62,763 bases of DNA from Zetaproteobacteria bacterium CG1_02_55_237 (GTDB lineage: Bacteria > Pseudomonadota > Zetaproteobacteria > Mariprofundales > Mariprofundaceae). The translations under genes were made by a program, and so were the position numbers. Under the pieces are notes generated by a model. The model was given only the letters and a program-made list of their open reading frames with translations. It ran no database searches and had not been told where the DNA came from. How positions within the stretch are numbered: position 1 is the stretch's first letter; every line of letters starts with the position of its first letter. The DNA lies in assembly GCA_001871195.1 (NCBI GenBank), contig MNXA01000019.1, positions 1 to 62,763 on the forward strand. Direction: 5' to 3'. Positions 1 through 62,763 of this stretch are shown piece after piece.

Positions 1-206
1 TCGGTGAGTCGCAACACCTCGTCCACCGGGGCACACCGGCTGGATGCTTGCGTCAAACGCTTGTCCATCAACCCAGCTTCGCCTTCCCCCTGATAACGCT
101 CTACATAACGCCGGAAGTTACGCTCGCTCATGCCGAGCAGTCGTCCCGCCTCTTCCTGGGTCAACTGGCCTCTCTGCCAACCACCATATGCCTCATCAAA
201 TCTCAT
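1..206 (-). CDS. ISNCY-type transposase, N-terminal fragment cut by window edge
   Basis: The minus strand reads MRFDEAYGGWQRGQLTQEEA, then a helix-turn-helix-like stretch (LLGMSERNFRRYVERY) and GLMDKRLTQASSR, which I recognise as the DNA-binding N-terminus of ISNCY-family transposases. The gene runs off the left edge after about 68 residues. The ATG is preceded by AGGAGG eight bases upstream. It is incomplete because of the window edge; whether the full copy is intact cannot be seen. The matching C-terminus of the same family lies at the right edge in the same orientation. Confidence 0.8.
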   Translation of the reverse strand, partial: MRFDEAYGGWQRGQLTQEEAGRLLGMSERNFRRYVERYQGEGEAGLMDKRLTQASSRCAPVDEVLRLT

Positions 207-270
207 CTTCCTGACCTCCTGTAACACTGTCGTTCGTCTCATCTCTGATTACCTCTCGGGTAATCTTCAG

Positions 271-282
271 ACCGGACAACTT
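271..282. repeat. Probable inner terminal inverted repeat of the left ISNCY copy
   Basis: ACCGGACAACTT lies 65 bp upstream of the transposase start. Its reverse complement matches AGTTGTCCGGTT at 62479-62490, outside the transposase 3' end at the other edge. Repeats at both gene ends in inverse orientation fit IS termini. The exact boundary and any target duplication cannot be set because each copy shows only one end. Confidence 0.6.
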
Positions 283-337
283 ATGAGCTACTGATGAGGA
301 CAGGTTATGTGCTGCCGACACGCTGATTTCCCGCTGC

Positions 338-366
338 TTGCCTGAGACGGGGGCAAACCGTACTAT
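338..366 (+). promoter_or_regulatory. Putative sigma-70 promoter of tRNA-Ser
   Basis: TTGCCT and TACTAT are separated by exactly 17 bases, followed by the GC-rich discriminator GCGCCGCC typical of stable-RNA promoters. The predicted transcript starts about 30 bases before the tRNA. It lies outside the adjacent IS, so insertion probably spared tRNA expression. Confidence 0.5.
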
Positions 367-402
367 GCGCCGCCTCCGGTTTTGGCCGGATGTTGTTTGA
401 CT

Positions 403-492
403 GGAGAGATGTCTGAGTGGTTGAAGGAGCACGCCTGGAAAGCGTGTGTGCGCGAAAGTGTACCGAGGGTTCGAATCCCTCTCTCTCCGCCA
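403..492 (+). tRNA. tRNA-Ser (anticodon GGA)
   Basis: A 7-bp acceptor stem (GGAGAGA with TCTCTCC), an anticodon arm with loop CTGGAAA giving anticodon GGA, a long class II variable arm (TGTGCGCGAAAGTGTACC), the T-arm GGGTTCGAATCCC and an encoded CCA end are all visible. The long variable arm and anticodon define serine tRNA reading UCC/UCU. A partial copy of its 3' end recurs 220 bp downstream at the end of a structured repeat. Confidence 0.95.
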
Positions 493-549
493 GTTTAAAT
501 AAAGTCAGGTAGCACGCCGTTCGGCAGAGCTTCTGATTAAAAAATGTAA

Positions 550-708
550 GAGAGAGGGCATGAGAACCCTCGCGGGTTCGACAATGCGGAAAGCATTGAA
601 CGCCGGAGCGCAGCGAGGGCGGTACAATCTTTCCAAGCGTTGAACGTCTGAGCAAAGCGAGGACGGCCCGAAGGGCGAGGGGCGCAAGCCCCGAGTAATC
701 CCTCTCTC
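550..708 (+). repeat. tRNA-tail repeat element 1 (after tRNA-Ser)
   Basis: The 159-bp element begins with GAGAGAGGG and ends with its reverse complement CCCTCTCTC. The end (AATCCCTCTCTC) copies the 3' side of the adjacent tRNA-Ser. Inside are ATGAGAACCC-tcgc-GGGTTCGA, AATGC-ggaaa-GCATT, CCCGAAGGG and GGGGC-gcaa-GCCCC hairpins. Element 2 after tRNA-Gln (29224-29344) shares the ATGAGAACC..GGTTCGA hairpin, the CCCGAAGGG motif and the GAnTAATCC lead into the copied tRNA end, while its ends match tRNA-Gln instead. It resembles in position the rtT repeats of E. coli tyrT, but I see no sequence identity that I can vouch for. The stretch from 493 to 549 holds nothing else recognisable. Confidence 0.7.
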
Positions 709-747
709 GGTTAGATTTCCGCCGGCGATTATGCCTGCGGACCCATG

Positions 748-860
748 TGTCGCCCGGGTCGGGCCCCGCACGGTGGAGCCCCGTGAACCCCGTCAGGTCT
801 GGAAGGAAGCAGCGGCAGCGGATGCACCGCGCGTTGCGGAACCGTCCGGTCCGGGCGGCA
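748..860 (+). ncRNA. ffs: Signal recognition particle RNA, small bacterial type
   Basis: The SRP apical loop signature GTCAGGTCTGGAAGGAAGCA is present, and the ends TGTCGCCCGGGTCGG and CCGGTCCGGGCGGCA pair to form the long helix expected of 4.5S RNA. Length is about 113 nt, like the E. coli RNA. It is the scaffold on which Ffh and FtsY act in co-translational membrane targeting. A TCTTTTTC run follows the helix at once and probably ends transcription. It sits directly upstream of dnaX. Confidence 0.93.
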
Positions 861-914
861 TCTTTTTCATTCAATGCATTGTTCCAATGACCCATCCACC
901 GTAAGGTTCGCACC

Positions 915-2645
915 ATGAGTTATATGGTGCTCGCCCGCCGTTGGCGGCCGCAACGATTCTCCGATCTGATCGGTCAGGATGTGGTCGTTCGCACCCTGCA
1001 AAATTCACTTAAAAACAATCAGATGGCCCATGCCTACCTGCTCAGCGGCATTCGCGGCACGGGCAAGACGACCATCGCCCGCCTGCTGGCCATGGTGGTC
1101 AACTGCCAACAACCGGATCACGGTGAGCCATGTGGGCAATGCACCCCCTGCACCTCCATCGCCACCGGCAGCAACCTCGACGTGCAGGAAATGGATGCCG
1201 CCAGCCATACCGGCGTGGATGATATCCGTGAAATTCTCGATGGCGTGCGTTATCCGCCCAGCACCCTGCAGTACAAGGTTTATATCATCGATGAAGCGCA
1301 CATGCTGTCCAAGAGCGCCTTCAATGCCCTGCTGAAAACGCTGGAGGAACCGCCAGCGCGGGTTCTCTTCCTGTTGGCTACCACAGAAGCCGAAAAACTA
1401 CCGATCACCGTGCGCTCGCGCTGCCAGCGCTTCGATCTGCGCAGGCTGGGCAGTGATGAAATCAGCCATTATCTGGCACAGGTACTGGGCGAAGAAAAAG
1501 TGGCCTACGAGGCCGAGGCGCTGCATGCCATTGCGCATGCCGCTGACGGAAGTGTGCGCGATGCACTGAGCCTGACTGAGCGCGTGCTGGCCTATGGTGG
1601 TGACACCCTGAGCAGTGAGCATGTACGCCATGCACTCGGTCTGGTTGGCCCGGACATCATTCGCAGGCTTTCCGATGCCGTACTATGCGGCAATGCACAG
1701 GCAGCCATCGACGCCTTGCGTGATGCCAGCGGCGGTGGACATGCGCCACGCAGTATTCTGCTGGGCATGAGCGAATTATGGCACGACCTGGCCTGCATGA
1801 TGGTCGATGCCGACCTGCTGCAACACGAACCGGGCGAGGTCGCGCGGGCATGGCTGACCGATCGCCTGAACTGCTGGGACACGCAGGCGCTCGACTTGCG
1901 CTATCAGGTGCTGATCCAGGGTCTGCGCGATCTGATGCTGGTAGACGAACGGCAGGCTGCAAACATGCTGCTTATCCGGCTTTGCTCACTCAATGGCATC
2001 AGCCCGCCACGCCGCATGCCTGAATTGGACTTGTCTGCGCCAACACGACAGCAGGAAAACCCGGTTCAGGACTCTCCGCGCGCGGAATCCAGACCCGTAG
2101 AACCACTCATCCAGGCTGTAGCAACAGACAAGCATCAACCGGATGCGCAAGCATCCCCCGCTATCCCTGCAGCAGCATCTTTACCTGCCAAGGCAGAGAC
2201 CGAACCCGAACTGACGACAACGCAGCAACCCGCTGCCTACGCCAGTTGGGAAGAAGCCGTCGAGGCATATGGAAAAGTCCGCGCCGGTGTAGCCGCCCTG
2301 CTCGAGCATGTACTCTGTCTCGGCTTTGGCGACAAGGTACGACTGGCATTGGATACACATCAGGAGCGAGCCATTGTCGCGGCCGAACGCATGTCCTTTG
2401 CCGAATGGCTGGGGCGCGAGATCCACTGGGAACCCAAGGCCGATCAGCAGGGTGAATCCCTGTCCGCACAACGCGCACGTCAGGCCGAGGCGCGGCAGCA
2501 ACAACTTGAGAAATCCGCCGAAGATGACCCGCATGTGCAGGCGCTAAAGCAGGCCTTCGATGCCAAAATCGAGGCCGTGCGTGCGCCTGGAGCAGCCGGC
2601 ACGGATGAAGGCGACGATATACCGCTGGAGGAAGAAGTATCATGA
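915..2645 (+). CDS. dnaX: DNA polymerase III subunits gamma/tau
   Basis: Clamp-loader ATPase of the replicative polymerase. The AAA+ module shows Walker A GIRGTGKT (about residues 45-52), a zinc site C64/C73/C76/C79, Walker B YIIDEAH (about 123-129) and the sensor RSRCQRF. A low-complexity Pro/Ala/Gln linker near 385-435 leads to the tau-type C-terminal part (to residue 576), so the full product resembles tau. I see no convincing slippery site plus hairpin like that of E. coli for making gamma. It overlaps ybaB by 4 bp, in the common dnaX-ybaB-recR arrangement. Confidence 0.96.
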   Translation: MSYMVLARRWRPQRFSDLIGQDVVVRTLQNSLKNNQMAHAYLLSGIRGTGKTTIARLLAMVVNCQQPDHGEPCGQCTPCTSIATGSNLDVQEMDAASHTGVDDIREILDGVRYPPSTLQYKVYIIDEAHMLSKSAFNALLKTLEEPPARVLFLLATTEAEKLPITVRSRCQRFDLRRLGSDEISHYLAQVLGEEKVAYEAEALHAIAHAADGSVRDALSLTERVLAYGGDTLSSEHVRHALGLVGPDIIRRLSDAVLCGNAQAAIDALRDASGGGHAPRSILLGMSELWHDLACMMVDADLLQHEPGEVARAWLTDRLNCWDTQALDLRYQVLIQGLRDLMLVDERQAANMLLIRLCSLNGISPPRRMPELDLSAPTRQQENPVQDSPRAESRPVEPLIQAVATDKHQPDAQASPAIPAAASLPAKAETEPELTTTQQPAAYASWEEAVEAYGKVRAGVAALLEHVLCLGFGDKVRLALDTHQERAIVAAERMSFAEWLGREIHWEPKADQQGESLSAQRARQAEARQQQLEKSAEDDPHVQALKQAFDAKIEAVRAPGAAGTDEGDDIPLEEEVS

Positions 2646-2956
2646 ATCTTGGAAAAATCATGCAGCAGGCCCGCAAGATGCAGGAGAACATGCAGAAGAT
2701 GCAGGAAGAGCTGGCCGCCATGGAAATCATCGGCGAGGCCGGTGGAGGCATGGTGCGCATCCGCATGGGTGGTGATCGCAGTGTGCGCGGGGTGGAGATC
2801 GACCCGACCCTATGGGCTGAAAATGACAAGGGCCTGATCGAGGATCTGATGGCCGCTGCCGCCAATGCTGCGCTGCAACAAATTGAAGCGCTGAGCGCGG
2901 AAAAGAAAAAAGACATGATGGGCGGGCTGCCGCTGCCACCCGGCTTTTCACTGTGA
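2642..2956 (+). CDS. ybaB: YbaB/EbfC nucleoid-associated protein
   Basis: A 104-residue DNA-binding protein. It opens MNLGKIMQQARKMQENMQKM, the Met/Gln-rich helix of the YbaB dimer arm, and has the family core VEIDPTLW and the C-terminal helix AALQQIEALSAEKKKDMMGG. Length is normal (E. coli 109). Its ATG overlaps the dnaX stop as ATGA, so translation is likely coupled. Family members bind DNA as tweezer-like dimers; the regulatory role here is not visible. Confidence 0.95.
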   Translation: MNLGKIMQQARKMQENMQKMQEELAAMEIIGEAGGGMVRIRMGGDRSVRGVEIDPTLWAENDKGLIEDLMAAAANAALQQIEALSAEKKKDMMGGLPLPPGFSL

Positions 2957-2972
2957 TAAGGCCCTCTCTGTG

Positions 2973-3587
2973 ATGAACTTCCCCGGTATGCCGGCACCCT
3001 TGGCGCGCGCCGTCGAAACCCTGTCCTCGCTGCCGGGCATTGGTCCGAAAACAGCACTTCGCCTGAGTCTGAGTCTGCTGCATAAGCCTGCAGCCGATGT
3101 GGCCGATATGGCTGCGGCAATCAATGCCCTGCATCAGAGCATCGGCTTCTGCGAACGCTGCGGCTGCTTCTCCGAGCATGGGCATTGCGGCATCTGTGAC
3201 AATCTGCGACGCAGCAGCGAAACACTGTGCGTTGTCGAACAGCCGGTGGACGTGCTGATGCTGGAGCGCAGCGGGCATTTTTCCGGCCAGTATCACGTGC
3301 TGCATGGGCGCTTAAGCCCCGTGGATGGCATCGGCCCGGAACAGTTACGCATCAAGGCGCTGGATAAACGCATCAACGAGGGCGTGAAGGAAATGATTCT
3401 GGCCACCAGTGCAACGGTGGACGGCGAGGCCACGGCCCACTTCATCGCCCGCCGCTATCAGGCTGAAAAGGTTCGCATCTCGCGTATCGCGCGCGGCGTA
3501 CCGGAGGGAAGCGAGCTTGAATACCTCGACGAGTTCACCCTCTCAAGAGCGATGGATCAACGCGTCCTCTGGGAGCAGATGAGCTGA
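2973..3587 (+). CDS. recR: Recombination mediator protein RecR
   Basis: RecF-pathway protein that helps load RecA at gaps. Near the N-terminus the helix-hairpin-helix LPGIGPKTALRLSLSLL is visible, then a C4 zinc finger CERCGCFSEHGHCGIC, then the Toprim domain (VVEQPVDVLMLE... to VDGEATAHFIARR). About 204 residues, as usual. A GTG lies one codon upstream of the chosen ATG, with AAGG eight bases before it, so the protein may start there instead. It follows ybaB by 16 bp. Confidence 0.95.
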   Translation: MNFPGMPAPLARAVETLSSLPGIGPKTALRLSLSLLHKPAADVADMAAAINALHQSIGFCERCGCFSEHGHCGICDNLRRSSETLCVVEQPVDVLMLERSGHFSGQYHVLHGRLSPVDGIGPEQLRIKALDKRINEGVKEMILATSATVDGEATAHFIARRYQAEKVRISRIARGVPEGSELEYLDEFTLSRAMDQRVLWEQMS

Positions 3588-3642
3588 AGCGGCAGGTGTA
3601 TAGCTGTAAACAATTCGCCACAGTAAACGGGAGAAAACACTG

Positions 3643-6399
3643 ATGCCGCACCTGGTTCTTATCGACGGCCCCAATTATGTCTTCCGCGCCTTTCATGCTG
3701 TGCGCCATAATCTGACCAATTCGAAAGGCGAGCCGACCAATGCCGTGTTCGGCTATGTGCAGATGCTTAAAAGCGTGCTCAAGGATCTGGGGCCCACGCA
3801 TGTCGCCGTGGCCTTCGACCCCAAGGGCGGTACCTTCCGCAACAGAATTTACACCGACTACAAGGCGCACCGCCCTCCCATGCCAGAAGACCTGGCAGCG
3901 CAGTGGCAAACGGTCCTCGATATCACCGATGCCTTCCGCCTCAACCGCATCTGCATCGATGATTACGAGGCCGACGATGTGATTGCCACGCTGGCCAGGC
4001 AGGCCGAGGCCAGAGGATGGGACGTTACCATTGTTTCAACCGACAAAGACCTGATGCAGCTGGTTGGCGATCGCGTCTGGATGCGCGACACGATGAAGGG
4101 CATCGATTACGGCAGTGTGGAGGTGAAAGAAAAATGGGGCGTGGGCCCGGATCGCATCCACGACCTGCTGGCCCTGACCGGCGATTCCTCCGACAACATT
4201 CCCGGTGTGCCCGGCATCGGCCCGAAAACCGCTGTTGAATTGCTCAACACCTATGGTGATCTGGAAGGAGTGCTCAACCATGCCCCCGAGATCAAACAGA
4301 ACAAACGGCGCGAGAATCTGATCGAATTCGCCGACGATGCCCGCCTTGCCTACCGCCTGGTGGCACTCGAAGAGCAGGTTCCGCTGCCGCTTGGCCTCGA
4401 CGATCTGGCTGTGCGCGATGGCGACCGCGAACACCTGAAGGAACTGTTTACCCGACTTGAATTCCGCCGTTTTCTCACCGATCTGGATGGCGGTAATCAT
4501 GTCATAGCATCCACTTCCAGGGCTGAACCCCCTTCCCGACCGGCAGTTCCAGAGGCTGAGGCGCAAGCCATGCCTGAAGACCTGCCGCGCAGCGATATCC
4601 TGGTCGATGACGAGGCAGGGCTTAGCGCTTTGCTTGCGGTGCTGAACAGCGCTGAACTGATTGCCGTGGATACGGAAACCACCTCGCTGAATTGCCACGA
4701 TGCCGAGATTGTCGGTCTGTCGTTCTCGGTGAATGCTACTACCGGCTACTACGTGCCCATTGGGCATCGTGCCCGCGACCTGCTGGATAGCACACCGCAG
4801 CAACTGCCTGCCGAAACAGTGCTGGCCGCGCTTAAGCCCATTCTTGAAGACCCCGCCAAAGCCAAATGCGGCCACAACCTGAAGTACGACAGACAGGTCT
4901 TGCGCCGCGCCGGCATTGAGCTGGCCGGAGTGCGCTTCGATTCGATGCTGCTGGCCTATGTGGATGCACCGGGGCAATCGGCCAAGATGGACAATGTATC
5001 AGTCAAATACCTCGGCCATGAATGCATCAGCTTTGAAGAGGTGGCCGGCAAGGGCGCCAAGCAAATCAACTTTGCACATGTGTCCATTGCAGAAGCACTG
5101 CCCTATGCGAGCGAGGATGCCGAGGTAACCCTGCGCCTGTCCCGCCATCTGGCTGAGCGCCTGGGAAATCGACTGACCCGTCACGATGATATCGAACTAC
5201 CGCTCTCTATCGTGCTGGCTGATATGGAGTGGAACGGCGCCTTTATCGATGCTGCACAGCTCGGCGCGCTGTCCAAACGCTTCGGCGACGCCATTGCTGA
5301 TCTTGAGCAGCGCATCCACGCAGCAGCCGGTGAGGCATTCAACATCCAGTCGCCGAAGCAGCTCGGAGAACTCCTGTTTGATCGCCTCGGCATCCCCGGT
5401 GGCAAAAAAACCAAATCGGGACAATGGGCTACCGGTCAGGAAGAACTTGAGAAGCTGGCTGAGGAACACGAAGTTCCGCGCCTGATTCTTGAGGTGCGTC
5501 AGTTGAGCAAGCTGAAATCCACCTATACCGATGCCCTGCCGAGGCTGATTCATGCCAAGACCGGCCGCGTGCACACCTCCTACAATCAGGCGATAACCAC
5601 CACCGGACGTTTATCCTCCACCGATCCGAATCTGCAAAATATCCCCATCCGCAGCACCGAGGGCCGCGAAATCCGCAAGGCATTCACTGCCGAGCCGGGC
5701 AATGTGCTGATTGCCGCCGACTACTCGCAGATCGAGCTGCGCCTGATGGCGCATTTCTCCGGAGATGCAGCCTTGCAACGCGCCTTTGCCAATGGCGAGG
5801 ATATTCATGCCGCAACTGCTGCCGCGGTGAATCAGGTGGCCTTACAGGATGTGAACGGTGATATGCGCCGGGCCGCCAAGATTGTTAATTTCGGCATCCT
5901 CTACGGCATGAGCGCCTTCGGCCTAGCCAAGCAGCTCGGCGTGGAGCGCGGAGAGGCACAGAGCTTTATCAATGGCTATTTCGCACAGTATCCGAAGGTG
6001 CGCGATTTCATGGATAGCACCCTTGAGGCCGCGCGCGTAAATGGTTACGTCGAAACCCTGCTTGGGCATCGTGTGATGCTGCCGGAGATCAACGACAAGA
6101 ATGGCATGCGCCGGCAGTACGCCGAGCGCACCGCCATCAACGCCCCGCTACAGGGCTCGGCTGCCGACATTATTAAAGTCGCCATGATCCGCCTGCATAA
6201 CCGCCTGCAGAACGATGCCCCCGAAGCGCGCATGACCCTGCAGGTGCACGATGAGCTGGTGGTCGAATGCCCGGCAACTCAGGCCGACTCAGTGTCGGAA
6301 ATCATGCGTCAGGTAATGGAGTCTGCGGCAAGTCTCAGCGTCCCGCTGACCGTTGATATCGGCATCGGCCCAAGCTGGTTCGAAGCCCACAAGCTTTGA
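3643..6399 (+). CDS. polA: DNA polymerase I
   Basis: A 918-residue repair and Okazaki-fragment polymerase with all three activities. The N-terminal 5'-3' exonuclease (LIDGPNYVFRAFHA, DYEADDVIATLA, LTGDSSDNIPGVPGIGPKTA) is followed by a proofreading domain with intact acidic motif VDTETTSLN (D343, E345). The polymerase domain has motif A DYSQIELR (D693), motif B RRAAKIVNFGILYGMS and motif C VHDELV (D870, E871). Proofreading is thus likely kept, unlike in Taq. GGGAG precedes the ATG. It ends the dnaX-recR-polA block; an 81-bp gap separates it from the LPS genes. Confidence 0.97.
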   Translation: MPHLVLIDGPNYVFRAFHAVRHNLTNSKGEPTNAVFGYVQMLKSVLKDLGPTHVAVAFDPKGGTFRNRIYTDYKAHRPPMPEDLAAQWQTVLDITDAFRLNRICIDDYEADDVIATLARQAEARGWDVTIVSTDKDLMQLVGDRVWMRDTMKGIDYGSVEVKEKWGVGPDRIHDLLALTGDSSDNIPGVPGIGPKTAVELLNTYGDLEGVLNHAPEIKQNKRRENLIEFADDARLAYRLVALEEQVPLPLGLDDLAVRDGDREHLKELFTRLEFRRFLTDLDGGNHVIASTSRAEPPSRPAVPEAEAQAMPEDLPRSDILVDDEAGLSALLAVLNSAELIAVDTETTSLNCHDAEIVGLSFSVNATTGYYVPIGHRARDLLDSTPQQLPAETVLAALKPILEDPAKAKCGHNLKYDRQVLRRAGIELAGVRFDSMLLAYVDAPGQSAKMDNVSVKYLGHECISFEEVAGKGAKQINFAHVSIAEALPYASEDAEVTLRLSRHLAERLGNRLTRHDDIELPLSIVLADMEWNGAFIDAAQLGALSKRFGDAIADLEQRIHAAAGEAFNIQSPKQLGELLFDRLGIPGGKKTKSGQWATGQEELEKLAEEHEVPRLILEVRQLSKLKSTYTDALPRLIHAKTGRVHTSYNQAITTTGRLSSTDPNLQNIPIRSTEGREIRKAFTAEPGNVLIAADYSQIELRLMAHFSGDAALQRAFANGEDIHAATAAAVNQVALQDVNGDMRRAAKIVNFGILYGMSAFGLAKQLGVERGEAQSFINGYFAQYPKVRDFMDSTLEAARVNGYVETLLGHRVMLPEINDKNGMRRQYAERTAINAPLQGSAADIIKVAMIRLHNRLQNDAPEARMTLQVHDELVVECPATQADSVSEIMRQVMESAASLSVPLTVDIGIGPSWFEAHKL

Positions 6400-6480
6400 T
6401 GTCTGCGCATGCGAAAAGCCCGACTGATTTACCTCTGCAAGTATTTGAACGCCATCTGACTGTCGGGCAGAGTTAGCTAC

Positions 6481-8124
6481 ATGCTGCAATCGCCTGATCG
6501 CCTTCCGTCCCAGATACTTTGGGGGCTGCTTCTGGCTTGGGGCCTCCTGACACTGGCCACCCTTGGGCTGGCACCCCTTTTTGATTACGACGAAACCATC
6601 TACGCACAAACCGCCATCGACATGATGCACCACAATGAGTGGATTGTGCCCACCGCCAACGGCATGCAATTCTTTGAAAAGCCGCCTTTCACCTATTACA
6701 TGATGGACTTGTGCTTTTCCATCTTCGGGGATAATGCCTTTGCTGCACGCCTGCCTTCGGCGCTGTTCAGCTTTGCCACCGCCCTGCTGCTACTGCATTT
6801 CGGCACCCGCCTGCACAGCCGCCGCCTAGGATTCGCTGCAGCAGCCATATTCCTGAGTATGCTGGAGGTCGGATTTCTGGCCCATGCCGCCATCCTTGAT
6901 GCTGTTCTCAACTTTTTCATTGCTGCATGCCTGCTCAACTTCGCGCTGTGGTTGATGAACGGCGAGCGCAGGCACGCGCTGTGGTGCGCTGCCATGATGG
7001 GTGCGGCGGTCAGTATCAAGGGACCTGTAGGCGCGGTTGTTCCACTGATGATCATCGTCGCCGAGCGCCTGCTTTCCGGCAACCTTCTCCGCCTGCTCAA
7101 GGACATCCCATGGCTGAGCGCTGTGCCGATCTTTCTGCTCACCGCTACACCGTGGTATCTGATGATTCTTGTCATGCACGGACCACAATTCCTCTACGAA
7201 TTCATTTGGGTACAGAACATCGGCAGAGCCATGAATCCGATGCAGGGGCACGGTGGGCGCTGGCATTACTATATCGTGGTTTTCGTCGTATCGGTGCTGC
7301 CGTGGCTGGCTGCCCTACCCTGGGTCTGCAAAGAAGCCTGGAGCATGCGCCGTGGCGACGACGCACCGGCACTGCTGGTACGCCTCGGCATGCTGTGGAC
7401 AGCACTGGTCATCATCCTGTTCAGCATCGCCCAGACCAAGCTGCCGCACTACATTTCCTGTATCTATCCGGGTGTGGCCATGCTGATTGCCGCCGTCTGG
7501 GTGCAGGGCAGGCCGGAGCCGATCAAGGCAACGCGTATTGTCCGAGCCGCCCTGCTACTGCTGTTACCGGCAGCCATCCTGTTGCTCGCCTTCCCCCTGA
7601 TTTATCCCTGGCTGCAACAGTTTACCCATCACCCGCGTGCACTGGCCATCCTCAGTCAGGACATTGCACCCACAGCCGGCATCTCTGTCTTCGGTCTGCT
7701 GCTGCTGGCGACCCTTGTCTGGCTGATGCTCAGGCGCAACGCATCGCGTCTGCTCTTCTCCCTGATTATCGCAGGCTTCGTGCTGCAATTTTCCCTGCTT
7801 TCCGGACTCGGAACCTTTGCCAGTCGCCTGATGCAGGCGCCAACCATGGCCATGGCCGATATGCTGCGCGAACTGCCTGCCGACCTGCCCTTCTACAGCT
7901 ACAACCTCAATGCACCATCCGTTTCCTTCTATGCCGGACGCAACTACAGCCTGCTGCTTAATGCGGAAGGTTCCGAGCAACTTGCCGGAACCCGGCGCCC
8001 CTTCGCCCTGATGCTTAGGGCCGAATCCCGTCCGGAGCTGGCCTGGCTGGCCGATGCAAGGCCGCTGATCGATCAGGGCGGCTATCTGCTGTATGTGCTG
8101 ACCACAGAGGACACCACCCCATGA
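6481..8124 (+). CDS. ArnT-like polyprenyl-phosphate sugar transferase (GT83, PMT fold)
   Basis: A multi-pass inner-membrane glycosyltransferase of 547 residues. The first periplasmic loop has the acidic pair of the family (LFDYDETIYAQTA), followed by FEKPPFTYYM, RLPSAL and LDAVLNFF; about a dozen hydrophobic segments follow. ArnT/PMT enzymes move a sugar from undecaprenyl phosphate to lipid A or another acceptor in the periplasm. Its stop overlaps the next gene, a polyprenol-phosphate sugar synthase type, so the pair probably makes and uses one lipid-linked sugar. The sugar is unknown; no aminoarabinose synthesis genes are present here. Confidence 0.85.
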   Translation: MLQSPDRLPSQILWGLLLAWGLLTLATLGLAPLFDYDETIYAQTAIDMMHHNEWIVPTANGMQFFEKPPFTYYMMDLCFSIFGDNAFAARLPSALFSFATALLLLHFGTRLHSRRLGFAAAAIFLSMLEVGFLAHAAILDAVLNFFIAACLLNFALWLMNGERRHALWCAAMMGAAVSIKGPVGAVVPLMIIVAERLLSGNLLRLLKDIPWLSAVPIFLLTATPWYLMILVMHGPQFLYEFIWVQNIGRAMNPMQGHGGRWHYYIVVFVVSVLPWLAALPWVCKEAWSMRRGDDAPALLVRLGMLWTALVIILFSIAQTKLPHYISCIYPGVAMLIAAVWVQGRPEPIKATRIVRAALLLLLPAAILLLAFPLIYPWLQQFTHHPRALAILSQDIAPTAGISVFGLLLLATLVWLMLRRNASRLLFSLIIAGFVLQFSLLSGLGTFASRLMQAPTMAMADMLRELPADLPFYSYNLNAPSVSFYAGRNYSLLLNAEGSEQLAGTRRPFALMLRAESRPELAWLADARPLIDQGGYLLYVLTTEDTTP

Positions 8125-8843
8125 AGCTCTCCGTCATTATCCCGGCCTTCAACGAAGAGGCCCGCTTACCCGATACGCTGCACGCCGCTCACGACTGGTT
8201 AACGGTGCATGGCGGCGAACCCTTCGAGATTCTGGTGGTGGATGACGGCAGTAGCGATGCTACCTGTGATCGGGTGCGTGAACTGATGCCCGAAATGCCG
8301 GAAGTAAAGCTGCTGCAACAACCAGCCAATCGCGGCAAGGGCGCTGCTGTACGGCGCGGTATGTTGGAGGCAAAAGGTGATATCCGCCTGTTCATGGATG
8401 CCGACCACTCCACGCATGTCAACGAGGTGGAGAAGGTCTGGCCGGCCATTGCTGCCGGGGCCGATGTGGTAGCCGCTTCACGTCAGCACCCCGATTCGGA
8501 CATCACCCAGCACCAGTCATGGCTGCGCGAGCACATGGGCCAGGGCTTCAATCTGCTGATGCGCACCATGGTCGGCCTTGATATGCAGGACACACAATGC
8601 GGCTTCAAGGCATTCACAGCTAAGGCCGCCCAAGCAATCTTCAGCCGTCAGAAACTGGAAGGCTTCAGCTTCGACGTGGAGGTTCTCTTTTTAGCCCACA
8701 AGCTGGGCTTTAAGGCAGTAGAAATCCCCGTACGCTGGATCAATGAACCCAATTCGAAGGTGCGTATGCTGCTCGATCCAATGAAGATGTTCGTCGACCT
8801 GATGCGCATCCGTCGCATGCACGCATCCGATGACCGCGATTGA
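8121..8843 (+). CDS. GT2 polyprenyl-phosphate glycosyltransferase (ALG5/DPM1-like)
   Basis: A 240-residue GT-A enzyme. It opens MKLSVIIPAFNEEARL, has VVDDGSSDAT, the family motif NRGKGAAVRRGM, the metal-binding FMDADHSTHV and the QDTQCGFKAF motif typical of dolichyl-phosphate glucosyl/mannosyltransferases. No C-terminal membrane segments follow, so it acts at the cytoplasmic face. The 4-bp overlap with the upstream transmembrane transferase suggests it supplies the lipid-linked sugar. The acceptor and sugar cannot be read from the sequence. Confidence 0.85.
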   Translation: MKLSVIIPAFNEEARLPDTLHAAHDWLTVHGGEPFEILVVDDGSSDATCDRVRELMPEMPEVKLLQQPANRGKGAAVRRGMLEAKGDIRLFMDADHSTHVNEVEKVWPAIAAGADVVAASRQHPDSDITQHQSWLREHMGQGFNLLMRTMVGLDMQDTQCGFKAFTAKAAQAIFSRQKLEGFSFDVEVLFLAHKLGFKAVEIPVRWINEPNSKVRMLLDPMKMFVDLMRIRRMHASDDRD

Positions 8844-10035
8844 GTTGAGCAAACCATCCCGCTGGCGCCAGCATCTGACCCTTGATTTGCCGCAAGGTGG
8901 TCATCGACCGGTCTGGATACATGCCTGCTCGGTCGGCGAGGTCTCGTCCGTCGCCCCCCTGATCATGGGGCTACTGGATATGGGGCACTCGGTTCACCTG
9001 ACCGTCGTCACCGATACCGGCTTTGCCCATGCCGAACGATTGTTCGACGACTCTATCAGCATCGCCTATCTGCCCTGGGACTTTCCCGGCCTGATGCGCC
9101 GCATGATAGCCCAACTCAATCCGCGCCTGCTGCTGCTCACCGAAACCGAATTCTGGCCGGGCATGTTGCACAGCTGTCAAAAGCGGAACATCCCCGTTAT
9201 CGGCATCAACACGCGCATCTCCGATCGCTCCTTTCCGCGCTATCGCGCCACGCGCTGGCTGTGGAAGCGCTGGCTGGCCGGTGTATCCATGTTTCTGGCG
9301 CAGAGTGACATCGATGCCGGGCGTCTGGCCTGCATGGGCGTCGACCCCTCGCGCATTCGGTCTGTGGGCCACCTGAAATACGCGGTCAGCCCACCGCAGG
9401 TGGACAGCGAGGAACTGCGACAACGACTGGATGCGTCCGCCTCCCGCCCGCTACTATTAGCCGGCAGCACACATGACAATGAAGAAGAACAGCTGGCAGG
9501 CATGCTGGGCGGCTGGAAGCGGCTTGCTCCCTCTCTGTTGCTTGTGCTGATACCGCGTCACCCGCAGCGCTTTTCTGCTGTGGCCGAGCGCATGGCAGCG
9601 CTTGGATTGCGTACCGCCCGCTGGTCGCAGGGAGCGGCAACAAAAGATGTTGATGCCGTGGTGATTGATGAAATGGGTGTATTGGGCCAGCTGTATACGA
9701 TTGCCGACCTCGTCTTCATCGGTGGCAGCCTGATCCCCCACGGCGGCCAGAACCCGCTGGAGGCAGCGGTATGCGGACGCGGCGTGATCACCGGCCCGCA
9801 CACGCACAACTTCATCAGTATCATGCAGGACCTGCGTCAGGCGGATGCCGCAGTGCAATGCCGTGATGCCACCGAGGTGGATTTGGCGGTGCAACGATTC
9901 CTCAGCCATCCGGATGAGCTGCGTAGCCTGCATGCCCATGCTGCGGCCTTTATGCAGGACCGTGCTGATGTTGCCAATCGCATGCTGAAGGCCATTGAAC
10001 CTTGGCTGACCCAAACGGCAAAGGCGCCGGCATGA
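8830..10035 (+). CDS. waaA: 3-deoxy-D-manno-octulosonic acid (Kdo) transferase, lacking N-terminal anchor
   Basis: Adds Kdo from CMP-Kdo to lipid IVA, the first core LPS step. The acceptor-side motif HACSVGEV carries the catalytic Glu; also LLTETEFWPG, ARFSDRS-like ISDRSFPRYRA, LAGSTHDNEEE and the C-terminal GGSLIPHGGQNPLEA nucleotide-sugar motif. At 401 residues it is about 25 shorter than usual: the hydrophobic N-terminal helix is missing. An in-frame TGA at 8800-8802 and no other start codon before 8830 force this start, which overlaps the previous gene by 14 bp. Confidence 0.93.
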   Translation: MTAIELSKPSRWRQHLTLDLPQGGHRPVWIHACSVGEVSSVAPLIMGLLDMGHSVHLTVVTDTGFAHAERLFDDSISIAYLPWDFPGLMRRMIAQLNPRLLLLTETEFWPGMLHSCQKRNIPVIGINTRISDRSFPRYRATRWLWKRWLAGVSMFLAQSDIDAGRLACMGVDPSRIRSVGHLKYAVSPPQVDSEELRQRLDASASRPLLLAGSTHDNEEEQLAGMLGGWKRLAPSLLLVLIPRHPQRFSAVAERMAALGLRTARWSQGAATKDVDAVVIDEMGVLGQLYTIADLVFIGGSLIPHGGQNPLEAAVCGRGVITGPHTHNFISIMQDLRQADAAVQCRDATEVDLAVQRFLSHPDELRSLHAHAAAFMQDRADVANRMLKAIEPWLTQTAKAPA

Positions 10036-11015
10036 GCATAGCGACCCGAATCGAGGCCATGTGGTGGCGCAAGGATACCCCGCCCCTGCTGCTGCGCTGG
10101 GCCAGTTCGATCTATGATCTGATCAACCGGACAAATCTGGCAAGGCGGGCCGCGGGCGCGATGAGTCCTCCCCTGCCGATGATCTCGGTGGGCAATATCA
10201 CCGTTGGCGGCAGCGGCAAAACCCCGTTTGTTATCTGGCTGTGTGGCGAGCTTATACAGCATGGCTATAAACCAGTGGTGCTGTGTCGCGGCGATGGCGG
10301 CAGCCTCAAACAGCCAAAACATGTGCTGCCTAACGATGCCGCATCCGAGGTTGGCGATGAGGCACTGCTGCTGGCCCTGCGCTGCAATGCACCCGTCATT
10401 GCCGGACGCGATCGCGTGGCGGGTGCTCGCCTGGCTGCATCGCTGGGCAATGTGATTGTTCTCGACGATGGCTTTCAGTATCTGCAACTTACGCGCAGCT
10501 GCGACATCGTGCTGATTCCGGCTGAGGGCATCGGCAACGGGCAGCTTCTGCTAGCCGGCCCCCTGCGCGAGACTGTGGATGCCCTCAGCCGTGCCGATCT
10601 GGTGGTGCGTACAGGTAGCGAAAAGAGCCTGCCTCTAAGTGCACAGCGCGAATGGCGCTGGCAGGCCGAGGCGCAGGCCATTCAAGCGCTGCGCGGAGCA
10701 GAAACCCCTGCAACAGGCCCGTGCCTGGCACTTGCCGGCATTGCCCGGGCGGAGCGCTTTTTCTCGGCCGCTGCAAAGGCTGCAAATATCAAAGAGACGA
10801 TGCGTTTTGCCGATCATCATCGCTACAGCGCGACAGATGTAGCCCGCATACTGAAACCAGACCTGCCTGTCCTGACGACAGAAAAAGATGCCGTCAAACT
10901 CCTGCCGATTTGGCCGAAGGACAAAGCCTTATCGGTACTGCCGCTCAGTGGTCGGGGGGAAGAAGGCTTGCCCGAGACCATCATCAAGACCATGCTTAGC
11001 CACCAAAAAACATAA
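10032..11015 (+). CDS. lpxK: Tetraacyldisaccharide 4'-kinase
   Basis: Phosphorylates the 4' position of the lipid A disaccharide on the inner-membrane face. Walker A is GNITVGGSGKTP, followed by VVLCRGDGG, GDEALLLALR and VLDDGFQYLQL, all LpxK hallmarks, and the C-terminal FADHHRYSATDV and LTTEKDAVKL. The start was placed at the ATG overlapping the waaA stop (ATGA), which gives MSIATRIEAMWW, the usual N-terminus, and 327 residues. In E. coli too, a Trm112-like gene (ycaR) lies close to lpxK. Confidence 0.95.
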   Translation: MSIATRIEAMWWRKDTPPLLLRWASSIYDLINRTNLARRAAGAMSPPLPMISVGNITVGGSGKTPFVIWLCGELIQHGYKPVVLCRGDGGSLKQPKHVLPNDAASEVGDEALLLALRCNAPVIAGRDRVAGARLAASLGNVIVLDDGFQYLQLTRSCDIVLIPAEGIGNGQLLLAGPLRETVDALSRADLVVRTGSEKSLPLSAQREWRWQAEAQAIQALRGAETPATGPCLALAGIARAERFFSAAAKAANIKETMRFADHHRYSATDVARILKPDLPVLTTEKDAVKLLPIWPKDKALSVLPLSGRGEEGLPETIIKTMLSHQKT

Positions 11016-11049
11016 CGGGGTGACATTCACCCCCACTGTGGAGCAAAGC

Positions 11050-11220
11050 ATGCTGGACAAAGAACTGATGAATATTCTTGCCTGCCCCAAATGCAAGGGC
11101 AAAGTCACCTATAACAAGGCCAAAAACGGTCTGGTCTGCGGTGCCTGTAATCTTGAATACCCGATTCGTGACGACATCCCGGTCATGCTGATTGACGAGG
11201 CCAAGTCCCTGGCCGCTTGA
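11050..11220 (+). CDS. Trm112/YcaR-like small zinc-binding protein
   Basis: A 56-residue protein with a four-cysteine site (CPKC near 12-15, CGAC near 31-34) ending CNLEYPIRDDIPVMLIDEA, the Trm112p/YcaR family signature. The ATG is preceded by GGAG. In eukaryotes and archaea Trm112 activates methyltransferases; the role in bacteria is less clear. In E. coli the family member ycaR lies between lpxK and kdsB; kdsB is absent here. Two methyltransferase genes occur later in this cluster, but a link is only a guess. Confidence 0.88.
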   Translation: MLDKELMNILACPKCKGKVTYNKAKNGLVCGACNLEYPIRDDIPVMLIDEAKSLAA

Positions 11221-12131
11221 TGGACGCCCTGAAGGCTGCGCTGCTGCGCGGCATGTTCCAGATTATCAATCTGATTCCAGTGCGCCTTGCCGGTGCCATT
11301 GGGGCAGGGCTGGGCAGGCTGGCTTTCTACCTCGACAAACGACACCGCTCGATTTCCATACGAAACGTGACGCGCATCTACCCACAACAGCCGCGCAGCT
11401 GGCGGACAAGAATCGCCCGCGAATCCTTTGCCGAGCTCGGCCGCTCGATGCTGGAGCTGCCGCATGTGTTTCTGCGCAGCAAAGAATTTCTTGCTTCACG
11501 CGTAACAGTCGAGGGCGAGGATGAGCTGCGCGCCGCCCTTGCCGGCAACAAGGGGGTATTCCTCGCCGCCTGCCACCATGGCAACTGGGAGCTTGGTGCG
11601 CTGATGTTCTCATTGCTTGGCTATGACATCGAATTCTTTTATCGCCCTGTACGCCAACCGTTTGTGGAGGCCTACATCAGGAAATGTCGCGGACGTTTCG
11701 GAGCAAAACTGCATCCGCGTCAGGAACCCCTGCGCTGGGTGATGCGGGCGCTGAAAAAGCAATCCTGCATCGGGCTCATGATAGACCAGCATATCGGTGA
11801 TGGCATACCAGTGCCCTTTCTTGGACATATGGCCAGCACCCTGACCCTGCCAGCGGTCATGGTGCGCAAGTATGACGCTCCCATTCTAGGGGTAGGCTTG
11901 GAACGCGTGGGAAGGGGCTTCAATTTCTCCCTGAAGATCTGGCGCGTCGAAACACCCGCTGAATGCACGGATGCAGAGAGCTTTACCTATCGCATGACCC
12001 GGGATATCGGCAAAAGCTTCGAGCCCATCATCAATCTTCGACCGGAAATGTGGCTATGGAGCCACCAGCGATGGAAACTGCTGGAGGAACGCGAAAAGGA
12101 GATCAGCGAGGTGGTTTATGGCACGCCATAA
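11220..12131 (+). CDS. Lipid A biosynthesis lauroyl/myristoyl-type acyltransferase (LpxL/HtrB family)
   Basis: Transfers a secondary acyl chain to Kdo-lipid A at the inner membrane. The HX4(D/E) catalytic motif is seen as HHGNWE near residue 120, with the membrane-binding N-terminus (MFQIINLIPVRLAGAIGAGLGRL), GLMIDQHIGDG and the C-terminal PEMWLWSHQRWK. The ATG overlaps the previous stop (TGATG); a TTG one codon upstream is the alternative. Only one member is in the window, so lauroyl versus myristoyl specificity is open. Length of about 303 is normal. Confidence 0.92.
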   Translation: MDALKAALLRGMFQIINLIPVRLAGAIGAGLGRLAFYLDKRHRSISIRNVTRIYPQQPRSWRTRIARESFAELGRSMLELPHVFLRSKEFLASRVTVEGEDELRAALAGNKGVFLAACHHGNWELGALMFSLLGYDIEFFYRPVRQPFVEAYIRKCRGRFGAKLHPRQEPLRWVMRALKKQSCIGLMIDQHIGDGIPVPFLGHMASTLTLPAVMVRKYDAPILGVGLERVGRGFNFSLKIWRVETPAECTDAESFTYRMTRDIGKSFEPIINLRPEMWLWSHQRWKLLEEREKEISEVVYGTP

Positions 12132-12834
12132 AGCCATCAGCAAGGCGCGCTGGCTCGTCTCCCAGAAAAATATTATCGAACTCTGGCAAGAAGAGAATGT
12201 GCTTGCCGATGAGCAAGGCCGACTGGAGCGCTGCTATCTGCCGATCCTGCAGCGGCTATGCCCCACCATTAAAGACCACACACGCATACTGGAGCTATGC
12301 AGTGGCCCGGTATGTACTGTGCGCCTCCTAGAGGGTGGCGAGAAAACATATCTGGACCCGATGTTCGATGAATATCGCCGCATGTACCCCGGCAAGCTTC
12401 CCAAGGGCAAGTTTCTGGCCCTTGCTGCAGAAAAAGTTCCGGAAAAAGATCATAGCTTTGATCTCATTTTATGCATCAACGGACTGGATCATGTACTGAA
12501 TCCGGAGCTGGTTCTCAACGAAATCGAGCGTCTGCTCAAGCCCTCCGGCGTACTGCTTATCGGCATGACAGTTTTCCCTGCGCCGATCGCCCGCCTGCGT
12601 TATTTCTGCGAACGTTTTTTCAGCCTGCTGCGTGATGAAGCCCATCCCTATGCCTATTCCCTACTGGCCCTTGCTCGCACGCTGTCACGGCATTTCGACA
12701 TCGTTGAAGAGATTAAACTGGATGAATCCTCGCATGCGGATTCCCGCAGCATGCTCAGCGAGTATGCGTTTATCTGCCAGCCAAAAAAAGCAAGAGATAG
12801 AGACCGTTCCAAAAAAACCTCCGGGAAAGCCTGA
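12118..12834 (+). CDS. Class I SAM-dependent methyltransferase in the LPS cluster
   Basis: A 238-residue protein with motif I ILELCSGPVCTVRLL, a post-I acidic LDPMFDEY, motif II-like HSFDLILCINGLDHVLN and motif III LKPSGVLLIGMTV: a class I SAM methyltransferase. Motif I has CSG in place of the common GxG. It overlaps the acyltransferase by 14 bp and is 2 bp from waaF, so it is part of the LPS operon. A core sugar or lipid is a plausible target, but the substrate is not shown by sequence. Confidence 0.75.
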   Translation: MARHKAISKARWLVSQKNIIELWQEENVLADEQGRLERCYLPILQRLCPTIKDHTRILELCSGPVCTVRLLEGGEKTYLDPMFDEYRRMYPGKLPKGKFLALAAEKVPEKDHSFDLILCINGLDHVLNPELVLNEIERLLKPSGVLLIGMTVFPAPIARLRYFCERFFSLLRDEAHPYAYSLLALARTLSRHFDIVEEIKLDESSHADSRSMLSEYAFICQPKKARDRDRSKKTSGKA

Positions 12835-12836
12835 AG

Positions 12837-13808
12837 GTGGACCTGCACTGCAAGCATCTGGTTATCCATGCACCCAACTGGCTGGGTGATGCGATCATGG
12901 CACAACCAGCCATGCGGGCCTTCGCGATGGGTGTGAATGCACAGCGCGTCTCGCTCATCGGACAGCCATGGCTTGCCGACATCCTCCCCTGGCTGGACCT
13001 CCCGGGCGCGGTCTATTCTCCCAATGGGGTACAGGACGGCGACGCATCCATCCTCTTCCCCAACAGTTTCCGCGCAGCCTGGCAGGCGGTGCAAAGCGGT
13101 TGTAAACGCAGAATCGGCTATCGGGGCCAGTGGCGCAGTCTGCTGCTGAGCGACGCACTAACCCCGCGCATCAGCATGCTCACCGGACACCACCGCGATT
13201 ATTACAACGATCTGGCCACGCAAATGGGTATCAAGCTTGGCAGCCCGGATGTTCATCTCGTCTGCCCGGAGGAGTCCGTCATCCTCGGCGAACAAATGAT
13301 AATGGAGCATGGGCTGGATGTCGGGAGAACACTGTGCATCGCACCCGGCGCTCAGTTCGGAGGCGCCAAACGCTATCCAGCCGAGAGTTGGGCGAAGGTA
13401 GCGCAGCTCCTGTCAGCACGCGGCTTCCACATTCTGGCGCTGGGTACCCCGGCAGAACGAGACATCGCCGCGCAGGTTCTGGCGGTATGCGATGGTCCCA
13501 GCCACAACAGCGCTGGAGCCACAACACTGGCCCAATGCCTGCAGCTTCTGGGAGCAAGCCGTGGCCTGTTATGCAACGATTCCGGGCTCATGCATGTCGC
13601 CGCTGGAATGGGTAAGCGCGTAGTCGCTGTCTTTGGTGCTACGGATCCGGAGCGTACGGCACCCTCCGGCAAACACGTCCACCTGCTCTACCAACCCGCG
13701 TCATGCAGCCCCTGCCTGCAACGCGAATGCCATGTGGCCGGACATCCATGCATGCTTAACATCTCTCCTGAACAAGTGGCAACGACCTGCCTTGAAGACC
13801 AACCATGA
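12837..13808 (+). CDS. waaF: ADP-heptose:LPS heptosyltransferase II
   Basis: GT9 enzyme adding the second L,D-heptose to the inner core. It has the N-terminal HAPNWLGDAIMAQPAM, GYRGQWRSLLL, the nucleotide-sugar motif APGAQFGGAKRYP, LLCNDSGLMHVAA and a C-terminal PCLQREC. These match WaaF (KRYP and N-D-S-G-L-M-H) rather than WaaC. The GTG start lies 2 bp after the previous stop. 323 residues. waaC follows with a 4-bp overlap. Confidence 0.9.
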   Translation: MDLHCKHLVIHAPNWLGDAIMAQPAMRAFAMGVNAQRVSLIGQPWLADILPWLDLPGAVYSPNGVQDGDASILFPNSFRAAWQAVQSGCKRRIGYRGQWRSLLLSDALTPRISMLTGHHRDYYNDLATQMGIKLGSPDVHLVCPEESVILGEQMIMEHGLDVGRTLCIAPGAQFGGAKRYPAESWAKVAQLLSARGFHILALGTPAERDIAAQVLAVCDGPSHNSAGATTLAQCLQLLGASRGLLCNDSGLMHVAAGMGKRVVAVFGATDPERTAPSGKHVHLLYQPASCSPCLQRECHVAGHPCMLNISPEQVATTCLEDQP

Positions 13809-14824
13809 AGATTCTGGTCGTCAAACTTTCGGCCTTCGGCGATATCATCCATGCCCTGCCTGCCCTGCAGGACCTGCTGGATCGTCCCGAGGTGAAAGAG
13901 GTGCACTGGCTGGTGGATACGCGCTACGCCTTTGTCACACAGGTATTTCCACCACAAGTAAAAGTACATCAGGTCGATCTGCGCGGCGAGCACCCCCTGC
14001 ATAGTGCATGGCAGACGATTCGCGCCCTCAGACAACAGCATTTTGACGCCGTGCTCGATCTGCAGGGACTGACCAAATCAGCTGTCATGGCAAGCCTTTC
14101 CGGCTCGCCGGTTTATGGCATGGATGTGAAACACCTGCGCGAAGGAGCCTCACGCTTCCTGCTCAGGCCCGTACCTTTCCATGCCGAAGAGCGGCATGTC
14201 GTGCAGATGTACCGGCGTGTGGCTGCGGCTCCTTTTGGTAACAGTGAGAAACCCATCCCCTACAGCCCACCACAAGCCGATCTTAATATCCACGTACTGC
14301 AAACCGGAGAGGCTTTGCTGGAGCACTGGAAGATCAGCGGCAAACGTATCGTCTGGTTACATATGGGCGGAGGCTGGGCAACCAAACAACTGCCCCTGCA
14401 AACATGGCAGCAACTCGCAGGGAAACTGACTGCTGAGGGTATTGTTCCAATTCTCGGTTGGGGCAACGAGGCAGAGAAAATCGTGGCCGGCAGGGTCAAG
14501 GAAGGCGCTCCTGATGCTCTGCTGCCTGAGCACCGGCTTAACATGGATGCACTGTGCGGCATCTTCGGATGGACCATGGCTGTGGTTGGTCCGGATACGG
14601 GTGTAGTGCATCTTGCTGCCGCCCTGGGTACACCGACCATCAGCTTCTGGGGCCCATCGGCCTCATGGCGCTCTGCCCCGCTGGGTGAGAAGCACCGGCA
14701 TATCGAATCCAAACCGCATTGCGGCCCCTGCTTCAAGCGCGAATGCAACCAATTTATCTGCATGGATATGATACGAGCAGACGATATCATGTCAGCCATC
14801 CATGAAATTTCTCTTCTTAGCTGA
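13805..14824 (+). CDS. waaC: ADP-heptose:LPS heptosyltransferase I
   Basis: GT9 enzyme that adds the first heptose to Kdo. It opens MKILVVKLSAFGDIIHALPA, the WaaC hallmark, followed by VLDLQGLTKSAVMA, a GGGWATKQLP donor-site loop and GPDTGVVHLAAALGTPTI. A C-terminal CGPCFKREC cysteine cluster resembles that of the other GT9 proteins here. 339 residues. It overlaps waaF by 4 bp and the DUF3108 gene by 23 bp if the longer start of that gene is used. Confidence 0.9.
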   Translation: MKILVVKLSAFGDIIHALPALQDLLDRPEVKEVHWLVDTRYAFVTQVFPPQVKVHQVDLRGEHPLHSAWQTIRALRQQHFDAVLDLQGLTKSAVMASLSGSPVYGMDVKHLREGASRFLLRPVPFHAEERHVVQMYRRVAAAPFGNSEKPIPYSPPQADLNIHVLQTGEALLEHWKISGKRIVWLHMGGGWATKQLPLQTWQQLAGKLTAEGIVPILGWGNEAEKIVAGRVKEGAPDALLPEHRLNMDALCGIFGWTMAVVGPDTGVVHLAAALGTPTISFWGPSASWRSAPLGEKHRHIESKPHCGPCFKRECNQFICMDMIRADDIMSAIHEISLLS

Positions 14825-15572
14825 TATGTGGCGCACCACCTTCATTCTCCTGTTCTGTCTGGCAGGTAGTAGCACAGCAACAGCCGCGGCAGCAACACAT
14901 TGCATGCCCTTTGGCAGCGAGCGCATGCTGTTCAGCGTCGGTTGGGAATTCATCAATGCCGGCACCGCCGACATGCGCATTGAATCGAGTGATAAGGGCT
15001 ACCGCGTCACATCGTATGCCAACAGCAACAGCTTTCTCGATGCCTTTAAAATGGTGCGAGACATCATCATCTCCGAGGGTGACTGTGTGGACGGCAAGCT
15101 GCAAAGCACGCTGTTCAGCGTCGAGCAGAACGAAGGAACATACCATTCGCAGAAGCAGGTGCATTTTCTATGGAAGGAAAACCGCGTTACCCATACCCAG
15201 AACGGCCAGACCGACAGCTATCAGGTTCCGGCCGGTCACCTCAATGCCATCGATGCCTTCTTCCGTGTCCGTAAGATGGATTTAAAGCCCGGCATGAAGA
15301 TTCGCATCCCCATCTTCGACTCGCGCAAGCAATACGAGGTCGAGGTGGATGTGATCAAGCGGGAAAAACTATTCGCGCCCTGGGGTAAACCGGTCGATTG
15401 TCTGGTGATTATCCCCAGGTTGAAAACCGAAGGTATCTTTTCCAGCAAGGGCACGGTCAAACTGTGGCTGAGTGACGACGCACGACACATCCCCTTGAAG
15501 ATGACGGCGAAGATTAAATTCGGCCGCATTGTGGCCACACTAAACAACTATTCAGATGGACAAAACCAATGA
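14802..15572 (+). CDS. DUF3108 family exported protein
   Basis: A 256-residue protein with an N-terminal signal sequence (MWRTTFILLFCLAGSSTATA) and a beta-rich body (FSVGWEFINAGTADMRIES, AIDAFFRVRKMDLKPG, KGTVKLWLSDDARHIPLKM) that I recognise as DUF3108. Such proteins are exported and often lie near envelope genes; their function is unknown to me. The start could be ATG 14826, nearer the hydrophobic core, which would remove the overlap with waaC. Position within the LPS operon suggests an envelope role. Confidence 0.8.
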   Translation: MKFLFLADMWRTTFILLFCLAGSSTATAAAATHCMPFGSERMLFSVGWEFINAGTADMRIESSDKGYRVTSYANSNSFLDAFKMVRDIIISEGDCVDGKLQSTLFSVEQNEGTYHSQKQVHFLWKENRVTHTQNGQTDSYQVPAGHLNAIDAFFRVRKMDLKPGMKIRIPIFDSRKQYEVEVDVIKREKLFAPWGKPVDCLVIIPRLKTEGIFSSKGTVKLWLSDDARHIPLKMTAKIKFGRIVATLNNYSDGQNQ

Positions 15573-16420
15573 CATTGATGATTGAACGCTGCCCGGTTGG
15601 TTGCGACAGCACGATTGAAGAGTCCGATATTGCCCTTCCGGAAGGCCGACTACGCAGATGTTCCACCTGCGGGCAGTTGTTCAGTGCCTGCACGGTGGAG
15701 CGATACGAGCATAGCATGCAGGAGTTCGACGACGAGCAAGGCACCTTTGTTGCACCGGAAAGCGTTCTGCGACAAAAAAAACGGATCGGGCGTATTCTGA
15801 AAAACGGGGTAAAGCAGTTCCGTAACCCCCCTTCCCGTATTTCCATGCTCGATGTCGGCTGCTCAAGCGGTTCGGTACTGAATATCGCCAGGGAGATGGG
15901 CTTTGATGTGCATGGTGTGGAGCCGGCCCCCAAGGCTGCGGCAACCGCTACCGATAACGGCTTTGATGTGTTCAATGGCTTTCTGCATGAAGCAGAATTT
16001 CCGGCGGAAAGCTTTGATCTCGTTTCTCTCTTCGAGGTCATCGAACACCTCAAGCATCCACTTGAACTGGCCAATGAAGTGCATCGCATACTGCGTCCCG
16101 GCGGGGTATGGCTGATCGGCACAGGCAATGCCGATTCGTGGACGGCAGACTGCGAAAAAGAAACATGGGAATACTTCGATATTGATCTGCACGGCGGACA
16201 TATCAGCTTCTTCAACCCAGCCAGCATAAGCCTGTTCGCTGAAAGGAGCGGTTTTGAAGTCGCCCACATCGAAGCACGCCGTGTACGCTTGGTGGAAAAG
16301 CAGCATGCCGGGCGGCTTGCCTATCAGGCCTCCAAGCTTGCTTGTGAGTTTCTGGAAATTCCGGCGCGCCTGCTGAACAAAGGGCATGATTTACAGGTCG
16401 TCCTGAGAAGGCGGGGATGA
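15569..16420 (+). CDS. SAM-dependent methyltransferase with N-terminal cysteine pairs
   Basis: A 283-residue class I methyltransferase: motif I MLDVGCSSGSVLNIA, VHGVEPAPKA, FDLVSLFEVIEHLKHP and LRPGGVWLIGTGN. The N-terminal 40 residues hold C8xxxC12 and C31xxC34, which resemble a small zinc ribbon, as in many methyltransferases acting on sugars or sugar nucleotides. The C-terminus (LEIPARLLNKGHDLQVVLRR) fits the same group. It overlaps both neighbours by 4 bp. An LPS sugar is the likely but unproven substrate. Confidence 0.8.
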   Translation: MTLMIERCPVGCDSTIEESDIALPEGRLRRCSTCGQLFSACTVERYEHSMQEFDDEQGTFVAPESVLRQKKRIGRILKNGVKQFRNPPSRISMLDVGCSSGSVLNIAREMGFDVHGVEPAPKAAATATDNGFDVFNGFLHEAEFPAESFDLVSLFEVIEHLKHPLELANEVHRILRPGGVWLIGTGNADSWTADCEKETWEYFDIDLHGGHISFFNPASISLFAERSGFEVAHIEARRVRLVEKQHAGRLAYQASKLACEFLEIPARLLNKGHDLQVVLRRRG

Positions 16421-17217
16421 AAACAAGTCTTGCCGTTGTCATCTCGACCTACAATGCGCCGCAGATGCTGCGCCTTGTACTGGGCGGCTACGCACGGCAG
16501 ACGGATACGGATTTCAGCATTTATATCGCCGATGATGGCTCAGGCCCAGCCACAAAGAGCGTCATCGAAGCATACAGGGAAAGCTCCGGCATATCCGTAA
16601 AACATGTCCGGCACGAAGATGCCGGTTTTCGCAAGGCTCGCATTCACAATGAGGTTTTCAGACAGGCCGGCGAGGATTATCTGCTACTGACCGATGGCGA
16701 CTGCATTCCCCTACCGGGACTAATTGCCGCCCATCGTCGATTTGCCACTGACGGATGCTTTGTCAGCGGCAGTCGTATTCTCCTTTCCCAGACGCTGAGT
16801 ACCAGACTGCAGGCTGCACAAACACCGGATGCCGCTTTTAATCTTGGACACATGCTTACATGGCGCATGCAGGGCGACATTAATCGTCTTCTCCCCCTGC
16901 TTCTTCCGCTACATGTCTCGGCAGCCCATGACCGACTGGACGGCATTCGCGGCTGCCACCTCGCCTGTTGGCGCTCCGATCTGCTGACCGTCAACGGCTT
17001 TGACGAAAGTTTTGAAGGCTGGGGCCGGGAGGATTCCGATCTAACCGCAAGGCTGCTGCATGCCGGCATCCGCCGCCGTGATCTGCGCGGCTCACCCGTA
17101 CTGCATCTCTGGCACAGGGAAGAATCGCGTCACCGCCTGGACGCGAATGATGCTATGCTGCGCCAATGTCTGGACGAAAAGCGCATAAGGGCCAAGCAGG
17201 GCATCGCCGAATTATGA
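16417..17217 (+). CDS. GT2 glycosyltransferase with galactosyltransferase-type C-terminus
   Basis: A 266-residue GT-A enzyme. It opens SLAVVISTYNAPQMLRLVL, has IADDGSGPAT and the DxD-like LLTDGDCIPLPG. The second half has RGCHLACWRSDLLTVNGFDE followed by EGWGREDSDLTARLLHAG, the Glyco_transf_7C-type acceptor motif. It probably adds an outer-core or O-chain sugar at the cytoplasmic face. Overlaps of 4 bp on both sides place it inside the LPS operon. Confidence 0.85.
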   Translation: MKTSLAVVISTYNAPQMLRLVLGGYARQTDTDFSIYIADDGSGPATKSVIEAYRESSGISVKHVRHEDAGFRKARIHNEVFRQAGEDYLLLTDGDCIPLPGLIAAHRRFATDGCFVSGSRILLSQTLSTRLQAAQTPDAAFNLGHMLTWRMQGDINRLLPLLLPLHVSAAHDRLDGIRGCHLACWRSDLLTVNGFDESFEGWGREDSDLTARLLHAGIRRRDLRGSPVLHLWHREESRHRLDANDAMLRQCLDEKRIRAKQGIAEL

Positions 17218-17990
17218 ATCCCGTTTCGGTTTTTATTCCGGTATTGAACGAAGAGGACAAGATCGCCGATGCCGTGCAAAGCGTGCAATGGGCCGATGAG
17301 GTCCTTGTCGTCGATACAGGGTGCACCGATGGCACCATTACCATTGCACGCAAGCTCGGTTGCCGCATCGAATCACTCCCCTTTGAAGGCTTCGGGAAGC
17401 TGCGCAATCAGGCCGTTGCCCTGTGCAGCAACGACTGGGTTTTGAGCATTGATGCCGACGAGCGCTGCACCCCAGAGCTAAGCCTTGAAATTCAGGCTAC
17501 ACTCACCGGTGAGCCGACTTTCGATGCGTACTTCATCCCGCGCCGGAATTATTTCATGGGTCGCCGGATCAATCATTGCGGCTGGTATCCGGACTATTGC
17601 CAGCCGAAACTGTTTAAAAAGGGCGCGCTTACCTATCGTAATGACATGGTACATGAAGGTTTCGATATCCACGGCCGTCTGGGATATCTGAAATCCGATG
17701 TGCTGCATTATTCCTTCCGCGATCTGGACCAGGTAATTAACAAGATGAACCGTTATTCGACCCTCGGCATGCAGAAGATGCAGCAACAGGGTAAAACGGC
17801 GGGAATGGGCACCGCGCTGGCACGCGGCCTGTGGGCCTTTTTCCGCATCTATGTACTCAAGCTAGGGTTCCTCGACGGCTGGGCGGGTTTTGTGATCGCA
17901 CTGGGTAATTTCGAGGGCACCTATTATCGCTACGCCAAACTCGCCCTGCGTGATAAACAGGCCGGCGTATCAGGCAGCCATCAGGCCTGA
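17214..17990 (+). CDS. GT2 LPS core glycosyltransferase (WaaE/LgtF-like)
   Basis: A 258-residue GT-A enzyme: VSVFIPVLNEEDKIADAVQS, EVLVVDTGCTDGT, GFGKLRNQAV, the metal motif SIDADERCTPEL, then RRNYFMGRRINHCGWYPDYC and HEGFDIHGRLGYL. This pattern is that of beta-1,4-glucosyltransferases that modify inner-core heptose (WaaE/LgtF). The start was set at the ATG overlapping the previous stop (ATGA). The C-terminal hydrophobic stretch (LWAFFRIYVLKLGFLDGWAG) may touch the membrane. Confidence 0.85.
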   Translation: MNPVSVFIPVLNEEDKIADAVQSVQWADEVLVVDTGCTDGTITIARKLGCRIESLPFEGFGKLRNQAVALCSNDWVLSIDADERCTPELSLEIQATLTGEPTFDAYFIPRRNYFMGRRINHCGWYPDYCQPKLFKKGALTYRNDMVHEGFDIHGRLGYLKSDVLHYSFRDLDQVINKMNRYSTLGMQKMQQQGKTAGMGTALARGLWAFFRIYVLKLGFLDGWAGFVIALGNFEGTYYRYAKLALRDKQAGVSGSHQA

Positions 17991-18058
17991 AACAGAGACA
18001 AGCCGCATCCTGCGTGTAACATGCGGGGTTTGGGTCTGTTAACACGAATGGAGGCACT

Positions 18059-18619
18059 GTGATCCCCGACTGGTACAATAAACTGGAAGTATGGTTTGCC
18101 AGCCACCGCATTGTGGCTACCGCCCCCGTCGCCGTGCTGCTTATCGTGATGGCAAGGCCGACACCGATGCTCTTGATCGTCGGCGGTATGCTGGTGCTGC
18201 TCGGCGAGGCCGGCCGCATGTGGTCGAGCGGGCATATTGATAAAAATGCCGAACTGGCCACTGCCGGGCCATATGCACATACGCGTAATCCGCTGTACGT
18301 CGCCAACCTGCTGCTGATGATCGGCTTCTGCGTCATGTCCGGCATCCTCTGGGTCAGCGTTCTGGCTCTGCTCGCCTTTGCCATGATCTACCGTCCGGTG
18401 ATCCGCGAAGAGGCCGCGCACATGGACAAGTTGTTCGGCGATGACTACAAACGCTGGTCCACCGAAGTACCCCTGTTTTTCCCGCGTTTAACACCAGCAC
18501 CACGTCAAAGAGGATCCTTCTCGTGGGCGCTCGTGATCCAGCATCGCGAACACAGGAATGCCGCAGCCTTTATCCCTGGCATCCTTCTTTTCGCCCTGAT
18601 TTATTACTGGAGGCTGTGA
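18059..18619 (+). CDS. Isoprenylcysteine carboxyl methyltransferase-like membrane protein
   Basis: A 186-residue integral membrane protein. After hydrophobic segments it has GPYAHTRNPLYVANLL and a downstream RPVIREEAAHMDKLFGDDYKRW, the paired His/Arg-Asn-Pro and E-x(n)-FG-x-Y-x-x-Y/W motifs of the ICMT/PEMT-like methyltransferase superfamily. The GTG start follows GGAGG with a short spacer. The bacterial substrate is unknown; it lies between LPS core transferases. A second, unrelated-looking member of the superfamily occurs at 32885-33520. Confidence 0.78.
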   Translation: MIPDWYNKLEVWFASHRIVATAPVAVLLIVMARPTPMLLIVGGMLVLLGEAGRMWSSGHIDKNAELATAGPYAHTRNPLYVANLLLMIGFCVMSGILWVSVLALLAFAMIYRPVIREEAAHMDKLFGDDYKRWSTEVPLFFPRLTPAPRQRGSFSWALVIQHREHRNAAAFIPGILLFALIYYWRL

Positions 18620-18632
18620 CATTCGCGCCCTG

Positions 18633-19691
18633 ATGGTGGTCTGCCGTTATCTTGGCGATGTTCTTCTGGCCACACCGCTGGCGGCTTCGTTGCAGAAGGC
18701 CGGCTACGAAGTGGACTGGGTGGTGGCCGGCGGCACCGAATCCATTCTCGAAGGCCAATCCTGTGCCGCGAATGTCTGGACTACCGGCGCAAAAAACCCT
18801 TGGCTCGAACAGGTTTCTCTCGGCATCCGCCTCATGCGGAAATACGACATGGCCTTCGCGCTTCCTTCCACGGATCGCTCGATGCTGCTGGCGCTTGCCG
18901 CATCCAGCCGGGTGCATGCGCTGATCTCCGCCGACCGCTCACAGGAGGCATGGAAACGCCGCATCGCGAGTGTGTGGGCGGATTACACACCGGGCTCGCA
19001 TATGGTTGGATTGGCCTGCGAACTAGCTGATGCCAGCAACCTGCCTGTGTGCCGCGATGTACAGATACAATGGAGTGCCTCCGATACGGACGAGGTCTTT
19101 GCCGCACTGCCATGGTCGCGCGGCAATGCATTCATCCATATTCACCCCTTCGCCCGCTGGCCGTATAAATGGTGGAGAAAAGCTGCCTGGAAACAGATTA
19201 TCGAAGCTGCACTGAACAGCGGCCTGCGCGTGGTAATCAGCGGTTCGCCGGCAGAAGCGGAGACGGCGCGGGATATGGTCAGCGGCTACCCCGAAACGCA
19301 TGTGCATGTCGCGGCCGGCCGGTTCAACTGGCGTCAACTTGCCTGCCTTTCACACCATGCCGCCTCCTATATCGGGCTGGATACAGCCAACACTCATCTG
19401 GCCGCAGCAGCCGGTGCAAATGTGATTGCTCTTTTCGGCCCGACCGATCCACGCATTTGGGGTCCCTGGCCGAATGGCTTTACCGGCACATCCCCCTGGC
19501 AGACGTCCTCACCGCAAGGTATCCAGCGGCAGGGGAATATTTCCTTAATGCAGGGACGTCAGGATTGTGTTCCGTGCCAGATGGAAGGTTGCGACAGGCG
19601 TCAGGACAGCGTAAGTCTGTGCCTCAAGGAAATGGAGGCTGATTGGGTATGGGCTGAGGTAGAAGAACGCATTCGCCATTTTCATGATTGA
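18633..19691 (+). CDS. GT9 heptosyltransferase, third family member (WaaQ-like)
   Basis: A 352-residue GT9 protein: MVVCRYLGDVLLATPLAASL at the start, then an unusual donor loop HIHPFARWPYKWWRKAAW in place of P-G-A-x-x-x-x-K, and YIGLDTANTHLAAAAGANVIALFGPTDP. It is clearly related to waaF and waaC but groups by eye with the heptosyltransferase III/WaaQ type. It probably adds a further heptose or related sugar to the core. It begins 13 bp after the ICMT-like gene and precedes waaL. Confidence 0.85.
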   Translation: MVVCRYLGDVLLATPLAASLQKAGYEVDWVVAGGTESILEGQSCAANVWTTGAKNPWLEQVSLGIRLMRKYDMAFALPSTDRSMLLALAASSRVHALISADRSQEAWKRRIASVWADYTPGSHMVGLACELADASNLPVCRDVQIQWSASDTDEVFAALPWSRGNAFIHIHPFARWPYKWWRKAAWKQIIEAALNSGLRVVISGSPAEAETARDMVSGYPETHVHVAAGRFNWRQLACLSHHAASYIGLDTANTHLAAAAGANVIALFGPTDPRIWGPWPNGFTGTSPWQTSSPQGIQRQGNISLMQGRQDCVPCQMEGCDRRQDSVSLCLKEMEADWVWAEVEERIRHFHD

Positions 19692-19722
19692 CACTCGAAC
19701 AATTAAAAGGAGACGATAACCG

Positions 19723-20967
19723 ATGGCCAATTCCCTGAGCATAAAGGACCGTATTGAGCAAGGTGAGGTTGTATTACTGTGTATCGCGGCGCTGACTTTC
19801 CCCTTCTCGGTAGCGGCCTGCAATATTGCGCTTGGTACCTGCTTGATTATCGGTCTGCTTAACGGGGATTATATCGCGGGATTGCGCCATGTCTGGCAAC
19901 ATCATCGCTCACTGAGCATCGCATGGATGGCCTATCTTGCACTTTTCCCCATTGGCCTACTGTGGAGTCTTGATGTGGACAGAGGGCTGCAAATCATCGG
20001 CCGGCAATGGTTTTGGCTGCTGACCCCGCTGGTCATACAGCTCCTAGGTAGCACTGATCGGCGCAGGTTGTTCTTTCTAGCTCTAAGTGCAGGCCTCAGC
20101 CTGCATCTGGTTTTCTGCGTTGCGCAGTTCTATGGGTTGGTCACCCTCATCGGCAAAGGTGGTTCAACAGCCACCAATCCCACCGGGTTTATCGGCCACA
20201 CCAGCTTTGGCTTGGTTTATGGTATCTGGGCTGCATTTCTGGTGCACTGGAGCCTCTTTTTGAATGGCTGGCAGCGCTGGACAACCCGCCTGCTGGCTCT
20301 ATGGGCGGTCGGCATGATTTTCCTTTCTTCCGGACGAGGCGGTTATCTCGTTGTTGCCGTGCTTTTGCTGGTCATGCTGTGGAAGCTTGTTCGAGTGCGA
20401 CCATTGTTGAAACTTGGCGCTGCTTCCCTCGCTATTCTTGCCATGGCGGCATTGCTGACCATCGGACCCGGGAAGGAAAGGATTATCAGCTCATGGAATA
20501 GCTTTCAGGCGATGGAAAAGGGGAATTTTCGCAACCCGGAAGCACGCTGGTCGCTGTGGTATGCAGCCATTTTAGGCTGGCAACAACATATGCCATTGGG
20601 CGTGGGTACCGGTGGCTATCATGTCGCGGCCGATGTGATAAAAGAACAACATCCCGATCTTTTTTACGGTGGTTTAGGTTCCTCACCTGCCCACCCGCAC
20701 AATATGTTGCTTCAGGCGCTGACCCGCTGGGGCCCCCTCGGCATGCTATTGCTCGCAGCCCTGTTCTTTCTATGGATACGTGAAGGTTGGCGTTGCGACT
20801 GGCACTCAGGTCCTGCTTCCGGCTTGATCGCCCTGACGGGCATCGCCCTGTTCGTACAGGGTCTGACCGAACCAAGTTTCGAAGAACATTTTCCCGGCAT
20901 TCTGGCCGTCATGCTGCTCGGGGCTGGGCTAGCCGCCCGACAGGCTACAACCGTGCCATCGGACTAA
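19723..20967 (+). CDS. waaL: O-antigen ligase family protein
   Basis: A 414-residue multi-pass membrane protein. It has the Wzy/WaaL features of about ten or more hydrophobic segments, a large periplasmic loop (from about residue 245) with WYAAILGWQQHMPLGVGTGGYH and AHPHNMLLQALTRWG; the H-x-x(x)-Q arrangement is the ligase signature. The ligase joins undecaprenyl-linked polysaccharide to the lipid A core in the periplasm. AAAAGGAGA precedes the ATG. It converges with lptF, overlapping by 4 bp. No O-antigen polymerase or flippase lies in the window. Confidence 0.87.
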   Translation: MANSLSIKDRIEQGEVVLLCIAALTFPFSVAACNIALGTCLIIGLLNGDYIAGLRHVWQHHRSLSIAWMAYLALFPIGLLWSLDVDRGLQIIGRQWFWLLTPLVIQLLGSTDRRRLFFLALSAGLSLHLVFCVAQFYGLVTLIGKGGSTATNPTGFIGHTSFGLVYGIWAAFLVHWSLFLNGWQRWTTRLLALWAVGMIFLSSGRGGYLVVAVLLLVMLWKLVRVRPLLKLGAASLAILAMAALLTIGPGKERIISSWNSFQAMEKGNFRNPEARWSLWYAAILGWQQHMPLGVGTGGYHVAADVIKEQHPDLFYGGLGSSPAHPHNMLLQALTRWGPLGMLLLAALFFLWIREGWRCDWHSGPASGLIALTGIALFVQGLTEPSFEEHFPGILAVMLLGAGLAARQATTVPSD

Positions 20968-22121
20968 CTCTTTCCCAAACGATGTGCCACCCAGTGCAAG
21001 AAGCGCTGGTGCATGAGATAAAAAGCCTCCCCGCCCTGAATCAGCCACATCGGAAGCTTCCCCTGCTCTGCCCGACGCCAAAGCAGAAGACCGAGAACAA
21101 GAAAAACAATTTGACCTGCCCACATAGCCCAGCCAGATACCGACCCCATGCTTACCTGTCGATGCAGCACAAGCTGCACATTGTACAACAGGATGAGCAG
21201 GCCGGTGCCAAACAGAAAAGATCCCGTCCGACCCGAACGTTTGGGGGCCAGCGATAGAGGCAGTGCAAAGGCACAAAGTACCAGAATCGTGGTGGGAAGA
21301 ATGAGACGTCGCTGCCATTCAGCGATAGCCTCCGGCGCATGATCAAGCTGTATTTTCTGCCACAACTGGCCAGGGGTCATCATGATAACATGATCGGATG
21401 AGCGGGAATATTTCACCGCGCCAAGCTGACTGATAGGAATATCCACATCGTAATTGGTGAAGGTCAGCATGCGTTGATTGTCCGCTTCCCCCTCCAGTCG
21501 CGTCCCCTTATGCATATGCATACGCAGGCCGCTACTGGTGGAGATCAATTCCGCGCTCTCAGCCACATAAAACACCGGCCCGCCCGGACGACCATCCTCA
21601 AGCAAGACGCCGTGATAGCGTCCCTCTTCATCCTTGCCATCTACATAGAAGGAAATATCTTCAACCTCGCGCGAAAAACGCTGTGGCGTAAACTCGGGCG
21701 AACCCTTGAGGCTGTAAATCTCGCGCAACACATTGTTAAACGCCAACTGTCCCTGTGGCAACACATACATTGAGGTGTAAAAGAGAGCTGCGTAGAGAAT
21801 CACGGCCGCACCTATCACCGAACGGCAGATGCGGGCGTAGGACATACCCGAAGCACGCATGACATCGATTTCACTGCCCTGCTGCAGGCCGGCAATCAGG
21901 TTCTGCATCGACAGAAAAAAGGCGATGGGCACGGTCAACAGGATGAAATAGGGCAATACAAACACCATCAACTCAGCCAGCAGCCCCCAGGGCGCACCGC
22001 TATCGGTAATCAGGGCAAGTAACTTGAGCGCCCGACCAAACAGCAACACACCGGTGACCAGAATCAGCCCGGCGGCAAACGGTGCAAACCAGAGACGCAA
22101 CACATAGCGATCCAGAATCAT
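20964..22121 (-). CDS. lptF: LPS export permease LptF/LptG family (LptF-like)
   Basis: A 385-residue YjgP/YjgQ permease. Three N-terminal transmembrane segments (LDRYVLRLWFAPFAAGLIL, FVLPYFILLTVPIAFFLS), the periplasmic beta-jellyroll (ISFYVDGKDEEGRYHGV) and three C-terminal segments (RLILPTTILVLCAFALPLSL) are visible. It is one of the two permeases of the LptB2FG exporter that pulls LPS out of the inner membrane. The LptF/LptG choice rests on gestalt. Its partner and lptB are not in the window. The 5' end overlaps nagZ by 4 bp. Confidence 0.85.
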   Translation of the reverse strand: MILDRYVLRLWFAPFAAGLILVTGVLLFGRALKLLALITDSGAPWGLLAELMVFVLPYFILLTVPIAFFLSMQNLIAGLQQGSEIDVMRASGMSYARICRSVIGAAVILYAALFYTSMYVLPQGQLAFNNVLREIYSLKGSPEFTPQRFSREVEDISFYVDGKDEEGRYHGVLLEDGRPGGPVFYVAESAELISTSSGLRMHMHKGTRLEGEADNQRMLTFTNYDVDIPISQLGAVKYSRSSDHVIMMTPGQLWQKIQLDHAPEAIAEWQRRLILPTTILVLCAFALPLSLAPKRSGRTGSFLFGTGLLILLYNVQLVLHRQVSMGSVSGWAMWAGQIVFLVLGLLLWRRAEQGKLPMWLIQGGEAFYLMHQRFLHWVAHRLGKS

Positions 22122-23026
22122 ACGTGCGACCCTAACACGCCCGACGACAATGTTTCATAGATTCCGCGCACCCCGGCAGGTTCGCAGACCAGCAGCGCAT
22201 CGCAGCCGGCAGCCAGCGCCGCCTTCGCAGCAGCAGGCACATCCTCGCCCGCACCCTTCATACTCAGATCATCGCTCCATATATGGCCTGAAAAGCCAAA
22301 CTGCTTACGCAGCACATCCTTAAGCCAGAATGGCGACAGCGTCGCCACCTTGTCATCCACCTGCGAGTAGACAACATGTGCAGTCATCACATGCTGCAAC
22401 CCGGCCTCGATCAGCCGGGCAAAGCTTTGCGCCTCACACAGTAATACATCAAGTGGCATATCCACGGTCGGCACCGCAACATGCGAATCGGCATTGGCCC
22501 GCCCATGCCCGGGGAAATGCTTGCCCACTGCCGATATGCCAGCATCCCTTAAGCCCTGCCAGCAGGCAGTCGCCAGATACGCCACGGTATCCACATCGGA
22601 GCCATAGGCACGTTCGCCGATCACACCGTGCCCTTCGGGGTGAAACAGATCCAGCACCGGAGCGCAGTTATGCGTAAACCCCAGGCTTTTTAACGCCTCG
22701 CCAACCAGCATGTTTTCACGATAAACGGCCTGCCAGGCAGCATCGGCATCCTTGAGCATCAAGCTCCCGCCAGCGGCTGCCGGCTGACGATGGTTAAAAG
22801 GCACCCAGGGCATGCGGTTCACTCGCCCTCCTTCCTCATCAATTGCCGCCCAGCTTGCTTCACCAGTGGTCTGGCAAACATCTTCGATCAGCGCTCTGAC
22901 CTGATCCGGAGATTCGGTATTGCGTGCAAAAAGAATCACACCGAGGGGTGGGCGCTCACGCAACACCTGTCTTTCCCATGCGCTCAAGGTGAGACCTTCG
23001 AGGCCAATCAGTAGATGCCTATGCAT
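22118..23026 (-). CDS. nagZ: Beta-N-acetylhexosaminidase (GH3)
   Basis: Cytoplasmic GH3 enzyme of muropeptide recycling that removes GlcNAc from anhydro-muropeptides. It shows VILFARNTESPDQV, AIDEEGGRVNRM, the family loop KHFPGHGRANADSH with the catalytic His-Asp pair, and WSDDLSMKG with the nucleophile Asp. 302 residues. The start MHRHLLIGLEG was chosen because GGAG precedes it; it overlaps the upstream permease gene by 8 bp. Adjacent to a peptide permease pair and lptF. Confidence 0.92.
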   Translation of the reverse strand: MHRHLLIGLEGLTLSAWERQVLRERPPLGVILFARNTESPDQVRALIEDVCQTTGEASWAAIDEEGGRVNRMPWVPFNHRQPAAAGGSLMLKDADAAWQAVYRENMLVGEALKSLGFTHNCAPVLDLFHPEGHGVIGERAYGSDVDTVAYLATACWQGLRDAGISAVGKHFPGHGRANADSHVAVPTVDMPLDVLLCEAQSFARLIEAGLQHVMTAHVVYSQVDDKVATLSPFWLKDVLRKQFGFSGHIWSDDLSMKGAGEDVPAAAKAALAAGCDALLVCEPAGVRGIYETLSSGVLGSHV

Positions 23027-23840
23027 GGTCTGCTCCTCGTACATCCAGATGATCGCGCAAGGCATCCCCGAGCAGGTTGACGGCCATCACCAGCATAAAC
23101 AGCACCACCCCAGGCCACACGACCAGCAGCGGCGAAACCAGCATCAGGCTCGTGCCCTCGCGGATCATCGTGCCCAGCGAGGCATCCGGCGGCTGTACAC
23201 CGATACCCAAAAAGGACAGGCCCGCTTCACCGATAATCACTGCAGCCAGACCGAAGCTGGCCTCCACCAGCAGGGGCGCAGCGATGTTCGGCAAAAGATG
23301 ACGCACACCGATATACACCGTGCCGGAACCACAGGCCACTGCGGCATCGACAAAGGGAGTGGCTTTCAGGGACAGCACCTGCGCCCGCGACAGACGGGCA
23401 AAACCAACCCAGCCAACGGCAACCAGCGCCAGAATCAACTTATCCACACCCGGCCCCAGCATGGCGGCCAGCGCGATGGCCAGCAGGATACCGGGGAAGG
23501 AAAGAACGATATCAGCCAAGCGCATCAGCAGGCTGTCGACACGCCCGCCGAACCAGCCTGCAGCGAGGCCGATACTGATGCCAAGAAAAGCGCCGATACC
23601 GACCACGACAAGACCGACAGCCAGCGACAAAGACAGCCCTTCCGACAAGCGGGCCAGCACATCGCGACCCAAGGCATCGCAACCCAGCGGATGTATTGCA
23701 CTCATGCCGGCCAGCACTGCATCGAGATCGACTGCATGCCCATCTGTTCCATGCAGCAGAGCCGCCGACAACACCAGGATTGGCAGCAGCAGGCAGATCA
23801 CTGCCAACTTCACCGCAGGACGTTTAAGCATCTGTTTCAT
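23019..23840 (-). CDS. Peptide/nickel-type ABC transporter permease (DppC-like)
   Basis: A 273-residue binding-protein-dependent permease with an N-terminal segment, the GCDALGRDVLARL motif of DppC/OppC proteins, about five more membrane segments and the EAA-type loop AAVACGSGTVYIGVRHLLPNI. It pairs with the DppB-like gene (4-bp overlap) to form the channel of a peptide importer. No substrate-binding protein or ATPase genes are present nearby. Its 3' end overlaps nagZ, which hints at muropeptide-related uptake; this is inference. Confidence 0.88.
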   Translation of the reverse strand: MKQMLKRPAVKLAVICLLLPILVLSAALLHGTDGHAVDLDAVLAGMSAIHPLGCDALGRDVLARLSEGLSLSLAVGLVVVGIGAFLGISIGLAAGWFGGRVDSLLMRLADIVLSFPGILLAIALAAMLGPGVDKLILALVAVGWVGFARLSRAQVLSLKATPFVDAAVACGSGTVYIGVRHLLPNIAAPLLVEASFGLAAVIIGEAGLSFLGIGVQPPDASLGTMIREGTSLMLVSPLLVVWPGVVLFMLVMAVNLLGDALRDHLDVRGADHA

Positions 23841-24760
23841 GCGCTCCGCTGCCGAGGGTCAAGCCACATAGCAAGCACATCCGCCAACAGATTAGCCAGC
23901 ACATAAAAGGAGGCAATCAGCAGCACACACCCCTGTACCAGCGGGTAATTGCGCTGTTGAATGGCCTCAATGGTCAACAAACCAAGCCCGGGCCAGTCGA
24001 ACACCGTTTCCGTAATCACCGCACCACCCAACACCGCCCCCAGTTGCAGAGCAAACATGGTCAGCACGGGAATGGCCGCCATGCGGCCTGCATGCCGCCA
24101 CCACAACATCGTGTCATGCACGCCCATGGCACGTGCCGTTCGTATCGCATCACTGCTCATTGCCTCAAGCCAACTGGATCGTGCCATACGCGACAACACA
24201 GCAGCCAGCGCCGTACCCAGAGTGATGGCGGGCAGGATGATACTGCCCGGCTGATCCATACCCGACACAGGCAACCAGCCGAGAAAAACAGAAAACAGCA
24301 GCATCAACATCGGCCCGAGCCAGAAATTGGGGATCGATACACCGAGCAGGGAAAAGCCCATCGCCGTCATATCCTGTCGCTTGCCTGCATGGCGAGCCGC
24401 CCAGAAGCCCAGCGGTAGGGCAAGGACTACAGCGAGCAACAGGCTTGCCCCGGCAAGCCGTGCCGTGGCTGGTAGTCGCTCGGCGATCAGACCCAGCACC
24501 GGGCGCTGATCAATCAGGCTTTGTCCCCAGTCGCCATTGGCAAGACCGGCCATGAAATGAAGGTATTGAGTCCACAACGGTGCATCCAGATGCAGGGCAT
24601 GGCGTAGCGCCTCGCGGTCTGCAGGCAGCGCCATTTCACCGAGCAGGGCATCCACAGGATCGCCGGGCACCAGATGCAGCATCAGAAAAACCAGTGTGGC
24701 TACGCCGAGCAGGGTGGGAATGGCCTGCAACAGGCGATAAAGGATGAGGCGCATCAGCAT
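23837..24760 (-). CDS. Peptide/nickel-type ABC transporter permease (DppB-like)
   Basis: A 307-residue permease starting MLMRLILYRLLQAIPTLLGV, the DppB/OppB N-terminus, with LVPGDPVDALLG, LPLGFWAARHAGKR, the EAA loop RTARAMGVHDTMLWWRHAGR and GLLTIEAIQQRNYPLVQGC near the C-terminus. First gene of the minus-strand set dppB-dppC-nagZ-lptF. Its partners for binding and ATP hydrolysis must be encoded elsewhere, if functional. Confidence 0.88.
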   Translation of the reverse strand: MLMRLILYRLLQAIPTLLGVATLVFLMLHLVPGDPVDALLGEMALPADREALRHALHLDAPLWTQYLHFMAGLANGDWGQSLIDQRPVLGLIAERLPATARLAGASLLLAVVLALPLGFWAARHAGKRQDMTAMGFSLLGVSIPNFWLGPMLMLLFSVFLGWLPVSGMDQPGSIILPAITLGTALAAVLSRMARSSWLEAMSSDAIRTARAMGVHDTMLWWRHAGRMAAIPVLTMFALQLGAVLGGAVITETVFDWPGLGLLTIEAIQQRNYPLVQGCVLLIASFYVLANLLADVLAMWLDPRQRSA

Positions 24761-24797
24761 GGCCTCAGGCTAACCGTCTTTTTTCAGGAAAACAGCG

Positions 24798-24825
24798 CAA
24801 AAAAAGAGGGGGCCGTAGCCCCCTC
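24798..24825 (-). terminator. Rho-independent terminator after the DUF4399 gene
   Basis: On the minus strand GAGGGGGC-TACG-GCCCCCTC forms a perfect 8-bp stem with a tetraloop, followed by seven T residues. It lies just downstream of the DUF4399 stop and upstream of the dppB start, so it separates the two transcription units. Confidence 0.88.
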
Positions 24826-24848
24826 GGTGAATCAACCTGCATGCCCGC

Positions 24849-25268
24849 CTATTCGACGGTCACATGGATGGTCTCACACCAATCATTGCCGTAGGATTGA
24901 TGCAGGCCATTGGCGAATTGCAGGGTCAACGTGTGTTCGCCCGGTGCAAGCGTCAGGGTGGTCTCCGTCTGTCCCTTGCCGAAATGCTTATGCGTTTCAT
25001 CCTTGGGTACAGCTGCACCCTCAGCGATACAATCGCCATCGATAATCAGATGATGATGTCCTGTGCCCTCTATCGCCTCACCGGCAGGCTGGACCGACAT
25101 GCCGCTAATTTTCATCTCCACCTTGAACTCGGCCGGAACAACTGCGCCGTCATGTGGCTCGGCAAACGAAACGCCACCATGGCTGACGCCCTCATGCGCT
25201 ATGGCACTACCACCAAGCGAAAAACCGGCCAGCAACAGGGCAGAACATACGATGCTCGAAACTTTCAT
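24849..25268 (-). CDS. DUF4399 exported protein
   Basis: A 139-residue protein with a signal peptide (MKVSSIVCSALLLAGFSLGG, then SAIAHE) and the DUF4399 core: FAEPHDGAVV, FKVEMKISGMSVQPAGE, GHHHLIIDG and HFGKGQTETTLTLAPGEHTL. It is rich in His near conserved positions, so periplasmic metal binding is possible but not shown. Start chosen at MKVSS because AGGAGG lies seven bases upstream. It is a single-gene unit with its own terminator, divergent from the JAMM gene. Confidence 0.85.
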   Translation of the reverse strand: MKVSSIVCSALLLAGFSLGGSAIAHEGVSHGGVSFAEPHDGAVVPAEFKVEMKISGMSVQPAGEAIEGTGHHHLIIDGDCIAEGAAVPKDETHKHFGKGQTETTLTLAPGEHTLTLQFANGLHQSYGNDWCETIHVTVE

Positions 25269-25372
25269 TGATATCCTCCTGATTATGCCTGCGGCATTCA
25301 TCTTACGATCATGCTTGGCAAGCAGGTTGCGAACGCTAGTGTTGCCTCGGATAAAGATAAAGCGGAGAGAAA

Positions 25373-25921
25373 ATGCAGGTATCGCAAATCCCCGAGCCGG
25401 AAAGGTTCCGTTCTCAGGACTATCTGAATGTACTGGATGATGTTCCTGCAGTGGAACGCTGCCGCGTCACAGCGGCAGCCATGCAGAGCATGCATGCTTC
25501 AGCCGCTCGCCACTATCCTCTGGAGGCGTGTGGCCTGTTGCTGGGCAAGCTCAATGCAACCGGATGGGATATTGATGAAGCACGCGAGGTGGAAAATCTG
25601 AACACCGAACGGGCCGCCGACCGTTTCATCCTTGATCCGCAAGCCTATCAGGCCGTTGATCGCGAACTGGCTGGCAGCGGGCGCGAAATCATCGGCATCT
25701 GGCACAGCCATCCCGATTGCCCGGCCAAGCCCTCACCGACTGATCTCTCTGCCGCATGGGACGGCTTCGCCTATATCATCGTCAGCACCTGCCAGGGCAT
25801 CGCTGCCGATACGCGCTGCTGGGCGCTGAATGATAGTGGAGAGCGCTTTGCCGCAGTGCCTATAGAAGCATCGTTAGCGGACAAACAAGCACAAGAATCG
25901 ACGGCTGGAGCACGCCCATGA
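25373..25921 (+). CDS. JAMM/MPN metalloprotease family protein (M67, Mov34/PAD-1)
   Basis: A 182-residue protein with the JAMM zinc site: EACGLLLG supplies the Glu, and HSHPDCPAKPSPTD matches HxHP..SxxD. Bacterial members cleave C-terminal extensions from ubiquitin-like sulfur carriers (ThiS/MoaD type). No sulfur carrier or ThiF/MoeB gene is nearby. About 40 residues precede the catalytic domain. The next gene overlaps by 4 bp, so it is co-expressed with a TPR protein and lolB. Confidence 0.87.
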   Translation: MQVSQIPEPERFRSQDYLNVLDDVPAVERCRVTAAAMQSMHASAARHYPLEACGLLLGKLNATGWDIDEAREVENLNTERAADRFILDPQAYQAVDRELAGSGREIIGIWHSHPDCPAKPSPTDLSAAWDGFAYIIVSTCQGIAADTRCWALNDSGERFAAVPIEASLADKQAQESTAGARP

Positions 25922-27624
25922 TGATGCGCAACCTGACCCTGCTGCTGGCTGTCATGCTAACCTGCTGCACAACGACAGCCCAAACCAAGGAACTCGACGG
26001 GCTTGCCGATAGCGGTGAGCAAAACCTTCCCATCTCGCAGATGAACACGGATTTCCTCTATCTGGCTGCGGTACAGGCTATGGAAAATGACAACCCGTCG
26101 CTGGCTGTCGGTTTTCTGAAGGCGCTGGTTGAAAAGGATCCCGAAGCCGTGCTGCCGCGCATGCAACTGGCCGAAATTCTGTTGCAAGCCGGCCGCGCTG
26201 CGGAAGCCAGAGCACCGGTCAATGAACTGCTTTCCATGTCGGACCTGTCGGCTGAAATCCGGAATAACGTGCGCATGCTGCAGGTGCAACTGCTGGTACT
26301 TGATGACAAGCAGGATCAAGCCATTGAAAGCCTGCAAGCCATTCTGCGCGACACCCCGGATGCCTACCCTGCCCGTCTGATGCTCGTGCGTCTGCTGACC
26401 GCCGGCAAACGCATTGCCGATGCGCAGCGCAGCATCGCTGATGGCCTTAAGTACGGGCAGAGTCCGCAGCTTTACCACATTCAGGCACAGCTCTACATCC
26501 GTGAGGGAAAATTCGATAAGGCAGAGAAATCGCTCACCACACTGATGCAGCTCGAACCGGACGAGTCGGGCCCGGTCCTGATGTTCAGTCAGCTGGCTCT
26601 TCGTCTGAATAAACCGGTTAAAGCTGAGAATGTGCTGCGTCACCACTTGGTGAATCATCCCGAAGCCCTGGGCGTGAGTAATGCATTGGGTCGCCTGCTG
26701 GTCGAACAAAACCGCAGCAAAGAGGCCATTGCCATCTATGAGGATATTGCCGAGCGCACAGGTGGCAACTCGGATGTGCTGATTGCCTTGGGCTTACTGC
26801 ATTATCAGGACAAGGATTTTGAACAGGCTGCCGTCATCTTTCGCAGGGTGCTGAAACAGGGAAAGGATTCACGCGCCGCTTTCTATCTGGCTGCCTGTCT
26901 GGAATCGCTGGGGCAAAAAGACAAGGCGCGTGATATGTATCAGCGCATCAAGAATGATGATGAGAACTTTGCAATGGCGCAGTTGCGCATGGCAGCCATG
27001 GACCTGCGCGCCGAACGTATCGATGCGGCCCTTGTCGCCCTGCGCCAGCTGATCCGCAGTGAGCCGAATATGGCTGATGCCTACAGCCTTCTATCGGCTG
27101 CATTGATGCGCAAAAAAGCATTCCGGGCTCTACTGGATGAAACCGAACCGGCACTGTCCTTGGAGAATGTCCCCGTGCAGTTGTTGTTCAACCGTGCTGC
27201 GGCCTTCGAAGGCCTGAAGCAGTACAACGAGGCTGCAGGTCAGATTAAAAAACTCTTTACCATTGAGCCGGACAACATCGAAGCACTGAACTTCCTGGGT
27301 TATCTGTACGCCGAACAGGGTGTGCAGCTCGACGAAGCCGAGAAGCTGATCCGTCGCGCCTTGAAAGAGCACCCGGACAACGGCTACTACCTCGATTCAC
27401 TGGCCTGGGTGCATTATCAGCGTGCCGAGTACGATAAGGCGCTTGCCGTGCAGCGTGAGGCCATCGGCCTTGTCCCGAATGACCCTGTCATGCGTGAACA
27501 TCTGGGCGACATGCTGTGGAAAAGCGGCAAGCTCGATGAGGCGCGCGCCACATGGAAGGATGCCATCAAACTGGGCCATGAAGACAGGCGGAGCATGCAG
27601 AATAAAATAGATAAAGGTCTGTGA
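25918..27624 (+). CDS. Exported tetratricopeptide repeat protein
   Basis: A 568-residue protein with an N-terminal signal (MMMRNLTLLLAVMLTCCTTT) and repeated 34-residue helix pairs throughout, for example ALGRLLVEQNRSKEAIAIYE, ALGLLHYQDKDFEQAAVIFR and LDSLAWVHYQRAEYDKALAV. A cysteine pair at 15-16 could be lipidated, but the lipobox is poor. Such proteins sit in the periplasm or outer membrane and act as scaffolds. Neighbouring lolB and ispE form a common order in proteobacteria. The partner is unknown. Confidence 0.85.
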   Translation: MMMRNLTLLLAVMLTCCTTTAQTKELDGLADSGEQNLPISQMNTDFLYLAAVQAMENDNPSLAVGFLKALVEKDPEAVLPRMQLAEILLQAGRAAEARAPVNELLSMSDLSAEIRNNVRMLQVQLLVLDDKQDQAIESLQAILRDTPDAYPARLMLVRLLTAGKRIADAQRSIADGLKYGQSPQLYHIQAQLYIREGKFDKAEKSLTTLMQLEPDESGPVLMFSQLALRLNKPVKAENVLRHHLVNHPEALGVSNALGRLLVEQNRSKEAIAIYEDIAERTGGNSDVLIALGLLHYQDKDFEQAAVIFRRVLKQGKDSRAAFYLAACLESLGQKDKARDMYQRIKNDDENFAMAQLRMAAMDLRAERIDAALVALRQLIRSEPNMADAYSLLSAALMRKKAFRALLDETEPALSLENVPVQLLFNRAAAFEGLKQYNEAAGQIKKLFTIEPDNIEALNFLGYLYAEQGVQLDEAEKLIRRALKEHPDNGYYLDSLAWVHYQRAEYDKALAVQREAIGLVPNDPVMREHLGDMLWKSGKLDEARATWKDAIKLGHEDRRSMQNKIDKGL

Positions 27625-28202
27625 TGCCGGCCAGTCGCTGCATTCTCCCCTGCATCGCTGCCTTACTGTTCCTCACCGCCTGTGCAACACTTCCTCAATC
27701 AACTGACACACCGGGAATCGGACCTTACCACACCATCAGTGCGCACCTGCTCGTTATGGAACCAAACCGGCGCTGGCAGGTGATGCTGGACTGGCAGGCC
27801 GACACGCCATCCAGAGGTCAGGCACGCCTTACACATGCCGCCAGCGGCATGGTTGTTGAGCTGCGCTGGCAGCGCAACGATATTCGTCTGCGCGACAGCA
27901 ATTCCCCGGAGTGGCGCAAGGTAAGCACGGAGCAACTGGCCGAACACGGCATTGTCGTCTCCCCCTACACCCTGTCACAGTTTCTTGCCGGCCAGATTCC
28001 TCCCGGCTTCCGGAAAACAGGCCCGGACACCTGGGAGAGTAAACGCAGCGGCGGTCTGGTTCGCGTTGCCTGGCAAGCAGAGACACAGCGCCTGGAGCTC
28101 AGCGATATCCGGCATGGCAGGCGCGCCACCCTGATTATCATCAAGGGAGAAAAGACCCTCCCTGTTTCGAATACATCACAGGACAACTCTTCCCATGCAT
28201 AA
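27624..28202 (+). CDS. lolB: Outer-membrane lipoprotein receptor LolB
   Basis: Accepts lipoproteins from LolA and inserts them into the outer membrane. A short lipoprotein signal ends at lipobox LTAC, and the body has HLLVMEPNRRWQVMLDWQ, GQARLTHAASGMVVELRW and LSQFLAGQIPPGF, matching the LolB fold and the LolB-IspE gene order. The ATG overlaps the previous stop (TGATG). 192 residues. LolA is encoded at 41046-41717. Confidence 0.85.
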   Translation: MPASRCILPCIAALLFLTACATLPQSTDTPGIGPYHTISAHLLVMEPNRRWQVMLDWQADTPSRGQARLTHAASGMVVELRWQRNDIRLRDSNSPEWRKVSTEQLAEHGIVVSPYTLSQFLAGQIPPGFRKTGPDTWESKRSGGLVRVAWQAETQRLELSDIRHGRRATLIIIKGEKTLPVSNTSQDNSSHA

Positions 28203-29130
28203 ACTGCAAGCCCCGGCCAAAATCAATCTGCATCTGCACATCACCGGCCTGACGAAGCAGGGTTATCACCTGCTTGATACCAGTTTCGCCTATGTCGATG
28301 TGTGCGACATCCTGCATATCGATACCGCGCCTGATCTGCAGGTCAGCTGTTCGGACCCAGCACTCAATGGTGAGCACAATCTTGTATTCCGTGTGCTACA
28401 AGCCTTGCGTGCTGAATACAGTGTCGCCCAAGGCTTGCACGTGCATGTCGAAAAAAACCTGCCGGCGCAGGCAGGACTGGGTGGTGGTTCCTCTGATGCT
28501 GCAACGGCACTGATGGCGGCCAACAGGTTGTGGGGTCTGCATCTGACCAGCTCTGAACTTACCAGATTCGCCACCCCCTTCGGGGCTGATATCCCCTGTT
28601 TTCTGTTCGGCGGCGCCAGCATCGCCCACGGCATCGGCGAAAGGCTCGCACCCCTTGAGCTAGCGCCGGAGGATCAATACGTCGTACTGGCCCATCCGGG
28701 CGTCGGACTTTCCACCGCCGCTGTGTTCACATACTTCGACGAAGGGCATGGCATGGCCCCCGGTCAATTGCCCCCTGCTGAATTGACCCCACTGGGGGTG
28801 AAAGCTACCATGCGCGCCGGTTTGAAAGGTGGTGCAGAAGAGTCGCTCCCGCTTGGTGAAAACGTGTTGGAAACTGTATCTCTGCAAATGTGCCCCGAGC
28901 TTGCCCGCATGCTCGCAGCGATGAAGCAGGAACAGCCGTCCAGCTGGATGAGCGGCAGCGGAACTGCCTGCGTTTCCCTTTGCGACAGCGCGGCGCAAGC
29001 CGAAGAAATGGCAGAGCGTCTTGCAGCGGGTGGACTCGCCGCATGGACCCATGCCGGCAAACTGCTGGCCCAGCATCCGCTGCATAACAGCGGCATGCAG
29101 CCAGCCGACTGGGGCGTAGCCAAGCGGTAA
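28195..29130 (+). CDS. ispE: 4-diphosphocytidyl-2-C-methyl-D-erythritol kinase
   Basis: GHMP kinase of the MEP isoprenoid pathway. It shows LQAPAKINLHLHITG, the ATP loop LPAQAGLGGGSSDAATAL and the C-terminal MSGSGTACVSL. At 311 residues it carries an extra tail after HPLH: the last codons, for ADWGVAKR, run into tRNA-Gln, and the TAA stop is formed by bases of the tRNA D-loop. It overlaps lolB by 8 bp. No earlier stop exists in frame, so the overlap with the tRNA is real unless the annotation of the tail is wrong through a sequencing error. Confidence 0.93.
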   Translation: MHKLQAPAKINLHLHITGLTKQGYHLLDTSFAYVDVCDILHIDTAPDLQVSCSDPALNGEHNLVFRVLQALRAEYSVAQGLHVHVEKNLPAQAGLGGGSSDAATALMAANRLWGLHLTSSELTRFATPFGADIPCFLFGGASIAHGIGERLAPLELAPEDQYVVLAHPGVGLSTAAVFTYFDEGHGMAPGQLPPAELTPLGVKATMRAGLKGGAEESLPLGENVLETVSLQMCPELARMLAAMKQEQPSSWMSGSGTACVSLCDSAAQAEEMAERLAAGGLAAWTHAGKLLAQHPLHNSGMQPADWGVAKR

Positions 29131-29184
29131 GGCAACGGGTTTTGATCCCGTCAGGCGCAGGTTCGAATCCTGCCGCCCCAACCA
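29110..29184 (+). tRNA. tRNA-Gln (anticodon TTG)
   Basis: Acceptor stem TGGGGCG with CGCCCCA, D-arm GCCAAGCGGTAAGGC, anticodon arm ACGGG-TTTTGAT-CCCGT with anticodon TTG, T-arm GCAGG-TTCGAAT-CCTGC and an encoded CCA. Its first 21 bases are also the end of ispE. The position between ispE and prs is common in proteobacteria; the overlap with ispE is the unusual part. A near copy of its last 19 bases lies at 29326-29344. Confidence 0.96.
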
Positions 29185-29223
29185 GAACAAAACCGAAGCG
29201 AAAGCTTTGGCGAAACATGGGAA

Positions 29224-29344
29224 GGCAGGATGAGAACCTATAGGTTCGACCCGAGCACAGCGTGCGAGGGAACGGCGAAGCAATGCGACGCCGGCCCCGA
29301 AGGGGTGAGGCACGAAGTGCCGAATAATCCTGCTGCCCCAACCA
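29224..29344 (+). repeat. tRNA-tail repeat element 2 (after tRNA-Gln)
   Basis: A 121-bp structured element that starts with GGCAGGAT, the complement of the tRNA T-arm 3' side, and ends with AATCCTGCTGCCCCAACCA, matching 18 of the last 19 bases of tRNA-Gln including CCA. Inside are GAACC-tata-GGTTC, CGAGCACAGCGTGCG, GGCCCCGAAGGGGT and GGCAC-gaa-GTGCC hairpins. The plan equals that of element 1 after tRNA-Ser, but the ends follow the local tRNA. It may be processed like a tRNA 3' end, may be mobile, or may act as a terminator-like structure; none is shown. Confidence 0.75.
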
Positions 29345-29387
29345 TATTGATCGCGTTGCGTTCCATACGCAAACAGGAGAGCGAGCT

Positions 29388-30332
29388 ATGATGGAAAAAC
29401 ACATGCGTCTTTTCTCGGGGACATCAAACCCCATGCTGGCCTCCGATATATCGGATTATTTGCATATCACCCCCGGCAAGCTGGACATCACACGCTTCTC
29501 CGATGAGGAGATATTTATCCAGATCGGCGAAACAATCCGCGGCCTCGATGCCTTTATCATCCAGAGCACTTCTCAGCCGGCTAACGATATGCTGATGGAA
29601 CTGCTGATTTTCATGGATGCGGCCAAACGTGCTTCAGCCCGCCAGATTTGCGCCATCATCCCCTACTTCGGCTATTCCCGGCAGGAACGAAAGAGCATGA
29701 GCCGCACCCCCATCAGTGCCAAGCTGGTGGCCGATATGATCACCGTGGCTGGTGCAACGCGTGTGTTAACCATGGATCTGCATGCAGGCCCCATTCAGGG
29801 CTTCTTCAACATCCCGGTGGATAACATCTATGCCGCACCCATTTTTCAGAAGGACATCCGTACTCGTCCGCTGGATGATGTGGTCATTGTCTCCCCTGAT
29901 GTCGGCGGCGTGGTGCGCGCCCGCGCCCTGGCCAAACGTCTGCATGTGGATATTGCCATCGTCGACAAACGCCGGCCCGGTCCCAACCGCGCCGAAATCA
30001 TGAATATCATCGGCGATATCGAAGGCCGCCACTGCATTCTTCTTGATGACATGGTGGATACCGCAGGCACTTTGTGCGGCGCCACGGAAGCACTGCTGGA
30101 TCGCGGTGCGAGCAAGGTTTCGGCCTATGCAACGCACGGTGTTCTCTCCGGCCCTGCCGCCGAGCGTCTCGCCAACTCCCGACTGCATGAGCTGGTGATT
30201 ACCGACACCATTGCCCAGCCCAAGGCCATCATGGACACCGGCAAGGTACGTATCCTGACAGCCGCCCCGCTGATCGGTGAGGCCATCAGCCGCATCTACA
30301 GTGCCCAATCCGTCAGCAGTCTGTACGACTAG
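29388..30332 (+). CDS. prs: Ribose-phosphate pyrophosphokinase (PRPP synthase)
   Basis: Makes PRPP from ribose-5-phosphate and ATP for nucleotide, His and Trp synthesis. It has LFSGTSNPMLASDI, FSDEEIFIQIGETIRG, PYFGYSRQERKSMSRTPISAKLVA, MDLHAGPIQGFF and the PRPP loop CILLDDMVDTAGT, all class I Prs motifs. 314 residues. AGGAGA precedes the ATG at 29388; an in-frame ATG five codons on would also give a normal N-terminus. Confidence 0.96.
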   Translation: MMEKHMRLFSGTSNPMLASDISDYLHITPGKLDITRFSDEEIFIQIGETIRGLDAFIIQSTSQPANDMLMELLIFMDAAKRASARQICAIIPYFGYSRQERKSMSRTPISAKLVADMITVAGATRVLTMDLHAGPIQGFFNIPVDNIYAAPIFQKDIRTRPLDDVVIVSPDVGGVVRARALAKRLHVDIAIVDKRRPGPNRAEIMNIIGDIEGRHCILLDDMVDTAGTLCGATEALLDRGASKVSAYATHGVLSGPAAERLANSRLHELVITDTIAQPKAIMDTGKVRILTAAPLIGEAISRIYSAQSVSSLYD

Positions 30333-30373
30333 ACTGTTTCCGGCGCACCCCTTCGACAGGCCAGCCTTGGCCG

Positions 30374-30401
30374 TTGTTTTATCATGTCTGCCGGCTATAC
30401 T
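30374..30401 (+). promoter_or_regulatory. Putative promoter of rplY
   Basis: TTGTTT and TATACT are 16 bases apart in the gap between prs and rplY. The spacing is one short of ideal and the -35 box is weak. It would start a leader of about 80 bases that contains the hairpin at 30440-30463. Confidence 0.35.
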
Positions 30402-30439
30402 CCCGCGCCCGTGCGCCAGTTGATTGACAAGGCGGACAC

Positions 30440-30463
30440 ACCGTAACGGGACGACCCGTCGGT
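30440..30463 (+). promoter_or_regulatory. Hairpin in the rplY leader
   Basis: ACCG-ta-ACGGG-ACGA-CCCGT-CGGT folds into a nine-pair stem with a two-base bulge, ending eight bases before the AAAAAGGAGAG ribosome-binding site. No T run follows, so it is not an intrinsic terminator. It could stabilise the mRNA or be a binding site for L25 itself (autoregulation); both are guesses. Confidence 0.45.
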
Positions 30464-30485
30464 GCATTAAAAAGGAGAGATACCT

Positions 30486-31127
30486 GTGACTGATTTTGTT
30501 ATTGAAGCAGATTTGAGAGAAACAACTGGTCGTGGCGAAGCACGCCGTTTGCGCCGTGCCGGCCTGACGCCAGCCGTTATTTATGGTGGCGACAAGCCTG
30601 AACTGGCCATCACAATCAATACCATGAGCACAGCCAAGCTGCTGGATCAGGAAGCCTTTTACTCCTCCATCGTGGAGCTTAAGGTGAAAGGCTCACGCGG
30701 TAGCAACAAGGCTCTGGTCAAGGATGTGCAGTGGCATCCGGTACGCGACGAAGCCATCCATATCGATTTTTACCGGGTATCCTCCAGTGACATGGTGCAC
30801 ATGGAAGTTCCTCTGCATGCAGTCAATGCCGAGACCTGCCCTGGTGTGAAGAAGGGCGGCTTGCTGGAAATTATCCGTCATACGCTGGAAGTGACCTGCC
30901 GCGCCGACAGTATCCCGGAACATATCGATGTGAGCTGCGACGGACTGGAAGTCGGCGATTCTCTGCATATTGAAGATGTCGCCCTGCCGGACGGCGTGCA
31001 GATTCAGCATGAGGTGAATTTCACCGTGCTGACCATTGCCGCTCCTAAGGTTGAGAAGGCAAGCGAAGAGGAAGAAGAGGCTGAAGTCGAAACTGCTGCA
31101 GCTGATTCCGAAGCCGAGAAAGACTGA
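30486..31127 (+). CDS. rplY: 50S ribosomal protein L25 (general stress protein Ctc form)
   Basis: Binds 5S rRNA. The N-terminal L25 domain (GRGEARRLRRAGLTPAVIYG, FYRVSSSDMVHMEVPLH) is followed by the TL5/Ctc C-terminal domain and an acidic tail (EEEEEAEVETAAADSEAEKD). 213 residues, the long form, unlike the 94-residue E. coli L25. The GTG start follows AAAAAGGAGAG. Stands between prs and pth as in many proteobacteria. Confidence 0.95.
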   Translation: MTDFVIEADLRETTGRGEARRLRRAGLTPAVIYGGDKPELAITINTMSTAKLLDQEAFYSSIVELKVKGSRGSNKALVKDVQWHPVRDEAIHIDFYRVSSSDMVHMEVPLHAVNAETCPGVKKGGLLEIIRHTLEVTCRADSIPEHIDVSCDGLEVGDSLHIEDVALPDGVQIQHEVNFTVLTIAAPKVEKASEEEEEAEVETAAADSEAEKD

Positions 31128-31138
31128 CCGGTACGAGG

Positions 31139-31717
31139 ATGCAACTGCTCGTCGGGTTGGGTAACCCGGGCAACAAGTACGAAACAACGCGTCACAATAT
31201 CGGATTCCGATTTGTCGACACGCTGGCCGAAAAACAGGGGCTGCGCTTTGCCGCAGCCCCTCGTTTTAAGGCTGAACTCACCGAGTGGCAAACGGGCACC
31301 CACCGCGTGCTGCTGGTTAAACCACAAACCTTTATGAATAACAGCGGCGAATGTGTCGGCCCTCTGGCCCATTATTACGGGATTGAGAGCAGCGATATCT
31401 TCGTTGTTTATGATGATCTGGATCTGGCTTCCGGAAAATTTCGCATGCGCACCGGCGGTGGCCACGGCGGACATAACGGTCTGAAGTCGCTGAACCAGCA
31501 CTTGCCAGATGGCAACTACCATCGCCTGAAAATCGGCATCGGCCGACCACCGGCCGGCATGGAAGTCACCCCGTGGGTGCTCGGGCGTGCGGATGCCACA
31601 GACCGCGAGCAGGAAGCGCGCATCTTCGCAGCACTGCTTGAGGAAATGCCCACTGTACTGGATGGCAATCTGGCACTGGCTGGCAATCATATGCACTTAC
31701 ATTTGCAGGAGAAGTAA
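31139..31717 (+). CDS. pth: Peptidyl-tRNA hydrolase
   Basis: Recycles peptidyl-tRNA released from stalled ribosomes. It opens MQLLVGLGNPGNKYETTRHN with the catalytic His, followed by KPQTFMNNSGE, VVYDDLDLASGKFRMR and GGGHGGHNGLKSL, the complete Pth active site. 192 residues. GAGG lies close before the ATG. It is 11 bp from rplY and 3 bp from ychF. Confidence 0.97.
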   Translation: MQLLVGLGNPGNKYETTRHNIGFRFVDTLAEKQGLRFAAAPRFKAELTEWQTGTHRVLLVKPQTFMNNSGECVGPLAHYYGIESSDIFVVYDDLDLASGKFRMRTGGGHGGHNGLKSLNQHLPDGNYHRLKIGIGRPPAGMEVTPWVLGRADATDREQEARIFAALLEEMPTVLDGNLALAGNHMHLHLQEK

Positions 31718-31720
31718 ACC

Positions 31721-32815
31721 ATGGCTCTGAGTATCGGCATCGTCGGCCTGCCCAATGTGGGAAAATCCACGCTTTTCAACGCCCTGAACGGAGGCGGTGC
31801 GGAAGCAGCCAATTACCCATTCTGCACCATCGACCCCAATGTCGGTATTGTGCCGGTTCCCGATTCGCGACTGGATGCCCTTTCCACCATCGTCAAACCA
31901 CAAGCCATCCAGCATGCCGTGGTTGAATTCGTCGATATCGCAGGACTGGTTGCGGGTGCGGCCAGCGGCGAAGGCTTGGGAAACAAGTTTCTCGCTAATA
32001 TCCGCGAATGCGCCGCCGTAGCACATGTGGTGCGCTGCTTCGAGGATGACAATGTCACCCATGTATCCGGCTCGGTTAACCCTCTATCCGATATCGAGGT
32101 GATTGACACCGAACTGATGCTCAAGGACATGGAAACCATGGACAAGGCTATCGAGCGGGTACAAAAACAGACCAAAACCGGCAACAAGGATGCACTCTCC
32201 TTGCTGGCGCTGTATGAGAAGGTGCGCAAGGGACTGGAAGACGGGCATACGGTACGTCGCCATGGGCTTAATGCAGAAGATACAAGTCGCATTGCGGACC
32301 TCTGCCTGCTCACCGGCAAACCGGTGTTGTATATCGCCAACGTCGATGACGGTTCCCTGCCCGACGGTAATGTGATGGTGGATGCGGTGCGCAAGCACGC
32401 CGCTGAAGAGGATGCCCGTGTGGCCGTCGTCTCGGCCCAGATCGAATCCGAACTGGCTGAAATGGATGCCGAGTCGAAGATCGAGTTCCTTTCCGATTTG
32501 GGCTTGGTAGAGCCCGGGCTAAACACAGTTATCCGCGAAGCCTACACCCTGCTCAATCTGATCACCTACTTTACTGCCGGGGTTAAAGAGGTGCGCGCCT
32601 GGACCATCCATCGCGGCGATACCGCCCCTAAAGCAGCCGCTGTAATCCATACCGATTTCGAAAAGGGCTTTATCCGCGCCGAAACCATTGCTTATGCCGA
32701 CTTTATCGCCGGCAAGGGCGAACAGGGGGCCAAGGAAGCCGGCAAGATGCGTTTGGAAGGCAAGGAGTACATCGTCAAGGATGGCGATGTGATGCACTTC
32801 AGATTCAATGTCTAG
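31721..32815 (+). CDS. ychF: Redox-regulated ATPase YchF (Obg family)
   Basis: P-loop protein that binds ATP rather than GTP and associates with ribosomes. It has [17 protein letters not shown], the YchF-specific [32 protein letters not shown], a coiled-coil insert and the C-terminal TGS domain ([29 protein letters not shown]). 364 residues. The pth-ychF pair is the conserved arrangement. Confidence 0.97.
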
Positions 32816-32884
32816 CTGGCGCTTCAACGTCTAATTCGCGTCTTTCTTCTCACAGACATAGTGGATTAAAAGGGGTGGTTATCT

Positions 32885-33520
32885 TTGCTGCATGATGTTC
32901 TGGCCCACCCTTTCTGGACATACCCTTCCGCACCTTACATATGGGCTGCAGGGCTGCTGTTCGGCGTAAGCCACTCCTTGCTGGCAACACAGATGTGTCG
33001 TCAGTACGCCGCCCGCCTCGGCATCAGGGCCACATCCTACCGCCTCTATTATTCCCTGCTGGCCACGCTGCTAACCGCTCTGTGGTTATGGATGGTGCAT
33101 GCCTTGCCCGATGCGCCGCTGTATGCCCTTGAAGGCGGCACGCGCATCGCTTTTTTTGCCATGCAAGCCATCGGCATCGGTATCATCCTGCTCAGTTTCC
33201 GTGCCTTTAATGCTGCCATTTTCCTCGGCCTGAAAAACATGCCGGAAACAGGTGAGCCCTTTGTCGAAAAAGGCATCTACCGCCATATGCGCCATCCGAT
33301 GTATAGCGGCTTCATGCTTCTCCTGCTGGCCAGCCCCGTGCAAAGCATGAACAGTCTGCACCTGAGCCTTGCCGTATGCGCCTACTTCATCATCGGCAGC
33401 TTATTCGAGGAGCATCGCATGCAACTCCTTCATCCAAGCTACGACAAATATCGCCGCTGCGTGCCGGCCTTTTTTCCACGTATCCCGTTATTTCAACGTA
33501 ACACCGGGATGAGAAAATAA
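32885..33520 (+). CDS. ICMT/NnrU-like integral membrane protein
   Basis: A 211-residue membrane protein with about six hydrophobic segments, and the ICMT-like pair FVEKGIYRHMRHPMYSGFML and LFEEHRMQLLHPSYDKYRR. Such proteins resemble isoprenylcysteine methyltransferases and NnrU; the substrate in bacteria is unknown. The start is a TTG after AGGGG and is uncertain. It overlaps the RquA-like gene by one base (TAATG), which suggests they are transcribed together; a role in quinone or membrane lipid modification is only a guess. Confidence 0.75.
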   Translation: MLHDVLAHPFWTYPSAPYIWAAGLLFGVSHSLLATQMCRQYAARLGIRATSYRLYYSLLATLLTALWLWMVHALPDAPLYALEGGTRIAFFAMQAIGIGIILLSFRAFNAAIFLGLKNMPETGEPFVEKGIYRHMRHPMYSGFMLLLLASPVQSMNSLHLSLAVCAYFIIGSLFEEHRMQLLHPSYDKYRRCVPAFFPRIPLFQRNTGMRK

Positions 33521-34233
33521 TGGCCATCTATCGCCGCTTTCAGGACGGCATGCCATGGTATCTGGCGCGCTATTACTGGTGGGCCTACCTGTGGGATAAA
33601 AGCATCTGGTTCTTTGATCATCAGCCGATTATCAACGCCATCCTGTTCGGTAACTACCGCAAGCTGCAGGCCATGACCCTGCCGCATGTCACCACCAATC
33701 CGATGCACCAAGTGCTGCAACTGACCTGCGTATACGGTGAGTTGACCGGCAAACTTCTGGAGCGCCTGCCGCAGGGCATGTTCATCGCCGATGCCTGTGT
33801 GGATCAGTTGAAGTTGGCTCTGCGTAAAACCGCTAACCGCCCGAACCCCTTGCATGCCACACGCCTGAACGCTGAAAGCCTGTCCTATGCGGATAACAGC
33901 TTCGATCAGATCATTGTCTTCTTCCTGTTCCACGAAATGCCGCACGACGCCCGCGAGCGCTGCATTGCCGAGATCGCCCGCACCCTGCGCCCGGGCGGCA
34001 GCCTCATCCTCACCGAATACGCCCCACTTCCCGAAAAACACCTGCTTTACCGCTTTCCGCTCACCCGCTGGATCATCAGCCGGCTTGAGCCCTTCCTGCC
34101 CGACTTCTGGCGACACAATGTCCGCGCCTCACTTGAACATTCCTTACAGCAACATGGGAAATCCCTTGGCGCCGAGATACATGCTGACTGCTTCGCCAGT
34201 TTCTACCGCGTCACTTCGTTCACCATAAAATAA
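33520..34233 (+). CDS. rquA: RquA-like rhodoquinone biosynthesis protein (SAM methyltransferase fold)
   Basis: A 237-residue methyltransferase-fold protein with RquA traits: YYWWAYLWDKSIWFF, ILFGNYRKL, then VLQLTCVYGELTGKL where ordinary methyltransferases have a glycine-rich motif I, FDQIIVFFLFHEMPHDAR, LRPGGSLILTEY and PFLPDFWRHN. RquA replaces the ubiquinone methoxy-side group with an amino group to make rhodoquinone for low-oxygen electron flow. The match is by eye; a related methyltransferase of other function remains possible. A bidirectional terminator follows. Confidence 0.7.
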   Translation: MAIYRRFQDGMPWYLARYYWWAYLWDKSIWFFDHQPIINAILFGNYRKLQAMTLPHVTTNPMHQVLQLTCVYGELTGKLLERLPQGMFIADACVDQLKLALRKTANRPNPLHATRLNAESLSYADNSFDQIIVFFLFHEMPHDARERCIAEIARTLRPGGSLILTEYAPLPEKHLLYRFPLTRWIISRLEPFLPDFWRHNVRASLEHSLQQHGKSLGAEIHADCFASFYRVTSFTIK

Positions 34234-34239
34234 AAGAAC

Positions 34240-34264
34240 CGCAGCAGATGCTGCGGCCCTTTTC
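34240..34264. terminator. Bidirectional terminator between rquA-like and porin genes
   Basis: CCGCAGCA-GA-TGCTGCGG is a perfect 8-bp stem. On the plus strand CCCTTTT follows, on the minus strand TTCTTTTATTTT follows. It sits 7 bp after the rquA-like stop and 40 bp after the stop of the convergent porin gene, so it can serve both. Confidence 0.85.
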
Positions 34265-34298
34265 CCTACATCCAGCCAAATGACTTCAGGCCAGAGAA

Positions 34299-35606
34299 TC
34301 AGAACGCATACTGGGCCATCAGGTAGCCGAATTTCGCTTGGTCTGCCTTGCCGGCGTTACGTTCGGTAACCGCAGCGCCCGGATTGAAGATGCCGAACAG
34401 ACCGACCAGTTTCAGGCCTTTAAGCGCTGCAACCTTATACACAAGCTTGAAATCGATTTCAGTACCAGCCTTGGTTTGTGCATAGGTCGTTGCGCCGGCA
34501 AAGACATTGCCTGTGCCCACAACATTCAGCCAGTCACCCTGTGCCTTATCCAGAGAAAGGAAATGAAAATCGCCGATGAAGGTCAAGCCATCCAGCGGAG
34601 ATGTTTTCACAGACAGACGCATATCCTTCATGTTGGCCCATGAGAAGAAATCCATTTCGCCGTATTGGGCATGATTGGTGTGATACGGGAAGACAAAGTC
34701 CTTGTGCGTGGTCGCATTGGCCTTGTCATCGCCGGGACTGAAGTCGTATTCAGCACCGATGCGCGTTTTCCAGAAATCGAATGTATAACCCGCTTTCACG
34801 GCATAGGCCGATGCCTTCTGTGATACGCCATTGGACCAGGTTCCGCTCTGCATGGCTGCCTCGGCTGTACCATCAAAGCCACTCCATGCGCCGAACAGGC
34901 GGGCACCATAGGTATTCATATTGCGTCCCTTGCCTACAGCAGCCTTCTGATTGTGCTGCCAGTTGATCAAATAGGTATCGATGCCGCTGTTCGGCGCGAA
35001 TGTGTACGTGCCATAAGCACCGATCAAACGACGATCCTCCCATGTCACCAGCGATTGCCCCTGAGGACCAGGGCTTGTGGCCGTGACAGTCGGTGTAGGC
35101 GTCATCATGCCGATATCCGCCGGATGTACCGCAAAGACATCGAGAGACAGCGGGCCGGATTTATACATACCCTTCACGCCGTCAAAGGTGCGGGCCACAT
35201 CCTTCCAGCCCAAGTGACCCAACAGACGCTGATCACCATAGACCAGTTGCTGGCGACCAAGCCTGAGAGCAAAGTCAGCGATGTCGTACTGCAGATAGGC
35301 TTGCAGAAGATCGGCCTGGGTAAAGTTCTGCGTGCCATTGGCTACGGTATGATTCTTGATGATGACAGCCTGAGGCTGTAACAAGGCCGTCAATCCATAG
35401 CCCAGATCGCCTTGGGCTTTCAGATAAAGGCGGGAATCGAATTCCCAAGCGTTATTGTTGACCGTTGAATTAAAATCATAGTTATTGAACGACTGATAGC
35501 GCTCTCGCAAATCGCCATTCACCGTCCAGCTTGCAGCCTGAGCCTGTGCTCCAATCATCATAAAGGCCATGGACAGCCATACATATTTCATCATTCCTGA
35601 TTTCAC
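34299..35606 (-). CDS. Alginate-export-family outer membrane porin
   Basis: A 435-residue beta-barrel. After a signal (MMKYVWLSMAFMMIGAQAQA) come amphipathic strands such as WTVNGDLRERYQSFNNYDF, ADLLQAYLQYDIADFALRLG, RQQLVYGDQRLLG and a final FGYLMAQYAF ending in Phe as porins do. The GRQQL..G.QR motif is typical of the alginate_exp domain, which also occurs in porins unrelated to alginate. The GTG start follows GGGAG. It lies downstream of nirK on the same strand; no alginate genes are present. Confidence 0.8.
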   Translation of the reverse strand: MKSGMMKYVWLSMAFMMIGAQAQAASWTVNGDLRERYQSFNNYDFNSTVNNNAWEFDSRLYLKAQGDLGYGLTALLQPQAVIIKNHTVANGTQNFTQADLLQAYLQYDIADFALRLGRQQLVYGDQRLLGHLGWKDVARTFDGVKGMYKSGPLSLDVFAVHPADIGMMTPTPTVTATSPGPQGQSLVTWEDRRLIGAYGTYTFAPNSGIDTYLINWQHNQKAAVGKGRNMNTYGARLFGAWSGFDGTAEAAMQSGTWSNGVSQKASAYAVKAGYTFDFWKTRIGAEYDFSPGDDKANATTHKDFVFPYHTNHAQYGEMDFFSWANMKDMRLSVKTSPLDGLTFIGDFHFLSLDKAQGDWLNVVGTGNVFAGATTYAQTKAGTEIDFKLVYKVAALKGLKLVGLFGIFNPGAAVTERNAGKADQAKFGYLMAQYAF

Positions 35607-35775
35607 TTCGATCTCCCTGGAGTCCGTATTTACATGCTTATTCAGCGCCCTGGTGCAGCCATTGGCAGACACGGGGCTTGTGCCCGGTGCTGCAGCACAT
35701 ACGAGCATGGCCGCGTCTGATGCCTTGCAAGCTATGGGCGGCAGTTTTGTCTGCCACCCATGCTATGACAGGCTG

Positions 35776-36861
35776 TTATTGAATAGGCGTTGGCTTCTTA
35801 AGCTGCTGCATCAAATCATTGTTCCATTCGCCGGAGACATTGATATGAGCCACTGCGCCCAACAGAATGGCTTCGATCAGATTATGGCTCAAATACACAT
35901 GCAGCCCCGGCTGCCTGAAGGTGTAGATGGCAGCACCCGCAGAACCTGCAGCGATTACCCAGCTTTCCAAACCGGTCATGGGTACATCCGAGAAGTTCCC
36001 GCGCTCCCAGACATAATCCCCGTGACCACCAATCAGATGTGGAAATGACTGGCGATTGGCCTGTTCATGAACAATCAGCACCGTATCACCAACCTCAGCT
36101 TTCAATGCATTATCCCCGGTCAGCGCGCCCTTCACACCGTTAAAGACAACATGGGTCGGGGTCAGGGTTTTCATCACCTTCATATCGTCACCATAGCTAT
36201 CGATCGGCTTTGCATAACGCTTGTATACGCCGTTCTCATCCTTGGGGATGTAGTAGTCCTGTTCGCCGATATAAAATGCTTTGTTGTACTTGACCTGCTT
36301 CCCGGCCTTATCCTTCAGACCATCCCTTGGCAGCACCATGATGGCGCCATTCATGCCATGCACTACATGCCACGGAATCATCGCTCCACCCGGCGCGCAG
36401 TGATAAACAAACACCCCTGCCTTGACGGCCTTGAAACGCAATACCACCTCTTCACCCGGTTTGACGATGGTCAGCGCGCCGCCGCCCAAAGCACCCGTTG
36501 CAGCATGGAAATCAATGTTGTGGCTTAAGGTGCTGGAGGCTGAATTGACCAGTGTCAGCTCTACGTAATCGTTTTCATGCACCACGATGATAGGGCCGGG
36601 AACACTGCCGTTGAACGTAAATGCATGGATAAAGACACCCTTATCAATCTCGATCTCTTTTTCCTGCATGACCATTTTTACCTGAACAATCTTTGGCGCA
36701 CCTGTGACCGCTTGCTCGTGTTCAGGCAGATATGGTGGGGCAACCAGCGTTTGCGTCACCCGCTCCAAACCATCAATCCCTGTTGCTTTCGCCGTACTGC
36801 CAAGCATAAAAACGGCTGCGAGCCCGACTCCCAATAAGCCGAGCATGTTTTTTGTTTTCAT
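35776..36861 (-). CDS. nirK: Copper-containing nitrite reductase, NO-forming
   Basis: Periplasmic enzyme that reduces nitrite to nitric oxide. After a signal peptide, two cupredoxin domains show type 1 copper ligands H114, C155, H165, M170 and type 2 ligands H119, H154 and H326, with the catalytic D117 and H275 (numbered from MKTKN). The loop [11 protein letters not shown] is one residue longer than the CAPPGMVPWH of the Alcaligenes enzyme. GAGG lies before the ATG. No nirV, nor or nos gene is seen in the window, so denitrification here is partial or continued elsewhere. Confidence 0.95.
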
Positions 36862-36952
36862 TTGTTTCCTCTCTTTATTTTTTCGCAGGGCGCGGAAAAT
36901 AGATGTGCGCAACTGCAATGAGAGGATGGTAAATTAGCCGTTCAGAGATACC

Positions 36953-36966
36953 TTGATGTATATCAA
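36953..36966 (-). promoter_or_regulatory. FNR/Dnr-type operator upstream of nirK
   Basis: TTGATGTATATCAA matches TTGAT-N4-ATCAA at every fixed position. Its centre is 98 bp from the nirK start. TACCAT on the minus strand is placed so that the site centre would lie near -41.5, as for activation by FNR, NnrR or Dnr. Oxygen- and NO-dependent control of nirK is therefore likely. Confidence 0.85.
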
Positions 36967-37006
36967 AAAAAGAGACCCGGAATGTTAAATCAGTGTTTTT
37001 CCGGGC

Positions 37007-37513
37007 TTAGCGTTGCCAATCTTTATTAACATGAAGCGACTGCCTGCGTTTCGCTTGCTGTGAAAAATATAAAGGAGCAAAGAAAATCAGCATACACTCA
37101 AGGCCTAAAAGAATCTTGGAAGCACTCTTCACAAATTCGCTGATCGAATGCACATGAAAACCTACGCAAAAACCGGCCTGAACAACGATCACAGACAATC
37201 CGGTAATGAGTGTTGCCAGATAAATCACAAGGCGTGCTGTGCTGTGCTTTCCCTTGAGAAGTAAATAAAATCTGGTGGTTAAAAATACGATACAAGTCAG
37301 AACGAAGTTGCCGACTACAAAAACAAGTTGTGAAGGAAAGCCTGTACTGCCTGCCATCCCGGCAATCGACTGACCCATATGGAATAATGCCCTCAGGGTC
37401 GGCTCGGCCAACAGGCTGAGGAAATCCAACCCGTATTCAAAGAAAAACAATGCGGCGACAGCAATAAGGAAAACGATTGCGATATTCAAAATGATCTGCC
37501 GGCTACTTGTCAT
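37007..37513 (-). CDS. Unknown four-helix membrane protein, paralogue A
   Basis: About 168 residues with four hydrophobic segments. Not recognised. It is clearly related to the upstream gene: FFFEYGLDFL, SIAGMAG, VGNFVLTCIVFLTTRFYLLLKGKHS, VVQAGFCVGF, ISEFVKSASKILLGLE and FFAPLYFSQQAKRR all have counterparts there. The start MTSSRQIILN was set by that alignment; TTG 37576 or ATG 37567 would add about 20 residues. It lies 145 bp upstream of nirK, outside the FNR site. Low-oxygen or nitrogen-oxide linkage is possible by position only. Confidence 0.7.
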   Translation of the reverse strand: MTSSRQIILNIAIVFLIAVAALFFFEYGLDFLSLLAEPTLRALFHMGQSIAGMAGSTGFPSQLVFVVGNFVLTCIVFLTTRFYLLLKGKHSTARLVIYLATLITGLSVIVVQAGFCVGFHVHSISEFVKSASKILLGLECMLIFFAPLYFSQQAKRRQSLHVNKDWQR

Positions 37514-37594
37514 AAACTCAGAAACACCGGGCCAGATGGATGCCACACGAAAGAGGAACAAGGCCATCCTGAGCAAGGATGTTGAGGGGGGTGT

Positions 37595-38119
37595 TCATTG
37601 GTCACCCGGAAGTTGATCTGTATATTCATGATTCAAGGGCTCCGGATGCTTTCTACTTGCCTGCAGGGAATAATATAGAGGTGCATAGGAAATCAATACA
37701 CCCTCAAGTCCAAACAGAACCTTGGAAACATCCGTCAGCCATTCGCTGATCACGTTCGGCGGGAAACCTCTACAAAAACCAGCTTGAATGAGCATCAGGG
37801 AAAAGCCGGCAATAAGTGTTAAGCCGGCAATCACAACCCGTTCCCATGTGTGCCTTCCCCTGAGGAGAGCGTAAAATCCTGTAGATAAAAAAATAACGCA
37901 GGTCAGCAGAAAGTTTCCAATCAGATAAAAGGCCAGTGCAACAACTGGTCCATTGCCCGCCATACCTGCAATCGCCTTGCCTATAGAAATCAGTTCTTTT
38001 AGAACCCATTCAAGATATTCACCCAGGAAGTTCAGTCCATATTCAAGAAAAAAAACCCCGCCGATTATCATCGCGAATATCGCTGTAATGAGCAAAATGG
38101 CTTTATGGTTCTTTCTCAT
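37595..38119 (-). CDS. Unknown four-helix membrane protein, paralogue B
   Basis: A 174-residue protein with four hydrophobic segments and the shared features FFLEYGLNFL, AIAGMAG, LIGNFLLTCVIFLSTGFYALLRGRH, IQAGFCRGF, ISEWLTDVSKVLFGLE and YAPLYYSLQASRK. The short loop with a single conserved Cys (AGFC) and the LLxGxH motif recur in both copies. It starts 4 bp after the crcB stop, so it is translated from the rarA-crcB message. No family is recognised. Confidence 0.75.
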   Translation of the reverse strand: MRKNHKAILLITAIFAMIIGGVFFLEYGLNFLGEYLEWVLKELISIGKAIAGMAGNGPVVALAFYLIGNFLLTCVIFLSTGFYALLRGRHTWERVVIAGLTLIAGFSLMLIQAGFCRGFPPNVISEWLTDVSKVLFGLEGVLISYAPLYYSLQASRKHPEPLNHEYTDQLPGDQ

Positions 38120-38123
38120 GGCG

Positions 38124-38498
38124 TCAAAAATATCGTGCCAGTTGGATGCCAAGCCAGGTAAGAACAAGGCAGATGGCGACTTGCCCAAAGACATTGACGG
38201 CGGCAAGGCCGAACGCCCCCTGCTCCATCAGGCGAATCGATTCCATCGAGTAGGTGGAGAAGGTGGTGAAGGCACCAAGCAGGCCGACAGTAAGCATCAG
38301 GCGAAGCAGTTCACTGTAAGAGGAACGCTCCAGCAGATAGACGAAGAGGAACCCGAGAGCAAAGCTCCCCAGCGCATTGACTGCGAAGGTTCCCCATGGA
38401 AATGAACTTCCACTGGCGCGCTGAATGGCCCCGGCCAACAGCCAGCGCAGCGAAGCGCCAATCGCTCCACCAGCGGCCACAGCAAGCAACTGCCTCAC
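38124..38498 (-). CDS. crcB: Fluoride channel (Fluc/CrcB)
   Basis: A 124-residue four-helix protein that exports fluoride as a dual-topology dimer. It has GGAIGASLRWLL, GTFAVNALGSFALGF with the pore Asn, and the TVGLLGAFTTFSTYSME stretch with the phenylalanine box and Na+ site. The GTG start overlaps the rarA stop (GTGA). No fluoride riboswitch can precede it, because the gene starts inside rarA. Confidence 0.92.
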   Translation of the reverse strand: MRQLLAVAAGGAIGASLRWLLAGAIQRASGSSFPWGTFAVNALGSFALGFLFVYLLERSSYSELLRLMLTVGLLGAFTTFSTYSMESIRLMEQGAFGLAAVNVFGQVAICLVLTWLGIQLARYF

Positions 38499-39811
38499 TT
38501 CTTCCCGCCCTTTCCATTCTTCATGCCACGATGTTCCTCCAGCCAACGTATGCGTTCACCCAGCTTACGCTCAAAACCTCTGTCCGTCGGCCTGTACAGG
38601 CCCTGACCATCAACCCCGTCGGGAAAGTGTCCCTGTGTCACCACAGCATCCTCAGCATCGTGCGCATATTGATAACCTGCACCATGCCCCAACTCCTGCA
38701 TCAGTTTAGTCGGTGCATTACGCAAATGCATCGGAACCGGTGCATCCGGGTATTCCCGCGCCAGAAGCCGTGCCGCCTTCTCGGCAACATAAGCAGCATT
38801 GCTTTTCGGCGCCAGTGCCAGATAGATCACAGATTCAAACAGGCCCTGCTCTCCCTCCGGTGAACCAAGCACCTCATACATGCGCCGGGCCTCAAGGGTG
38901 ATACTCAACGCATGCGGATCGGCCAGCCCGATATCCTCCGTGGCCATACGAATCAAGCGCCGGGCTATATACAAAGGCTCCTCACCGGCTTGCAGCATGC
39001 GTGCCAGCCAGTAGGTAGCGGCATCGGCATCGGAGTCACGCACACATTTATGCAGTGCAGAGATCAAATCATAGTGGAAATCCCCGTCGCGATCATACTG
39101 CGCTGATTTGCGGCCCCAGTGCGTCTGCACCTCAGGTAACGTCCAGTGCTTTGCAGGGAATGCGTCGCTTAATGCCTCCAGTGCATTAAGCACATAGCGG
39201 GCGTCGCCGGACGCTGCAGAAGCCAGCCAGTCAGCAGCATCAGAAGCCAGAGAGAAACCATCATTTTCTTCACGCAGGGAGGCCACGCCGCGCTCGACTA
39301 TCTGGCAAAGCCCGGCCGCATCAATGGGTTTGAGTACAATCACCCGACAGCGCGACATCAACGCATTGTTCAGCGAGAAAGAAGGATTCTCCGTGGTTGC
39401 TCCGACAAGCACCAGCGTCCCCTCTTCGATATAGGGCAGTAGCACATCCTGCTGTGCCTTGTTGAAGCGATGGATTTCATCGAGGAAAAGAAGGTAACTG
39501 CGTCCTTCGGCACGGGAGCGTTTGACCACGTCCTGCACCTCGGCCTTGCCTGCCGACACAGCGGAAAGATGCGCAAAGGGCATATCGGCCGCCTCAGCCA
39601 TGATGTTGGCCAAGGTTGTCTTGCCCACACCAGGTGGTCCCCAGAACACACAGGAAGAAGCGTGCCCTTCCCTGACCAGTGCGGCAAACCAGGAATCTTC
39701 GCCAGTTAATTGCGGCTGCCCGACCACTTCTTCGAGACGGCGCGGCCGCAACCTGTGCGCCAGCGGCGCGGCGGCCGCAGTATCCTCAAAAAGCTCCCTG
39801 GTGTTCAGCAA
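38495..39811 (-). CDS. rarA: Replication-associated recombination protein A (MgsA)
   Basis: AAA+ ATPase acting at stalled forks. It has LAHRLRPRRLEEVVGQ, FWGPPGVGKTTLANIM, FLDEIHRFNKAQQD, LVGATTENPSFSLN, the RarA C-terminal VYLALAPKSNAAY and PMHLRNAPTKLM. About 438 residues from a TTG that starts 4 bp after the FadL-type stop. A further in-frame ATG at 39874 lies within the porin gene and is the alternative; the start is uncertain because ribosome-site spacing at TTG is short. Confidence 0.92.
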   Translation of the reverse strand: MLNTRELFEDTAAAAPLAHRLRPRRLEEVVGQPQLTGEDSWFAALVREGHASSCVFWGPPGVGKTTLANIMAEAADMPFAHLSAVSAGKAEVQDVVKRSRAEGRSYLLFLDEIHRFNKAQQDVLLPYIEEGTLVLVGATTENPSFSLNNALMSRCRVIVLKPIDAAGLCQIVERGVASLREENDGFSLASDAADWLASAASGDARYVLNALEALSDAFPAKHWTLPEVQTHWGRKSAQYDRDGDFHYDLISALHKCVRDSDADAATYWLARMLQAGEEPLYIARRLIRMATEDIGLADPHALSITLEARRMYEVLGSPEGEQGLFESVIYLALAPKSNAAYVAEKAARLLAREYPDAPVPMHLRNAPTKLMQELGHGAGYQYAHDAEDAVVTQGHFPDGVDGQGLYRPTDRGFERKLGERIRWLEEHRGMKNGKGGKK

Positions 39812-39815
39812 AGCC

Positions 39816-40973
39816 TCAAAAATGTTTGCCGACAGATAACGCCAGGCTCTGCCGGCGATTTCTATAGGTGCCATCGAAAGCACTGGCATTATTGATGGTG
39901 CGCTTGGCGGCAAAGGAATACACATAGGCCAGATCGAAATGCACACCGATCATGTCTGCCCCTGCACCCAGCGACACACGATGCATATTGGCATCAGCAA
40001 TCCGGGCGTTGAAACCACCATCCTTGCTTGCCGCCTGATCGAAGGCATAACCAAAGCGCAGTGTCGTATTCTCACGCCAGAACCAGGTCGCACCTGTCAT
40101 CAGCGCGAAGCTGTCGCGCAGGCTCAAAGGATTGAGTTCGGCTGTGGAGCCCACCACATCAAGATTTTTCTGTCTGGACCAGCGGGTCCATGAGGTATCC
40201 ACCTCAATACGCAGCTTATCATTAAACACATGCATGGCACCGATGCGTGCCACATCCGGTAGCTTGACCTTGACGCTGGCATTGCCATTCACGGCTCCGC
40301 TTGCTGTACCACTGAGCTTGATGGTGGCACCACTTTTAAGCATGGCGCCGATAGCCCAGGCCGGGCGCGGATGCCACAGTGCACTGATATGCCCGCCGAA
40401 ACCGGCCTTATCCCTTCCGCTAAAGGTCGTCACCGTGCTACTCACTTCGCCCTTGGCCAAATACCAGTCGCCACCCACGGCAACGGCCAGACTGCTGCTT
40501 GCCGCATACACCGTATCCAGCCCCACATGCAGAGCATCAAAGGAGGTGCTTTTGGCCACCCCACCAAACGCCGTACCCCAGCCGGTACTCAGCGCATAAG
40601 GTGTATCGAAAGCAAACCCGAGACCCCAATTGCTGCCTTCGGGCATCCAGTTGCCGTACAGACCGGCAAGGTTGGCAAGTTTCTTGTCGTTGTACGGCGT
40701 GCCCCGTGCCGCAGTCTGCTGCACTGACTGATTCTCGAAACGCAAGGCTCCGGAGAAGGCCAGATTCACGCCCGGCTGCCAGGCCAGTCCTGCCGGGTTG
40801 TAGTGCATGGCGGTCGGGTCATCGGCCGTGGCCGTAAAGGCATTGCCTGCACCTGCAGCCCCGGCAGACATATCCAGCGCAGCAAACGCTGCACCCTGTG
40901 CCCGCTCCGGGCTTATCAGGCCTGCCGGTAACACTCCGGCCAGAATCAACAGCAGCATCCAATAACGTTTCAT
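39816..40973 (-). CDS. FadL/OmpP1-family outer membrane transporter
   Basis: A 385-residue long-chain fatty acid/hydrophobic-compound channel. The signal (MKRYWMLLLILAGVLPAG) is followed by the hatch region with the family motif SAGAAGAGNAFTATADDPTAMHYNPAGLAW, then barrel strands and a terminal SVGKHF. The ATG is preceded by GGGAA. It lies between lolA and rarA. The substrate is unknown; no fad genes are in the window. Confidence 0.88.
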   Translation of the reverse strand: MKRYWMLLLILAGVLPAGLISPERAQGAAFAALDMSAGAAGAGNAFTATADDPTAMHYNPAGLAWQPGVNLAFSGALRFENQSVQQTAARGTPYNDKKLANLAGLYGNWMPEGSNWGLGFAFDTPYALSTGWGTAFGGVAKSTSFDALHVGLDTVYAASSSLAVAVGGDWYLAKGEVSSTVTTFSGRDKAGFGGHISALWHPRPAWAIGAMLKSGATIKLSGTASGAVNGNASVKVKLPDVARIGAMHVFNDKLRIEVDTSWTRWSRQKNLDVVGSTAELNPLSLRDSFALMTGATWFWRENTTLRFGYAFDQAASKDGGFNARIADANMHRVSLGAGADMIGVHFDLAYVYSFAAKRTINNASAFDGTYRNRRQSLALSVGKHF

Positions 40974-41045
40974 CAATTCCCTTCCATTTGTTTCGTCATT
41001 CCGGCCTCGTGTGAACAGAAACCGTTTCATCATATCGATAAGCGC

Positions 41046-41717
41046 TTAGCGCAGCGGCACCACATCCACACCCGCAGGTGGCACAAACACAAAAAGTCCT
41101 GCATCCGGCGCCTGCAAATGCATATCCAGCAGGCTGATACGGTTGGTATTGCCCAGCGCATCCTGCCCCTCGATATAATCCAGACGGCCGCCACGCACAC
41201 CAAGCCAAACCTTGGTTGCGGCAGCAAGGCGGACATAATAGCGATGTTCGGAGGCCTGCGCCTCAAGCAGATGCACATCGGCAAGACCCAGGCGACCGCT
41301 GAGCAATTGCATCACAGCCGGGTCCACATCACGCATCTCTTCAAGCACGCTTACCTGCATCAGGTCCGGCTCATAGTGCCAGATGGAAAAACCATCGCTG
41401 ATAAACAGCTGCTCGAATGGCTCGATATAACGCCAGCGGAAACGGCCGGGCGGCAACACATCAAGTTCGCCGCGATACTGCTGCCGGGAGCCATCGGAGA
41501 ATTGCAGCGATTGCTGAAAGGTGGCGGAAAACCCGTGGGCATCCTTGAGATTACGCAGTACAGAGGATAGCTCTTCAGGCAGGGGAAGAGACACCTCAAC
41601 AGGAATAAGCTCAGGCGCCGCAGCTGCAGGCATGGCAAATGCAGACACGATGCCAAACAGGAGGCCGGCGGCCAGTACCCATGTCCTACCGTGCAGCATG
41701 GCATACACAGGATTCAT
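41046..41717 (-). CDS. lolA: Outer-membrane lipoprotein carrier protein LolA
   Basis: Periplasmic carrier from LolCDE to LolB. After a signal peptide (HGRTWVLAAGLLFGIVSAFA) it has SATFQQSLQFSDGSRQQYRG, GRFRWRYIEPFEQLFISDG, MQVSVLEEM and LLDMHLQAPDAGLFVFVPPAGVDVV, all LolA-like. 223 residues. It overlaps the ftsK stop by 4 bp, the classical ftsK-lolA pair, and lies upstream of the FadL-type gene. Confidence 0.92.
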   Translation of the reverse strand: MNPVYAMLHGRTWVLAAGLLFGIVSAFAMPAAAAPELIPVEVSLPLPEELSSVLRNLKDAHGFSATFQQSLQFSDGSRQQYRGELDVLPPGRFRWRYIEPFEQLFISDGFSIWHYEPDLMQVSVLEEMRDVDPAVMQLLSGRLGLADVHLLEAQASEHRYYVRLAAATKVWLGVRGGRLDYIEGQDALGNTNRISLLDMHLQAPDAGLFVFVPPAGVDVVPLR

Positions 41718-43918
41718 TCAATCCCTCCGCCGCCATCTTCCATCGAACGTGCCATGACCTTGCGCATGCCACCTGAGCCAGGCGGTGAAACCAGACCTTC
41801 GCGTTCCATCTGCTCAACGATACGGCTGGCCCGGTTGTAACCCACGCGCAGATAGCGCTGCACCATGGATACCGAACACTGTCCTTTCTGGATAACCAGA
41901 TCGGCAGCTTCATCATATCTGTCGTCGGCCTCATCTCCATCCAGGCCGCCATCAGGATCGGCATCGGGTGCCTGAAACACCTCTTCGTGATACTCGGGTT
42001 TGCCCTGTGCCTTGAGGTGTTCAACCAGCCCCGACACTTCGGCATCGGAAACAAAAGCACCGTGCACACGCCGCAAATCGCGTCCGCCGGAAAGAATCAG
42101 CGAATCACCATGGCCAAGCAGCTGCTCGGCACCCATCGAGTCGAGGATGGTGCGTGAATCAATACGCGAGGACACCTGAAAGGAAATACGAGTAGGCAGA
42201 TTCGCCTTGATCAGGCCGGTAATCACATCCACGCTGGGGCGTTGCGTGGCAAGAATCAGATGCAGGCCGGCAGCACGCGCCTTCTGTGCCAGACGACAGA
42301 TGGATTGCTCCACTTCCTTGCCGGCCACCATCATCAGATCGGCCAGCTCATCAATCACAATAACGATATACGGCAGGCGCTCGACATCAGGAATCTTGCT
42401 GACGGCCTTATTGTAGCCCTCCAGATTGCGCACCTTGGCCTCGGACATCAGACGGTAGCGCCGTTCCATCTCATACACCGCCCATGCCAATGCCTTGGCC
42501 GCCTTGTGCGGATCGATCACCACCGGCACCAGCAGATGCGGAATATCGTTATACATCGACAACTCAAGCATCTTCGGATCAACCATGATCATGCGCAGAT
42601 CCTTGGGTGAATAGGTCATCAGCATCGAGCAGATCATGCCGTTCACACCCACGGACTTACCGGAGCCTGTCGTACCGGCAATCAACAGATGCGGCATCTT
42701 GGCCAGATCAGCCACCACCGGATGACCGGAGATATCCACACCCAGAGCCAGGGGCAGGATGTGCTTCTTGTCTGAGAATTCCGGGCTTGCCAGCACCTCC
42801 TTCATATACACCATTTCCCGCTCTTCATTGGGCAGCTCGATGCCGACCACACTCTTGCCGGGGATGTTGCCCGCCACACGCACCGACACCGCACTCATCG
42901 AGCGCGCCAGATCATCCTGCAGGGCAACGATGCGGCTTACCTTGGTGCCCGGTGCAGGCTCAAACTCGAATTGGGTCACGACCGGACCGGGCTGCACGGC
43001 AATCACCTCGCCCTCAACCCGGTAATCCATCAGCTTTTTTTCCAGCATACGCGCCATGGCAGTCAGCGAGGCTTCATCATGCCCACGCGAGCGCTTGGCC
43101 GGCTTGTTGAACAGGGTCAGTGCCGGAAGCTTGAAGCCACCCTGCTTGGGCTCGTTCAGCGGCAATTCGGTCTGCTGCTGTTCACGCGCCTGTCTTGAGA
43201 CCTGAATCTCGACCTTGGTTGCCACATCCGGTTCTGATTTCGGTGGCTTGGGCGGGGCTGCCCGTTTGACCTCAGCGCGCTGCTCTCTCGCCTGCATGCG
43301 CTCCTTGCGACCGGCAAGCCGGGCACGCAGACCACTGAAAAAACTCAGTAGTGTCAGCGACACAGCATGCAACATGGCAAGCAGGCGACGTGTCAGCGTA
43401 AGCAGGGAAATATGTGATGCTGCGACAAAACTGCTCAACACCAGCGCCAGCAACAGCATATCCCGCCCGACTGCATGCAGGGGCTGGCTTAAGGCATCGG
43501 AAATCATGCCGCCCAGAGCACCACCAGCCCCGGCTGGTAATTGTGTGGTCAAATGGGGAGAAATCGCATCCAACAGCGTGCTGTGCGCGGCCATCAGGCC
43601 ACTGATGCCAAGCATCAGTGGAAGCCAGAACAGCGAGGTCCAGCCGCCCAGCACCGGCTGGCTGCCACGTGCCATGCGATAGACGGCAAAGATGGACAGC
43701 AGCAGCCAGAGCCATGCCGTATAGCCGAACAGCTGGTATAGAAAATCAGCCGCAAAGGCACCGAACAGGCCGACATGATTGCTGACTACATTGCCCGATA
43801 CGGCATGATTGAACGACGGATCAAGCGGAGAAAAACTGTATAGCGCCAGACCCAATGCCAGCACGAATGCGGCCAGCAACATGGCTGCCGCCTCGCCCAT
43901 CAGGTGCCGCACATTCAC
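41714..43918 (-). CDS. ftsK: DNA translocase FtsK
   Basis: Links septation to chromosome segregation. Four N-terminal transmembrane segments, a short basic/Pro linker (about 190-240), then the motor: AGTTGSGKSVGVNGMICSML Walker A, IVIDELADLMMVAGKEVE Walker B, RLAQKARAAGLHLILATQRP, and the gamma winged helix YDEAADLVIQKGQCSVSMVQ with RASRIVEQMEREGLV, which reads KOPS. 734 residues, shorter than E. coli but normal for many bacteria. The GTG start overlaps the RNase J stop (GTGA). Confidence 0.95.
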   Translation of the reverse strand: MNVRHLMGEAAAMLLAAFVLALGLALYSFSPLDPSFNHAVSGNVVSNHVGLFGAFAADFLYQLFGYTAWLWLLLSIFAVYRMARGSQPVLGGWTSLFWLPLMLGISGLMAAHSTLLDAISPHLTTQLPAGAGGALGGMISDALSQPLHAVGRDMLLLALVLSSFVAASHISLLTLTRRLLAMLHAVSLTLLSFFSGLRARLAGRKERMQAREQRAEVKRAAPPKPPKSEPDVATKVEIQVSRQAREQQQTELPLNEPKQGGFKLPALTLFNKPAKRSRGHDEASLTAMARMLEKKLMDYRVEGEVIAVQPGPVVTQFEFEPAPGTKVSRIVALQDDLARSMSAVSVRVAGNIPGKSVVGIELPNEEREMVYMKEVLASPEFSDKKHILPLALGVDISGHPVVADLAKMPHLLIAGTTGSGKSVGVNGMICSMLMTYSPKDLRMIMVDPKMLELSMYNDIPHLLVPVVIDPHKAAKALAWAVYEMERRYRLMSEAKVRNLEGYNKAVSKIPDVERLPYIVIVIDELADLMMVAGKEVEQSICRLAQKARAAGLHLILATQRPSVDVITGLIKANLPTRISFQVSSRIDSRTILDSMGAEQLLGHGDSLILSGGRDLRRVHGAFVSDAEVSGLVEHLKAQGKPEYHEEVFQAPDADPDGGLDGDEADDRYDEAADLVIQKGQCSVSMVQRYLRVGYNRASRIVEQMEREGLVSPPGSGGMRKVMARSMEDGGGGIE

Positions 43919-45588
43919 GCTTCGAGCACCACCGGCAATAACATCGGCCGTCGGCCATGGTTACGCTTGAACCAGCGGCGCAGGAACAGACGCACCTCCT
44001 CACCGGCAGCCTCCTCATCAGCCAACACCTCTCGACTGAGGGATTGCAAATGCTGTTCCATCTCGCGCGCCACGTTCTCCAGCACCTCTTCACCGACTTC
44101 CTGATGCAATACGCCGCGTGCCGCGATCTCCGGCGTGCGGGCCACCCTGCCCCGCGCCCGATCGATAAGCACAAAGGCTGTAACAATGCCGTCCTCGGCC
44201 AGAATGCGCCGGTCGCGCAGCACCATCCCGTCAATGGCATCGCGCTGTGTCCCGTCAACAAACACTGCTCCCGCAGCAAATGTGTCACCCAGACGCGCGC
44301 CTTTCTCGTCCACAATAAGGCTCTGCCCATTCTCGGCCATCAACACACGTTCGGCATCAATGCCGGTGGACACACCGAGAATCCCGTGCTCGACCAGATT
44401 GCGATATTCACCGTGTACCGGATAGAGATAGCGCGGCCGGGTTAGCTGAATCATGGTTTTGAGTTCATGCGCCTGAGCATGCCCGGAGACATGCAGGTTC
44501 GCCTGCCCGGAGTGCAATACGCGCGCACCGCGGCGATAGATATGGCTGAACAGGCCATGAATGACCCGCTCGTTACCGGGGATTTGCGAAGAAGAGAAAA
44601 TAACCAGATCACCCTTGCCCAGATTAATGCCGGGAAATTGCCCGAAGGCAATGCGCCCCAAAGCGGCGCGCGGTTCACCCTGCGAACCGGTAGCAATAAT
44701 AAGCAGATTGCGCTGCGGAATCTGACTCGACTGCTTGATGTCGATCAGTTGTCCGGATTCCACTTTCAGGCGATTCATGTCGCGGGCAATGCCCACATTG
44801 CGTTCCAGACTGCGTCCGGCCAGCGCCACACAGCGACCAGAAGCCACGGCGGCATCGATGATCTGCTGAATTCGGAACATATTCGATGAAAAAGTCGTGA
44901 CGACAACCAGTCCGTTGCAGCCGGCTACGGCCTGCCTGAGGCCCGGCCCGACACTGGCCTCTGTCGGCCCGCTACCGCCGCGTGTGGCATTGGTTGAATC
45001 CGAGGCCAGCACAATCACGCCTTTATCCCCCAAAGCCGCAAAGCGGTGCAGGGCCGAGTGACGCCCATCAATAGGGGCTGAATCAAATTTGAAATCACCG
45101 GTATGAACAATCGCACCCAGCGGCGTATGCAGCGCAATAGACACAGCATCCATGATGGAATGGGTCACTGGAATCGCCTCAACCGTAAACGGCCCGACCT
45201 GACATGTCTCCGTTTCCGACAAGGGACGGAGATCGGCCTTAAAACCCTTCACCTCGCTGAGCCTTCCGCCCAGCAAGCCAAGCGTCACCTCGGTGCCGTA
45301 TACCGGCACATTAAGCAGCGGCAGCAGATAGGGTAATCCACCGATATGATCCTCATGTCCATGGGTGAGTAATACCGCATGCACCTTGATACCCAAGGTG
45401 GAAAGAGCGGCGATATCTGGAATGACCACATCCACGCCGTATTGTCCCGGTTCCGGGAAACCCATACCGCAATCGACAATCACGCCCTCGTCACCCAGCG
45501 CGTAGAGCATCATGTTCTTACCGAATTCACCAACCCCGCCGAAGGGGAAGATTCGCAATGCGGTCTGGTTGGCTCCCGTATCCGTCAT
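43915..45588 (-). CDS. rnj: Ribonuclease J
   Basis: Metallo-beta-lactamase/beta-CASP RNase with endo- and 5'-exonuclease activity. The metal motif TLLTHGHEDHIGG-type (LLTHGHEDHIGGLPYL) is intact, with HTGDFKFD, the beta-CASP segment VVTTFSSNMFRIQQI, SSSQIPGNE, HVSGHAQAHELK and PVHGEYRNL. 557 residues. RNase J is found in alpha-, delta- and some other proteobacteria but not in E. coli. It overlaps pyrE and ftsK by 4 bp each. Confidence 0.93.
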   Translation of the reverse strand: MTDTGANQTALRIFPFGGVGEFGKNMMLYALGDEGVIVDCGMGFPEPGQYGVDVVIPDIAALSTLGIKVHAVLLTHGHEDHIGGLPYLLPLLNVPVYGTEVTLGLLGGRLSEVKGFKADLRPLSETETCQVGPFTVEAIPVTHSIMDAVSIALHTPLGAIVHTGDFKFDSAPIDGRHSALHRFAALGDKGVIVLASDSTNATRGGSGPTEASVGPGLRQAVAGCNGLVVVTTFSSNMFRIQQIIDAAVASGRCVALAGRSLERNVGIARDMNRLKVESGQLIDIKQSSQIPQRNLLIIATGSQGEPRAALGRIAFGQFPGINLGKGDLVIFSSSQIPGNERVIHGLFSHIYRRGARVLHSGQANLHVSGHAQAHELKTMIQLTRPRYLYPVHGEYRNLVEHGILGVSTGIDAERVLMAENGQSLIVDEKGARLGDTFAAGAVFVDGTQRDAIDGMVLRDRRILAEDGIVTAFVLIDRARGRVARTPEIAARGVLHQEVGEEVLENVAREMEQHLQSLSREVLADEEAAGEEVRLFLRRWFKRNHGRRPMLLPVVLEA

Positions 45589-46166
45589 GCGGGGTGTCTG
45601 CTTCCCGGCTTCACGGCAGGCAGGATACCTTCACGACACAGCGGACATTCATCTGCTGCAAAGGACGGCACATTCAACTGCAGCAGGGTGCGATGTGGCA
45701 CATCGAAACGACCGGTCATGTCCGGTGCACGATCCACCACGGCCAGTACCTGAAACGGTACACCGCCATGCTCACGCACCACTGCAATGCATTCACACAC
45801 CGAACCGCCCGTGGTAATCACATCCTCAACCACCAGCACGCGTGCGTCCTTCTCGAAAGAAAAACCACGCCTGAGGCTCATTTTGCCTTCCTTGCGCTCG
45901 GTAAACACGAGCGGCTTGTTCAGCGCACGTGCCACTTCATGGCCGATAATCAAACCGCCAAGCGCCGGAGCTACAACCACATCCACATCGTCGGCGGACA
46001 CAGAAGCTGCCAGCTCGCGACCCAATGCCTCGGCATGCGCCGGATGCATCAACACCAGCGCCGATTGCAGATAACGCGGCGAATGGCGACCACTGGACAA
46101 AATAAAATGGCCGGTAAGCAAGGCTCCGGCATCCTCATAAATGGCAAGCATTTGCTGTTCGTTCAT
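45585..46166 (-). CDS. pyrE: Orotate phosphoribosyltransferase
   Basis: Makes OMP from orotate and PRPP. It has GHFILSSGRHSPRYLQS, VVVAPALGGLIIGHEVAR, FTERKEGKMSLRRGF and the PRPP loop VLVVEDVITTGGSV. 193 residues. The start MNEQQMLAIYED is preceded by AGGGAAAG. A C-terminal CPLC pair resembles the long bacterial/archaeal form. It is the first gene of pyrE-rnj-ftsK-lolA-fadL-rarA-crcB and diverges from the HAD gene. Confidence 0.93.
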   Translation of the reverse strand: MNEQQMLAIYEDAGALLTGHFILSSGRHSPRYLQSALVLMHPAHAEALGRELAASVSADDVDVVVAPALGGLIIGHEVARALNKPLVFTERKEGKMSLRRGFSFEKDARVLVVEDVITTGGSVCECIAVVREHGGVPFQVLAVVDRAPDMTGRFDVPHRTLLQLNVPSFAADECPLCREGILPAVKPGSRHPA

Positions 46167-46318
46167 CTCTTTCCCTGTGGCAACCCCGCGGCAAAATAAA
46201 GCATGGGGGCGCTCAATAAATTTTGCCGGAGTGTAGCAGTATTCGCCAAGCCCACAAACCGAAGGAAACGGGGCACAAAACACCCCCACCTTGCTTTTTC
46301 TTCTGCTAGCCTTGGCGC

Positions 46319-47101
46319 ATGGACATGGAGAAAACACGCACACTGAAAGCCGTCCTGCTTGATCTCGACGGTGTACTCTATATCGGCGACAAGGCGCTGC
46401 CTGATGCGGCCTATGCCGTACAGAAACTGCGCGATGCAGGATACCGACTGGCAGGTGTCACCAACACGACCACCCAATCGCGGCGCAAGATTGCCGAAAA
46501 GCTTGCGTCCATGGGGTTTGCCTTGCAGCCACAGGATATCGATACGCCGGCAGCGCTGGCTGTGGCGCGCATCGGCAAACGCCGCGCTCGACTTTTCGTG
46601 CATGATGGCCTGCGTGAGGATTTTATCGGCATCCACGAGGATATAAAAAAGCCGGAAGTTGTCGTGATGGGTGATATCGGTGGAGAAGGATATCCACCCG
46701 ATGTGCTGCGTGAAATCTTCGAGCATGTGATGCAGGGCGCGCAACTTCTGGCCTTGCACAAGAACCGTTTCTGGCAAAAGCCAGATGGCCTGCACATCGA
46801 CCTCGGTGCATTCGTCACCGCCATCGAATACGCCACCGGACAACAGGCCGAAATCCTCGGTAAACCGTCGAAGGCTTTCTTTCACGGAATCTGCAAACGC
46901 CTTGGCATTGCAGCAGAGCAGGCACTGATGGTTGGCGACGATATCGAATTCGATATCGGCGGGGCCAGGGATGCCGGGCTTAAAACAGCGCTGGTAAAAA
47001 CGGGGAAATACCGGGCTGAATTCGTCCGCCAGAGTGGCATTAAGGCCAACCTTGTCCTTCCCTCGATCGCCGATCTACCTGATGCGATCAGACTGCTTTA
47101 A
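46319..47101 (+). CDS. HAD-IIA family phosphatase (LHPP/NagD-like)
   Basis: A 260-residue haloacid-dehalogenase hydrolase. It has the catalytic AVLLDLDGVLYIGDKALPDA (nucleophile and acid Asp), VTNTTTQSRRKIAEKL (motif II Thr), ILGKPSKAFFHGI (motif III Lys) and LMVGDDIEFDIGGARDAG (motif IV). The T-N-T-T-T and length point to the LHPP-like subfamily (phospholysine/phosphohistidine phosphatase); the substrate in bacteria is unknown. It is a single plus-strand gene, convergent with the hydrolase with a 6-bp gap. Confidence 0.85.
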   Translation: MDMEKTRTLKAVLLDLDGVLYIGDKALPDAAYAVQKLRDAGYRLAGVTNTTTQSRRKIAEKLASMGFALQPQDIDTPAALAVARIGKRRARLFVHDGLREDFIGIHEDIKKPEVVVMGDIGGEGYPPDVLREIFEHVMQGAQLLALHKNRFWQKPDGLHIDLGAFVTAIEYATGQQAEILGKPSKAFFHGICKRLGIAAEQALMVGDDIEFDIGGARDAGLKTALVKTGKYRAEFVRQSGIKANLVLPSIADLPDAIRLL

Positions 47102-47107
47102 TCCTCG

Positions 47108-47728
47108 TTAATAGGAAGGAACCACATCGGCCAACAGGGCTGTAGCCAATTCATGGCGATGTTCCGGAAAAAAATGTCCCGCACCATTGATCGTATGCAA
47201 TTGTGCGCCATGTTGTAAGCGCGTCGCAGCGGCAATGGCCGTATACGGCACGATCTTATCGCTGGTTCCCGCCACGACTGTCAGAGGTCGTGCATCGCCC
47301 TGCATGAACGAGAAATCCCACAGATTTACCGCCGGTGCAACTGCAAACAGCTGTTCAACGCGCTTATCGTGACGCGCCGCTTTTAGCCCTGCGTAACAAC
47401 CGAAAGAAAATCCAGCCAGCCACAGCGGCACATCCGGATTCTCCGCATGCAGCCAATTAAGTGCAGCCGCGGCATCCTCGGCCTCGCCAGCCCCCTCATC
47501 CCAGTGGCCTTCACTCTGCTCCACGCCGCGAAAATTGAAGCGCAGCACAGTGCAATCCAGCGACTCAAAGGCTCGCGCCATCCAGTACACCACCTTATTG
47601 TTCATCGTGCCGCCGAACTGCGGATGCGGATGGCAAACAACAACCGCTGCATGTGGCTTGGAAAAAGGCCGATACAGGCCCTGCAAACGACCGCACGGCC
47701 CCTGAAAGAAAATGCGCTTATGCTGCAT
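47108..47728 (-). CDS. Alpha/beta hydrolase
   Basis: A 206-residue serine hydrolase fold with HPHPQFGGTMNNKVV, RFNFRGVEQSEG, the nucleophile elbow LAGFSFGCYAGLKA, GTSDKIVPYTA and GAGHFFPEHRHE, giving a Ser-Asp-His triad. This small HPHPxxGG group is often annotated as a dienelactone-hydrolase-like or cytoplasmic esterase; the substrate is unknown. The start MQHKRIFFQGP was chosen because the reading frame upstream crosses extragenic repeats; no strong ribosome site is seen. Confidence 0.8.
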   Translation of the reverse strand: MQHKRIFFQGPCGRLQGLYRPFSKPHAAVVVCHPHPQFGGTMNNKVVYWMARAFESLDCTVLRFNFRGVEQSEGHWDEGAGEAEDAAAALNWLHAENPDVPLWLAGFSFGCYAGLKAARHDKRVEQLFAVAPAVNLWDFSFMQGDARPLTVVAGTSDKIVPYTAIAAATRLQHGAQLHTINGAGHFFPEHRHELATALLADVVPSY

Positions 47729-47856
47729 GCCGCGAAGAGAACACCCCGCAAGCGCAAAAGTCAAAACACATTCTTCACCACAAAGGCACGAAGGCACAAA
47801 GAAAGGCAAATATAAATAGTTTGGTTTTACTCTGGTTTTTACCCTGGGCCCCACTT

Positions 47857-47967
47857 GTAGCTGTGCCGGAACGGACGCTTGCTCATCGGAAGTTGCGCAA
47901 ACAAAGGGGGATTCATTCCCGGTTTGCGCCCGATGAGCGAGTGCCCGGCCCGGGAATTCACAGCTAC
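47857..47967. repeat. Long imperfect extragenic palindrome
   Basis: Nested inverted arms: GTAGCTGTG pairs with CACAGCTAC at the ends, CTTGCTCATCGG pairs with CCGATGAGCGAG, and GCGCAAAC pairs with GTTTGCGC around a 20-base centre. The 111-bp unit sits in a 354-bp gap without genes (47729-48082). I recognise this kind of sequence as a recurrent extragenic element in proteobacteria, though I cannot name the family. The rest of the gap holds the second palindrome, an ACAAAGGCACGAAGGCACAA direct repeat and the pepA terminator. Confidence 0.65.
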
Positions 47968-47987
47968 CCGTGGGCGGCCTTCTTTGC

Positions 47988-48013
47988 TTCTTTCTTGGCC
48001 GCGCAAGAAAGAA
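47988..48013. repeat. Second extragenic palindrome
   Basis: TTCTTTCTTG and CAAGAAAGAA form a perfect 10-bp inverted repeat around GCCGCG. It lies 20 bp after the long palindrome. Similar text is often mistranslated as short Phe/Ser-rich or Arg/Lys-rich hypothetical proteins in other genomes, from my recollection. It shows no ribosome site and lies between two minus-strand genes. Confidence 0.6.
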
Positions 48014-48035
48014 GAAACCCCTCTCCACGGATAAC

Positions 48036-48060
48036 AAAAAGGGGCGGCTTCCGCCGCCCC
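48036..48060 (-). terminator. Rho-independent terminator of pepA
   Basis: On the minus strand GGGGCGGC-GGAA-GCCGCCCC forms a perfect 8-bp stem with a GGAA loop, followed by TTTTT. It begins 22 bp after the pepA stop. Confidence 0.9.
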
Positions 48061-48082
48061 TGTTCGATTCTATCAGGGTAAA

Positions 48083-49579
<1,497 letters not shown>

Positions 49580-49693
49580 GAAAGTCCTCTCAGATGGTTG
49601 GTTTCAGAATTTTCTCGATATTCCCCGATTCCTCCGGGAAAGTCATCATTATGAACATTGCGTGTATTTTCACCACTCAATTTTTTTATGCGT

Positions 49694-52423
49694 TCAAGCC
49701 CCGCAAGAAAGAAGTTTGCAAAAAACCTGCCGGATCAACGTCATCTCACTGCGCAATGCCTGTGGCGTAGTAATATCGGCATGCCGGCGCATCGTCTCCC
49801 ATTCTGTAGCTGCGGCATCTGCCGGCAGCTTGCTGATGGATAACCACAGCTCGACGCGCAAAGCATTCTCCATCTGGCGGTATTTTTCATAGGTTAAAGC
49901 AAGCCGCTCGGCTGCTTCCTTCCAGTCTGCAGGGGCGGAAGCCGGCAACTGACGCAGGATTTCGGCAGTACTGAGACCCTCTCCGCGAAAAGCCAGACGC
50001 GCAAACTGGGCGAGAAACTCGATATCCACCAAGCCGCCGGCATCATGTTTCAAATTGATAATATCAGCTGATTTACTACCCAGATGTTCGAGCATCTTAT
50101 CGCGCATCTCCAGCACATCTGCAGCCAGTTTTTTCTTATCGCGGGGCATAGCGAGCATTTCGGCAATCACCGCCCCTACTGCCTGTTGAGCAGCTTCAGG
50201 ACCGGCCACACAGCGCGCCCGGCACAACACCTGATGTTCCCAGGTCTGGGCTTCGTTTAACTGATAATCGTGGAAGCCCTTCAGGCTGGTGACCAATACC
50301 CCGCTGTGCCCGGATGGTCGCAGGCGCGCATCGAATTCGAACCCGGCGCCGAAAGGCGATTTGCCGGTTAGAAACTGAATCATGCGCCGCCCCAAACGCT
50401 GCGCATGCTCCCACATAGTGCGTCGCCCGATCATGTCTTCAGGGCTTTCATGCGCCAGCACAAACACCATATCAAGATCGGAGGCCAGGCCCATTTCACG
50501 GCTGCCGTGTTTACCCATGGCCAGAGCCACAAAGGGAAAATCTTCCGGCAAATCCATATGATGCAGGCAAAGCCGCAATACGGCTTGCGTGGCGGCATCC
50601 GCCGTGTCCGCCATCCAGCCGCCGATGGTTGCCGGATCAGCCTGATACGCATCTACAGACAGGGCGCAAAACAAACGGGAGCGATCAACCAGCGAACCGA
50701 TGTCGGCCAGGAAATGTTCCTCATCATCCAGTGAAAGACGCCCCATGCGCCGCACAATGCTGCGGATATCGGTATCGCCACGTTCGTCTGCCAGCGGCCA
50801 TTCCAGCCATGACGGATCGCGAACAACATGTTCGCGCACATAGGCCGATGCCGAAAGCACACCAATCAGCCAATCCAGCGCACCGCTATGCGTGGCCAGC
50901 AAATCAATCCATGTCGCCCGTCCGGCAATATTGTTCAGCAGGTCGGCCAGAGCCTCCACAGCCGTAACGCCGTTGATATCATCAAGCCAGCATGGCATGG
51001 CCCGCGACAAGACAATCTCGATACGGCTCCTGCTGCGCTCAGGCAGCACACCGCGATCCAGATGCAAATCCATGCGCCTCAATGCCTGCACGATGCGCTG
51101 TTGTGAAATCTCGTCGAGATGCGCCAATTCACCGATATGCTCACCGTGCAACCAGCTTTTTGTCGCACCCTCGACTGTATCCAGCGGCAACACATGTTCC
51201 CTGAATGCGGACGACACCTTGCCAGACCAGTTTTGCATCACTGCGCCGATATCGTTTATCCCCATCGCCCGTTCAAGATAGGCCTCAAAACCCTCGGGAA
51301 GTTTCTGGGTCTGTTCGCCACTGCGTGCCTGCACGGCATGCTCCACCTGTCGCCAGAAACAATAGGCATCGTGCAGCATCTTCGCCTCATCCTCATCAAG
51401 CGTTCCGAACTGACACAGGGCCTGCAGCGCCGGCATGCTGCTGCTCAAGCGCAATTCCGGATTGACGCCGCCATGCAGCAATTGCATGGACTGGATGATG
51501 AATTCGATTTCGCGAATGCCGCCGCTGCCGCGCTTCACATCAAATCCGGCGGCTATCTGATGAGCACCAGCCTGTGCATCAATCCGTCGTTTCATATCAG
51601 CCAGTGCGGCCACCGTCGTATAATCGAGGTAGCGTCGATAAATGAACGGGGACATCTCGTCGATGAATTCCTCACCAAGACGAAGAACGCCGGCTACCGA
51701 ACGGGCCTTGATCAGCATGGCACGCTCCCATGTCTGGCCGTAGTTCTGATAATAATCGACCGCCGAATCCAGACTCAGGCAGATGGCAGATCCATCGCCC
51801 CCCGGCCTGAGGCGCATATCCATCGGCCAGACCATGCCATCGGAAGTCTGCTCCGCCATCAAGCGGATCAGCATGCGGGATAAAAGGCCGAAATACTCCT
51901 CCGCCGGCACCTGATTGCGCCCCCCCTGTGTCTCACCTTCCCCCTGCCAGATAAACAGGGGATCAACATCGGAGCCAAGGTTCAGCTCATGACCGCCCAG
52001 CTTACCCAGACCAAGCACACAGAAAGAGCCGTTCTCAAGCCTGCCGTAACGCGGCGCAATCATATTTTCGGCCATGTGCAGGGCCTCATCCAGCAGACCG
52101 GCAGCGAAATCGGCTATGGCCTGATACGAGGTCTGGATATCACCATGCACACCCATTTCCCACCAGATAATGTGTCGCATACCGCGCTGCTTGCACAGGC
52201 GCAGGTGCTGCATGCAATCACCTACATTATCGCTTTCGCAGCGGGGAACCCATGCCTTGCCAGCATCGGGCAATAAAGCCTCAGCCAGCGGCCTGAACAG
52301 ATTTTCACAGCTATCCGCATCTGCTGTGCGCATCAGTGAGGCGAACAAGGGGGAAATCGTCAACAGGCGTCGGGCATCGCCTTGCATGGCTTCGGGGATA
52401 TGTTCCAGACAGATGTGATCCAT
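49694..52423 (-). CDS. glnE: Bifunctional glutamine synthetase adenylyltransferase/adenylyl-removing enzyme
   Basis: Adenylylates and deadenylylates GlnA under control of PII. Two nucleotidyltransferase domains are visible: VLGLGKLGGHELNLGSDVDP with MRLRPGGDGSAI in the first half, and ALAMGKHGSREMGLASDLDM with FDARLRPSGHSG in the second. A PII-like regulatory middle connects them. About 909 residues from MDHICLEHIPE; a longer N-terminus has no ribosome site and crosses the glnA terminator. It lies just downstream of glnA, its target. Confidence 0.95.
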   Translation of the reverse strand: MDHICLEHIPEAMQGDARRLLTISPLFASLMRTADADSCENLFRPLAEALLPDAGKAWVPRCESDNVGDCMQHLRLCKQRGMRHIIWWEMGVHGDIQTSYQAIADFAAGLLDEALHMAENMIAPRYGRLENGSFCVLGLGKLGGHELNLGSDVDPLFIWQGEGETQGGRNQVPAEEYFGLLSRMLIRLMAEQTSDGMVWPMDMRLRPGGDGSAICLSLDSAVDYYQNYGQTWERAMLIKARSVAGVLRLGEEFIDEMSPFIYRRYLDYTTVAALADMKRRIDAQAGAHQIAAGFDVKRGSGGIREIEFIIQSMQLLHGGVNPELRLSSSMPALQALCQFGTLDEDEAKMLHDAYCFWRQVEHAVQARSGEQTQKLPEGFEAYLERAMGINDIGAVMQNWSGKVSSAFREHVLPLDTVEGATKSWLHGEHIGELAHLDEISQQRIVQALRRMDLHLDRGVLPERSRSRIEIVLSRAMPCWLDDINGVTAVEALADLLNNIAGRATWIDLLATHSGALDWLIGVLSASAYVREHVVRDPSWLEWPLADERGDTDIRSIVRRMGRLSLDDEEHFLADIGSLVDRSRLFCALSVDAYQADPATIGGWMADTADAATQAVLRLCLHHMDLPEDFPFVALAMGKHGSREMGLASDLDMVFVLAHESPEDMIGRRTMWEHAQRLGRRMIQFLTGKSPFGAGFEFDARLRPSGHSGVLVTSLKGFHDYQLNEAQTWEHQVLCRARCVAGPEAAQQAVGAVIAEMLAMPRDKKKLAADVLEMRDKMLEHLGSKSADIINLKHDAGGLVDIEFLAQFARLAFRGEGLSTAEILRQLPASAPADWKEAAERLALTYEKYRQMENALRVELWLSISKLPADAAATEWETMRRHADITTPQALRSEMTLIRQVFCKLLSCGA

Positions 52424-52453
52424 GGCTTCAATATAACCTGCGGACCCTGCAAG

Positions 52454-52478
52454 AAAAAGGCCGCCCTCGCGGGCGGCC
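52454..52478 (-). terminator. Rho-independent terminator of glnA
   Basis: On the minus strand GGCCGCCC-GCGA-GGGCGGCC makes a perfect 8-bp stem with a GCGA tetraloop, then TTTTT. It lies 25 bp after the glnA stop and before glnE. Confidence 0.9.
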
Positions 52479-52502
52479 CTGTTCATTCGCAATACTTCCC
52501 CT

Positions 52503-53918
52503 TTAGCAGGAGAAGTACATCTGCATTTCGTACGGATGCGGACGCATGTGCATCTGGTTCACGTCGTCCATCTTCAGATCGATGTAGGCATCAATCATGG
52601 CATCGTTCATCACGCCGCCGGCCTTGAGGAACTCACGGTCGGCATCAAGTGCTGCCAGGGCTTCATCCAGCGAACCACAAACCTGCGGAATGGCCTTGGC
52701 CTCTTCCGGAGGCAGGTCATACAGGTTCTTGTCGGCTGCCGCACCAGGATCGATCTTGTTCAGAATACCGTCCAGACCGGCCATCATCATGGCAGTGAAG
52801 GCCAAGTACGGATTCGCCGTAGGATCCGGGAAACGCACCTCAATGCGGCGACCCTTCGGATTCTTCACGACCGGAATGCGGATGGAAGCCGAACGGTTCC
52901 GATTGGAGTAGGCCAGCATGACCGGAGCCTCGAAGCCCGGCACCAGACGCTTGTAGGAGTTGGTGGACGGGTTGGTGAAGGCATTCAGCGCCTTGGCATG
53001 TTTGATGATGCCGCCGATGTAGTAAAGGGCTTCCTGCGACAGGCCTGCATACTTATCGCCCGAGAACAGGTTCTTGCCATCTTTCCACAGGGACTGATGT
53101 ACATGCATGCCTGTGCCGTTGTCGCCATAAATCGGCTTGGGCATGAAGGTTGCAGTCTTGCCGTGCGCATCAGCGACGTTGTGCACCACATACTTGTACC
53201 ACTGGGCACGGTCGGCAATATCAATCAGCTCGCCGAAACGCTGCGACAGTTCGCACTGACCTGCAGTCGCTACTTCATGATGATGCAGCTCCATCGGAAT
53301 ACCCAGATCGGTCATGACCAGCGACATGTCGTTGCGAATCTCATGCAGCGAATCAACCGGCGGAACCGGGAAATAACCGCCCTTCACGCCCGGACGATGG
53401 CCGGTGTTGCGGCCTTCGTAGTTCTTGTGCGAATTCCAGGCTGCTTCTTCGGATTCGATTTCATAACCGCAACCGCCCATGTCATTGTGGTAGCGGATAC
53501 CGTCGAAAATGAAGAACTCAAGCTCAGGACCGAAGTAAGCGGTATCGGCAATGCCGGCGCTCTTCAGGTATGCCAGGGCCTTGTGGGCGATCTGACGTGG
53601 GCAACGATCATAGGCCTGACCGGTAATCGGATCGATAACCTGTGCAACCAGAACCATGGTCGAAGCTTCAAAGAACGGATCGATACGGGCGCTCTCAGGA
53701 TCGGGAATCAGGGCCATATCGGAATTGTTGATTTCGCACCAACCGGCAATGGAGGAACCGTCAAAGGCAAAACCGTCCTCGAAAGAATCCTCGCTTACAG
53801 CGTGGGCCGGGAAGGTGACATGCTGCCACTTGCCCTTGGAATCGGTGAATCGGACATCAACGAATTCGCATTCGTTCTCCTTCATCATGTCCAATGCTTT
53901 TTTGATTGCGTCACTCAT
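52503..53918 (-). CDS. glnA: Glutamine synthetase type I
   Basis: Assimilates ammonium into glutamine. It has the N-terminal [62 protein letters not shown] and the adenylylation site [10 protein letters not shown] (Tyr400) typical of the GSI-beta group controlled by GlnE. 471 residues. CAGGAGA precedes the ATG. It follows glnB by 77 bp and precedes glnE. Confidence 0.97.
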
Positions 53919-53995
53919 ATTACTCTTTCTCCTGTCGGTCTCTTCGACCTTTTTAGTAAACCACCCTCAAACTCTTTCTGCCTGCCAATAACAGG

Positions 53996-55962
<1,967 letters not shown>

Positions 55963-56026
55963 GCTCTACCAACCTCCCACGCTGTTTTCACACAGTGTGT
56001 ACACTGGCGACAGGCAGCAGCATACA

Positions 56027-57046
56027 TCATTCGCCACGCGCGACGAACATCGCATCACCGTAGGAATAGAAGCGATAGGCAGCCTCGATGGCATGCCGGT
56101 AGGCCTGCATCACCTTCTCCTGCCCGCCCAACGCACAGACCAGCATCAGCAGGGTGGAACGCGGCAGATGGAAATTGGTCAGCAGGGCATCGGTCACGCG
56201 AAAATCATAGCCCGGCGTGATAAACAGTCGCGTGCGCCCGCTGCCGGCACACAACACACCACTCTCCCCCGCCGCTTCCAGCGTACGCAGGCTGGTGGTA
56301 CCGACCGCCACGATGCGTCGCCCTTCAGCTCTAGCCGCATTGATCTGCTCCGCCGTTTCCTGCGACACGATGTAGGCCTCTTCGTGCATGGGGTGATCTT
56401 CCGTATGCTCCACCTGCACCGGCTGGAAGGTTCCTGGACCGACATGCAGCGTGACATGGGCAAACTCCGCCCCGGCTTCACGCATAGCAGCCATCAACTC
56501 AAGGCTCATATGCAGCCCTGCGGTGGGTGCGGCCACCGCACCCGCATGGCGGGCGAATACCGTCTGGTAACGTTGTTTGTCCGCCTCATTATCCGGCCTG
56601 TTGATATACGGAGGAAGCGGCATATGGCCGCAGGCTTCAATCGCAGCCGCCACATCCGGCGCCAATAGACGAACTTTGACCTCTTTGCCGTCGCGCCGCA
56701 GCACTTCGGCGCTGAAATCCGGACCAATATTGACGCGCGTGCCCGGCCTGAGCGGCTTGTTGGCTTTTCCCCAGGCCAGCCAGACATTGGCTTCCTGGCA
56801 AGGCTCAAGCAGCAGTATTTCCACCTGACCACCACTGTCCTTTTGTCCCAGCAGACGCGCCGGAATCACGCGCGTATCGTTGACCACCCAGACATCACCA
56901 GGCCGCACCAATTGCGGCAAATCGCGAATCATCCGATCCTCAATCGTCTCGCCAAGCACAAGCAGACGTGAGCCCTCGCGCTCGGCAAGGGGCTGTTTGG
57001 CAATCAACTCATCGGGAAGCCGGTAATCAAAGTCGCTGACACGCAT
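56027..57046 (-). CDS. queA: S-adenosylmethionine:tRNA ribosyltransferase-isomerase
   Basis: Makes epoxyqueuosine in tRNA. It has MRVSDFDYRLPDELIAKQPL, VNDTRVIPARLLG, APTAGLHMSLELM, HVTLHVGPGTFQPVQVE and NFHLPRSTLLMLVCALGG. 339 residues from the conserved MRVSDFDY start; the 13 residues before it lack a ribosome site. It is the first gene of queA-nadE-glnB-glnA and diverges from the P-type ATPase. tgt is not in the window. Confidence 0.95.
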   Translation of the reverse strand: MRVSDFDYRLPDELIAKQPLAEREGSRLLVLGETIEDRMIRDLPQLVRPGDVWVVNDTRVIPARLLGQKDSGGQVEILLLEPCQEANVWLAWGKANKPLRPGTRVNIGPDFSAEVLRRDGKEVKVRLLAPDVAAAIEACGHMPLPPYINRPDNEADKQRYQTVFARHAGAVAAPTAGLHMSLELMAAMREAGAEFAHVTLHVGPGTFQPVQVEHTEDHPMHEEAYIVSQETAEQINAARAEGRRIVAVGTTSLRTLEAAGESGVLCAGSGRTRLFITPGYDFRVTDALLTNFHLPRSTLLMLVCALGGQEKVMQAYRHAIEAAYRFYSYGDAMFVARGE

Positions 57047-57164
57047 GGCGCCGAAGCCTAGCAGTATCCATCCGTGCAGCCACATTCAGGAATGCAACAT
57101 CAGAAAGCCTCATGACTGCCTTGCAAGGGCTTTGCTCGCCGAAAGGTGTGCTATAACTTATAAC

Positions 57165-59864
57165 ATGAGCAAAAAGTCCCTGCCCCCATCAGTGATCGGC
57201 TGTAATAGAGAGGCTCTTCTCAAGGCATTAGCTGCAACTGAAGAAGGAATAAGCAGCGCAGAGGCCAAAACACGTCAGCGGCGATATGGTAAAAACCAGA
57301 TTGTTTTTCACCCAGCACAATCGCAACTGATAATGCTACTCAAGGAATTCACGGCACTCTTTCCGATGTTATTGCTGGCCGCCTCCCTGCTCGCCTTTTT
57401 TGCCCACTACCTCAGCCCCGGCGAAGGCTATGAACTGATCGGTATCGCGTTAGCAGTTGTCGTGATCCTGAATGCGCTGGTGTCTTTCTATCAGAATCAC
57501 AAGGTCGAAAAACTGATGCTTTCCTTCCTCGACTTCATCCCCAAGCAGGTGGCACTGCTGCGCAATGGCGAGAAGGTCGTACTTGATGCCAATGAGGTGG
57601 TGCCAGGCGATATCCTGCTCTTGCAGGAAGGCGACAAAATCCCTGCGGACGGGGTCATCCTCGAGATGAATCAGCTACTGGTGGATGAATCGATTCTCAC
57701 CGGCGAGTCGGAACCACTGAACAAATCAGCCCTCGATGCGGTTGTGGATGAGACATGTCTGGTCAGTTCGGGAGCCACGGTCCTCAAGGGCAATGCCATC
57801 ATCCTGATCACCCGAACCGGCCGGGACACGAGCCTCGGCAGCATCTCCAGACTCTCGCAGGAAGTGAAGAACGATCTCACACCCATGCAGGAGGAGATAC
57901 AGAACTTTGTCCGCAAGATCACCTGGCTGGCGCTGGGAATCGGCATCTCATTTTTCATTCTGGGCTTTTTCATCGGCAATCCATTCTGGACCAATCTTGT
58001 TTTCGCCATCGGCATCATCGTTGCCAACGTGCCTGAAGGATTACTGCCAACCGTCACCCTCGCCCTGACCCAATCCTCGCTGCGCATGGGTAAATGCAAT
58101 GCCGTTGTGAAAAACATCCTCTCAGTCGAAACCCTCGGCAGCACGACAGTGATCTGTACGGATAAAACCGGAACCCTGACACGCAACCAGTTACACGTTG
58201 AAAAGGCCTACCTCGATTTCACCGAGGTCGATGCGGAGAATGCTGAGGGCTTCAAAAATAACCGTGCAGCACGGACCTTTCTTGAAATCATAGCCCTGTG
58301 CAACGACGTCATTTCAGTCAATCACAACGGCAATCACGGACAGGATAAATTTAAAGGCGACCCTACCGAAACAGCCATGGCAACCTATGCAGACAAACTT
58401 GCCGGATTCGATGCGCTGCGCAGCACCTTTGAACTCAAGCACAACCGGCCGTTTGATTCGGATAACAAGTACATGTCATCCACTCACGCCACGCAGGGCG
58501 GCACCCTGTTCATGACCGTCAAGGGAGCACCCAACAAGATCATCTCCCTCTGCACACAGGTGCACAGCGAGGGTCTGGTGAGGGCTTTGCGTGACGACGA
58601 GCGTGAACATCTCATCCAGCAGGCCAATCACTATGCCGGGCAGGGCTTGCGCCTGCTGGCACTGGCTTATCGCGTGGTCGAGCAAGCGGATGCTGAAGCC
58701 GAAGAACTGGTCTTTGTCGGGCTCGTAGCGATGGTTGATCCGCCCCGTCGCGAGGTGCCTGCTGCGGTCGCCGCCTGTAAGAGCGCTGGAATTCGCATTA
58801 TCGTGATCAGCGGTGATAAAGCCGAAACCGTCAACTATATCGCCCGCAAGCTGGGCATCGTCAGCAATCCGCGCGTCATCGAAGGACCCGAGCTGGCTGC
58901 CATGAGTCCGGAAAACTTATGCTCAGCCCTGACCAAAGAGGTGGTATTTGCCCGCATTGCCCCCGAACAAAAGCTCATCATCGTCGAATCCCTGAAAAGC
59001 ATGGGCGAGGTTGTGGCGGTCACCGGCGATGGCGTGAATGATGCGCCGGCCTTGAAGCGGGCCGATATCGGCGTCTCGATGGGTCTGCATGGCACCGATG
59101 TGGCCAAGGAGGCCTCCGACATCATTCTGCTGGACGACAATTTCGCCACCATCATCAAGGCCATTGAAGAAGGCCGCACGGTGTATGACAACATCAAAAA
59201 ATTCATCACCTATATCCTGACCAGCAACATCCCTGAGATACTGCCATTTATTGCCTATGTGCTGCTGCCGATTCCCCTGCCCATCACCGTCATCCAGATC
59301 CTCGCTATCGACCTGATCACCGACATGATTCCCGCCATCGGGCTCGGCAATGAACCGCCGGAGGCCGATACCATGCAGCGGCCACCGCGCAGCAGAAATG
59401 AACGACTGGTCAGCTTCCGTACGTTTGTGCGCAGCTATGCCATTGTCGGCCCGGCCGAGGCAGCTTTGGCTTTTGCTGCATTTTTTGTTGTCCTCTCCAG
59501 CGGCGGCTGGAGCTGGGGGGAGGCGTTACCCAAAGATGCTGCGCTTCATCTGCAGGCGTCCGGGGCGTTTCTGGCCACCATCATTTTTTGCCAAATCGGC
59601 AACGTGATGGCCTGTCGCACCAATCGCCAGAGTGCTCTGCCCTATCTGGCACGGCTCAATGTCTGGATCACGCTGGGAGTACTGGTTGAAATCAGCTTTA
59701 TTCTCGCCATCGTCTACATTCCATTCCTGAACCCCATCTTCTCCACGGCAGCCATTTCCATTCCCACATGGGGAATGATTCTGCTGTCGCCATTCGTGAT
59801 CTTCTTGATTGAAGAAATGAGGAAACTATTAGTACGCAGGGGATTAAACTGGCTGTCCGTATAA
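57165..59864 (+). CDS. P-type cation ATPase of the Na+,K+-ATPase-like (IIC) type
   Basis: An 899-residue pump. It has TGESEP (actuator), the phosphorylation site CTDKTGTLTRNQ (D333), KGAPNKI and TGDGVNDAPALKRADIG. The cation site helices match the Na+,K+-ATPase rather than SERCA: NVPEGLLPTVT (288-298) in M4, YILTSNIPEILPF in M5 and DLITDMIPAIGLGNE in M6. The C-terminus FLIEEMRKLLVRR also resembles it. In M8 the position of the animal site III Asp is Asn813 (CQIGNV). The ion is unknown; there is no beta subunit. It converges with rpoH, 3 bp apart. Confidence 0.93.
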   Translation: MSKKSLPPSVIGCNREALLKALAATEEGISSAEAKTRQRRYGKNQIVFHPAQSQLIMLLKEFTALFPMLLLAASLLAFFAHYLSPGEGYELIGIALAVVVILNALVSFYQNHKVEKLMLSFLDFIPKQVALLRNGEKVVLDANEVVPGDILLLQEGDKIPADGVILEMNQLLVDESILTGESEPLNKSALDAVVDETCLVSSGATVLKGNAIILITRTGRDTSLGSISRLSQEVKNDLTPMQEEIQNFVRKITWLALGIGISFFILGFFIGNPFWTNLVFAIGIIVANVPEGLLPTVTLALTQSSLRMGKCNAVVKNILSVETLGSTTVICTDKTGTLTRNQLHVEKAYLDFTEVDAENAEGFKNNRAARTFLEIIALCNDVISVNHNGNHGQDKFKGDPTETAMATYADKLAGFDALRSTFELKHNRPFDSDNKYMSSTHATQGGTLFMTVKGAPNKIISLCTQVHSEGLVRALRDDEREHLIQQANHYAGQGLRLLALAYRVVEQADAEAEELVFVGLVAMVDPPRREVPAAVAACKSAGIRIIVISGDKAETVNYIARKLGIVSNPRVIEGPELAAMSPENLCSALTKEVVFARIAPEQKLIIVESLKSMGEVVAVTGDGVNDAPALKRADIGVSMGLHGTDVAKEASDIILLDDNFATIIKAIEEGRTVYDNIKKFITYILTSNIPEILPFIAYVLLPIPLPITVIQILAIDLITDMIPAIGLGNEPPEADTMQRPPRSRNERLVSFRTFVRSYAIVGPAEAALAFAAFFVVLSSGGWSWGEALPKDAALHLQASGAFLATIIFCQIGNVMACRTNRQSALPYLARLNVWITLGVLVEISFILAIVYIPFLNPIFSTAAISIPTWGMILLSPFVIFLIEEMRKLLVRRGLNWLSV

Positions 59865-59867
59865 AGC

Positions 59868-60662
59868 TTAGTTGACGAATTCCTTCATCTGCTGCATGGC
59901 CCGCGCTTCAAGCTGGCGTACACGCTCGATGGATACACCGAACTCCTCGGACAATTCCTTCAGGGTGGCCGGGGTTTCGGACAAATGACGGCGCTCAACG
60001 ATCACGCGGTCGCGCTCACTCAGATTGCTCATGGCCGCATGCAACACCGAGCGGCGATGTGCCTGCCAGTCATCCTCAATCACTGCCTCTTCCGGGCTTG
60101 CCTCTGGTGCGGGCAAAGCGGCCAGCACAAGCTGCCCTTCCTCGCTTGCATCCAGCGACATATCGCGCTGGGTAAACGCGGCAGCGGCTTCCTGATACTG
60201 ATTGCCCGACATGCCGTACTCGGCACCCACTTCATCGGCATGCTCGCCATCAAGTGCGGCAATGGCATTCTTCGCCTTCTGCAGACCGGCAAAAATCTTG
60301 CGCTGCAGCTTGTTGGTACCAAGCTTGACGATACTCCACGAATCAAGAATGAAGTCGTGAATAGCGGCACGGATCCACCACGAAGCATAGGTCATCAAAC
60401 GGAAGCCACGCTCCGGATCAAAACGTTTAACCGCCTGCATCAGGCCAATCGTGCCTTCCTGAATCAGATCCATTTCGGGCAAGCCGAAATGGCGATATTC
60501 GCGGGCAATGGCTGCCACAGCATAGAGATTGGCACACACCAACTGGCGCGCGGCATCACGATCATGATGCTCACGCCAGCGGCGGGCCAGATCGGCCTCC
60601 GACTCGCGGTCCAGGCGGGGCGAACGACGAATATCCCTGTAAAAAAGGGACAGACTGTTCAT
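59868..60662 (-). CDS. rpoH: Heat-shock sigma factor sigma-32
   Basis: Directs RNA polymerase to heat-shock promoters. It has the region 2 core LVCANLYAVAAIAREYRHFG, LIQEGTIGLMQAVKRFDPERG, FRLMTYASWWIRAAI, the RpoH box NKLQRKIFAGLQKAK and region 4 ATLKELSEEFGVSIERVRQL. 264 residues from MNSLSLFYRD, which follows GGAG; upstream in-frame ATGs at 60680 and 60689, nearer AGGAGG, would add 6 or 9 residues. It follows ftsX, the usual ftsE-ftsX-rpoH order. Confidence 0.93.
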   Translation of the reverse strand: MNSLSLFYRDIRRSPRLDRESEADLARRWREHHDRDAARQLVCANLYAVAAIAREYRHFGLPEMDLIQEGTIGLMQAVKRFDPERGFRLMTYASWWIRAAIHDFILDSWSIVKLGTNKLQRKIFAGLQKAKNAIAALDGEHADEVGAEYGMSGNQYQEAAAAFTQRDMSLDASEEGQLVLAALPAPEASPEEAVIEDDWQAHRRSVLHAAMSNLSERDRVIVERRHLSETPATLKELSEEFGVSIERVRQLEARAMQQMKEFVN

Positions 60663-60719
60663 TTCCACTCCAGCTAGCATCAAGCACATTCCTCCTGAAA
60701 CTGTTTACCTGCCTCAATC

Positions 60720-60749
60720 ATTGTAGATTATCTGGCACTTATCTGTAAA
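60720..60749 (-). promoter_or_regulatory. Putative sigma-70 promoter of rpoH
   Basis: On the minus strand TTTACA and TACAAT are separated by 18 bases, five of six matches to each consensus. The -35 box lies inside the spacer of the CIRCE-like element, so a bound repressor would block it. The predicted start lies about 50 bases before the rpoH ATG. Confidence 0.6.
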
Positions 60750-60758
60750 GAGTGCTAA
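60732..60758. promoter_or_regulatory. CIRCE-like HrcA operator upstream of rpoH
   Basis: CTGGCACTT-N9-GAGTGCTAA. The right arm matches the CIRCE half-site in all nine positions; the left arm matches TTAGCACTC in six of nine; the 9-base spacer is exact. The site overlaps the rpoH -35 region, so the HrcA repressor may hold rpoH down. hrcA is not in the window. Confidence 0.65.
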
Positions 60759-60782
60759 TGCTGGAGGCCTCCGGCCGGTGCG

Positions 60783-61676
60783 TCAAGCCGCAGAGGTGTT
60801 CTCTGAGGCCATGCGGGTGGTGGCCAGCAGGGCGCCAAGCCAGCCGACCAGTGCGCCGCCAAGCAACAGGGGCAGGAAAAGAGCAAAGCCGCTGACATCG
60901 GCATTCAACTGCTGCAGCCAGTCCCCGACAGCGATTAAAGGCGGCCACAACAACAGCCATGCGAACATCCCCGCGCCAGCGCCAAGCAAACCGCCCTCAA
61001 GCAGAAACGGCATGCGCACAAACCATTCGCCAGCCCCCAACAGGCGCATCAGTTGCACCTCATCGGCCCGCGCCAGCAGGGTCATGCGCAGGGTGTTGGA
61101 GATAATAATGATCATGGCCAGGCCAATAATCAGCGTGCCAAACCACAATAAACTTTCCACACGCGCTATCACGCGTTGTGCCTGCACCAGATGCGCCTCG
61201 CCCTGATTGATGCTCGCTCCGAAGGCCTTGGCCGTGTCGGCCAGATCGGCATAGAGAAATTCCCCGCCATGCAGACCCGGGGTTACCTCAATAGTTCCAG
61301 GCAGTGCAGCCAGCAGCTCCCGGGCCACGCCTGCAGAACCGCCCAGCCATGTATCCAGCCATGTGCGGGTCTCTTCAATAGGCACGATACGTACCCCGGC
61401 TACGCCCGGCACCTTGGCCAGTTTATCGGCCAGCGCCTGCAGGCGCGGTGCATCGGCCTGTTCTAGGTAGATATGGAAACGAATGTCCTGCCGCCAACCC
61501 TGCGTCCACGACGAGCCGGCCTGCAGGCCCAACCAGAGCAGGCCGACTGCCCACAGTGCAATGCAAACAATGACCAGCGCCAACCACTGATGCAGGCCAA
61601 ACGGTGGCAGGGAAAAGCCGCCGGGCAGGCGGGGCATCGTGCGTTCCTGCAAGCCGTTGTCAGATTTCCGGAACAT
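60783..61676 (-). CDS. ftsX: Cell division permease FtsX
   Basis: Membrane partner of FtsE that activates amidases at the septum. One N-terminal membrane segment (WLALVIVCIALWAVGLLWLG), a periplasmic domain (DIRFHIYLEQADAPRLQALA, VRIVPIEETRTWL) and three C-terminal segments (FGTLIIGLAMIIIISNTLRM) with the RADEVQLMRLLGAGEWFVR coupling loop. 297 residues from MFRKSDNG, which follows GAGGAAGAG; the gene overlaps ftsE by 17 bp. Confidence 0.92.
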   Translation of the reverse strand: MFRKSDNGLQERTMPRLPGGFSLPPFGLHQWLALVIVCIALWAVGLLWLGLQAGSSWTQGWRQDIRFHIYLEQADAPRLQALADKLAKVPGVAGVRIVPIEETRTWLDTWLGGSAGVARELLAALPGTIEVTPGLHGGEFLYADLADTAKAFGASINQGEAHLVQAQRVIARVESLLWFGTLIIGLAMIIIISNTLRMTLLARADEVQLMRLLGAGEWFVRMPFLLEGGLLGAGAGMFAWLLLWPPLIAVGDWLQQLNADVSGFALFLPLLLGGALVGWLGALLATTRMASENTSAA

Positions 61677-62376
61677 AGGACTCTTCCTCTTGCGCGCGCA
61701 CCTTGCCCTGCACGAAATGCAACTCCTCGGCCAATGCGCCGGCATGCAGGCGGAAAATGTCGCCCGGATGCGTATCCAGCAAATGCAGATCGTGGGTGGC
61801 CATGATAACCGTGCTCCCCTGCCGGTTCAGTTCCATCAGATAATCCATCACATGCCTTGCCGTGCCGATATCCAGATTGCCGGTTGGCTCATCGGCCAGA
61901 ATCAACGAAGGCTTGGTGCTCATGGCACGCGCAATAGCCACACGCTGCTGCTCACCGCCGGATAACGCCTCGGGAAAAGACCACAGGCGATCCTTCAGGC
62001 CGACAAATTCAAGCACCTTTTCAGCGCGCGCCACCAGCCTGTCCGGTTTCCAGCCCTGCACGCGCAGCGGCAGGGCAACATTTTCGAACACGGTACGCGA
62101 AAAAAGCAGGCGGTGATCCTGAAAAATGATGCCGATATCACGCCGCAACTTGCGAATCTGGCTTTGCCCTGCGCTGCGCACGTCCACACCCTGCACCGTC
62201 AGCTGTCCAGAACTGGGCCGTACCCCGCCATACAGACAGCGCAACAGCGACGACTTGCCGGCGCCGCTTTCGCCTGTCAGATAGGCAAAACGCCCTTTTT
62301 CAATGTTCATGGTCATGCCGGAAAGCGCTGTTTTACCGGTCGGGTAACGGAGCATCAGACGGTTCATTTGAATCAT
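61660..62376 (-). CDS. ftsE: Cell division ATP-binding protein FtsE
   Basis: ABC ATPase driving FtsX. It has [19 protein letters not shown] (Walker A), [16 protein letters not shown] (Q-loop), [20 protein letters not shown] (signature) and [12 protein letters not shown] (Walker B). 238 residues. First gene of ftsE-ftsX-rpoH. Upstream lies about 100 bp without features and then the end of the right-hand insertion sequence. Confidence 0.95.
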
Positions 62377-62478
62377 CGGGCAACGGTAACCGGCAGCATG
62401 CGGGTTGTCAGCATCGCAACTGTCAGCATCTCAACCGCCAGACACGCAATCGTTCACCACTGTGTTGGCAACAAATAG

Positions 62479-62515
62479 AGTTGTCCGGTTTTAGAGCACA
62501 AGGGTTGTCCGGTTT
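62479..62515. repeat. Inner end of the right ISNCY copy with two TTGTCCGG repeats
   Basis: AGTTGTCCGGTT at 62479-62490 is the complement of the left-edge repeat. GTTGTCCGGTTT at 62504-62515 is a second direct copy. They lie between ftsE and the transposase stop. The outer copy is the likely IS terminus; the inner may be a transposase binding site. Confidence 0.55.
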
Positions 62516-62524
62516 GGTTTTGGT

Positions 62525-62763
62525 TCATATTGCTGCCTTCAGCCTTGGTAGTGGTAGTTCCGGCTTGCTGGCCTTGGGCTTCAGAAGAGGCTGAAACTCG
62601 GCGAGTTTTCTTGGCCCGTGGAAGATGGCCATGCTGCCATCGGTATAGCAGTGAACACGCACTCTGGCTTTGACATAATGGTGTCGGTATTCATTGCTGG
62701 GGATTTGCAGGGTTCTGCCCTCAAAGCTGACGGTGTTGTCTTTGTTGACTGTGCGTTCGTGCT
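62525..62763 (-). CDS. ISNCY-type transposase, C-terminal fragment cut by window edge
   Basis: The minus strand reads HERTVNKDNTVSFEGRTLQI, then YRHHYVKARVRVHCYTDGS and MAIFHGPRKLAEF, followed by a basic tail and TGA. This is the typical end of ISNCY transposases, after the catalytic core. The gene is cut by the window edge, so only 78 codons are visible. It matches the family of the N-terminal piece at the left edge and has the same orientation. Confidence 0.8.
   Translation of the reverse strand, partial: HERTVNKDNTVSFEGRTLQIPSNEYRHHYVKARVRVHCYTDGSMAIFHGPRKLAEFQPLLKPKASKPELPLPRLKAAI

Follow-up and report, generated by a model that had tools for sequence, protein, structure and literature searches.

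A tRNA-linked repeat behind tRNA-Gln in a member of the Zetaproteobacteria, with a tail copied from the local tRNA

The element that follows tRNA-Gln in Zetaproteobacteria bacterium CG1_02_55_237 is almost certainly a tRNA-linked repeat (TLR), the RtT family of Rfam (RF00391). TLRs have been known since 1978 without an accepted function. The element lies in a contig (C20) of 62,763 nt, referred to here as the window, from a genome of 2.33 Mb. Sequence comparisons indicate a modular unit that is delimited by direct repeats of the tRNA 3' end; its own ends follow the tRNA, and its folding core is conserved. We favor, with a probability of roughly 60%, the explanation that the tail of the TLR mimics a tRNA end and that the repeat is co-transcribed with the tRNA and processed by tRNA enzymes.

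We count the element as a TLR because of its Rfam match, the plan that it shares with E. coli tyrT/tyrV and the definition of the class, in which the 18-19 bp at the 3' end are the same as in the tRNA or 5S gene upstream (PMC8144298). The RtT covariance model scores 63.6 bits (E 4e-10 for the window) at positions 29209-29344 of the + strand, above the gathering score of 45 bits; the element lies downstream of, and on the same strand as, a stable-RNA gene, and its terminal tail copy matches its tRNA in 18 of 19 nt. The tyrT/tyrV locus of E. coli K-12 has an arm, a core and a tail copy, all as in the tRNA-Gln element. The element, therefore, belongs to a family already described from E. coli and is not new in kind, and the original prediction went astray in likening it to E. 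coli rtT by position only. The E. coli TLRs number 22 copies at ten loci, and the conservation of RrB was examined within Enterobacteriales only (PMC8144298). For TLRs outside Enterobacteria, we found nothing in the literature beyond RtT annotation in Thioalkalivibrio, where an RtT sRNA is listed among the ncRNAs upregulated in the cold response (PMC8092127). The Zetaproteobacteria appear to be a class for which we found no earlier report.

Parts and predicted fold of the tRNA-Gln element

The tRNA-Gln gene (29110-29184, + strand, like the other features of this locus; anticodon TTG, CCA encoded) was identified by ARAGORN and scores 70.9 bits with the Rfam tRNA model. The order at the locus is ispE, tRNA-Gln(TTG), element and prs, with names for the protein genes that we presume from their reading frames; the ispE reading frame (28195-29130) overlaps the tRNA-Gln gene by 21 nt. 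The final 19 nt of the tRNA gene, AATCCTGCCGCCCCAACCA (29166-29184), are the source of the copied tail. They recur as originally predicted, CCA included, at 29326-29344 as AATCCTGCTGCCCCAACCA, with one mismatch (C to T at 29334); by our own estimate, the chance of finding a 19-mer at no more than one mismatch within about 200 nt is near 1e-8.

The tRNA gene is followed by a spacer, S1 (29185-29223), which is part of the inserted unit and is predicted from the fold to contain a small hairpin and the motif UGGG (29218-29221). The 5' arm, GGCAGGAT (29224-29231), is by alignment and fold a partial copy, in inverted orientation, of the tail of the local tRNA. The RtT core (29232-29325), as delimited by the Rfam RtT alignment and its consensus structure, comprises in order the GAGAACC/GGTTCGA hairpin, middle hairpins, the GCCCC-GAA-GGGG(T) hairpin, the last hairpin and GAAT before the copy. 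Comparison with the trailers of congeners identifies the sequence behind the copy (29345-29387) as the native tRNA-Gln-to-prs trailer with its Shine-Dalgarno sequence, displaced 3' of the copy.

The element had been described as hairpin-rich and 121 bp long; the strong fold agrees with the description, but the unit between the direct repeats is 160 bp (29185-29344). The predicted folding energy of this unit is -73.8 kcal/mol, compared with -46.0 +/- 4.1 kcal/mol in shuffles (z = -6.8). The start of the element does complement the 3' strand of the T-arm, as had been proposed: the arm pairs with ATCCTGCT (29327-29334) within the tail copy, with one G-U, and the pairing survives the mismatch because a G-C pair becomes G-U. 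Outside this stem, the UGGG of S1 pairs with CCCA (29337-29340), and the predicted RNA end is a tRNA-like stem with ACCA single-stranded. It could be argued that the arm is instead antisense to the T-arm and acceptor strand of the tRNA itself, toggling between tRNA and copy and thereby regulating tRNA folding, since GGCAGGAU complements the real tail and pairs slightly better there than with the copy. A co-fold of tRNA and element, however, retained the cloverleaf and kept the arm paired with the copy, and we think that such regulation is extremely unlikely.

When 75 non-redundant elements were aligned, the consensus helices were the arm/tail stem, GAACC/GGUUC, GCCC-GAA-GGG(C/U) and the last hairpin. 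In this alignment, with kinship ignored, several consensus pairs vary on both sides, and G-U (128 helix cells) exceeds A-C (68). Because of this excess within helices, selection on a transcript running in the direction of the tRNA is favored, and the core appears to vary by compensatory and G-U changes.

Other copies and the tails and arms that they carry

Four copies were found in the genome, after tRNA-Gln, tRNA-Ser(GGA), tRNA-Ser(TGA) and tmRNA. The second host in the window is tRNA-Ser(GGA) (403-492, + strand), and the RtT-like element behind it (538-715, + strand), which has one extra internal hairpin module, scores 40.5 bits, below the cut-off of 45. The original prediction that the same plan occurs after tRNA-Ser holds for the plan (about 538-715) but not for the full tail, as the copy comprises the first 12 nt only, AATCCCTCTCTC (697-708), without CCA. 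Because seven tail bases in all are lost, CCA included, the full tail is not essential at this element. The tail copies are exact in the Ser(TGA) and tmRNA elements; the latter, at 1382-1570 of locus L004 (contig C21 of the same genome, G000), reproduces the 3' end of tmRNA, ACTCCCGCCGCCTCCACCA, without a mismatch, and its arm/tail pairing is weak. The extra internal module, GGCGGTACAAT...TTGAACG, is common to the Ser(GGA) and tmRNA copies, which suggests exchange between the loci. Rfam sX4 gave a weak match at window positions 392-562 (22.5 bits; cut-off 70); the sX4 consensus resembles a tRNA-Ser plus the start of a TLR, and sX4 may in part be a TLR locus.

RtT matches were present in 21 of 61 genomes of the host family, Mariprofundaceae, and in 33 of 397 genomes of a phylum-wide sample; the GTDB class of the host comprises two families only in the sample searched. 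A DNA pattern for the core identified at least 119 stretches in named genomes, and the matches listed come from Enterobacterales, Alteromonadales, Chromatiales, Thiotrichales, Lysobacterales, Nitrococcus and Mariprofundus. Elements of the same plan stand behind at least 13 tRNA types in the sample, nearly all in Gamma- or Zetaproteobacteria. The predicted tie of the repeat to tRNA 3' ends is thus borne out by its recurrence after other tRNAs, both in the same genome and in relatives. One record labelled Candidatus Auribacterota (L153, 1816-1857) has a match behind tRNA-Met with only a partial tail match and may reflect contamination or transfer; another match (L005, 17.4 bits) was taken as chance, there being no tRNA nearby. 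In E. coli rrnB (L286), a TLR lies at 246-430 between terminators T1 and T2. The rrnB T1T2 terminator cassette is common in cloning vectors, and vectors with this cassette are therefore expected to carry the TLR.

The core pattern fixes AATCC only, so that the next 14 nt are free to vary. Among the matches listed, 111 pattern-found elements had a tRNA within 400 nt, and in 88 of them the 14-nt tail was identical to that of their own upstream tRNA, whereas shuffled pairing gave an expectation of 9.7 (maximum 21 in 1000). Counted as distinct copy-and-tRNA pairs, again among the matches listed, 28 of 49 were exact (1.1 shuffled). These results uphold the claim that the ends follow each local tRNA. 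The left edge of the copied block is sharp in nearly every element, and because the base preceding ATCC is A, sometimes C, the constant block is 18-19 nt. The block copied from E. coli 5S, AACTGCCAGGCATCAAAT, is 18 nt long and extends 5 nt beyond the mature 5S end; the copied block is, therefore, not simply a mature RNA end. The arm, too, varies with the tail: of 8 possible arm/tail pairs, the aligned elements form 6.13 when each arm is set against its own tail and 4.79 when the tails are shuffled (maximum 5.21 over 1000 shuffles), a result that supersedes an earlier test with a crude definition of the start (6.7 versus 5.0).

Empty sites, arrays and the origin of the unit

The tRNA-Gln element is absent in three congeners, G004, G017 and G025, in which the distance from CCA to ATG is 61, 44 and 45 nt, respectively, compared with 203 nt in the window; 4 of the 28 tRNA-Gln loci read in the family are occupied. 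The sequence behind the copy is similar to the trailers of all three congeners, which there stand immediately 3' of CCA. When the Shine-Dalgarno sequence was left out, the likeness was clear for G017 (shuffle fraction 0.0005), weak for G025 (0.02) and absent for G004 (0.44), and S1 showed no similarity to the trailers of the empty congener loci. The sequence behind the copy at E. coli rrnA is nearly identical to the 5S-adjacent sequence of the element-free rrnG, which appears to be the empty form of rrnA/B/D. Because of these comparisons of empty and occupied sites, we take the gained or lost unit to be S1, arm, core and the 18-19 nt copy, with the native trailer apparently displaced behind the unit at occupied sites.

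One hypothesis that would account for such sites regards the TLR as non-autonomous: an insertion element that enters at or behind the 3' ends of stable-RNA genes, duplicates about 18 bp of its target and is moved by some enzyme. The 18-19 bp block with its sharp left edge, its overrun of the mature RNA end after 5S, the exactness of the empty sites (rrnG versus rrnA, and the congener tRNA-Gln loci) and the similarity of cores behind different tRNAs, such as the 81% identity between Ser(GGA) and Arg(CCG) cores in different records, all argue for it. However, recombination loss between the repeats would yield an identical empty site, no transposase or integrase is common to the loci, and simple target duplication leaves unexplained why the arm matches the local tRNA as well. 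Moreover, S1 is also duplicated in several Lys loci, so that the length duplicated can differ from 18 bp, and a fixed 18-bp target duplication is weakened as a full account. We consider the insertion element possible but unlikely. The original proposal, of a repeat that targets the 3' ends of tRNAs or is copied there, fits the pattern of empty and occupied sites, although we found no enzyme that could mobilise it.

Alternatively, tandem duplication or template switching might create the units locally, at the 3' end of the tRNA, with slippage maintaining them and no movement between tRNAs. TLR units can be tandemly repeated. At some Lys loci, a second S1, including its terminator, stands 3' of the copy, and at other loci a truncated next unit follows the copy, so array growth and decay also shape TLR loci. 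Tandem arrays, truncated last units and the S1 repeated behind the copy in many arrays are consistent with a local origin, and the tail-complementary arm resembles a quasi-palindrome. The conserved core, however, recurs behind unrelated tRNAs and in different classes and thus is not made locally each time; we regard an exclusively local origin as quite improbable. Transfer between tRNAs is favored because the nearest core belongs to a tRNA of another amino-acid type in 19 of 75 elements, although this argument is limited by the poor tree resolution that elements of about 100 nt offer. Similarity statistics for S1/S2 were excluded as evidence, being confounded by tandem arrays.

A third possibility is that phages or islands that integrate at tRNA 3' ends left the element behind as the remnant of an attachment site, or that it serves as a decoy site for them. 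In an IMG/VR contig (L096, 9971-12453), an integrase gene lies directly behind the last copy of a TLR array. A search with the two L096 integrases, which diverged ones could escape, turned up no further relative of them at the loci examined, and the decoy was rejected as a matter of one contig. Furthermore, the 160 bp between the repeats contain no gene, prs and SRP RNA directly follow in the window, and neither the core nor the inverted arm is expected in an att site. We think that an attachment-site origin is very unlikely. The L096 array follows a tRNA-Ser-like end, and an island may have used a copied tail as its site.

Proposed processing and relation to known systems

According to the explanation that we prefer, that of a tail mimicking a tRNA end, the transcript would run from tRNA-Gln through the element into prs; a terminator was looked for between tRNA-Gln and prs, and none was found. 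Pairing of the arm with the copied tail would give the RNA a terminal stem like that of a tRNA, with ACCA unpaired, and the tRNA 3' processing enzymes may read the copied CCA as a second tRNA end. Cleavage would free a short RNA of the RtT type, and the prs message would be left with a clean 5' end. The original suggestion of processing by tRNA enzymes is plausible. That processing takes place at the copied tail itself we judge to have an even chance. Structural selection, gene conversion with the tRNA, or both might keep the pairing and the identity of the tail. The E. coli RrA/B/F are transcribed and processed, and RNase E has been suggested to act at the copied tail (PMC8144298). We count against the preferred explanation that the 5S copy runs beyond the mature end and that the Ser(GGA) tail lacks CCA. 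Also counted against it are the later retraction of a function claim for the tyrT repeat and the finding that the phenotypes of RrA/B/F deletion were no more than modest (PMC8144298).

A broader and more speculative suggestion, which we hold to be rather unlikely, is that TLRs are one old insertion-module family of Gamma- and Zetaproteobacteria that enters behind stable-RNA genes and takes their 18-nt end, while an undescribed DNA mechanism adapts arm and tail to the gene that is joined. The presence of TLRs in Zetaproteobacteria, and behind tmRNA and no fewer than 13 types of tRNA, makes origin and function testable by comparison and with mutants, and tails and arms that follow the tRNA, together with clean empty sites, make an old unexplained repeat family testable.

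Among known systems, 3'ETS-leuZ and other RNAs from tRNA transcripts are likewise released by processing, as proposed here, but they act by pairing with sRNAs and, to our knowledge, have neither a copied tail nor a conserved core. BIME/REP repeats are also intergenic and hairpin-forming; as far as we know, they are not tied to tRNA ends and hold no copy of a local tRNA. Some of them have been reported to be similar to rtT (PMC2965389). The E. coli TLRs, including RrA, RrB and RrF behind 5S, share the 18-19 bp copy of the upstream gene and the hairpin core, but RrA/B/F are flanked by a terminator on each side and are bound by CsrA in vitro, the three 5S-linked repeats being the only predicted CsrA binders among E. 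coli TLRs (PMC8144298), whereas the window copy is without a terminator. A close likeness is to the rtT/RttR repeats of E. coli tyrT-tyrV (RF00391), which lie on the same strand behind a tRNA and have the same arm, the GAGAACC...GGTTCGA, GCCCGAAGGGC and GAGTA motifs and a 19-nt copy taken from the end of their own tRNA; tandem arrays are also among the likenesses. They differ in that the copies of this zetaproteobacterial genome follow tRNA-Gln, tRNA-Ser and tmRNA and occur singly, that the GCCCC/GGGG hairpin is longer here and that the Ser(GGA) and tmRNA copies carry the extra module.
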